DNA of 34,293 nucleotides from Ignavibacteriales bacterium. Its GTDB lineage: Bacteria > Bacteroidota > Ignavibacteria > UBA10030 > UBA8401. Position 1 is the first letter of the stretch, and each line of letters begins with the position of its first letter. The position numbers and the translations under genes were made by a program. Location: contig JAPLFO010000117.1 in assembly GCA_026390635.1 (NCBI GenBank), positions 1 to 34,293 of the forward strand. Direction: 5' to 3'. The notes under the pieces are model-generated. The model made no database searches. It had not been told where the DNA came from and saw nothing but the letters and a program-made list of their open reading frames with translations. Of this stretch, positions 1-34,293 are shown in pieces.

Positions 1-333
1 TTGCTGTACCTGACTGTGAGTTCCACCTATTCCCTTATGAATGTTTTCCCCATTCCGAACCCGTTCGCCGCCGGGACTCATTTTACATTCACACTATTGG
101 GAGCCTCGTCGCCTTCATCGCTGCAAATTAAGATCTACACTGTTGCCGGACGGGCCATCCGTGCTTTGAAAATCCCGGCAAGTGATGTTCGAATCGGGTT
201 TAATAAGATTGCGTGGGACGGGCGCGATGAGGACGGCAGCGAGATTGCAAATGGTATATACTTCTTCCGGCTGGTAATCGATGGAGAGAGCGGTAAACTT
301 GGCGTGACGGGAAAATTGATGAAGATGCGATAG
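1..333 (+). CDS. Secreted protein, C-terminal FlgD-like/sorting domain (5' partial)
   Basis: The reading frame is open from the first base of the window and ends at TAG, so this is the 3' end of a longer gene; the TTG at position 1 is unlikely to be the true start. The roughly 110 visible residues look like the beta-rich C-terminal domain found at the end of large secreted proteins in the FCB group: an N-P-F turn (FPIPNPF), an I-K-I-Y-x-x-x-G-R strand, then W-D-G-R-D-x-x-G and the closing A-N-G-I-Y-F-F-R-L strand. Such FlgD Ig-like or type A sorting domains usually direct proteins to a type IX-like secretion route or to the cell surface. The function of the missing N-terminal part cannot be inferred. 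Confidence 0.75.
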   Translation: MLYLTVSSTYSLMNVFPIPNPFAAGTHFTFTLLGASSPSSLQIKIYTVAGRAIRALKIPASDVRIGFNKIAWDGRDEDGSEIANGIYFFRLVIDGESGKLGVTGKLMKMR

Positions 334-363
334 GAGGAATTGTTTTCGCGGCCCCCAGAATGC

Positions 364-388
364 AAAAGACCCGCCAAATAGCGGGCCT
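364..388 (-). terminator. Intrinsic terminator of tRNA-Pro
   Basis: Read on the minus strand, a CCCGC stem, a six-base loop and a GCGGG stem (370-374 paired with 381-385) are followed by TCTTTT. It lies 15 bases beyond the tRNA 3' end and would end the tRNA transcript. The opposite strand has no T-run after the stem, so it serves only the minus strand. Confidence 0.7.
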
Positions 389-402
389 ACACTGAATATT
401 TG

Positions 403-477
<75 letters not shown>

Positions 478-490
478 TAATAAGTGTATT

Positions 491-519
491 AATATAAAGA
501 AAACACCCCTCTTTTGCAA
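491..519 (-). promoter_or_regulatory. Promoter of tRNA-Pro
   Basis: On the minus strand, TTGCAA (519-514) and TATATT (496-491) are separated by exactly 17 bases, a good match to sigma70 -35/-10 boxes. The predicted start of transcription would fall a few bases before the tRNA 5' end at 477. No other gene begins here. Confidence 0.55.
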
Positions 520-574
520 AGACTTTTTTGTAGCTGTCCGGCGATTCGTTTAACTCGATTTACAACCGGCATTT

Positions 575-1522
575 TCAGACGTTGGGCAACTCAGACACAA
601 TCACCTCTCCGATTTCGACTATCTGCCTCTCGTCTTCAATATCAAACCAACGAATTCGCTTGTCGTGTGTAAACCAGGTCAACTGCCTTTTTGCATAGCG
701 GCGTGTATTCTGTTTCATTAACTCCACCATCCGCTCCCGATCAATCTCGCCGCGGAGATACTGAAACGCTTCTTTGTATCCAACCGTCTGGAGCGCTTTC
801 AATCTATCATCATATCCCAGATCACGCAGATGCCTGACTTCGTCGAGAAAACCCGCTTCCATCATCCGCTCGACCCGCGTATTGATCGTTGTGTACAACT
901 GTGATCGCTTCCATCGTAGTCCGACGAAGACCGCATTCAGATCAGCCGATTCTCCCTGCTCCTTGTGATGCTGCGTGATCGTTTTTCCGGTTGCGCGATA
1001 TACTTCAAGCGCGCGAATAATTCTTCTGAACTGCGTCGGGATCATTCGTTCCGCTGCAGCCGGATCGACATTTCGCAATTCCTCCAACAGAGCCGCGCCG
1101 CCTTCACTTTCATAGCGGTGTTCCAGTTCCTCTCTGATCGAATCGACTCTTCCCGGACCGCTGAAGAGGCCGTCGATCAGCGCCCGCACGTAAAGGCCTG
1201 TTCCCCCGACAACCATCGGCAGCTTCGAACGTGACAGGACCTCCTGTACAACGCGCCGCCCCTGTTCCTGAAAATCACCCGCGCTGAAATGCTCTTCAGG
1301 CTCAAGTTGATCGATGAAGTGATGCGGTACGCGCGCAAGTTCTTCCATCGCCGGTTTGGCCGTTCCAATGGTAAGATGCTTGAATATCTGGCGGGAGTCT
1401 GCTGAAATGATTTCGGAGGGAATTCGAGACGCGATGAAAAGTGCAAGCGCTGTTTTTCCCGATGCGGTCGGTCCCGCAATGACGAGAATTCGTGCAGCAT
1501 GCCGGTGATCAGTTCCAGCCAT
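575..1522 (-). CDS. miaA: tRNA dimethylallyltransferase
   Basis: MiaA transfers a dimethylallyl group from DMAPP to N6 of A37 in tRNAs that read codons starting with U, the first step towards i6A/ms2i6A. The 315-residue protein has the P-loop GPTASGKT near the N-terminus, the substrate signature SADSRQIFKHLTIGTAKP, the GGTGLYVRALIDG motif and a C-terminal R-R-Y-A-K-R-Q-x-x-W-F, all in the normal order and at full family length. The ATG at 1522 was chosen because the frame upstream of it only offers a TTG (1543) and runs deeper into pcm. With this start it overlaps the end of pcm by 14 bases, which suggests translational coupling. Confidence 0.96.
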   Translation of the reverse strand: MAGTDHRHAARILVIAGPTASGKTALALFIASRIPSEIISADSRQIFKHLTIGTAKPAMEELARVPHHFIDQLEPEEHFSAGDFQEQGRRVVQEVLSRSKLPMVVGGTGLYVRALIDGLFSGPGRVDSIREELEHRYESEGGAALLEELRNVDPAAAERMIPTQFRRIIRALEVYRATGKTITQHHKEQGESADLNAVFVGLRWKRSQLYTTINTRVERMMEAGFLDEVRHLRDLGYDDRLKALQTVGYKEAFQYLRGEIDRERMVELMKQNTRRYAKRQLTWFTHDKRIRWFDIEDERQIVEIGEVIVSELPNV

Positions 1523-2144
1523 GTTTTCCGACCAAGGGAACAAATTTGAATCCGTCGACTTCGCGGGTTGAATACGATCCCCCGGTCCTTTGCACGATAA
1601 CCAACCGCTGCGAGTCTTTGCCGCCGACAGGGATCACCATCCTCCCGCCGTCTGCAAGCTGTTTCTTGAGAGCCTCAGGCACTTCCGGCGCACCTGCCGT
1701 CACGATAATGCCATCATAGGGAGCAAATTCAGACCAGCCGATCGTCCCGTCTCCTCCTTTGGAGACGACGCGCAATCCGAGGTGATCGAAAATCTGTCGC
1801 GCTTTCGTCAGAAGCTCGAGATGACGTTCGATCGTGAACACTCTGCACCCGAGCGCGGCAAGCACGGCCGCCTGATAGCCGGAGCCTGTCCCCACTTCCA
1901 GAATTTTCGTTCCGGATCGTGCTTGCAGTTCCTGCGTCATGAAGGCAACGGTGTACGGCTGCGAAATTGTCTGTTCCTGACCGATGGGAAGCGCGGAATC
2001 TTCATACGCCCGATTTACGTGCGGCCCGGCAATGAAAAGATGACGCGCAACTTTTCCGATGGCAGCAAGAACCTGTTCATCGGAGATGCCACGCTGACGC
2101 AGCAGCACAACCAACTCCGCCCGCTCTCTCTCGAATCGTCCCAC
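1509..2144 (-). CDS. pcm: Protein-L-isoaspartate O-methyltransferase
   Basis: This SAM-dependent enzyme methylates L-isoaspartyl residues that form in aged proteins and so starts their repair. The 211-residue product has the family motif P-I-G-x-x-Q-T-I-S-Q-P-Y followed by the class I methyltransferase motif I, LEVGTGSGYQAA, and the motif IVTAGAPEVP. The start codon is GTG, three bases after the glycosyltransferase stop, with no clear ribosome binding site, so it is probably translated by coupling. It sits between a glycosyltransferase and miaA in a tightly packed minus-strand string. Confidence 0.95.
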   Translation of the reverse strand: MGRFERERAELVVLLRQRGISDEQVLAAIGKVARHLFIAGPHVNRAYEDSALPIGQEQTISQPYTVAFMTQELQARSGTKILEVGTGSGYQAAVLAALGCRVFTIERHLELLTKARQIFDHLGLRVVSKGGDGTIGWSEFAPYDGIIVTAGAPEVPEALKKQLADGGRMVIPVGGKDSQRLVIVQRTGGSYSTREVDGFKFVPLVGKHGWN

Positions 2145-2147
2145 GGT

Positions 2148-2813
2148 TCAATATTCTTTCAATAGTACACGGACAAAATTGACTGTTGTATCCCAATGTG
2201 TCATCGAACTTTTTTCACCCGCATATACCGTCGGTATAGGGACCGAACCAAATCGAAATCCCGCCATCGCGGCACGAATGATAAATTCAGTCTCGGCTTC
2301 GAAGCCCGGAGAGTGCGTCGTGACCTGCTCCAACACGCGGCGGCCAATACATCGAAAACCGCACTGACTGTCTGCGATATTCGCACCCGTCCGTAAGCCG
2401 ACCAATCCTGTTGTCATGAGGTTGGAAATAATCCGATGCGCCGGCATGCCGCGAAGATCGTTCAAACGATTCCCCACAATTACGTCATATCGTCCCGTGT
2501 CGAATGCGTCCATAAACGAGGGAATGCACACGGGATCATGCTGCAGGTCTGCGTCCATTGTAATGACGGCGTCACACTCACGCCGGAGGGCACGCTCGAT
2601 GCCGGTCCGCAATGCTGCGCCTTTGCCCCGGTTGATCCCGTGCGAACAGACATCGGCTCCTGCTGCCGCCGCAATAGACGAAGTCGCATCGGCGGAGCCG
2701 TCGTCGACCACAATCACCCGGCTCAGCACACACAGTCCTTGAACTTTTTGGAGCAAACGCCCGAGTGTTTGCTCTGCATTGTAAGCGGGAATGATGATCC
2801 GGAATACGCTCAT
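2148..2813 (-). CDS. Family 2 glycosyltransferase (dolichyl-phosphate mannosyltransferase-like)
   Basis: The 221-residue protein has the GT-A fold of family GT2. IIIPAYNAEQTL opens the nucleotide-sugar domain, VVDDGSADAT carries the first Asp pair, and MDADLQHDP holds the DxD metal site. The C-terminus lacks the membrane helices seen in polyisoprenyl-glucose synthases, so it is a short cytoplasmic form like DPM1. It probably moves a sugar from a nucleotide donor to a lipid carrier for cell-envelope glycans; the donor cannot be told from sequence. The ATG at 2813 is preferred because it begins 4 bases after the cdaA stop and the family's N-terminal strand follows directly; the longer alternative (2840) overlaps cdaA. 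Confidence 0.9.
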   Translation of the reverse strand: MSVFRIIIPAYNAEQTLGRLLQKVQGLCVLSRVIVVDDGSADATSSIAAAAGADVCSHGINRGKGAALRTGIERALRRECDAVITMDADLQHDPVCIPSFMDAFDTGRYDVIVGNRLNDLRGMPAHRIISNLMTTGLVGLRTGANIADSQCGFRCIGRRVLEQVTTHSPGFEAETEFIIRAAMAGFRFGSVPIPTVYAGEKSSMTHWDTTVNFVRVLLKEY

Positions 2814-2817
2814 ACAA

Positions 2818-3633
2818 CTACGGCCGTCCCTTGATGGCATCTTTCACATTTTTCCAGGATCGTTCCATGGAGACGATCAGACGGTCGCGCAGTTCTTTCC
2901 GGACTTCCTGCGGACGGATACCGCGCGTCAGAATGCCGTCTTCGGCGATGGAGATGGTTCCGGTTTCTTCCGAAACGACCACCGCGATGGTGTCGGCCTG
3001 TTCGGAAACTCCGAGCGCAGCACGATGCCGCGTGCCGAGCACAATATCGCCGATGCGCGTGACGGCGGAGAGCGGGAGCGTGCAACGCGCCGCCTCGATG
3101 ATGCGGTCATTGACAATCACGGCACCGTCGTGCAGCGGCGACTTTGGATTAAATATTGAGAGGAGCAGCGCACGGTTGACATTGGCCATCAACACGATAC
3201 CCGATTCGCTGTATGTTTTCAAACCCGTACCGCGAACAATGATGATGAGCGCTCCCTGCTTCTTCTTTGCAAGATCAACAACCGCGCTGGCAATTTCCTC
3301 GATCGACTCTCCCACATCGATGCGTACGAACATGCGCACCACGCGGTTCCGTGCAACAATGGAAAGCAGGCGGCGGATTTCCGGCTGAAAAAGGATAATG
3401 AATGCGACCACCCACATATCTGTGAGCATGCGGAGCATCCATCCCATTGCCTTCAGATTGACGGCCTGCGCCAGCAATGAAAATGCCATAATGACCACCA
3501 GGCCGACAAAGATCTGCGCGGCGATTGTTCCTCTCATGAAGATGTACAGATGATAAAAGAGGAATGAGACGATCGCGATATCGAACAGATCGATCAGTGT
3601 GACGGTCAGAAATCCAAGTCGAAAAAGTTCCAT
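2818..3633 (-). CDS. cdaA: Diadenylate cyclase CdaA (DisA_N domain, membrane-bound)
   Basis: The enzyme makes cyclic di-AMP from two ATP. Three hydrophobic helices lie at about residues 11-32, 37-56 and 66-84, followed by a short coiled segment and the DisA_N catalytic domain. Both catalytic signatures are intact: D-G-A at residues 169-171 (in LHDGAVIV) and R-H-R at 202-204 (in GTRHRAALG). The length of 271 residues is normal for CdaA. The usual partner genes of Firmicutes (cdaR, glmM) are not adjacent; here it follows folP by 17 bases, an order often seen in the Bacteroidota/Chlorobi lineage. It is likely cotranscribed with folP and the genes downstream. Confidence 0.96.
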   Translation of the reverse strand: MELFRLGFLTVTLIDLFDIAIVSFLFYHLYIFMRGTIAAQIFVGLVVIMAFSLLAQAVNLKAMGWMLRMLTDMWVVAFIILFQPEIRRLLSIVARNRVVRMFVRIDVGESIEEIASAVVDLAKKKQGALIIIVRGTGLKTYSESGIVLMANVNRALLLSIFNPKSPLHDGAVIVNDRIIEAARCTLPLSAVTRIGDIVLGTRHRAALGVSEQADTIAVVVSEETGTISIAEDGILTRGIRPQEVRKELRDRLIVSMERSWKNVKDAIKGRP

Positions 3634-3650
3634 ACACTATTCCGTAGATA

Positions 3651-4481
3651 TCAATGGCCTCGACGGTCGATCGCGTCCGTCACGACACACACTTGTTTCA
3701 TTTCTTTCACATCATGCACGCGGACAATGTCCGCGCCATGGGCGATGGCGGCGGCAACTGCAGCGGCGGTACCAAGCAAACGCTCCTCCACCGGCACATC
3801 CAGCAGCGCACCGATAAATCCCTTTCGCGACGGTCCGATCATCACCGGACAGCCAAGCTCGCGAAATTCTCTCAGATTCCGAATGAGTGCAAGATTATGT
3901 TCCAGCGTCTTTCCAAATCCGAGTCCCGGATCGACGATAACATTGGGGACACCCGCCCGTCGTGCTGCGGCAATGCGCATCCGGAGAAATTCTTTCACTT
4001 CTTTCACAACATCTGTATACTGAGGATTCTGCTGCATCGTGGCCGGCGTTCCGAGCATATGCATCAGTACCAGCGCAGCGCCATGACGCGCTGCAACATC
4101 TGCAATCTGCGGATCGAAATTCATCCCGCTGACGTCGTTGATAATCGTTGCACCGGCATTGACTGCCGCTTCGGCAACGGCCGACTTGTAGGTATCGATT
4201 GAAATCGGCACGCTCACACGGGAGGCAAGCTGTTCAATTACCGGAATAACGCGCTGGAGTTCTTCCTCCACGCTCACAGTAGCGGCTCCCTGACCGTACA
4301 GTCCTTTGGGCCGAGTGGACTCTCCTCCGACATCGATAATGTCGGCTCCATCCCGGACCATTGCCAGACCATGGGCCACGGCCGCATCATGGTTCAGATA
4401 CTTGCCTCCATCTGAAAAGGAATCCGGCGTGACGTTCAGCACGCCCATGATATGAGTCCGTTGTGAGAAATCAAACGACAT
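3651..4481 (-). CDS. folP: Dihydropteroate synthase
   Basis: FolP joins p-aminobenzoate to 6-hydroxymethyl-dihydropterin pyrophosphate in folate synthesis and is the target of sulfonamides. The 276-residue form has all pterin-binding signatures: MGVLNVTPDSFSDGG near the N-terminus, DVGGESTRPKG, SIDTYK, INDVSG, DPGLGFGKT and GPSRKGFI. The ATG at 4481 places the first beta strand at the usual distance from the start; an in-frame extension upstream to 4592 reads as low-complexity sequence. It begins the folP-cdaA-GT2-pcm-miaA string after the terminator of the small gene upstream. Confidence 0.96.
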   Translation of the reverse strand: MSFDFSQRTHIMGVLNVTPDSFSDGGKYLNHDAAVAHGLAMVRDGADIIDVGGESTRPKGLYGQGAATVSVEEELQRVIPVIEQLASRVSVPISIDTYKSAVAEAAVNAGATIINDVSGMNFDPQIADVAARHGAALVLMHMLGTPATMQQNPQYTDVVKEVKEFLRMRIAAARRAGVPNVIVDPGLGFGKTLEHNLALIRNLREFRELGCPVMIGPSRKGFIGALLDVPVEERLLGTAAAVAAAIAHGADIVRVHDVKEMKQVCVVTDAIDRRGH

Positions 4482-4617
4482 GCTTGAATATATTAAATTG
4501 TCGGGCGTTTCACCAGAGAAGGAAGGCTTTTTCTTCGGATTTCCTGACGGCGGCAGAATGCGCCCGATTGCCGGCGGCACATCGTCCCGCACCGATACAG
4601 GAGCAGAGCAACAGCGA

Positions 4618-4655
4618 CAAAAAACAGCAAAGCCCGCCGAGTTACTCGGCAGGCT
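4618..4655 (-). terminator. Intrinsic terminator after the 34-residue protein gene
   Basis: On the minus strand, an 11-bp stem with one mismatch (4655-4645 with 4641-4631) closed by a three-base loop is followed by a T-rich tail that includes six Ts in a row near 4618-4624. It starts 7 bases beyond the stop of the small basic protein and separates that gene from folP. Confidence 0.75.
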
Positions 4656-4661
4656 CTGCGA

Positions 4662-4766
4662 TCACGCTTGCGGTTTCTTCTTTGCGAGAAGCGCCCTTGC
4701 TTTTTCTTTCATCTTCACTCTGCGCTTGCGATGCTTCTGTGAAACCTTCATACCTTTTTTGTTCAT
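4662..4766 (-). CDS. 34-residue basic protein, possibly ribosome-associated
   Basis: A short ATG-to-TGA frame encodes a 34-residue, strongly basic peptide: about 15 Lys or Arg, one Glu, with core KHRKRRVKMKEKARALLAKKK. A perfect AAGGAG ribosome binding site (4776-4781) lies nine bases before the ATG and a strong terminator follows directly, so the gene is framed by normal expression signals. Its size and charge resemble the tiny ribosomal proteins and the AURKAIP1/COX24-like peptides found in many bacteria, but I cannot match it to a named family by eye. The ribosomal role is an inference from composition only. Confidence 0.65.
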   Translation of the reverse strand: MNKKGMKVSQKHRKRRVKMKEKARALLAKKKPQA

Positions 4767-4832
4767 TGACGTGTACTCCTTGTGTTTTGACGTGTATGAA
4801 GATAGCAAATTACGTCAAAGAAATCAAGGAAT

Positions 4833-5444
4833 TCACTTCACTTGCCGAAACCGGTCTTCCACATCGTTCCAATTGACGACGTTCCAGAATGCGGCAAGGT
4901 AGTCTGCACGCCGATTTTGATATTTGAGGTAGTAGGCATGCTCCCAGACGTCACACGTCAGAATCGGGTGAATGCCTTCCGACAACGGACTGTCCTGATT
5001 TGCTGTCGAAGTGATTGCCAGCTTTCCGTCCTTGCCGATCACCAACCAAGCCCAACCCGATCCGAAGCGTCCGAGGCCGGCCTTCTGAAACTGCTCTTTA
5101 AAAGATGCAAGAGATCCAAAAACACCGTCGATCGCCATTGCAAGAGCTGATCCGCTGGGTTCTTTCACGCCTGTTTTAAGCTGCTTCCAGAACATATTGT
5201 GATTCACGACACCGCCGCCGTTGTTGCGGACAGCGGTACGGATAGTTTCCGGGATTGTGTTAAGGCTCTTGAGGAGCTCTTCACCGGTTTTCCCCTGCAG
5301 CTCCGGATTGTTCGCCAGCGCATTGTTGAGGTTGGTGACGTATGTTGCATGATGCTTGTCATGATGGATTTCCATCGTTTTTGCATCGATGAATGGTTCA
5401 AGCGCATCAAATGCATACGGAAGCGGTTCAAGAATATGGGCCAT
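4833..5444 (-). CDS. sodA: Superoxide dismutase, Mn-type
   Basis: This Fe/Mn-family superoxide dismutase turns superoxide into O2 and H2O2. The 203-residue protein shows the four metal ligands: His27 in EIHHDKHH, His in NHNMFW, and Asp and His in [15 protein letters not shown]. The ANQDSPL motif places a Gln next to the active site, as in manganese enzymes, where iron enzymes usually have an Ala-Gly in that loop; metal preference is therefore inferred as Mn. The start at 5444 has a GGAGG ribosome binding site (5454-5458) nine bases upstream; an in-frame upstream extension to 5519 lacks one. There is no signal peptide, so it acts in the cytoplasm. It lies downstream of the Suf genes, fitting an oxidative-stress neighbourhood. 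Confidence 0.96.
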
Positions 5445-5549
5445 TGTATAGATCCTCCAAATGAGAGATGAGTGATACTGTGAGATTGATAACACTCGGT
5501 CAGCGTTTATTGTTCCCATGTATCGGACGGGCGTGACAGGTTTCGCCTA

Positions 5550-6428
5550 TCACACAAACGAAATGAACAGCATTATAGCCGTCAGAACGACGACCCAGAA
5601 CAGGAAGAAATAGACCGTACCGAGCATCAGGAATTTTACGAAGGTTTTTCCCCGTCCCTGTTGATAGACACACCTCATGCCTTTGTAAAGATAGAATGGA
5701 ATAACAAATACAAGGAGGAGCGATAAGTCACCGACGAGCTCGATTCCGGTCTTTTCGAGGAGGACGATGATCAGCAGGATCAGAAACACAAACGCATGAA
5801 AATGAAATGAGAAAATAAGATGCTTAAAATAAAACGCTTTTGAACGGATGTAGAGGAGCTTCAGTATGAGCGCAAAGATCGGCAGAAGAATGAAGATGAC
5901 CTGGGGGGCATGTTCACGGAGACCATCGAAAAAGAGGTCCGGATTCGTTTTCAGTTTTGTTATTCCCCGGTTCAGCCGTCCACCGAAGATTTTTTTAACG
6001 GTGGACGAGTCGCGTGGTGCGCTGATTGAAATCTTCGAGCGCGTGGACCTGATCAAAGTGTCAACGCCGGTGACACTAAGAACAGAATCTGCCGCAATGT
6101 TTTTCTGTCCAGTCGATTCGGAACTGTCGCCAAGCACCGCGAGCGCAAAGAAAAACAGAAAGCTCAGGAAGAAATAGAGCTTGAAGGGAGAAATATACCT
6201 CGTCCGCCTTCCGGCGATGTACTCCTGCGTCAGGAATCCGGGTTTCAAAAAGAATGGCGGCAAGCTTTTCAGAAAGCGGTTGTCGAAAGAGAATATTTCT
6301 TCGCCGAGATCTTTTGAAAGCTCTTTCAGCGGCGCATTGAGATTGACATCACGTTGACCGCAATGCGAACAATACTCTCCGTGAAGTTCAGCACCGCAAT
6401 CTGCACAGTGGCGGGCCGATTCGGGCAT
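5550..6428 (-). CDS. DUF3667 membrane protein with N-terminal zinc ribbon
   Basis: The N-terminus has two Cys pairs, C8-x2-C11 and C20-x2-C23, forming a small zinc-ribbon ending in CSHCGQRD, followed by a conserved stretch around FSFDNRFLKSLPPFFLKPG and the R-R-T-R-Y-I-S-P-F-x-L-Y motif that leads into the first membrane helix. This order is the hallmark of DUF3667, a family common in Bacteroidota with no known function. At least four further hydrophobic segments follow, with a Ser/Thr-rich soluble loop in between. It starts 21 bases after sufT and may be read through from the Suf operon, though a link to Fe-S work is not shown. Confidence 0.85.
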   Translation of the reverse strand: MPESARHCADCGAELHGEYCSHCGQRDVNLNAPLKELSKDLGEEIFSFDNRFLKSLPPFFLKPGFLTQEYIAGRRTRYISPFKLYFFLSFLFFFALAVLGDSSESTGQKNIAADSVLSVTGVDTLIRSTRSKISISAPRDSSTVKKIFGGRLNRGITKLKTNPDLFFDGLREHAPQVIFILLPIFALILKLLYIRSKAFYFKHLIFSFHFHAFVFLILLIIVLLEKTGIELVGDLSLLLVFVIPFYLYKGMRCVYQQGRGKTFVKFLMLGTVYFFLFWVVVLTAIMLFISFV

Positions 6429-6449
6429 AGTAATCTCTGGTAAGAATGC

Positions 6450-6779
6450 TCAGAACATGTTGAGTGTCAACTTTGCTTCCTCAGTCATCATGCTGGGATC
6501 CCAGCGGGGCTCCCACACGACGTTGACCGTTGCCGAGGTGATCCCCTTCACCGTCTCTGCTTTCTCTTTGACTTCGGGGGGCAGACTCTGCGCCGCGGGA
6601 CATGCGGGTGACGTTAGTGTCATGTTGATCGTCGCCGTACCGCCCGGAGTCACTTCCACCGTATACACGAGACCGAGCTCGTAGATGTTCACCGGTATTT
6701 CCGGATCGTAGCAGGTCTTGATTGCTTCGATCACTTCGTCCCGAAGGACGAGCAGTTCAAAAGAATTAAAGTCCGACAT
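6450..6779 (-). CDS. sufT: SufT-like Fe-S assembly protein (MIP18/DUF59)
   Basis: A 109-residue MIP18-family protein of the kind that helps mature Fe-S proteins. It carries DPEIPVNIYELGLVY at residues 25-39 and the SPACP motif with the conserved Cys60, both diagnostic for the SufT/PaaD-like DUF59 group. It is the last clearly Fe-S-related gene of the suf cluster, starting 10 bases after sufU. In Bacteroidota such a gene commonly closes the suf operon, which supports the assignment over other DUF59 members. Confidence 0.9.
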   Translation of the reverse strand: MSDFNSFELLVLRDEVIEAIKTCYDPEIPVNIYELGLVYTVEVTPGGTATINMTLTSPACPAAQSLPPEVKEKAETVKGITSATVNVVWEPRWDPSMMTEEAKLTLNMF

Positions 6780-6789
6780 TGTTCACCCG

Positions 6790-7254
6790 TTATTCTTCCG
6801 TTGTGACAACCTTGCTGTCTTCTGAGGCGAGCGCACCATGGAGCGCATGCCAGGCCAGACTTGCACATTTAATTCGCGCGGGAAACTCTGAGACACCGGC
6901 GAGAGCGCCGAGACATCCCAGTTCTTCAATGTCATCCTCGACCGCGCTCTTCATGCCGCGCGTCACCAGCGTGTGAAATTTCTGAAACAAATCCTCCGCT
7001 TCTGCCTTCTTCACTCCCTTGACCGCTGTCGTCATCATGGAAGCCGATGCCTTCGAGATTGCACATCCGGCGCCCTGAAAAGAAACGTCTTTGATCGTAT
7101 CGCCGTCCATTTCCAGAAATACCGTGAAGTGATCTCCGCACAACGGATTGTACCCCTCGGCAATCTTCGTCGGATGGTCCATATGCCGGCAGTTGCGGGG
7201 ATTCTTATTGTGATCAAGGATCAATTGCTGGTACAACTCATTCACGCTGCTCAT
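6790..7254 (-). CDS. sufU: Fe-S scaffold / sulfur-transfer protein SufU
   Basis: SufU accepts sulfur from SufS and passes it to the SufBCD complex. The 154-residue protein has the three Cys and one Asp expected for zinc or cluster binding: C39 and D41 in PLCGD, C64 in GCAISKAS, C130 in IKCASLAWH. The longer spacing between C64 and C130, with the segment around ELGCLGALAGVSEFPAR, is the insertion that separates SufU from IscU. Its ATG overlaps the sufS stop by four bases (ATGA), a sign of coupled translation. Confidence 0.95.
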   Translation of the reverse strand: MSSVNELYQQLILDHNKNPRNCRHMDHPTKIAEGYNPLCGDHFTVFLEMDGDTIKDVSFQGAGCAISKASASMMTTAVKGVKKAEAEDLFQKFHTLVTRGMKSAVEDDIEELGCLGALAGVSEFPARIKCASLAWHALHGALASEDSKVVTTEE

Positions 7255-8519
7255 GCCTGAAATACCTCCTGGACTTTCTTGATCCCTTCTGTCAGCACAT
7301 CGATTTCAGCAATTGTATTATAGAATGCGAAGGAAGCGCGCGCTGTCGCCGGGACACCAAATCGCGCCATCACCGGCTGTGTGCAGTGGTGCCCGGTACG
7401 AATTGCAACGCCTTCCTGATCCAGAATCGTTCCGACGTCGTGCGCATGTACGGTATCCAGCACAAAAGACAGAACGGACGCCTTTTCTGCTGCGGTGCCG
7501 ATCAAGCGGACTCCTTCCAAAGACCCTATTTTTTTAGTTGCATAGCGAAGAAGATTGTTCTCATGATCCCCGATAGCGCTCAAGCCCACCTTTTGAACGT
7601 AGTCCAATGCGGTACCGAGTGCGATGACGTCTGCGACATTCGGAGTCCCCGCTTCGAACTTGTACGGCAGCTCATTGAACGTCGTCTTTTCGAACGTAAC
7701 AGAACGGATCATGTCCCCGCCCGCCTGATACGGCGGCATTGATTCCAGCAGATGCATCTTTCCATACAGCACGCCGATTCCTGTCGGCCCGAACACCTTG
7801 TGGCCTGACATTACAAAGAAGTCGCAATCCAGATTCCGCACATCCACGGTCAGATGACTCGTTGCCTGTGCTCCATCCACGAGAACCGGAACTCCCCGGG
7901 CGTGGGCAAAAGCAATAATTCGTTTGATTGGGTTGATGGTACCAAGACTGTTGGAAATGTACACCATCGACACGAGTTTTGTCTTTTCATTGACCAGCGC
8001 CTCGTATGCCTCCACATCCAGTTCTCCCCGATCATTGATCGGAACGACGCGCAGGATGCATCCTTTCTCTTCGCACAACAACTGCCACGGAACAATATTC
8101 GAATGGTGCTCCATTGCCGAAATAACGATCTCGTCTCCAGCGCCGATGAATTTCCGGCCGAAGCTGTCTTTGACGAGATTGATGCCTTCCGTCGTCCCGC
8201 GCACAAAAATGATTTCCCGTGTGTCGGCAGCATTCAGAAACAGTTTTATTTTCCCGCGCGTCTTTTCATACTCGTACGTAGCAAGCTCACTCAGGTAATG
8301 AACGCCCCGGTGAATATTCGCGTTCTGCTCACGATAATATTTGACCAGCGTGTCGATCACCGCCTGGGGTTTTTGAGTCGTTGCCGCGTTGTCGAAATAC
8401 ACAAGTGGTTTGCCGTGCACACGTTGATGAAGGATCGGGAAATCTGCACGCAGGGCCTCAACATCCAGCGTATGTCCTGTGCCGCCCTGTGCTTCTTTGT
8501 CTGTACTTGCTGATCTCAC
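7251..8519 (-). CDS. sufS: Cysteine desulfurase SufS
   Basis: SufS is a PLP enzyme that removes sulfur from cysteine to give an enzyme persulfide. The 422-residue protein has the PLP lysine K241 in MSGHKVFGPTG and the group II catalytic Cys379 in RTGHHCTQP. The start is GTG at 8519, backed by GGGAG six bases upstream; it begins 11 bases after sufD. A second, IscS-type desulfurase is encoded at the start of the same gene cluster, so the cell may have two sulfur entry points for cluster building. Confidence 0.96.
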   Translation of the reverse strand: MRSASTDKEAQGGTGHTLDVEALRADFPILHQRVHGKPLVYFDNAATTQKPQAVIDTLVKYYREQNANIHRGVHYLSELATYEYEKTRGKIKLFLNAADTREIIFVRGTTEGINLVKDSFGRKFIGAGDEIVISAMEHHSNIVPWQLLCEEKGCILRVVPINDRGELDVEAYEALVNEKTKLVSMVYISNSLGTINPIKRIIAFAHARGVPVLVDGAQATSHLTVDVRNLDCDFFVMSGHKVFGPTGIGVLYGKMHLLESMPPYQAGGDMIRSVTFEKTTFNELPYKFEAGTPNVADVIALGTALDYVQKVGLSAIGDHENNLLRYATKKIGSLEGVRLIGTAAEKASVLSFVLDTVHAHDVGTILDQEGVAIRTGHHCTQPVMARFGVPATARASFAFYNTIAEIDVLTEGIKKVQEVFQA

Positions 8520-8530
8520 TGACGTCTCCC

Positions 8531-9895
8531 TTAATGCACAATTTCCGGTAAGGCCGTATGGGCCACCATCGTTTGCAGCTGTTTGACGATGAGCGCATCG
8601 ATCAGATGGCGGATCGATTCATCGCGTATGAACGCCGTCACTTCTCCGGCAAAGCCGAGCGTCAACAGATCGCGCGCGGCCTCCTCATCGATGGCGCGGC
8701 TCTTCAAATAAAAAAGGCCGGCCGGATCGAGTCCGCCGACGGTGGCGCCATGGGTACACTTCACATCGTCTGCAAAAATTTCCAGCTGCGGTTTTGTATC
8801 AACAGTCGCTTCGTTCGACAGCAGCAGGTTCTTGTTCGTCTGTTTGGAATCCGTCCCCTGCGCCTCGTGATGCACGTAGATTTTTCCATTGAACACGGCC
8901 CGCGATTTTCCGGTAACGATTCCCTTGAAGATTTCACGGCTCGAACAATTGGGATACCGGTGATCGATGAACGTGTGATGATCTACAAGCTGCTCGCCGG
9001 CTGAGATGTAGAGCCCGTCAAGCATCGTTTCACAGTCTTCGCCGTCAATCGCTATGGTCACATCCGTCCGCGCAATCGAACCTCCCATGGCAAGACTGAA
9101 GGCCGTATAGCGGCTTTTGCGTTCCTGCCGCACGGCAAGTGTTCCGAAATGAAACGCCTTCGCGCCCTCGCGCTGCACGCGAACGTGATCCACCGTTGCA
9201 CCTTCCTGTATCACCACACCCGCAGCGGAAACGACGCCGTAGTCGGCATCCGCCGCGCCGGTGAATACCTCCAGCAGCAACAGCGACGATTCCTTTCCCG
9301 CGTGAACAAGCAATGTTGGTGACGATACCATTGCCGCTTCCTTCCCGGTCTGCGTCGAAAGATGCAGAACGTGTACCGGCTGCGATACCTGTGCGCCCTC
9401 GGGCACATCAATCATTATGACATTCTGAGTCAATGCAAGCGACAGTGCTGAAAACGGGTTCTTCTGCGACGCGGAGCTGATCTCCGCAAGTGCGGAAAGC
9501 GTTTGCTCCGACGGCTGCTGCGCCGACACCGCATCGTACCGCTGCACCCTGATCCCGGTTGAATCCGGTACCGAAGAGAGCGCTTCTTCAAAATATCCAT
9601 CCACCAGCACAATAACCGGCGCATCGGAATGCACGAGAAATTCTTCAAGGATTTCGCGCCGGACATTTGCAGCAGCAGGCGTTGACGGCGCCAATGCTGT
9701 TTTCAGGAACGGCGCAATATTTGTGAACTGCCATTCTTCGTGCTTCACTGTGGGGAAGCCGAGCGATTGGAACCGTTCGATTGCTTCATCCTGCAGAAGC
9801 CGCAGCCATTCCGGCGCGTTCTTTCCGCCATTGCTGCGCCGATTGTGATACGATGCGATGTAGTGTTCTTCGGATGTTTTGGTCTGTTCTGCCAT
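8531..9895 (-). CDS. sufD: Fe-S cluster assembly protein SufD
   Basis: SufD pairs with SufB in the SufBC2D scaffold. The 454-residue protein has the right-handed beta-helix core of the SufB/SufD family, with the C-terminal signature from KCTHGATVGGLD through LFYLKSRAIDEEAAR. It lacks the extra Cys-rich features of SufB, which identifies it as the D subunit. The N-terminal region from WLRLLQDEAIERFQSLGFPTVKHEEWQFTNI is also typical. It begins 3 bases after the sufC stop. Confidence 0.95.
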   Translation of the reverse strand: MAEQTKTSEEHYIASYHNRRSNGGKNAPEWLRLLQDEAIERFQSLGFPTVKHEEWQFTNIAPFLKTALAPSTPAAANVRREILEEFLVHSDAPVIVLVDGYFEEALSSVPDSTGIRVQRYDAVSAQQPSEQTLSALAEISSASQKNPFSALSLALTQNVIMIDVPEGAQVSQPVHVLHLSTQTGKEAAMVSSPTLLVHAGKESSLLLLEVFTGAADADYGVVSAAGVVIQEGATVDHVRVQREGAKAFHFGTLAVRQERKSRYTAFSLAMGGSIARTDVTIAIDGEDCETMLDGLYISAGEQLVDHHTFIDHRYPNCSSREIFKGIVTGKSRAVFNGKIYVHHEAQGTDSKQTNKNLLLSNEATVDTKPQLEIFADDVKCTHGATVGGLDPAGLFYLKSRAIDEEAARDLLTLGFAGEVTAFIRDESIRHLIDALIVKQLQTMVAHTALPEIVH

Positions 9896-9898
9896 TGG

Positions 9899-10651
9899 TT
9901 ATACCGTCGCCGCTTCTTTGATCTGATCGTAGCCGTTCGCTTCGAGTTCCAGCGCCAGTTCCTTCCCGCCGGACTTCACAATGCGTCCGTTCACAAGGAC
10001 GTGGACAAAATCGGGAACAATGTAATTGAGAAGGCGTTGATAATGCGTTACAACGATGCAAGCATTGTCAGGACGCTTGAGTGTGTTGACTCCTTCGGAG
10101 ACGATCCTCAAGGCATCGATATCGAGACCGGAATCCGTTTCATCGAGAATGGCAAGCGTGGGTTCCAGCACCGCCATCTGCAGTATTTCATTTCGTTTCT
10201 TCTCACCGCCGGAGAATCCCTCGTTGACAGGTCGGTTGATGAAGCTGGGGTCCATCTCCACGATTTTCATTTTTTCTTTCAGCAACTTAAGAAACTGAAG
10301 AGCGTCCAGAGTCTCCAGCCCTCTGTATTTTCTGACTTCATTCAATCCTGCTTTCAGAAAATAGGAATTGCTGACGCCGGGAATCTCCACCGGATATTGG
10401 AATGCGAGGAACACACCGTCTTTCGCACGTTCTTCCGGCGGCATCTCCAGGAGATTCTTTCCTTTGTAGATCACTTCACCTTCCGTAATCTCATAGGATG
10501 GGTGCCCGGCCAGCACCTGTGCAAGCGTACTCTTTCCGGAGCCGTTCGGTCCCATTACGGCATGCACTTCACCGGCGTTCACCGTCAGATTAATACCTCT
10601 CAGAATTTCCTTGCCTGCAACACTGGCGTGCAGATTTTTAATTTCCAGCAT
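9899..10651 (-). CDS. sufC: Suf ATPase SufC
   Basis: SufC is the ABC-type ATPase that drives conformational change in the SufBCD scaffold. The protein has Walker A GPNGSGKST, the ABC signature FSGGEKKRNE, Walker B LAILDETDSGLD and the switch His in VVTHYQRLL. The start at 10651 gives the usual MLEIKNLHAS N-terminus and has AAGGA seven bases upstream; an in-frame ATG at 10681 would add ten residues and cannot be excluded. Between it and sufB lies a 50-base purine-rich repeat rather than a promoter that I can recognise. Confidence 0.95.
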   Translation of the reverse strand: MLEIKNLHASVAGKEILRGINLTVNAGEVHAVMGPNGSGKSTLAQVLAGHPSYEITEGEVIYKGKNLLEMPPEERAKDGVFLAFQYPVEIPGVSNSYFLKAGLNEVRKYRGLETLDALQFLKLLKEKMKIVEMDPSFINRPVNEGFSGGEKKRNEILQMAVLEPTLAILDETDSGLDIDALRIVSEGVNTLKRPDNACIVVTHYQRLLNYIVPDFVHVLVNGRIVKSGGKELALELEANGYDQIKEAATV

Positions 10652-10682
10652 GTATTCGTCCTTCATCTGTGTGTCATTCATA

Positions 10683-10734
10683 TTTTCACTTCTGCTTTTT
10701 ACTTTTGCCTTTTCGCTTCTGCCTTTTTACTTTC
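10683..10734 (-). repeat. Imperfect purine-rich direct repeat in the sufB-sufC spacer
   Basis: Two copies, 10683-10706 and 10710-10734, read on the minus strand as runs of A broken by single G, GC or GT (core AAAGTAAAAAG, CAGAAG, GAAAA). The copies differ by one base deletion and two substitutions. The spacer is intercistronic and almost free of pyrimidines on the mRNA strand, so it would be unstructured in the transcript. Confidence 0.6.
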
Positions 10735-12174
10735 CTAGCCAACGCTGCCTTCCAGGCTGACACCGAGCAGTTTCTGTGCTTCGACCGCAAACTCCATCGG
10801 GAGGTTTTTGAATACTTCCTTTGCAAAACCGTTCACGATCATCGAAATCGCGTTTTCCGTATCGATTCCCCGCTGCTTGCAGTAGAAGAGCTGGTCCTCG
10901 CCGATTTTCGATGTCGATGCTTCGTGCTCGACACTGGAGGAATTATTCCGCACTTCGATGTACGGGAATGTGTTTGCGCTGCAGCGGTTGCCGAGAAGCA
11001 TGGAGTCGCACTGCGTGTAGCTCCGGGCATTTGATGCACCGGGAGAGACTTTGACCAGACCGCGATACGTGTTTTCACCCCTGCCGGCTGAAATACCTTT
11101 TGAAATAATCGTGCTCTTCGTGTTCTTGCCGATATGCAGCATTTTCGTACCGGTATCCGCTATCTGCCGGTTATTGACGACCGCGACGGAATAGAATTCT
11201 CCGACCGAATTATCGCCCAGCAGCACCACGCTTGGATATTTCCACGTGATCGCCGAACCCGTTTCCACCTGCGTCCAGGAAATGCGTGAATTCTTGCCGG
11301 CGCATTTGCCGCGCTTGGTGACGAAGTTATAGATGCCGCCCCTCCCTTCCTTGTCTCCGGCGTACCAATTCTGCACAGTGGAATACTTGATCTGTGCATC
11401 ATCCAGTGCGATCAGTTCGACAACGGCGGCATGCAGCTGATTTGTATCGCGAATAGGCGCGGTACAACCCTCAAGATAGCTCACGGTGGCACCTTCTTCG
11501 GCGACGATAAGTGTCCGCTCAAACTGTCCCGTTTCTGCAGCATTGATGCGAAAATAGGTTGACAGTTCCATCGGGCACTTGACGCCTTTGGGAATGAAGC
11601 AGAATGATCCGTCACTGAAAACAGCGGCATTCAAAGCCGCGAAGAAATTGTCCGTATGGGGAACGACCGAGCCAAGATATTTCTTTATCAACTCCGGGTG
11701 TTTCTGCACTGCCTCGGAAAAGGAACAGAAGACAATGCCAAGCTTCGAGAGCTGTTCCGAAAACGTCGTGGCAACAGATACAGAATCGAAAATAGCGTCT
11801 ACCGCCACTCCGCTCATCCGCTTCTGCTCGGTGATAGAGATACCCAGCTTCTCGTACGTATCGAGAAGCTCTTTATCCACTTCATCCAGGCTGTTGAGGG
11901 TGGGCTTTTTCTTGGGTGCCGAGTAATAGATAATATTCTGATAGTCGATCGGCGGATACGAGAAGTTCTGCCACGTCGGTTCATCCTTCAGCGTCTGCCA
12001 ATGATGGAATGCCTTCAGCCGCCACTCGAGCATAAACGACGGCTCGTTTTTCTTCTTTGAAATGAGACGGATAGTATCCTCGGTCAGTCCCCTCGGAACG
12101 GCATCGGATTCGATGTCCGTAACAAAGCCGTACTTGTACTCCGAATTGACGATGTCATTGACAGATTCATTCAT
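10735..12174 (-). CDS. sufB: Fe-S cluster assembly protein SufB
   Basis: SufB is the main scaffold subunit on which the cluster is built. The 479-residue protein matches the family along its length: [11 protein letters not shown] near the N-terminus, the beta-helix core with [21 protein letters not shown], and the C-terminal [23 protein letters not shown] segment carrying the conserved Cys and Glu. The start at 12174 is supported by AGGAG (12184-12188) nine bases upstream. A gap of about 200 bases plus a broken small gene separates it from iscS. Confidence 0.96.
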
Positions 12175-12382
12175 TAATCAACACTCCTCACACTATAGTA
12201 ACAATTCAATTTCTCAAAACAGCCCAGCGTCTTCAGAAGACATATGCTTTGCCACAGCCCAGCGGATCTCGAATGATGCCGTAAACAGCATTCGGAAGAA
12301 TACAGTTTAGAAGGATCTCCGGCGACGCCCTTGCGCTGAGCCACTGCCATGCTGCGACAAAGGAAAATAATCTCACACCACA

Positions 12383-12591
12383 TCAGGTCTTCGACGGACC
12401 AAATTCCGGATAGAGCAGAACCCAACCCTGTTGATTCACCCGTTTGAAAATATTGCGCTTCTCAAAATATGTCGCCACTTCGCGCGCCACTACTTCCGCC
12501 TGTTGGTCGACTGATGGTACATGGGATATTTCGATTTCAGGAAATGAAGAAACTCCACCTGGTTGTTTAGAATTGTTCCTGTCTGCTTCAT
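12383..12591 (-). pseudogene. Small gene between iscS and sufB, apparently frameshifted
   Basis: An ATG at 12591 overlaps the iscS stop as ATGA, and the frame reads 33 residues (NNQVEFLHFLKSKYPMYHQS is protein-like) to a TAG at 12490. The -1 frame then continues from the same place with AEVVAREVATYFEKRNIFK and GWVLLYPEFGPSKT and stops at 12383-12385. Both halves look like parts of one small protein of about 65-100 residues, and neither makes sense alone. The likely explanation is a frameshift or an out-of-frame internal deletion near 12500. The function is unknown; the position inside the Fe-S cluster is the only hint. Confidence 0.45.
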
Positions 12592-13802
12592 GCCGGTTCT
12601 GTCATGGTTGTGGATGATGGTGACACAAATACTCCCTCCCTGCTGTCCCGTCGCAGGGTGCGTACTGCAGATAGAATTGCAGCCGCCGCTGAGACAACAT
12701 CTTCTTCCGTGGTGAAACGGCCGAGTCCGAAGCGCACGCTGGAGAGCGCTGCTCCTGCCGATAACCCGAGCGCGAGCAGAACGTGTGATGCCGCAGGCGC
12801 CGACGGATCTGCCGTTGAACACGCGGAGGCCGACGAGAAGGCTACCTCTTTCTTCAGCCGTGCGATCAGGCTTGATGCCGGGACACCCGCGAAACGAATA
12901 TTCAGATTGTTCGAAAGCCGCTGGGAAGTATTTCCGTTGACAATAGCATCCCCCGCCGTCAACAATTCCTCCTGCAGTCGATCGCGCAGCTTCGCAATCT
13001 GATCGGCCTCATTCGTCATGGAACTCTGCGCGATTTCCGCCGCCTTGCCGAATCCAACAATTCCAGGGACGTTCAGCGTTCCGGCACGCAGATGTGATTC
13101 ATGACCGCCGCCATGTTGTTGGGGAGCCAGTATCGATCGTCGCACGGAAGGTCCGAGCACGAGTGCTCCGACTCCTTTCGGACCGTAGAGCTTGTGTGCA
13201 CTGAGAGAGAGAATGTCCAGATTCATTTCCTGCATGTCGAGCGGTATTTTCCCATACGCCTGCGCTGCATCTGTGTGAAAGCGCACCCCGGATTGCCGGC
13301 ACACAAGTCCAATTTCTTTTAACGGCGCCAGCGTTCCGACTTCGTTATTGGCAGTCATGATGCTTACCAGTGCTGTCCGCGGCGAGAGGAGCGCACATAA
13401 GGCGTCCGCATTGACAAGGCCCGTTCCATCTACCGGCACGTACCGCAGCACGAATCCTTTTTTTTCCAATGCGCGGCATACATCCAACACAGACGAGTGT
13501 TCTGTTGCGCAGGTCACGATTTCATTTCTCTCTCCCTCGAGAGCTTCACAAATTCCTTTGAGGACGAGATTGTTTGATTCAGTTGCACCGCTGGTGAAGA
13601 TGACAGACGAGGTTGCTGTTTTGAGCGAGGAGGCGATAATGGAACGAGCATGTTCAACCGCGGCATCGGCGTCCCATCCGTACCGATGTTGCCTGCTTGA
13701 AGCGTTGCCGAAGTTTTCGGAGAAGTACGGAAGCATTGCATCAATCACATGCGGGTCGCATGGTGTCGTTGCATGATTGTCCAAGTAGATCGGCTTCTTC
13801 AT
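12588..13802 (-). CDS. iscS: Cysteine desulfurase, IscS/NifS type
   Basis: A group I cysteine desulfurase that gives sulfur from cysteine for Fe-S clusters and possibly tRNA thiolation. The 404-residue protein begins with the YLDNHATTP motif, has PLP Lys204 in SLSAHKLYGPKG and the mobile-loop catalytic Cys328 in SSASACSTA, which sets it apart from SufS further down. It starts 2 bases after the Rrf2 regulator, so the two are cotranscribed. No IscU, HscA or ferredoxin follows; instead the cluster goes on to SufBCDSU. The C-terminal 30 residues after RTLRRDS are Ser/Thr-rich and not conserved-looking. Confidence 0.93.
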   Translation of the reverse strand: MKKPIYLDNHATTPCDPHVIDAMLPYFSENFGNASSRQHRYGWDADAAVEHARSIIASSLKTATSSVIFTSGATESNNLVLKGICEALEGERNEIVTCATEHSSVLDVCRALEKKGFVLRYVPVDGTGLVNADALCALLSPRTALVSIMTANNEVGTLAPLKEIGLVCRQSGVRFHTDAAQAYGKIPLDMQEMNLDILSLSAHKLYGPKGVGALVLGPSVRRSILAPQQHGGGHESHLRAGTLNVPGIVGFGKAAEIAQSSMTNEADQIAKLRDRLQEELLTAGDAIVNGNTSQRLSNNLNIRFAGVPASSLIARLKKEVAFSSASACSTADPSAPAASHVLLALGLSAGAALSSVRFGLGRFTTEEDVVSAAAAILSAVRTLRRDSREGVFVSPSSTTMTEPA

Positions 13803-13804
13803 AC

Positions 13805-14209
13805 TTAGATGATCTCGGAAACGGTCATTGCGCTGAACATTTCTTCAATGTTTCCCTGAATTTTTCCAAGCGGGTTTTTTATCGTACACTTTTCGAAAAT
13901 CGAGCAACTCTGCGGCGTCTCTGCGGTACACTGCGTAATCCGCGGAAGTTGTCCCTCGATTGCATTAATGATCGTCGAGATTGAAATCTGATCAGCGCGC
14001 CGTGCGAGAGCATATCCTCCGCGCATACCCTGATGCGAAATTACCAGTCCTTCCTTCGCAAGTTTCTGCAGAACTTTCGCGAGAAGTTCCTGTGAAATAT
14101 GGTACGCGGTGGCAATTTCCTTTGCCGTGGAGATTTTGCCGTCATTGATCGATGCGATGTGCCGCATGGCGATCAGTCCATATTCCACTTTTTTTGAGAG
14201 CTTCAACAT
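13805..14209 (-). CDS. Rrf2-family transcriptional regulator (IscR/SufR-like)
   Basis: The 134-residue protein has the Rrf2 winged helix at residues 1-75 (KVEYGLIAMRHIA, then the wing GMRGGYALAR) and three Cys, C94, C102 and C108, spaced x7 and x5, which could hold a [2Fe-2S] cluster as in IscR. As the first gene of a Fe-S assembly cluster it probably senses cluster supply and represses its own operon when clusters are plentiful. A near-perfect 21-bp palindrome lies just 5 bases upstream of its ATG and is a natural autoregulatory site. Cluster binding and DNA target are inferences. Confidence 0.9.
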   Translation of the reverse strand: MLKLSKKVEYGLIAMRHIASINDGKISTAKEIATAYHISQELLAKVLQKLAKEGLVISHQGMRGGYALARRADQISISTIINAIEGQLPRITQCTAETPQSCSIFEKCTIKNPLGKIQGNIEEMFSAMTVSEII

Positions 14210-14214
14210 TTGAT

Positions 14215-14235
14215 ATACGACTGATTCAGTCTTAT
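14215..14235. promoter_or_regulatory. Candidate operator for the Rrf2 regulator
   Basis: A 21-bp palindrome centred on 14225 has half-sites ATAnGACTGA and TCAGTCnTAT, with 9 of 10 base pairs matching. It ends 6 bases from the regulator's start codon, where bound protein would block transcription or initiation. Rrf2 proteins bind as dimers to palindromes of this general size; the exact match to this regulator is inferred from position. Confidence 0.5.
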
Positions 14236-14251
14236 TTATGCTCTAAAAATT

Positions 14252-14266
14252 CACGCGATTTGCGTG
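14252..14266. repeat. Short inverted repeat in the divergent region
   Basis: CACGC (14252-14256) and GCGTG (14262-14266) flank five bases. It could be a minor regulatory site or chance. Confidence 0.25.
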
Positions 14267-14281
14267 CCTTCTGAGCTGTTT

Positions 14282-14305
14282 AACACTTTTCCATAGCAAA
14301 GTGTT
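14282..14305. promoter_or_regulatory. Second inverted repeat in the divergent region
   Basis: AACACTTT (14282-14289) and AAAGTGTT (14298-14305) are perfect 8-base arms with an 8-base spacer. It lies between the divergent Rrf2 and hydroxyacyl-CoA dehydrogenase genes, roughly 75-95 bases upstream of the Rrf2 start. Its half-site differs from the palindrome at 14215, so a different protein, or RNA hairpin formation, is possible. Confidence 0.35.
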
Positions 14306-14382
14306 CCGTTGAATTGTAAAGATAGCCGAATTCACGCCGAAAATCAAGTGAAGGATTTTCAGCAGTTCAATTCTGCCATTTT

Positions 14383-14417
14383 TTGACATTTTACTAACTC
14401 TTTCGCAGATAATTTTG
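14383..14417 (+). promoter_or_regulatory. Possible promoter of the hydroxyacyl-CoA dehydrogenase gene
   Basis: TTGACA (14383-14388) matches a -35 box. Downstream, TAATTTTG (14410-14417) fits the Bacteroidota -7 pattern TAnnTTTG, and GATAAT at 14408-14413 could act as a classical -10 with a long 19-base spacer. The spacing is longer than ideal in both readings, so this is tentative. A hairpin (ATCAGG 14425-14430 with CCTGAT 14438-14443) follows in the leader. Confidence 0.35.
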
Positions 14418-14502
14418 TATATTGATCAGGTTTTGCCCCTGATTTGGCATCTATTCTGACCTTTTACAAATGTTTCCACCGATTTACTATTGAGGAAAAC
14501 TC

Positions 14503-15438
14503 ATGGCAAAAAACATCAAACTGGAAGACATATTAAATGACTTGCAGCTCAAGAAAACAGACCAGGACGGCATTAACACCGTTGCGGTAATCGGCCTTGG
14601 CATCATGGGACAGGGTATTGCCCATACCATCGCGGCAGCCGGAATCGAAGTTATTGCGATCGAAAAGGATCAAGAGCGCTTGAATAGCAGCCTGACGGCC
14701 CTGAAGGAATCCATCGACCACGAAATCCAGCGCTGGACGCTAACCAAGAGCGAAAAGAATGCGATTCTCTCCCGGATTCATCCCACAGTCGATTTCACTC
14801 AGGCAAAGAACTGCGACATTGTGATCGAAGCCGTAGACGAAAACTTGCAATTAAAAAAATCTATCATGGAAGCGCTCGATGTGTTGTGTGCCCCCGAGAC
14901 AATTTTTATTTCCAACACGTCCACGCTCAGCCTTTCCAAGCTCGCCGTTTCCATCAAACGCTCGGACAAACTCGTGGGCCTGCATTTTTTGAATCCCGTT
15001 CCCAAAGTGCCGCTCGTCGAAGTTGTCCGCGCGCTGAAGACGTCGGATCACACATTTGTGACAGTGAAGAAATTTGCGGAGCGGCTCGGGAAAACAGCTG
15101 TTGAAGTCTTTGAATATCCCGGCTTTGTCACCACGCGCGTCATCATTCCTCTCTTGAACGAGGCCATGCACATTCTCATGGAAGGAGTCGCTTCTGCCGA
15201 CGGCATCGACACCGCCATGCGGCTCGGCTACAATTTCCAATACGGACCGCTGGAGCTTGCAGACATGATGGGATTGGATGAAGTGCTCGCGTGGATGGAG
15301 TCACTCTCCCATGAACTGGGAGAAGCGAAGTACCGTCCGTGCCCGCTCCTGCGCAAGATGGTGCGCGAAGGCAAACTCGGAAAGAAGAGCGGCGAAGGAT
15401 TCTTCCGCTACAATGAACATGGTCGTATCACCAACTGA
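14503..15438 (+). CDS. hbd: 3-hydroxyacyl-CoA (3-hydroxybutyryl-CoA) dehydrogenase
   Basis: The enzyme interconverts 3-hydroxyacyl-CoA and 3-oxoacyl-CoA with NAD(P). The 311-residue protein has the Rossmann motif GLGIMGQG at residues 31-38, the catalytic His161 in LHFLNPVP, Glu173, and the C-terminal dimer domain ending in LGKKSGEGFFRYNE. A 25-residue charged leader precedes the Rossmann fold; short-chain Hbd enzymes normally begin almost at the fold, so this is an extension. GAGG seven bases before the ATG supports the start. It is followed 11 bases later by acetate kinase. Short-chain specificity is inferred from size; it is a stand-alone enzyme, not part of a FadB fusion. Confidence 0.93.
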   Translation: MAKNIKLEDILNDLQLKKTDQDGINTVAVIGLGIMGQGIAHTIAAAGIEVIAIEKDQERLNSSLTALKESIDHEIQRWTLTKSEKNAILSRIHPTVDFTQAKNCDIVIEAVDENLQLKKSIMEALDVLCAPETIFISNTSTLSLSKLAVSIKRSDKLVGLHFLNPVPKVPLVEVVRALKTSDHTFVTVKKFAERLGKTAVEVFEYPGFVTTRVIIPLLNEAMHILMEGVASADGIDTAMRLGYNFQYGPLELADMMGLDEVLAWMESLSHELGEAKYRPCPLLRKMVREGKLGKKSGEGFFRYNEHGRITN

Positions 15439-15449
15439 ATGAGAGATCA

Positions 15450-16652
15450 ATGAATATTCTAGTCCTCAATTGCGGCAGTTCCTCTGTCAAGTACCAACTG
15501 ATTGAAATTGAAAGTAAGCAAGCGCTGGCGCGCGGCGTTGTCGATCGCATCGGCATGAGCGGCGCAGTCCTCAAGAACACACGTTCGGACGGTGACGAGA
15601 TCGTTATCACCGGAGACATCCTCGAACACACGACGGCCATCGAATATATTCTTGCCGTTCTGCTGAGTAAGAATCATGGCGTCCTGAAATCGAAAGATGA
15701 AATTAGGGCCGTGGGACATCGCGTGGTGCATGGCGATGAAACATTTACCGGTTCCGTTCTTATTACACCGGCAGTGGTGAAGAGTCTCCGGGACAACATC
15801 GAGATCGCTCCCCTGCACAATCCGCACAACATCCGCGGCATCGTGGCCTGTCAGACACATCTCCCGACCATCCCCCAGGTCGGCGTTTTCGACACGGCCT
15901 TCCATCAGCAGATGCCTCCCCGAGCATATTTGTACGGAATTCCCTATTCGTTCTACAAAGAACACAAGATCCGCCGCTACGGTTTTCATGGAACGAGTCA
16001 CAAGTTCGTTGCGCAACGCGCCGCCGAACTTCTGCGAAGGAATTTTGAAGATTTGAAAGTCATCACGTGTCATCTTGGCAACGGATGCAGCATGGCGGCC
16101 GTCAGCCACGGCGTCTCGATCGACACGACCATGGGTTTCACGCCGTTGGAGGGTTTGCTGATGGGCACGCGTTCCGGCGACATGGATCCATCGGTCATTC
16201 TCTATATCATGTCCAAAGAGGGACTGAATTATGCCGAAGCGAACACGCTCTTGAACAAACATAGCGGATTGGCGGGTATTTCCGGCGTCAGCAGCGACAT
16301 GCGCGAAATTCAAAACGAAATGGAAAAAGGCAACAAACGCGCAGGGCAGGCGTTCGACGTGTTCACCTACCGTGTACGAAAATATATCGGCGCCTATGCA
16401 GCGGCGATGGGCGGCCTCGATGCCGTCGTCTTCACCGGCGGTATTGGCGAAAACAGTGCGGCAGTCAGAAAAGCATCGTGCGACGGTCTCGAATTCCTCG
16501 GCATCACCATCGAAGAATCAAAGAATACGTCGAAAGACAAGGAAAAGGAAATTCAAACGGCGGATTCTTCCGTAAACGTTCTGGTTGTTCCAACGAACGA
16601 GGAACTGATGATCGCCATCGAAACGAAAATGGTGTGTGACCAGCAGAATTAA
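15450..16652 (+). CDS. ackA: Acetate kinase
   Basis: AckA makes ATP and acetate from acetyl phosphate and ADP, or the reverse. The 400-residue protein has all ASKHA-family signatures: NILVLNCGSSSVKYQL at the N-terminus, GHRVVHGDETF, FHGTSHK with the catalytic His, HLGNGCSMAAV for phosphate binding and FTGGIGENS for adenine. Length is normal. Butyrate kinases are shorter and lack several of these, so acetate is the likely substrate. The usual partner pta is not adjacent. It is cotranscribed with hbd and ends in a strong terminator. Confidence 0.96.
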   Translation: MNILVLNCGSSSVKYQLIEIESKQALARGVVDRIGMSGAVLKNTRSDGDEIVITGDILEHTTAIEYILAVLLSKNHGVLKSKDEIRAVGHRVVHGDETFTGSVLITPAVVKSLRDNIEIAPLHNPHNIRGIVACQTHLPTIPQVGVFDTAFHQQMPPRAYLYGIPYSFYKEHKIRRYGFHGTSHKFVAQRAAELLRRNFEDLKVITCHLGNGCSMAAVSHGVSIDTTMGFTPLEGLLMGTRSGDMDPSVILYIMSKEGLNYAEANTLLNKHSGLAGISGVSSDMREIQNEMEKGNKRAGQAFDVFTYRVRKYIGAYAAAMGGLDAVVFTGGIGENSAAVRKASCDGLEFLGITIEESKNTSKDKEKEIQTADSSVNVLVVPTNEELMIAIETKMVCDQQN

Positions 16653-16695
16653 ACAGGCAGATATACGTCTGACACAGTACTGGCATGTACGAAAG

Positions 16696-16747
16696 AACGC
16701 AGAGCAGGAATGACAACGGTCTTCCTGCTCTGCGTTTCTCTTTTTAC
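16696..16747 (+). terminator. Strong intrinsic terminator after ackA
   Basis: A perfect 15-bp stem (16696-16710 with 16722-16736), an 11-base loop and a T-rich tail TCTCTTTTT. The tail overlaps the last codons of the convergent TauE/SafE gene. No T-run follows the stem on the minus strand, so it mainly ends plus-strand transcription. Confidence 0.9.
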
Positions 16748-17523
16748 CAATGTTTGAACAGCAGCCGCATCGCAACGATGACGACGGCCACTGCCAATCC
16801 CCGCATGACGAGAACACTCTTTACCTTTTTCGATATCCTCGCGCCCACTTGTGCGCCGACCACGGCGCCGACCGCCAACCCGGGAAGTTGATGCCACATC
16901 ACATGCCCGAGCATCGCATGACTTCCGGATCCGACAAGCGAAGAGATCGCCAGGATGAAATGCGAGGTGGCAACCGCAATGAATGGCGGGAAATTAAAAA
17001 TATAAATCATCGCCGGCACATGAACGATACCGCCGCCGATTCCCGCCATGCTGGAAAGAAATCCAACAAGAAAACTTACAACGATACCCAACGGCAAGTT
17101 GAACGAAACGCGTCGCGAAGGATCAAAGCTGTGTTCTTCTGATTTTCCGCCGGTTTTCTTGCTTGTGTCGGGTTTCAAGAATATATACACGGCGACGCAG
17201 AGGAGAAATATCGCAAAGGAGACATCAAAAACTGCCGCAGGAATTTTATCCAGCAGCGATGCACCCAGAATGGCTCCCGGGACAGTTGAGAGCGCAAAAA
17301 TGGCGCCGGTCCGGTAGTCGATCCGGCGTTGGCGTGCATAGGAGAAACTCCCGGAGACGGCATTGAAGGCGATCACGCACAACGACGTCCCTACCGCCAT
17401 TGTCGGAGATGCATGATAGACGAACAGGAGCATCGGAACAATGATAAAACCACCGCCGACACCGACAAGCGTCCCGAACGTCCCGACAAAGAGCCCGAGA
17501 AAAAAAAGAAGAACGTGTTCCAT
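16744..17523 (-). CDS. TauE/SafE-family transporter
   Basis: A 259-residue integral membrane protein with two repeats of the TauE/SafE signature: GTLVGVGGGFIIVPML near the N-terminus and SSMAGIGGGIVHVPAM in the second half, each followed by paired helices, about eight helices in all. A charged loop near the middle (DTSKKTGGKSEEHS) separates the halves. Members export sulfite, sulfoacetate or related sulfur anions, though many have unknown substrates. It is a single gene between a convergent plus-strand operon and yigZ, with no sulfur-oxidation genes next to it, so the substrate is open. Confidence 0.92.
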   Translation of the reverse strand: MEHVLLFFLGLFVGTFGTLVGVGGGFIIVPMLLFVYHASPTMAVGTSLCVIAFNAVSGSFSYARQRRIDYRTGAIFALSTVPGAILGASLLDKIPAAVFDVSFAIFLLCVAVYIFLKPDTSKKTGGKSEEHSFDPSRRVSFNLPLGIVVSFLVGFLSSMAGIGGGIVHVPAMIYIFNFPPFIAVATSHFILAISSLVGSGSHAMLGHVMWHQLPGLAVGAVVGAQVGARISKKVKSVLVMRGLAVAVVIVAMRLLFKHW

Positions 17524-17624
17524 AATCTTCTGTCTTTATGACTAATTGATAGTGCGGAGACCGGTTCTTGTGTCGATAACGTGCAACTACCGCTCTTGCT
17601 CGGAATTTTTCAGCCCGCTTCTAA

Positions 17625-18269
17625 CTATTTCACATCGCAATTGACCATATGCCAGACGACAGTCTCTTCGGAAGCAAACGCTGTCCTGCCCGCCGTTGCT
17701 TCCGTCAGGCGCATCATCGCCTGATCGGCCTGCTCGAGCGGCAGAAGTAAGTGAAGCGTCGCCACTGAATCGTATTTACTGGTACCGATGACGGCACCGT
17801 GACGATGGAGAAGATTCATCACTGCGCTGGTCGCGTCATACGGGAAGGTCATCGTCACCGGCTTCATCGCCTGGCGTGTACAGCGGCGGGCGAGATGCAA
17901 AGCATTTTGTGCGGCATCGAAATATGCACGCCCCAGACCGCCGACCCCGAGTTTGGTCCCCCCAAAGTAGCGTGTGACAATCACAAGGACGTCGGACAAT
18001 TCGGCAGCGCGTATGGCCGAAAGGATTTTGGCACCGGCGGTACCGGAAGGCTCGCCTGCGTCGCTGCTGCGTTGTCTTTTTCCATCGGGATCCATCATAT
18101 AAGCATGACAATGATGCGTTGCATCGAACAACTCCCGGCGCACTTCCTCCAGACGCACAGATGCTTCTTGTTCACTTGTGACAGGGAACGCCGATGCAAC
18201 AAACCGGGATCCGACGATCTTAATCGTACTCTGGACGGAATCCGCAATCGTGTCGTAGTGAAAGATCAT
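17625..18269 (-). CDS. YigZ/IMPACT-family protein
   Basis: The 214-residue protein shows the UPF0029/IMPACT N-terminal domain with ATHHCHAYMM, RSSDAGEPSGTAG and the VIVTRYFGGTKLGVGGLGRAY stretch, followed by the YigZ C-terminal ferredoxin-like domain. Eukaryotic IMPACT regulates Gcn2; the bacterial role is unclear, possibly linked to translation or nucleic-acid binding. The ATG at 18269 was chosen, but an in-frame ATG at 18284 adding five residues is equally possible because neither has a clear ribosome binding site. Confidence 0.92.
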   Translation of the reverse strand: MIFHYDTIADSVQSTIKIVGSRFVASAFPVTSEQEASVRLEEVRRELFDATHHCHAYMMDPDGKRQRSSDAGEPSGTAGAKILSAIRAAELSDVLVIVTRYFGGTKLGVGGLGRAYFDAAQNALHLARRCTRQAMKPVTMTFPYDATSAVMNLLHRHGAVIGTSKYDSVATLHLLLPLEQADQAMMRLTEATAGRTAFASEETVVWHMVNCDVK

Positions 18270-18332
18270 ATAATAATGTAACATTTTTGACCCGCCGGTT
18301 CAAACGACTTCCCTGCCTGTATCAAATGCCCG

Positions 18333-18362
18333 GAGGTCATCGAGCGGAGCCGAGATGACCTC
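18333..18362. repeat. REP-like palindrome, copy 1
   Basis: Perfect 9-base arms GAGGTCATC (18333-18341) and GATGACCTC (18354-18362) with a 12-base loop, between the divergent yigZ and bshA. The inner 24 bases (18336-18359) recur at 33742-33765 on the opposite strand with one difference, so it is a dispersed element and not an operator specific to bshA. Confidence 0.6.
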
Positions 18363-18466
18363 TGCATACATCTCCGCATATGTCGTCTCGGCAACCGAAT
18401 GCCCATTGAACTTCTCGCAAGTCCACGCTGTTGTATATCAAAACAATTAATGGTACGTTAGAAATT

Positions 18467-19582
18467 ATGAAGATCGGAATTACCTGTTACCCAACATACG
18501 GCGGCAGCGGCGTCGTCGCGACCGAGCTTGGCAAGGCGCTGGCGAAACGCGGGCATCAGATTCACTTCATCAGCTATGCCATGCCGATGCGTCTGAATAA
18601 CTTCGATGCAAATATCTTCTACCATGAAGTGGAAATGGCATCGTATCCCCTTTTTGAATTCCCGCTGTACACCCCGGCCCTGGCAAGCAAAATGGTGGAA
18701 GTGTGCAGGTTCGAGCATCTCGACATTCTGCATGCCCACTATGCCATCCCTCATGCAACCAGTGCATATCTTGCAAAGCAGGTGCTGGGGGACTCCCATC
18801 TTCGAATCGTGACGACCTTGCACGGAACCGACATCACTCTGGTTGGATTGGAACCGAGCTTTTTGCCCGTCATGAAGTTCAGTATCGAACAGAGCGACGG
18901 GGTCACCGCCGTCTCCCGCTTCTTAAAGGAGAAGACGATCACCAACTACAACATCAAGAAATCTATCGACGTCATTCCCAACTTCGTGGACACAAAGGTA
19001 TTCAAGCGGCGCGAAACCTCGAATCTGCGCAATGCCATTGCACCGGCCGGGGAAAAGATACTGATCCATATCTCAAATTTCAGAATGGTAAAACGCGTCG
19101 CCGACGTGATTAAGATCTTCAAACTCGTTCACGACAAAATGCCGGCAAAGTTACTGCTCGCCGGAGACGGTCCTGATCGCTCCGCCTGCGAACTCCTTGT
19201 GCGTGAGCTCGACCTCGTTCGCGATGTTACTTTCTTAGGGAAGCAATCTGAATTGGTGGAGATCCTCTCTGCTTCCGATCTCTTCCTCATTCCCAGTCAA
19301 TCCGAGAGTTTTGGTCTCTCAGCGTTGGAAGCGATGGCGTGCGGGGTACCAGTAATATCGTCAAGCGTTGGGGGGCTGCCTGAACTCGTCGTACACGGCG
19401 AGACAGGATATATTGCGGAAATCGGCGATGTGGAGCGCATGGCGAAATATGCACTGGACATTCTCGGCAACGACGCAAAGCATAGGCGCTTTGCCGAATC
19501 AGGCCGTTCACGCGCCGTTGAAGAATTTGACACAGAGAAGATCGTCGCGATATACGAGGAGCACTATCAGCGGCTGCTATGA
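18467..19582 (+). CDS. bshA: N-acetyl-alpha-D-glucosaminyl L-malate synthase
   Basis: BshA transfers GlcNAc from UDP-GlcNAc to L-malate, the first step of bacillithiol synthesis. The 371-residue GT4 glycosyltransferase begins MKIGITCYPTYGGSGVVATELGKAL, which is typical of BshA, and later has TTLHGTDITLVG, the phosphate-binding SNFRMVKRV stretch and the donor site SQSESFGLSALEAMACGVPVI. The ATG at 18467 was chosen since the BshA fold starts there; an upstream TTG extension (18431) is not conserved-looking. bshB and bshC are not in this window. It implies a bacillithiol-type thiol in this organism. Confidence 0.94.
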   Translation: MKIGITCYPTYGGSGVVATELGKALAKRGHQIHFISYAMPMRLNNFDANIFYHEVEMASYPLFEFPLYTPALASKMVEVCRFEHLDILHAHYAIPHATSAYLAKQVLGDSHLRIVTTLHGTDITLVGLEPSFLPVMKFSIEQSDGVTAVSRFLKEKTITNYNIKKSIDVIPNFVDTKVFKRRETSNLRNAIAPAGEKILIHISNFRMVKRVADVIKIFKLVHDKMPAKLLLAGDGPDRSACELLVRELDLVRDVTFLGKQSELVEILSASDLFLIPSQSESFGLSALEAMACGVPVISSSVGGLPELVVHGETGYIAEIGDVERMAKYALDILGNDAKHRRFAESGRSRAVEEFDTEKIVAIYEEHYQRLL

Positions 19583-19664
19583 CTGCTCCTTTGGCAGTCC
19601 CCCCAGGGAGGATTGCTGAAGGCATCCAGAATTTCCTCACGGCATCACGGAGTAGAGCTCCGCG

Positions 19665-20405
19665 CTACATAAGAGCCCACGCAAATCGGATGATGAACGG
19701 CATTCCATAGACAAATGCTATCGCCAGCATCGGCGTCAAAAGACTCCGGGTGCGATCATACATCCAAGCACAGAACAATCCAACTCCCGCAGCTATCACG
19801 TATTCCAGCATGTCACCGCCGAAAATGGGAACACGAACTCTTCCCACGACAAACGCCATCGCAGCATAGAGCCCGCCGACTGGTATCCGAAGTGATCTGA
19901 TGACGAAAGTCTCCGGCCAATACTTGCATAGAACCGTTTGAAATACCCCGAAGAAGAGAATGGAATCCGCAATCGGTGACGCCATCCATTGCAGGAGAAT
20001 CCAGGCCCCCATGGTCGACGGTGCCAGGTGTGAAAAGATGATCGGCAGCGCGTCACCACGCAGTAGAGGTATCAATACCATACCGGTCACAAACACCAGT
20101 GCAACAGCATAGAATCGGACAAGCATGCGCATCGAAAAGCGGACGTCCATGGAATTAATGCCGTAGCTCCAAAGATGTCCCCTGGAGAGGACCGCGATAA
20201 CCAACATGCCAAAGAGAAACTCCCACACCTTGTGCTCGAACAGCATTACGACGGGGAAAGAAATGGAAGCAGGAAGCGCGACGGCGTGCGTGAGATACCC
20301 CTGCATCGATACCTGTTGAATAGCCCAATACAGGATCGTCACGCCGGAAAAACTGAGAATCCGGGGCAGCGTTTTGTACGGCGCTGTCACATCATTGGAA
20401 TTCAT
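19665..20405 (-). CDS. Membrane protein, degenerate CPBP (CAAX protease-like) family
   Basis: A 246-residue hydrophobic protein with about seven helices. The C-terminal part resembles the CPBP/CAAX protease fold: ASPIADSILFFGVFQTVLCKYW sits where E-E-x-x-x-R is expected, and YVIAAGVGLFCAWMYDRTRSLLTPMLAIA resembles the later helix motif. The paired Glu of the active site is absent (A-D instead), and no H-x-x-x-N/D is obvious, so catalysis is doubtful. The start at 20405 lies 1 base after the pcrA stop with GGAG in the pcrA end, suggesting coupling. The assignment to CPBP is tentative. Confidence 0.7.
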   Translation of the reverse strand: MNSNDVTAPYKTLPRILSFSGVTILYWAIQQVSMQGYLTHAVALPASISFPVVMLFEHKVWEFLFGMLVIAVLSRGHLWSYGINSMDVRFSMRMLVRFYAVALVFVTGMVLIPLLRGDALPIIFSHLAPSTMGAWILLQWMASPIADSILFFGVFQTVLCKYWPETFVIRSLRIPVGGLYAAMAFVVGRVRVPIFGGDMLEYVIAAGVGLFCAWMYDRTRSLLTPMLAIAFVYGMPFIIRFAWALM

Positions 20406-20406
20406 A

Positions 20407-22629
20407 TCATGCTCCACGAAGGTTGGCATATTTCAGCATCAGATTTTTCCTGCCGACACTGTCGAACAATACAACCGCCTTTGCCGACTCGCCGCGTCCA
20501 GCAAGTTGGATTACTTTGCCCCGCCCGAACGACTCATGCACGACGTAGGTACCGACGTACAGAGACTGGTGTTCCTGCGATTCACCTTCATAATCCGGGA
20601 GAGGATCCTGCGCCGGGCGGCGTGGGGCCGCAATGTCGCGTTTCCGGACATAGCCGCCCTGCCGCAGCACGGTAGCGCTCGATGCGCTCTGAGGCGAAGT
20701 GCTCTCTTTGTGCATGAGCCCGTCATCTATCTCCAGAACAAATCGCGATATAACGGGAAACGTCAGTTCTCCGTTGCGGTACCTTGCACGCGTATGCGTG
20801 AGGAAGAGCTTCTGCATCGCACGAGTGATGCCGACGTAGAACAACCGCCGCTCCTCTTCCACATCTGCCGGATCCAGCGATGATTGGTACAGCGGCAACA
20901 ATCCGTCTTCCGCACCGGTGATGAACACCAGCGGAAATTCCAAACCCTTCGCTGCGTGCAGCGTCATCAGCGTTACGGCATTCTGCGCGTTGGCTTTCTG
21001 ATCGGCATCTGAGAGCAACGATACTTCCTCCAGAAAACTTTCCAGCGTCCCGTCCGGATTATCTGCACAGTACTCCGTCAACGCCGACAGAAGTTCCTGA
21101 AGGTTTTCCCAGCGGGCCAAGGATTCCGGCGTGGCTTCGTCTTTGAATTTCTTCAACAGCTCCAGTTCGCCCACCAATGCGTGCGTCAGTTCAGCGGCAG
21201 AGAGCTGCGCGCGGAGATTGTTGTACTTTGTAATGAACGATACGAATTGCGTCACCGCATTTTTTGCCCGGTCGTTCAGCGATGCAATCTGGTGCACGTC
21301 GCACAAGGCGTTGAACAACGATCGCCGTTCCGCAGGCATCGTCTTTTCGTACGCTGTGATGCGTGCGATGCTGGTATCGCCAATACCCCTCACAGGGAAA
21401 TTAATGACTCTGAGAAGGCTCTCCTCATCGCGGGGATTCACTACCACGCGAAGGTACGAAAGGATATCCTTGATTTCTTTCCGCTTGTAGAATTCCACAC
21501 CGCCGATAATTACATACGGAATGGCACTACGTCGCAGAGCATCCTCCAGAGAACGTGACTGTGAATTCGTCCGGTACAGAACCGCCACATCTTTCAGATC
21601 GAGCTTCCGATGTGTGCATTCACGGCGGAGATGCTGGACGATACGCATCCCTTCATCTTTGTCATCCTCTGCTTCGATGATGGTAATCTGATCGCCTGGC
21701 GGATTTGCCGTCCAGAGGGTCTTGGGGATTTGTCCCTTGTTGTTCTTGATAATATTGTCCGCAGCAGCAAGGATTGTTTTTGTGGAGCGGTAATTCTGTT
21801 CAAGGCGATAGATTTTGCATCCGGGATAATCCTTCTCAAAATCCAGGATATTCCGGATGTCAGCCCCGCGGAACGAATAGATGCTTTGCGCATCATCGCC
21901 GACGACACAAACATTTTTGAATTTCTGCGCCAGCAACCGGATCATCATGTATTGAGCGCGGTTGGTATCCTGATATTCATCGACCAGCAGATACCTGAAC
22001 CGATAATGATATTTTTCCAACACGGCCGGATGATGTTGGAAGAGCTCAATAGGTTTCAGCAGCAAATCATCGAAGTCCATCGCATTGTTCGCTCGGAGCG
22101 TTCGCACGTAGTCCTTGTATACGACAGCTGCCGCTTCTTCATTGGGATCTTTGGCAATCTGAGCATACTGTTCCGGCGTCACGAGATGATTCTTGGCACT
22201 GCTGATGCGCGCATGAATCGCCCGCGCCGTAAACCGCTGCAATGAGATGTTGCGATTCTCCATGATACGTTTCACCGCTGATCGGCTGTCTTCCATATCA
22301 TAGATGGTAAAATTTCGGTCAAACCCGATGTGCTCGCTTTCATGACGCAGAATGCGTGCGAAGATGGAGTGAAACGTACCGGCCCACACCTGTGAGGCCG
22401 CCGGTCCCGTGAGACGTTCAATACGTTCCTTCATCTCTTTTGCCGCTTTGTTCGTAAACGTCAGGGCAAGAATTTCGTACGGTTTGACGTTGTGCAGAAT
22501 AAGATTGGCAACGCGGTAGGTCAGCACACGCGTCTTGCCGCTGCCCGCGCCGGCAACGACCATGACCGGTCCGTCCAGAGCAGAGACAGCCGAGCGCTGA
22601 ATGTCATTAAGTTCTGAAAGAAGATCCAT
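20407..22629 (-). CDS. pcrA: ATP-dependent DNA helicase, PcrA/UvrD type
   Basis: A superfamily 1A 3'-5' helicase used in excision repair and in clearing recombination intermediates. The 740-residue protein has the Q motif NDIQRSAV, Walker A AGAGSGKTRVL, motif Ia LALTFTNKAAKEM, motif II DEYQDTNRAQ, motif III GDDAQSIYSFRGAD, motif IV YRSTKTIL, motif V TLHAAKGLEFPLVFI and motif VI YVGITRAMQKL. The C-terminal 60 residues form the Tudor-like segment YVGTYVVHESFGRGKVIQL that binds RNA polymerase in PcrA, which favours PcrA over Rep. Full length. Confidence 0.96.
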   Translation of the reverse strand: MDLLSELNDIQRSAVSALDGPVMVVAGAGSGKTRVLTYRVANLILHNVKPYEILALTFTNKAAKEMKERIERLTGPAASQVWAGTFHSIFARILRHESEHIGFDRNFTIYDMEDSRSAVKRIMENRNISLQRFTARAIHARISSAKNHLVTPEQYAQIAKDPNEEAAAVVYKDYVRTLRANNAMDFDDLLLKPIELFQHHPAVLEKYHYRFRYLLVDEYQDTNRAQYMMIRLLAQKFKNVCVVGDDAQSIYSFRGADIRNILDFEKDYPGCKIYRLEQNYRSTKTILAAADNIIKNNKGQIPKTLWTANPPGDQITIIEAEDDKDEGMRIVQHLRRECTHRKLDLKDVAVLYRTNSQSRSLEDALRRSAIPYVIIGGVEFYKRKEIKDILSYLRVVVNPRDEESLLRVINFPVRGIGDTSIARITAYEKTMPAERRSLFNALCDVHQIASLNDRAKNAVTQFVSFITKYNNLRAQLSAAELTHALVGELELLKKFKDEATPESLARWENLQELLSALTEYCADNPDGTLESFLEEVSLLSDADQKANAQNAVTLMTLHAAKGLEFPLVFITGAEDGLLPLYQSSLDPADVEEERRLFYVGITRAMQKLFLTHTRARYRNGELTFPVISRFVLEIDDGLMHKESTSPQSASSATVLRQGGYVRKRDIAAPRRPAQDPLPDYEGESQEHQSLYVGTYVVHESFGRGKVIQLAGRGESAKAVVLFDSVGRKNLMLKYANLRGA

Positions 22630-22721
22630 GCAAAGTCTTTGTCAGGAAGAAATATCGGCAGCGTACTCTGTCGGCTCTGACCGTAGCCATCGTCCCGGTT
22701 CCTGCAACTGCAGTCCCGGAC

Positions 22722-22748
22722 AAAAAAACACCGACACGACTGTGTCGG
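22722..22748 (-). terminator. Intrinsic terminator between ogt and pcrA
   Basis: On the minus strand a perfect 7-bp stem CCGACAC/GTGTCGG (22748-22742 with 22737-22731), a 4-base loop and TGTTTTTTT. It would end the transcript that carries icd through ogt; pcrA must then have its own promoter in the 90 bases before 22629, where no clear box is visible. Confidence 0.85.
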
Positions 22749-22843
22749 AAGAGAATGATACTCGCTGGGCGCAAACGCCGGGACGGACCTTCAGATACTG
22801 CTGTGAAGAAACGTACGGAAAAATGGGGAGTGAAGCAATACGA

Positions 22844-23353
22844 CTACAACATGATCGCGCCTTCAAGGCGCAGCAAAAATTCTTTTGTCTTGACACCGGA
22901 TGCATAGCCACCGAGAGATCCATCATGGCCGACCACGCGATGACAGGGGACAAGAATCGGCAGCGGATTGCTGCCGTTGGCGGTACCTACGGCACGGAAT
23001 CCGCGCGGTACCCCGACGCGGCGCGCCAGCTGTTTGTACGTGATCGTCGTTCCGTAAGGAATCTTGGCGAGCTCGCGCCAGACGCGTACCTGGAACGCGG
23101 TGCCGATCTGATCGTACGGCAACGAAAATTTTGCGAGTTTCCCGTTGAAGTACCGTGTGAGTTGTTCGATGATTTCTTTGTTCTTGCTCTTGTTCTCGAC
23201 GACATCATCATCGTCAAAATGAGCGGAGAGCCAGCGAAAGAAATCTTTTTTCGGCTCGCGCGGAATGCTGATCTTACAAACACCTTTATCGGTTGAAGCG
23301 ATATAGATGTGTCCGATCTTGGACTCGAATGATGTGCAATAGACTTTGGACAT
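22844..23353 (-). CDS. ogt: Methylated-DNA--protein-cysteine methyltransferase
   Basis: Suicide repair protein that moves alkyl groups from O6-alkylguanine in DNA to its own cysteine. The 169-residue product has the active site PCHRVVG with Cys137, the preceding Asn of ANGSNP, and the recognition helix Y-K-Q-L-A-R-R-V-G with Arg120 as the base-flipping residue. The N-terminal RNase H-like domain is short but present, as in Ogt. The ATG at 23353 was preferred over an upstream start (23398). It follows the LysE-type gene by 49 bases, probably as the last gene of that string. Confidence 0.93.
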   Translation of the reverse strand: MSKVYCTSFESKIGHIYIASTDKGVCKISIPREPKKDFFRWLSAHFDDDDVVENKSKNKEIIEQLTRYFNGKLAKFSLPYDQIGTAFQVRVWRELAKIPYGTTITYKQLARRVGVPRGFRAVGTANGSNPLPILVPCHRVVGHDGSLGGYASGVKTKEFLLRLEGAIML

Positions 23354-23402
23354 AAACGGCTTGAATATAGCAAACTTCCCTTCGACGAGCAAGCGCAAAG
23401 TG

Positions 23403-24032
23403 TCAGAGCAACAGCGAGCTCAGCAACTCATATCCCATGACACAACTGATGATGAGGAGAACTGCACCGAACCCTCGAGTGATCCTTTGAATGATCATCC
23501 TATCTAGTTTCATCTTCTGCTTTTCCACGAGTTTCAAAAGGGTGAAAAACCAACCGGTCGTCCCGAAGCCGGTACCGATGGCAAACAACAGATTGTTATA
23601 GACACTCGCTTCGATAATTTTATACCCCTGAACAACACCCGCAACGGTGATCCAATAAGCGATGAACGATGGATTAGAGAGATACAGCAGAATGCCAAAA
23701 AGGAAGTAGCGCTTGAGACCTCCGCTCTTTTCCGGCAACGGTGCAGCCGGATCGTGCACCTTGAAAAACAATGTCCGGATACCGAACATCAAAAAGACCA
23801 CAAACGTCGCAATGCGGAATGCGAGCTCCAATCTGGCATTCGCCATAAGTGTGGAAATGCCGAACATGGCCGCGCCGCAATAGAGAATATCCATAAAACC
23901 CGATCCTGCACCGATCATCAATCCCTGCCCTGTCTTGTTGGATAACCCTTTTGTCATAACGGCAATGTTGATCGGTCCGATAGGGACAGAGGTGCCAAAT
24001 CCGATAACAAATCCAACAATGAGTGCGATCAT
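23403..24032 (-). CDS. LysE/RhtB-family exporter
   Basis: A 209-residue membrane protein with six predicted helices. The first helix carries the LysE-superfamily signature G-F-x-x-G-F-x-x-S-V-P-I-G-P-I-N, and NPSFIAYWI in the middle matches the second conserved motif. Such proteins export amino acids or related small solutes; the substrate is unknown. The ATG at 24032 follows the dus stop by one base (TGACATG), so translation is likely coupled. Confidence 0.88.
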   Translation of the reverse strand: MIALIVGFVIGFGTSVPIGPINIAVMTKGLSNKTGQGLMIGAGSGFMDILYCGAAMFGISTLMANARLELAFRIATFVVFLMFGIRTLFFKVHDPAAPLPEKSGGLKRYFLFGILLYLSNPSFIAYWITVAGVVQGYKIIEASVYNNLLFAIGTGFGTTGWFFTLLKLVEKQKMKLDRMIIQRITRGFGAVLLIISCVMGYELLSSLLL

Positions 24033-24033
24033 G

Positions 24034-25020
24034 TCAGGAAAATTGCGTGGTTTGTTCGAGAGGTTGAATTTCGTAGGATCGAATCGCCTCAACAATTTGG
24101 TCTACATCAGTCATGAGAACAAGAGCATTGCGCAACTTGGAAATATTCGGAATGCCGCGAAAATATCCGCTGTAGTGTTTTCTCATTTCAAGGACGCCGG
24201 TTCGATCGCCTTTGTATTGGATGGAGAGCGCAAGATGTTCCAGACTGACGGCAACACGTTCCTCCCAGGAGATTTCCTTTGTGTACGTACCGGTGGTAAG
24301 AATTTCTTTCGCCTGCTTGAAGAGCCATGGATTGTCGATCGCTCCGCGTGCGATCATCACACCATCGCAACCGGTATCGTCGAAAACGCGAACAACGTCT
24401 TCCGGCGTCATGATGCCGCCGTTGACGATAATGGGAATAGAGACATGACGCTTGATTTCGGGAATCCAGGAAAAATCGGGATCACCTTTGTGACCCTGCG
24501 AGCGAGTCCGGCAATGGATAGTCAACGCCTTTACACCGCACTGTTCGAGCATCTGTGCCACTTCGATAATGCGAATCGACGTCTCATCCCAGCCCAACCG
24601 CGTTTTCACAGTCACCGGCTTCGTTGAAACGCTGACAACGCCTTTGACTATCCGTTCCATCCGCGGCAGATCTTTCAACAGACCGGCACCGGCACCGCGC
24701 ATCGCCACATCTTTTACCCAACAACCGCAATTGATATCCAGAATATCCGGATCCATTTCAACGGCCAGCTCCGCAGCACCTTCCATTGCACACTCATCGC
24801 TGCCATAGATCTGAATGCCGATCGGCCGCTCTTCTTCCTCAAAACTCATTTTATGCTTCGTCTTCTTCGAATTGCGGACGAGTCCGTCGGAGTTGATGAA
24901 CTCGGTAAAGAGAATATCGACGCCCATACGCTTACAGACAAGCCGGAACGGAAGATCCGTTACGTTCTCCATCGGCGCAAGCAGCAGCGGCTTTTCAATA
25001 TTGATAGTACCGATTTTCAT
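24034..25020 (-). CDS. dus: tRNA-dihydrouridine synthase, DusB-like
   Basis: A flavin enzyme that reduces specific uridines in tRNA to dihydrouridine. The 328-residue protein has the TIM-barrel Dus signatures LLLAPMENVTDLPFR for FMN binding, IQIYGSD, TVKTRLGWD, LTIHCRTRSQGH and VNGGIMTPED, and the catalytic Cys100 in INCGCWVKDVAMRGAGAGLL. Most Dus enzymes have Pro after that Cys; here it is Trp. The start overlaps the upstream hydrolase remnant by four bases (ATGA). The DusB subgroup is a best guess from overall likeness. Confidence 0.93.
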   Translation of the reverse strand: MKIGTINIEKPLLLAPMENVTDLPFRLVCKRMGVDILFTEFINSDGLVRNSKKTKHKMSFEEEERPIGIQIYGSDECAMEGAAELAVEMDPDILDINCGCWVKDVAMRGAGAGLLKDLPRMERIVKGVVSVSTKPVTVKTRLGWDETSIRIIEVAQMLEQCGVKALTIHCRTRSQGHKGDPDFSWIPEIKRHVSIPIIVNGGIMTPEDVVRVFDDTGCDGVMIARGAIDNPWLFKQAKEILTTGTYTKEISWEERVAVSLEHLALSIQYKGDRTGVLEMRKHYSGYFRGIPNISKLRNALVLMTDVDQIVEAIRSYEIQPLEQTTQFS

Positions 25021-25217
25021 TCCAGCACTCCGCCCAGAGAGAGTTCAAGAACGGAGACAAGAATCAGATCCACACGGGAAATATTTTTTGCAGACTCCGG
25101 CGCCGATGGATTCGTAGGCCACGGATCAATGAGGATTGATTTCCCTCCGGGAGTTTCGGCATGGAAGGCGGAGAGGCCCAGCCAATGAAAGCGCGTATTT
25201 TTCCCCAGAATTGTCAT
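25017..25217 (-). pseudogene. Remnant of an UPF0173-type metal-dependent hydrolase
   Basis: The 66-residue frame starts exactly like UPF0173 metallo-beta-lactamase-fold hydrolases (FHWLGLSAFHAETPGGKSILIDPWPTNP, then VDLILVS). In full-length members, of about 225 residues, the H-x-H-x-D-H metal site follows immediately after that strand. Here the frame jumps to VLELSLGGVLE and stops; this tail resembles the extreme C-terminus of the family. About 160 residues, including every metal ligand, are missing, apparently by an in-frame deletion. The product cannot be an active hydrolase. Both ends still overlap neighbours by four bases (icd and dus), so it may act only as a translational bridge. Confidence 0.75.
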
Positions 25218-26239
25218 TCCGGTTGGTTCGCCTTGATCTCGCGGATAATCGCGTCGGCCATTTCCTTCGTGCCCGTTGTCGATTGAGGATTCAAATCACG
25301 TGTGACGTGCGTACCTTGTTTCAGAATTGCCTCCACCGCACGATGGACACGTGTCGCAGCCGCCGTCTCACCGAGGTGTTCCAGCATCATCGCACTTGCA
25401 AGAATGATCGCACTTGGATTTGCGAGGTTTTTACCGGCAATGTCCGGCGCACTGCCATGTACAGCCTCGAATATCGCAGCAGTCGTGCCGATATTTGCAC
25501 CCGGAGCGACACCCAGACCGCCGACGAGCCCGGAGCAGAGATCAGACAGAATATCGCCGAAGAGATTCGTGGTCACAATCACATCAAATTGTTCGGGCTT
25601 CATCACCAACTGCATCGCCATGTTATCGACAATTTTATCGTCGAACGTAATGTCCGGATACTCCGCCGCGACGCTCTTCCCCACATCCAGGAAAAGGCCA
25701 CCGGTAAATTTCATGATGTTGGCCTTGTGAACCAGCGTTACCTTTTTCCGGCCATGCTTCCGGGCATAATCGAAAGCGGCGCGAACGATGCGCTCAGAGC
25801 CGAAACGCGTCACCACGCCGATAGTCTCAGCCGCGCTTTTTTGCGCATCAATATAATGCTCAATCCCGGAGTAGAATTCTTCGATATTCTCCCGGAACAT
25901 TACGATATCGACGTCCTTGTATCGAGAGACAACGCCTTCAAAAGACTTGGCAGGGCGCAGATTAATATAGAGATCGAATTCCTTCCGGAGCGCCACATTG
26001 ACGCTTCTGAAGCCCTTTCCAAGCAGGGTCGTCAGCGGTCCCTTCAGCGCAACCCCGTTCTTCTTGACGGAATCAATCGTCGACTGCGGAAGAGGATCTT
26101 TGACGATGTCCACAGCCGCCAGTCCGGCCGCTGCGACTTCCCACTGAATGGGAACTCCCGTCGATTCGATAACGCGGGTGGCCGCTTCGACAATACTCGG
26201 ACCGATTCCGTCCCCTGGAATGAGCGTTACAGTATACAT
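25214..26239 (-). CDS. NAD-type isocitrate dehydrogenase (isocitrate/isopropylmalate family)
   Basis: A beta-decarboxylating dehydrogenase of 341 residues. It has [11 protein letters not shown] at the N-terminus, the substrate-phosphate/Arg cluster [29 protein letters not shown], the metal Asp pair in [12 protein letters not shown] and [15 protein letters not shown] for the cofactor. RENxEExYxGxEH and LRxxxDLYxNLRP fit mitochondrial-type NAD-IDH or homoisocitrate-like enzymes better than LeuB. The TCA-cycle role is an inference. The ATG at 26239 has AGGA five bases upstream; the ATG at 26245 would add two residues. It heads the icd-dus-lysE-ogt string. Confidence 0.88.
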
Positions 26240-26300
26240 AGGCATCCTGTTTTCTCAATAGTATGAGACCTCTGAAAAACAACTAAACTACGTCATTAAC

Positions 26301-26328
26301 AAAGGGCATTCATTCCGGAATGCCCTTT
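26301..26328 (-). terminator. Terminator between gmd and icd
   Basis: An 11-bp perfect stem (26301-26311 with 26318-26328) with a six-base loop, flanked by AAA and TTT at the stem ends. On the minus strand it is followed by GTTAATG, so the T-run is mostly inside the stem base; termination may be only moderate. It lies downstream of the gmd stop and before icd, the expected place. Confidence 0.6.
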
Positions 26329-26381
26329 CTGCAGTCTTATACAGTTTCACATAGACTGCTCTCTTTTCTCTTTCCCCCCTC

Positions 26382-27350
26382 TTACCGTACCAACGCCAAA
26401 TCCGCGTCAACCATTTCCAACACGAGTTCCCTGAACGTTCTTTTGTACTCCCATCCAAGGACGCGCGTCGCCTTGGCTGGATTGCCGAGGAGAATTTCAA
26501 CCTCCGCCGGACGGAAGAATTGCTGGTCGACCACGACGAATTCGCGATAGTCGAGTCCCGCATGTGAGAACGCCACATCACAGAATTCCCTCACTGAATG
26601 AGCTTCGCCGGAGGCGATCACATAATCGTCCCCCTGCTCCTGCTGCAGCATGAGCCACATCGCGTTGACATAGTCCTGGGCATGTCCCCAATCCCTCTTT
26701 GCATCCAAATTGCCGAGGCGCAAATCTTTCGCAAGACCTTTCTTAATCCGCGCAACTTGTGAAGTAATTTTTCTGGTGACAAATTCAAAGCCCCGCCGGG
26801 GGGATTCATGATTGAAAAGAATGCCGCTCGATGCGCGTATATCGTAGCTCTCCCGATAGTTGCGCGTCAGGTGAAAACCCGCAACTTTGGAAATTCCATA
26901 GGATGAACGCGGATGAAATTGTGTGGACTCTGTTTGCGGCACTTCGTTCACTTTGCCGAACATTTCGCTGGATCCGGCAAAATAGAAGCGCGTCTGGGGA
27001 CAGATGCTTCTCAGCGCGTCCAGAAGATAGTGCGTTCCATTGATGTTCGTGTTCAGAGTGGAAAATTCATCTTCAAATGAATAGCTCACAAAACTCTGCG
27101 CAGCAAGATGGTAGCATTCATCCGGCAAGACGTCGTGCAGGACTTTGTAAACGCTCGGATAACTTTCCAGCGAACCGGAATGAAAGCGGACGTCTTTTCG
27201 AATATGCCTGATGCGCCACATGCGATGTTCAGGATCTTCAAGTGCGACACGCCGGACAATGCCATGCACTTCGTATCCTTTTTCCAGAAGCAATTCAGCC
27301 AGATAAGAGCCGTCCTGGCCGGTAATACCTGTAATAAGAGCTTTTTTCAC
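26382..27350 (-). CDS. gmd: GDP-mannose 4,6-dehydratase
   Basis: Gmd turns GDP-D-mannose into GDP-4-keto-6-deoxymannose, the precursor of fucose, rhamnose and perosamine in surface glycans. The 322-residue extended SDR has GITGQDGSYLAELL for NAD(P) binding, HLAAQSFV, the catalytic FAGSSEMFG with Y-x3-K in SSYGISKVAG, and NHESPRRGFEFVTRKI, which is particular to Gmd. The start is GTG at 27350 with GGAG ten bases upstream; the frame further upstream is not conserved. No fucose synthase (fcl) is next to it, so the final sugar is not known. A palindromic repeat and transposase gene lie immediately upstream. Confidence 0.95.
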   Translation of the reverse strand: MKKALITGITGQDGSYLAELLLEKGYEVHGIVRRVALEDPEHRMWRIRHIRKDVRFHSGSLESYPSVYKVLHDVLPDECYHLAAQSFVSYSFEDEFSTLNTNINGTHYLLDALRSICPQTRFYFAGSSEMFGKVNEVPQTESTQFHPRSSYGISKVAGFHLTRNYRESYDIRASSGILFNHESPRRGFEFVTRKITSQVARIKKGLAKDLRLGNLDAKRDWGHAQDYVNAMWLMLQQEQGDDYVIASGEAHSVREFCDVAFSHAGLDYREFVVVDQQFFRPAEVEILLGNPAKATRVLGWEYKRTFRELVLEMVDADLALVR

Positions 27351-27413
27351 TCTGAAATTTCTCCTCTTTTGAAAGACGACTATTTCGATCATCCAAAGAT
27401 AAGGTACTACTTC

Positions 27414-27494
27414 AGACTTTCCAAGTTTTTACTTTTCAGACCTTTCAGGTCTTTAAGACTTGGGTACTTTTAGTAGGATAAACTTGGAAAGTCT
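27414..27494. repeat. Palindromic element at the 3' end of the transposase gene
   Basis: Perfect 15-base inverted arms, AGACTTTCCAAGT-TT (27414-27428) and its complement (27480-27494), enclose an inner palindrome AGACCT-TTC-AGGTCT (27438-27452). The right arm encodes part of the transposase C-terminus, and the stop codon sits just beside the inner palindrome. The same arm sequence occurs at 28140-28254 on the other side of the gene. Confidence 0.75.
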
Positions 27495-28118
27495 ACCAGT
27501 GGGGCCCTCCTCGGACGCATTCTCATCGATATCTACATTCGATGGAATATTCTTATGAAATTCGATAAAATCATTCTTGCCGCCGAACCATTGTAATAAT
27601 TCAAGTTTACTTATCTTCGTCGGCTGGTCTTTTACCAACGTATCATACGAACTCCATCGGTACAGACTTAAGTCATCGGTAAACTTATGATGAACAGGAT
27701 TGTTGTGTATATATAAAATCATTTTTGCAAAATAGGCATCGCTTCTAATTTCTCTTCGCCGAAAATTCTTCTGGAATAAGCTGCCGGAACGTTTTTCCTG
27801 CTTATTAATTGCTTTGGAATATGACATAAAGAGTTTCCGAAATTGCTCGCTGACGATAGTGGGTGGTTGGCGTTCCAAGCTTTTCTTTTTGACCTGGGAA
27901 TCACTTGGGAAGTCTTTGACCCTGACCAGCATATGAAAATGATTCGGCATCAAACAATAGGCAAAGGTATCAAGATAGGTGGAAAGGTAATAATCGTACT
28001 TTGACAAAAAGTACCGGTAGTTGTCGTCTTTGTAGAAAAGATTGCAGCTGTCATTACCGCGATTGTAAATGTGATAATATTTCCCCTGTTCGAGCGGCTG
28101 GAGGTTTTTCAGTGGCAT
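27453..28118 (-). CDS. REP-associated tyrosine transposase (Y1/HUH)
   Basis: A 221-residue Y1 HUH nuclease of the RAYT type, single-strand DNA transposase relatives that act on palindromic repeats. The N-terminus has YYHIYNRG, the metal-binding HUH is H60-F-H62 in CLMPNHFHMLV, the candidate nucleophile is Y100 in MSYSKAINKQ, and the family tail has SGSLFQKNFRRREI and YIHNNPV. AGGGG lies six bases before the ATG. The last 13 residues (RLSKFILLKVPKS) are encoded by the palindromic repeat itself, and similar palindromes flank the gene on both sides. The gene is intact. Confidence 0.93.
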   Translation of the reverse strand: MPLKNLQPLEQGKYYHIYNRGNDSCNLFYKDDNYRYFLSKYDYYLSTYLDTFAYCLMPNHFHMLVRVKDFPSDSQVKKKSLERQPPTIVSEQFRKLFMSYSKAINKQEKRSGSLFQKNFRRREIRSDAYFAKMILYIHNNPVHHKFTDDLSLYRWSSYDTLVKDQPTKISKLELLQWFGGKNDFIEFHKNIPSNVDIDENASEEGPTGRLSKFILLKVPKS

Positions 28119-28139
28119 GATTTCCCCTTGTTTATGATC

Positions 28140-28254
28140 GACTTTCCAAGTTTTCCTTTTAAGGTTCGGATCTTAGACTTTCCAAGTCTTGCTTTTGTAG
28201 ACTCATCAGATCCTCAAGACTTGAGCAGCCCGACTAGAACATACTTGGAAAGTC
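28140..28254. repeat. Palindromic element upstream of the transposase gene
   Basis: Outer arms GACTTTCCAAGT (28140-28151) and ACTTGGAAAGTC (28243-28254) match the arms of the element at 27414-27494. Inside are AGACTT-TCC-AAGTCT (28175-28189), CTCAAG-A-CTTGAG (28213-28225) and GGATCT/AGATCC (28168-28173, 28208-28213). The nested palindromes could fold into a branched cruciform, as expected for a substrate of an HUH transposase. It lies between the transposase start and the end of the SPFH gene. Confidence 0.75.
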
Positions 28255-28264
28255 TAATCCCCTT

Positions 28265-29221
28265 CTATTTTTTCTTTGTCTCCGGCGCCAGACTTTCTTC
28301 CGGACGATTCATTGCAGTAAATATCTTTCCGATCGAACCAACGAAGCCGGCAACATCCGAGAGATTGGACGGGATGATCATCGCGTTGTTCTTCTGAGCG
28401 AGTTTTCCAAACTCACCAAGATATTGCTCGGCGATTCGGAGATTGACGGCGTCGGATCCCCCCTTGTCATTGATAGCGTTCGCTATTTCCCGAATGCCTT
28501 TTGCCGTGGCGAAGGCGACGCGTTCGATTTCCTGCGCCCGACCCTCGGCTTCGTTGATCCTTTTCATTTTCTCACCTTCTGAGCGGGCGATCGCTTCCTG
28601 TTTATCACCTTCGGCGCGATTGATCTTCGCTTGTTTATCTCCTTCCGATTCGGCGATGAGTGCGCGCTTCTCCCGCTCCGCACGCATCTGTTTTTCCATA
28701 GCATCTTTGATGCTCGCCGGAGGCAAAATATTTTTGATCTCGTGCCGTGTGATCTTTATTCCCCAAGGTTCGGATGCTTTGTCCACGGCAGCAACTATCT
28801 CCTGGTTGATCTTTTCGCGCTCTTCAAACGTTCTGTCCAACTCGATTCTGCCGATTTCACTGCGCATCGTTGTCTGCGCCAACTGCGTGCAGGCAAATTC
28901 ATAGTTCGTGATGCCGTACGACGCCTTCACGGGATCAGTGATCTGCATGTACAAAATGCCGTCCACCTCAACAGAAATATTGTCTTGCGTGATGCAGCCC
29001 TGCGGTGGAACATCAATTACCATTTCCTTCATGGAAAGCTTATACGCGATGTTGTCGAAGAACGGAATCAAGATGTGGAATCCTGCGTCCAACGTCGCGT
29101 GATATTTTCCCAACCGTTCTACTATGAACACTGTCTTCTGTGGAACGACGCGCGCCGTTTTCAGCAACGTAATCATGACAAACAACGCAAGCGCAATCAG
29201 TACAATCGTTTCGGGTCCCAT
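28265..29221 (-). CDS. SPFH/stomatin-family membrane protein
   Basis: A 318-residue stomatin-like protein: one N-terminal membrane helix (ETIVLIALALFVMITLL), the SPFH/band 7 domain from VVPQKTVFIVERLGKY to the DRTFEEREKIN segment, and a long Ala/Glu/Lys coiled coil (AESEGDKQAKINRAEGDKQ) for oligomer formation. Such proteins form ring-shaped assemblies that organise membrane microdomains and protease quality control. AAGGAG eight bases before the ATG supports the start. Its partner NfeD is 17 bases upstream in transcription order, the usual pairing. Confidence 0.94.
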   Translation of the reverse strand: MGPETIVLIALALFVMITLLKTARVVPQKTVFIVERLGKYHATLDAGFHILIPFFDNIAYKLSMKEMVIDVPPQGCITQDNISVEVDGILYMQITDPVKASYGITNYEFACTQLAQTTMRSEIGRIELDRTFEEREKINQEIVAAVDKASEPWGIKITRHEIKNILPPASIKDAMEKQMRAEREKRALIAESEGDKQAKINRAEGDKQEAIARSEGEKMKRINEAEGRAQEIERVAFATAKGIREIANAINDKGGSDAVNLRIAEQYLGEFGKLAQKNNAMIIPSNLSDVAGFVGSIGKIFTAMNRPEESLAPETKKK

Positions 29222-29238
29222 GGTGTGTACTCCTTCGA

Positions 29239-29712
29239 TTATTCATTTGCAGTTAGTGGACGCACCTTCAATTTCAAGTTATTGCGCTCAACAATTTCCA
29301 CAACGTCCCCCGCTTTGATCGGGACGTCGGCAACTGCATCCCACCTTGTTCCATGAAATTCGACCTTCCCGCCGACCGTATCCGGACGAATATCATTCTT
29401 CACGACCACACGCTGCCCCTTGATGTCGTCGATAGTTTCTCCAGGTTTCAGCTTGCCGATCACCCTGCCCTTGAAATAGCGTTGTCCCTGTCTGCGAAAC
29501 AACAACAGCAACAGCAGGGATGATACCAGCCAGATGATGAGCTGCGTATCGAAACCCGCCGCAAGTCCGATAACGATGGTGAGCGCGGCCACCCAGGCGC
29601 CGGCGCCGAAAAAGATCATGACAAACCCGGGTAGGATCAGTTCGCTGAACATGACAACCAGGCCCGCCAGGAACCAAAGTAATTCAGCCGGCATGGAGAT
29701 TGTTGCAGTCAT
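29239..29712 (-). CDS. NfeD-family membrane protein
   Basis: A short NfeD (157 residues): three or four N-terminal helices (LLWFLAGLVVMFSELILPGF is typical), then a soluble OB-fold beta-barrel (GQRVVVKNDIRPDTVGGKVEF, then GDVVEIVERNNLKLKV). The serine-protease domain of long NfeD forms is absent. It is paired with the stomatin gene, with which such proteins interact. AAGGAAGGA directly upstream supports the ATG at 29712 over a longer in-frame start (29775). Confidence 0.92.
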   Translation of the reverse strand: MTATISMPAELLWFLAGLVVMFSELILPGFVMIFFGAGAWVAALTIVIGLAAGFDTQLIIWLVSSLLLLLLFRRQGQRYFKGRVIGKLKPGETIDDIKGQRVVVKNDIRPDTVGGKVEFHGTRWDAVADVPIKAGDVVEIVERNNLKLKVRPLTANE

Positions 29713-29782
29713 AGTATTCCTTCCTTTCACAGAGAAGTTTTTCAACGATACACGTTCCTTTTGACGGACGTGCACAGACGTC

Positions 29783-30448
29783 TCAGCGGCTCTTATCCGG
29801 ATACGGCGGAGGCTCGGGCAATTTCACCGGATTCTTTTTCATCTCCTCTTTGATGACTTCGATGGCTTTGTTCAGCTGTTCATCGACGCCGCTGAATTCC
29901 AGCGCCGGATCGTTGTCGACAACGATATCCGGATCAACACCGTAGCCTTCCATAATCCACGACTTTCCTTCGATGTCGTACCGCGAGAATTCCGGTCGGT
30001 TCAGGTAGCCCCCGTCCACAAACGGAAGCGTGCCGCGAATGCCCACGACGCCTCCCCATGTGCGCTTGCCGATGACCGGACCGAGTTTATAATGTTTGAA
30101 TCGAAATGCAAAGATATCTCCGTCCGACGCGGAGAATTCATTGATCAGCGCCACCTTCGGGCCGAGCACCGTCCCGCCCGGATCGACGGAAATCGATGTA
30201 TTGCGCGCGATATCGATCATCGCAATTTCGCGGCGCAGCCTCTCGATGATCATCGGCGACACATTTCCTCCGCCATTGCCGCGATCGTCAATGATCAACG
30301 CTTCCTTCCTCAACTGAGGATAGTAATATTTCACAAACTCATTCAGTCCGTGAGCGCCCATATCGGGAACATGAATGTAGCCGACTTTTCCGTCCGTCGC
30401 TTTCGTCACGATGTCGATATTCCGCTGCACCCAATTATAGTAATACAA
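29783..30448 (-). pseudogene. C-terminal fragment of a tricorn-like S41 peptidase
   Basis: The frame gives the C-terminal catalytic half of a tricorn-type S41 peptidase: LYYYNWVQRNIDIVTKAT, GKVGYIHVPDMG, LIIDDRGNGGGNVSP, and NEFSASDGDIFAFRF with the nucleophile Ser followed by Asp. It continues the gene at 30406-32967 in another frame: upstream of 30448 the same frame reads IADERQL, which normally follows the PDZ domain. The TTG at 30448 is only the first start-like codon and has no ribosome binding site, so independent translation is unlikely. Confidence 0.8.
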
Positions 30449-32967
30449 CTGCCGCTCGTCAGCAATCCCACCAGCGCCTGATAGATATCCTGCATTTCCT
30501 TCGTGGACTTTCCATTGACGGCAAGAATGTATTCACCTTCTTTGGCCTCCACGCCGATATCCGTCAGCGGGGAACGCAGTGCCGGGTCCCAATTTTGTCC
30601 TTTCAAGATGCGTACAATGCGGTAGTACGAAGAAGCAGCATCACGTTCGAGCTGTGCACCGAGCAAGCCCTGCGGAATGCGCTCCGGCTTGGGCATGTCC
30701 CCGCCGCCCACGTACGAGTGCCCGACACTCAGTTCACCTATCATTTCCCCGATGATATAGGTAAGATCCGCGCGGTGATTCACAAACGGCAGCAGCACTT
30801 CATAATTTTTCTTCACGCCTTCCCAATTCACATGGTGCATGAACGGATCATAGAAGAAGTCCCGCATCTGGCGCCACGCCTCGTAATAGATCTGATGCCA
30901 CTCCTCTGCGCGGTTGAGATTCATTTTGAGATCCGAGAGAACCAGCTTGTCCTTCACCTCGATGCGCGCAGTGGGAAGGTCCAGAATTGCATACCCGCCG
31001 TCAGACGATACGATCATCTTCTTTCCGTCGGCAGAAATCTCATAGGCACCGATATCACCCAGTTCCGTTTCTTTCTGCTTTTCCAGATCGTAGAACAAGA
31101 GCCGCGGTTTCTCGTCGCGGCTGCCCCGCCGGACGTAGAATACTTTGTCTCCAACCGCAGTAATGTGCCGGTAGCTCGATGCAGTCACCGGGAGCACTCC
31201 AATACGCTGCTGAAGGGATTCGATCGATACTTTCACCTGCGGCTTCGCCTCTGCCTCTTTTTTCTTTTCGGGTTCTTTCTTCTCTTCCTTGATTGCCACT
31301 TCATCGCTCTTTGGGGCGAATGGAGATTTTGTATCCGCGGAGAGCGTGACGAAATAGATTTTTTCCATATCGCCGTAGGCGTGATTCCATTCTGTCTGGC
31401 TGTACGTCGGATTGAATGTCCGGTCCGAGACGAAGAAGAGATACTTCCCGTCAGCGCTGAAGACAGGTTCGCCGCTCGAATACCAGCCATCCGTCACCGG
31501 ATAGATTTCTTTCTTCTCCACCGAATAAAGCTGGATCGTCGTCATCACTTTTTCTTCCGGCCTGGCAAATGCGATCCATTTGCTGTCCGGCGACCAGCTA
31601 TAGTCGGAGAATTCAAATGCCGTCGCCTGAGCAACGAGAGTCACTTTCTGCGATTCCACATCAACATATTGGAGCCGCTGCATTTTATCCGCCCAGAGAA
31701 GTTTCTTGCTGTCGGGAGACCAGAGAATCTGAAACTTGTAGGTATCGCTGTTTCTTGTCAGCTGCTTCCCCGGTGCGCTGCCATCCTGGGGCATCACATA
31801 GACTTCATTGTCGCCGGTCGCGTCGGAGATATAGGCTATCCATTTCCCATCCGGAGACCAGACTGCATTCCGCTCGTGGACGCCGGAGGTGTTCGTCAGA
31901 TTGCGCGTATTGCCGTACTTGGCCGGAACTGTAAACAATTCGCCGCGTGCGCCGAACAGTGCGCGATTGCCGTCCGGGGATATCTCAAAAGCCGAAATAT
32001 TTTTGCTGACATCAATACTGCCGCCGCGGCCGACAGCAAAATCTTCCGCGATTGAAACAGGAATCTTCGTTACGGTTTCAGCGACAGCATCGAGCCGGTA
32101 CAAGAATCCACCGTTCTCAAAGACAACTGACGTTTGATCCGCTGAGGGAAACTTGACATCAAAGTCCTTGAAGAACGTCAACTGTTTCGTCTCCCGGCTT
32201 GCGAGATCATAGGAGTAGAGATTCAGGCGCTTGACATGATCCCGTCCGTCTCTGTCCGAGCTGAAATAGATTTTATCCCCGATCCACATTGGAATGATAT
32301 CCTGTGCGGGATTGTTGGTCAGATTGATGGTCTTCTTTGTTTCAAAGTCATACAGCCAGATATCGTCTGCCTGGCCGCCGCGATATCGCTTCCAGGTGCG
32401 AAATTCTCTGAACACCCGGTTGTACACCATTTTCTTTCCATCCGGAGAAAACGAACAAAAGCCGCCGCGCGGAAGAGGAAGCTGTACTGGTGCACCACCC
32501 TGAACGGAAGCAACATAGAGTTGCCCGATAAAATCATTTGCTTCGATCCGTCGCGACCGGTAGACAATCTCGCTGTTGCTCTTCCATGCCATCACAATAT
32601 TGTTCGGACCCATTCTGTCGGAAACATCATCACGGTCAAGAGTTGCGGTGTACGTCAGGCGCCGCGGTACACCGCCGTCGGCAGGCATCGTATAGACTTC
32701 GGTATTTCCATCGTACTGGCCTGTGAATGCGATCGTAGATCCGTCCGGTGAGAATCGGGCGAACATTTCGAATCCGACGTCGTTGGTAATTTTGCGGGCA
32801 ATCCCCCCGGCAGCGGCGACGGCATAGAGATCACCGGCGTATGTGAACACGACAGTGTTTCCATGGATGGCGGGGAATCTCAGGAGGCGAGCTTCTTTCT
32901 GCCCCCAAAGTTGCTCGGCCCCAAATACTGAAATCACCATTAGCAGTGCGACGAAGCGAATTCTCAT
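30406..32967 (-). pseudogene. N-terminal part of a tricorn-like S41 peptidase (frame-disrupted)
   Basis: An 853-residue frame with a signal peptide (about 22 residues ending at LWGQ), then two beta-propeller regions built of repeats such as FSPDGSTIAFTG, WSPDGKWIAYIS, WSPDSKWIAFA and FSADGKYLFFVS, a Lys/Glu linker (EEKKEPEKKKEAEAK), the S41 helical domain with GELSVGHSYVGGGD that holds the catalytic His, and the first half of the PDZ domain (VNGKSTKEMQDIYQALVG). The frame then changes and stops after about 19 unrelated residues. The rest of the protein is in a different frame at 29783-30448. AAGGAG five bases before the ATG is intact. Such enzymes degrade peptides in the periplasm; this copy cannot make the full protein. 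Confidence 0.85.
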
Positions 32968-33357
32968 ACAAACTCCTTCTCTTTACTTGACAGTGTGTCT
33001 TTGGCTATGCGGGAAATATGTGCGACGATGGTCTCGAACAAATCATGCTGAGTGACAGTGAGCGCGGCAGTGACAATGTTCCGCACGAACAAACGCCGAG
33101 CAAAAGAGCGGTATGGCGAGCAGCATTCTTCATTCAATGGATGGTCATGGACATGTCAGGAACTTCACGCAATGGAGTAGTGTTAAGGTATTGAAAGGTG
33201 GATTGAATTGCAATTGCGGTCAACACCTGGCGGTCAGCGTTTGAAATGATGATCCGTACCCGCAAACGATTCAGTTCGACCAGAAACGTGGGAGAAAATC
33301 TAGATTCAAGATAGTTCGAAAAATGATTTTATTACAAAAAAACACTACATTGGGAAT
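32968..33357. other. 390-base intergenic region, no gene seen
   Basis: The region separates the divergent S41 peptidase gene (-) and a small plus-strand gene. Beyond the AAGGAG site of the peptidase at 32973-32978 and a self-complementary AATTGCAATT around 33208, I see no coding frame, terminator or clear promoter. Confidence 0.5.
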
Positions 33358-33606
33358 ATGCGCAACAAGGATATCCAAATACGGCACAACAAAGTGAAAG
33401 AAAACGTTGTGTTTTGCTCCGAATGCGGCGCCCAACTCGATGAGTTCTGGCAGACGCCGGAATCAAAAGATCCCGCCTTAACAAAGGCGCGATCCGAGTG
33501 GTGCAAAAAACAAGGGCGCTTCACCGGCGAGATGTGCTCGAAGCACTTCATATCAAACCCCGATGCGGTTCTTCCTCCCCTTGACGACGCCGAAGACGAA
33601 CAATAG
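33358..33606 (+). CDS. Small Cys-rich (zinc-ribbon-like) protein
   Basis: An 82-residue frame with C20-x2-C23 (VVFCSECGAQ), then C49 and C60-x2-H63, which could bind one zinc ion. The C-terminus is acidic (DDAEDEQ). I do not recognise a family. It is the only plus-strand gene in the right third of the window. There is only a weak GGGA two bases before the ATG, and a longer minus-strand frame covers the same bases without protein-like features, so the call rests on the Cys pattern and codon look. Confidence 0.5.
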   Translation: MRNKDIQIRHNKVKENVVFCSECGAQLDEFWQTPESKDPALTKARSEWCKKQGRFTGEMCSKHFISNPDAVLPPLDDAEDEQ

Positions 33607-33741
33607 AACAGCCGTCCTCCTGATTGCCGGGTGAAGCGGACTTCCCGCTTTCCGTGGAGATCTCTCTGCAGTACTTTCTCCAAGCTGACTACTTCAACAT
33701 AGCTGCAACATTCTTTCTTTCCGAAGCGGAAGTTGGTATTG

Positions 33742-33765
33742 GTCATCTCGGCTGCGCTCGATGAC
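33742..33765 (+). repeat. REP-like palindrome, copy 2
   Basis: Reads GTCATCTCGGCT then GCGCTCGATGAC; it matches the complement of 18336-18359 at 23 of 24 positions. The arms GTCATC and GATGAC can pair. It sits in a 209-base gap between two genes, as REP-type elements do. Confidence 0.6.
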
Positions 33766-33815
33766 TGCTACAGACGTCGCTCGGCATCAAAACAGAAAAA
33801 ACATCTCCTCATCCA

Positions 33816-34293
33816 TCACACCTCCGACACAATTTCCTTCCGTGCAAAAAAATAGAGCACCACAATTAGAACCGCCCAGAGTCCAAAAGGCGCTCCAAGT
33901 CCTGCAAATTTGAAAACCACTCCAGTCACCAATGGGGCGATCGCGTTCGCGGCACTGTAAAAAGCAGACGCAATTCCCAGTGTCCCTCCCACATCCCCCG
34001 GACTGCTGTGTTTCGTCAGCAAGGAGTTAAGTCCGGGATGCAGGATGCCCCCGCCAATCGCCATTGGAATAATCGCCAACAGAAGCCAGGCGATTCCCGT
34101 CCACCCCTTGCTTCCGTCATCCGGCAACGGCACTGCCAGCCGGTGGGAAAGCGGCGTTGATCCCGGCAATGTGTGCGGATGCTCCAGTGATTCCTGGACC
34201 GCGGCTTTCGAATACCAGGGAATTACCTGGCGCGGCGTCACGGCAGTCATGGCAAAGCCAATCGCCAGCAGCACCAAACCTCTTCGCACCAGG
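33816..34293 (-). CDS. MFS transporter, C-terminal part (5' partial)
   Basis: The frame is open to the right edge (codons continue past the GTG at 34289), so the N-terminal part is outside. The visible 158 residues hold the last helices of a major facilitator: LLLAIIPMAIGGGILHPGLNSLLTKHSSPGDVGGTLGIASAF matches helix 10 and the following loop typical of TetA/YajR-like drug transporters. A hydrophilic segment of about 45 residues (from PRQVIPWYSKAA to DDGSKGW) between two helices is longer than usual. The substrate is unknown. Confidence 0.88.
   Translation of the reverse strand, partial: LVRRGLVLLAIGFAMTAVTPRQVIPWYSKAAVQESLEHPHTLPGSTPLSHRLAVPLPDDGSKGWTGIAWLLLAIIPMAIGGGILHPGLNSLLTKHSSPGDVGGTLGIASAFYSAANAIAPLVTGVVFKFAGLGAPFGLWAVLIVVLYFFARKEIVSEV

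Follow-up and report, generated by a model that had tools for sequence, protein, structure and literature searches.

The window, by which is meant the whole stretch of 34,293 nt analysed here (an Ignavibacteriales bacterium; assembly GCA_026390635.1, contig JAPLFO010000117.1), contains a HUH/Y1 transposase gene lying between two palindromic elements, and raises the question of whether these palindromes are the substrate of the enzyme that they bracket and, if so, to which kind of system the unit belongs. A preliminary description of the sequence regarded this layout as the one expected if the enzyme recognises the palindromes, and suggested that the two elements serve as two different end signals. 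The evidence presented below indicates, with a probability of roughly 85%, that the locus is a REPIN-RAYT unit (REPtron), in which a single-copy, chromosomal gene for a REP-associated Y1/HUH nuclease lies between copies of what is likely the substrate of the enzyme, pairs of short inverted palindromes (REPs). Judged from sequence comparisons, the specimen would work like such a unit and would descend from one, with the trait of repetition failing here. REPINs are among the commonest repeats of bacteria.

Architecture of the locus

The features of the locus are collected in Table 1. The arm AGACTTTCCAAGT occurs exactly at both ends of both elements (27414, 27482(-), 28175, and 28243(-)), as had been described, and copies with one mismatch are located at 28139 and 27903(-). 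When up to two mismatches are allowed, the window contains 7 matches compared with 0.70 +/- 0.87 in shuffled sequences, none of which reached 7. The outer arm is itself a 15-nt palindrome of 6-3-6 architecture (AGACTT-TCC-AAGTYT, or its complement at the opposite end). The two elements are copies in direct orientation (81-82 nt, 72% identical), and identity is concentrated in the arms (28/30 positions versus 30/51 inner positions; Fisher p 0.0008), indicating that the arms were retained while the interior drifted. The left inner palindrome of the 3' element (AGACCT-TTC-AGGTCT) is perfect, but its partner at 27456-27470 has decayed (8/15 match), as has the inner palindrome of the right element, of which CTCAAGACTTGAG (28213-28225) remains. 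Rather than two different end signals, the elements are diverged direct copies, each internally symmetric.

Table 1. Features of the locus, with positions in the window. Element names follow the preferred reading and are putative.
Feature	Position	Strand	Remarks
3' REPIN	27414..27494		81 nt, symmetric 15-9-15-3-15-9-15; overlaps final tnpA codons and stop
Outer palindrome AGACTT-TCC-AAGTTT	27414..27428		3' element
Inner palindrome AGACCT-TTC-AGGTCT	27438..27452		6/6 paired; left inner palindrome of 3' element
Outer palindrome AAACTTGGAAAGTCT	27480..27494		inverted partner in 3' element; minus strand encodes RLSKF
tnpA	27453..28118	-	HUH/Y1 REP-associated tyrosine transposase; intact ORF of 221 aa; stop TAA 27455-27453
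Catalytic Tyr136	27711..27713	-	within YIHNNP; Y136 and H138 invariant (35 homologues)
Decayed REP pair AGACTTCCCAAGTGA ... AAGCTTGGAACGCCA	27868..27915		within tnpA, in frame; post-HUH linker, residues 68-84
HUH motif H60-F61-H62	27933..27941	-	coordinates via reading frame
Solo REP CGACTTTCCAAGTTT	28139..28153		about 20 nt before tnpA start codon
5' REPIN	28175..28255		81 nt; architecture and orientation as 3' REPIN, inner part decayed

The overlap between the 3' element and the transposase gene is more extensive than first described, when only the right arm was said to encode the last residues of the protein. Half of the element (27453-27494) lies inside the tnpA ORF, spanning its final 13-14 codons, and the TAA stop codon forms the central 3 nt of the element. 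The solo REP lies near the site of the upstream 33-nt pair of relatives (start at -39 to -48; see below). Folding as single-stranded DNA, proposed earlier as a check, gave structures better than those of shuffled sequences for all four strands of both elements (z -3.7 to -5.4). Single 15-nt hairpins are only weakly stable (-0.9 to -2.9 kcal/mol), compared with -13 to -16 kcal/mol for the stable long hairpin.

The transposase

The transposase had been described as intact, and its ORF is indeed uninterrupted (28118..27453, minus strand; 221 aa), with both the HUH and Y motifs that make up the Y1 HUH core of RAYT/TnpA-REP proteins. The protein matches the NCBIfam model of REP-associated tyrosine transposases (NF047646) with 59.7 bits (E 2.8e-16) against a curated cut-off of 80, a score that marks it as a divergent relative rather than an equivalog of the model; all 35 aligned homologues match the same model (35/35). 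Within the alignment of these 35 homologues, H60 and F61 are invariant and H62 is present in at least 90%. In a profile alignment, the YIHNNP motif corresponds to the YIYINPVKHG motif of Escherichia coli TnpA-REP. An AlphaFold model of the protein (pLDDT 86.5) has as its top PDB match 4er8, the structure of TnpA-REP with a REP hairpin (E 4.6e-8, TMt 0.72). Model confidence drops at residues 71-90 and 191-221, stretches that include both of the sites where palindromes are translated. The transposase is single-copy in its genome, and the GC content of the tnpA gene is 38-41%, versus about 50% in the surroundings.

Palindrome pairs at homologous loci

A scan of 40 homologous loci for inverted pairs of 15-nt 6-3-6 palindromes recovered 24 pairs in 6.7 kb of upstream sequence, 23 in 6.5 kb downstream, and 13 within the genes. 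The distant flanks (90.6 kb) yielded 3 pairs, and mononucleotide shuffles none. Pairs are therefore about 100x denser beside the gene than in the distant flanks; the scan criteria demand palindromes, so that the paired bases are no independent proof of folding, whereas the contrast with the distant flanks is independent. The gap between the two palindromes is 3 nt in 42/60 pairs, giving a total length of 33 nt. Upstream pairs with a 3-nt gap begin in most cases at positions -39 to -48 relative to the start codon; their downstream counterparts are located around the stop codon. The palindromic words differ by a mean of 1.7 mismatches between upstream and downstream elements of one locus versus 6.7 mismatches between loci. 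Distinct left and right ends, as first proposed, were rejected, and one REPIN on each side appears to be the arrangement, rather than the left end plus right end of an IS200/IS605-like element.

Word distance is correlated with protein distance (Mantel r 0.66, p 0.0002; kinship not otherwise removed). The loop triplet as well as the stem is conserved within each genome, suggesting that both are probably read by the enzyme. A gene flanked by inverted palindrome pairs that share one cognate word, a trait of REPIN-RAYT systems, is thus found here, and the expectation that the enzyme and its bracketing palindromes belong together gains support from the recurrence of the arrangement at homologous genes and from words that follow the protein. 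The tetranucleotide GT[AG]G was found directly 5' of the 15-nt palindromes at 0/120 feet of the homologous loci; once the first two letters of the palindrome are included, 6/120 feet fit. Its absence is in keeping with substitutions in the window's protein relative to 4er8 (F115 in place of W94, and Arg/Arg in place of the GTAG-contacting E100/H101), which are consistent with a lost reading of GTAG. A DNA similarity search with the elements in relatives gave no match.

Of the pairs located within genes, 12 of 13 lie at nt 185-258, directly after the HUH motif, and the decayed pair of the window occupies the same linker as those of these 12 homologues. In the window, 23/30 letters of this pair fit the REP word, a fit equalled by 2/2000 codon shuffles. 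The pair length of 33 nt is a multiple of 3, and most of the pairs in homologues are read through in frame (e.g., RLDKSQRLVKSS in L083). These in-frame copies amount to a natural archive of insertions into a linker that tolerates them.

Dispersal in relatives

Copies without a transposase, whose presence had been suggested as a test, were searched for in 198 relatives using a pattern that leaves the loops and centre free, together with a reversed-pattern control. The 33-nt pattern was present in 37/198 relatives, with up to 28 copies per genome, and no more than four genomes gave any match to the reversed control. In several relatives, the 33-nt pairs are dispersed away from the gene, and this dispersal of the cognate word lends further support to the pairing of enzyme and palindromes. 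One of these relatives is genome G004, which belongs to the same family and carries the closest homologue found there (transposase 48% identical). Among its 28 copies, 21/28 are exactly the word beside its own tnpA and 24/28 are within 2 mismatches, with 13 different centres; this word differs from the outer word of the window by one compensated stem pair (AGACTT-TCC-AAGTCT -> AGATTT-TCC-AAATCT). Dispersed copies in G061, G048, and G074 likewise match their own tnpA word or near variants. Among 27 copies in one genus (g58), the arms are almost identical, the centres vary, and the flanks are for the most part unrelated, indicating that the unit there is exactly 33 nt. When the flanks of five of these 33-mers were searched in five sister genomes, one syntenic gene pair lacked the 33-mer in a sister species, and another locus lacked it in two species, with flanks too diverged for the junction to be read. 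Few matches, all distant, were found in the search for carriage by phages or plasmids.

Carriage of the pattern is associated with the enzyme, being observed in 18/52 genomes with a close tnpA homologue versus 19/146 without one (p 0.0015, kinship ignored). The 19 genomes that carry the 33-mer pattern without a close homologue count against the REPIN-RAYT reading, as do the unspread window word, the lack of GT[AG]G at the feet, the NCBIfam score below the cut-off, the failure to find an exact empty site, and the weak stability of single hairpins.

The genome of the window

The genome-wide arm count proposed in the preliminary description gave exact copies of the arm at this locus and nowhere else in the genome. 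Looser matches elsewhere (2 mismatches, degenerate word) numbered 63 versus 95 for the reversed-pattern control, and no dispersed copies of the window word with 1 mismatch exceeded the control; these counts rest on pattern searches with known words in an assembly of 202 contigs, which may miss repeat copies. Palindromes repeated elsewhere in the host, a further trait of REPIN-RAYT systems, were found for G004, G061, G048, G074, and a second RAYT of the window's own genome, and not for the window word. Absence of the arm elsewhere had been named as one half of a refuting condition, the other half being relatives with the same region unchanged at the boundaries, and it shows only that the word has not spread here. 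Either the window unit has not spread or its copies have been lost, and the putative REPIN of the window, unspread beyond its gene, is a quiet or recently acquired unit. The second RAYT (G000, contig C86 6205-6919, locus L164) is broken by an assembly gap of N. Its word, AGGTGTCCGACATCT, differs from that of the window and stands upstream; a 63-nt pair lies inside the gene, and pairs of 80-98 nt are scattered elsewhere. A RAYT with dispersed REPINs in the same genome indicates that spreading of such units does take place in the lineage.

A comparison with relatives lacking the insertion was also proposed. The search gave neither a genome of the same genus nor an exact empty site. In the three genomes of the family that were examined, the SPFH-NfeD gene pair is kept with another gene as its downstream neighbour, and neither gmd nor tnpA is beside the SPFH gene. 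The low GC content and the differing neighbours in relatives fit a recent arrival of the window unit, without proving it.

Alternative explanations

A locus in which palindromes bracket a Y1 transposase gene could also be a minimal IS200/IS605-like insertion sequence, with the two elements as left and right ends and the whole unit mobile together with the gene. The low GC content, which suggests a foreign origin, and the SPFH genes without adjacent tnpA or gmd in the family genomes examined agree with such an origin, but the gene is present as a single copy in its genome, both sides carry the same symmetric REPIN in direct orientation instead of two different ends, and the palindrome pairs of relatives have spread without the gene. 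The assignment of 35/35 homologues to the NCBIfam REP transposase model, as well as a structure nearer to TnpA-REP than to IS608 or ISDra2, further argue against an insertion sequence of this type, which is considered very unlikely. A slightly better, though still poor, chance is given to a TIR-associated transposase (TIRYT/TIRtron), in which the gene is flanked by long terminal inverted repeats with double palindromes that are not REPs. Transposase genes with double palindromic TIRs on both sides and no GTAG have been described (Di Nocera et al. 2013, PMC3733652), but the GGGGWSAS consensus is missing from the window arms, the window elements are direct copies with internal symmetry, and what is repeated in relatives is the 33-nt pair. 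The distinction between a TIRYT and a REPIN-RAYT unit is partly one of naming.

The palindromes might instead be regulator sites or terminators for tnpA and its neighbours, kept for regulation and not for processing. The preferred distance of the upstream 3-nt-gap pairs from the start codon, the downstream pairs at the stop codon, and the stability of the long hairpin are what such a function would predict; in contrast, 12 homologues carry an in-frame pair within their coding region, several genomes contain dispersed copies of the same word, and the word changes together with the enzyme between genomes. Regulation as the reason for these palindromes is therefore highly improbable, and it could be an added role within a REPIN-RAYT unit.

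Relation to known systems

Among described groups, the nearest known kind appears to be TnpA-REP subclass 2.6 (Quentin et al. 2018, PMC6006769; equivalent to Bertels group 5), a non-GTAG subclass of Bacteroidetes for which the main text of that paper gives only "atypical secondary structures" identified by hand. The window shares with this subclass, so far as it is described there, a Y1/HUH protein with the YIHNNP motif and an SS(Y) serine motif, top homologues in Bacteroidota, flanking palindromes without GT[AG]G, and relatives with copies elsewhere. In contrast to the subclass motifs given in that source (NH[LIV]H, WQ, and YIH[QN]NP), the window protein has NHFH and FQ, so that YIHNNP alone is exact (1/3), and the window word has no copies elsewhere. 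Structures that are merely "atypical" in the main text of the paper are here resolved into 15-nt 6-3-6 units paired 3 nt apart, although its motif table may already contain the 15-3-15 definition implicitly. According to the same source, subclass 2.4 also has in-frame palindromes in tnpA between the HUH and Y motifs (present in 12 homologues and decayed in the window) and a low copy number, but its REPs are long and GTRG-tagged or double-foot, whereas the units described here are short and lack GTRG.

The REPIN-RAYT systems of Pseudomonas fluorescens SBW25 (Bertels and Rainey 2011, PMC3116915) resemble the window in that two inverted REPs and a spacer form the unit (GI about 87 nt versus 81 nt), in the alternative of a long-hairpin or a two-hairpin fold, and in one REPIN family per RAYT. 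They differ in that GTGG/GTAG is lacking here, the minimal form in relatives is 33 nt, and the window word is unspread. E. coli TnpA-REP (PDB 4er8) is the best match in both structure and sequence among solved structures, with the Y motif aligned. Some TIRtrons (PMC3733652) have double palindromic flanks without GTAG, as here, but their TIRs are described in that source as flanking the gene and unrelated to REPs. A text search of papers with four of the words returned no paper on such repeats among the matches listed.

Proposed mechanism

The biochemistry of related TnpA-REP enzymes (PMC8266576; PMC6006769), of which the GTAG-using enzymes of groups 2 and 3 have been studied biochemically (PMC8266576), suggests how the unit might operate. 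Where a strand becomes exposed, a replication fork being one example, the 15-nt REPs would each fold into a hairpin with a stem of 4-6 bp and a 3-nt loop. TnpA would bind these hairpins, reading loop and stem, and Tyr136 would cut the single strand beside the hairpin foot, after which the REPIN could be moved, or copied and joined, to another single-stranded site. The fully folded pair, one long hairpin of 15 bp, would be an alternative and probably inactive fold; Bertels and Rainey (PMC3116915) proposed such an alternative fold for REPINs. Mobility of the unit is thus an expectation derived from its relatives.

A more specific and tentative proposal, which is rather doubtful at present, is that these loci represent a distinct Bacteroidota class of REPIN-RAYT, with an exact, frame-neutral 33-nt pair, a free 3-nt centre, and no GTAG guide, in which the palindrome's own feet (5' side AG or AA, 3' side CT or TT) would serve as both guide and cut site. 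Units of this class could insert into the disordered post-HUH linker and the C-terminal tail of their own gene with the frame left intact, and the copy in the 5' leader may allow self-control. It is a guess that feet of AG/CT stand in for the GTAG guide. The pattern provides a simple 15-3-15 definition and a search pattern with a near-empty control. The enzyme/word pairs available in many species are suited to tests of specificity with a unit short enough for synthesis, and words that follow the enzyme allow the residues that read stem or loop bases to be mapped.

Other repeats in the window and its relatives

Several repeats of other styles were observed in the course of the analysis. One homologous locus (L089) has a tandem array of GATGGCATC palindromes downstream of tnpA, unlike the single pairs of other homologues. 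At two loci from two species of one genus (L106 and L107), the RAYT genes are surrounded by long GTCAGACATCC...CGTCTGACA repeat arrays, a different repeat style. The matches to the reversed control (8 in G159, 3 in G182, and 1 each in G160 and G170) are possibly another palindrome family with the opposite letter order. In G102, where no tnpA homologue was found at E 0.001, the 33-mers AAACCTATAAGGTTT (loci L212-L220) lie within larger repeated blocks that share 100-460 bp of flank. The window itself contains a 24-nt palindrome of the type GTCATCTCGGCT-nn-GCTCGATGAC at 18336-18360 (-) and 33741-33765 (+). With up to 3 mismatches, this palindrome has 24 copies genome-wide, compared with 0 for the reversed control, and the compensated stem changes among its copies (ATC/GAT, ACC/GGT, and GTC/GAC) accompany what appears to be another REP-like family.
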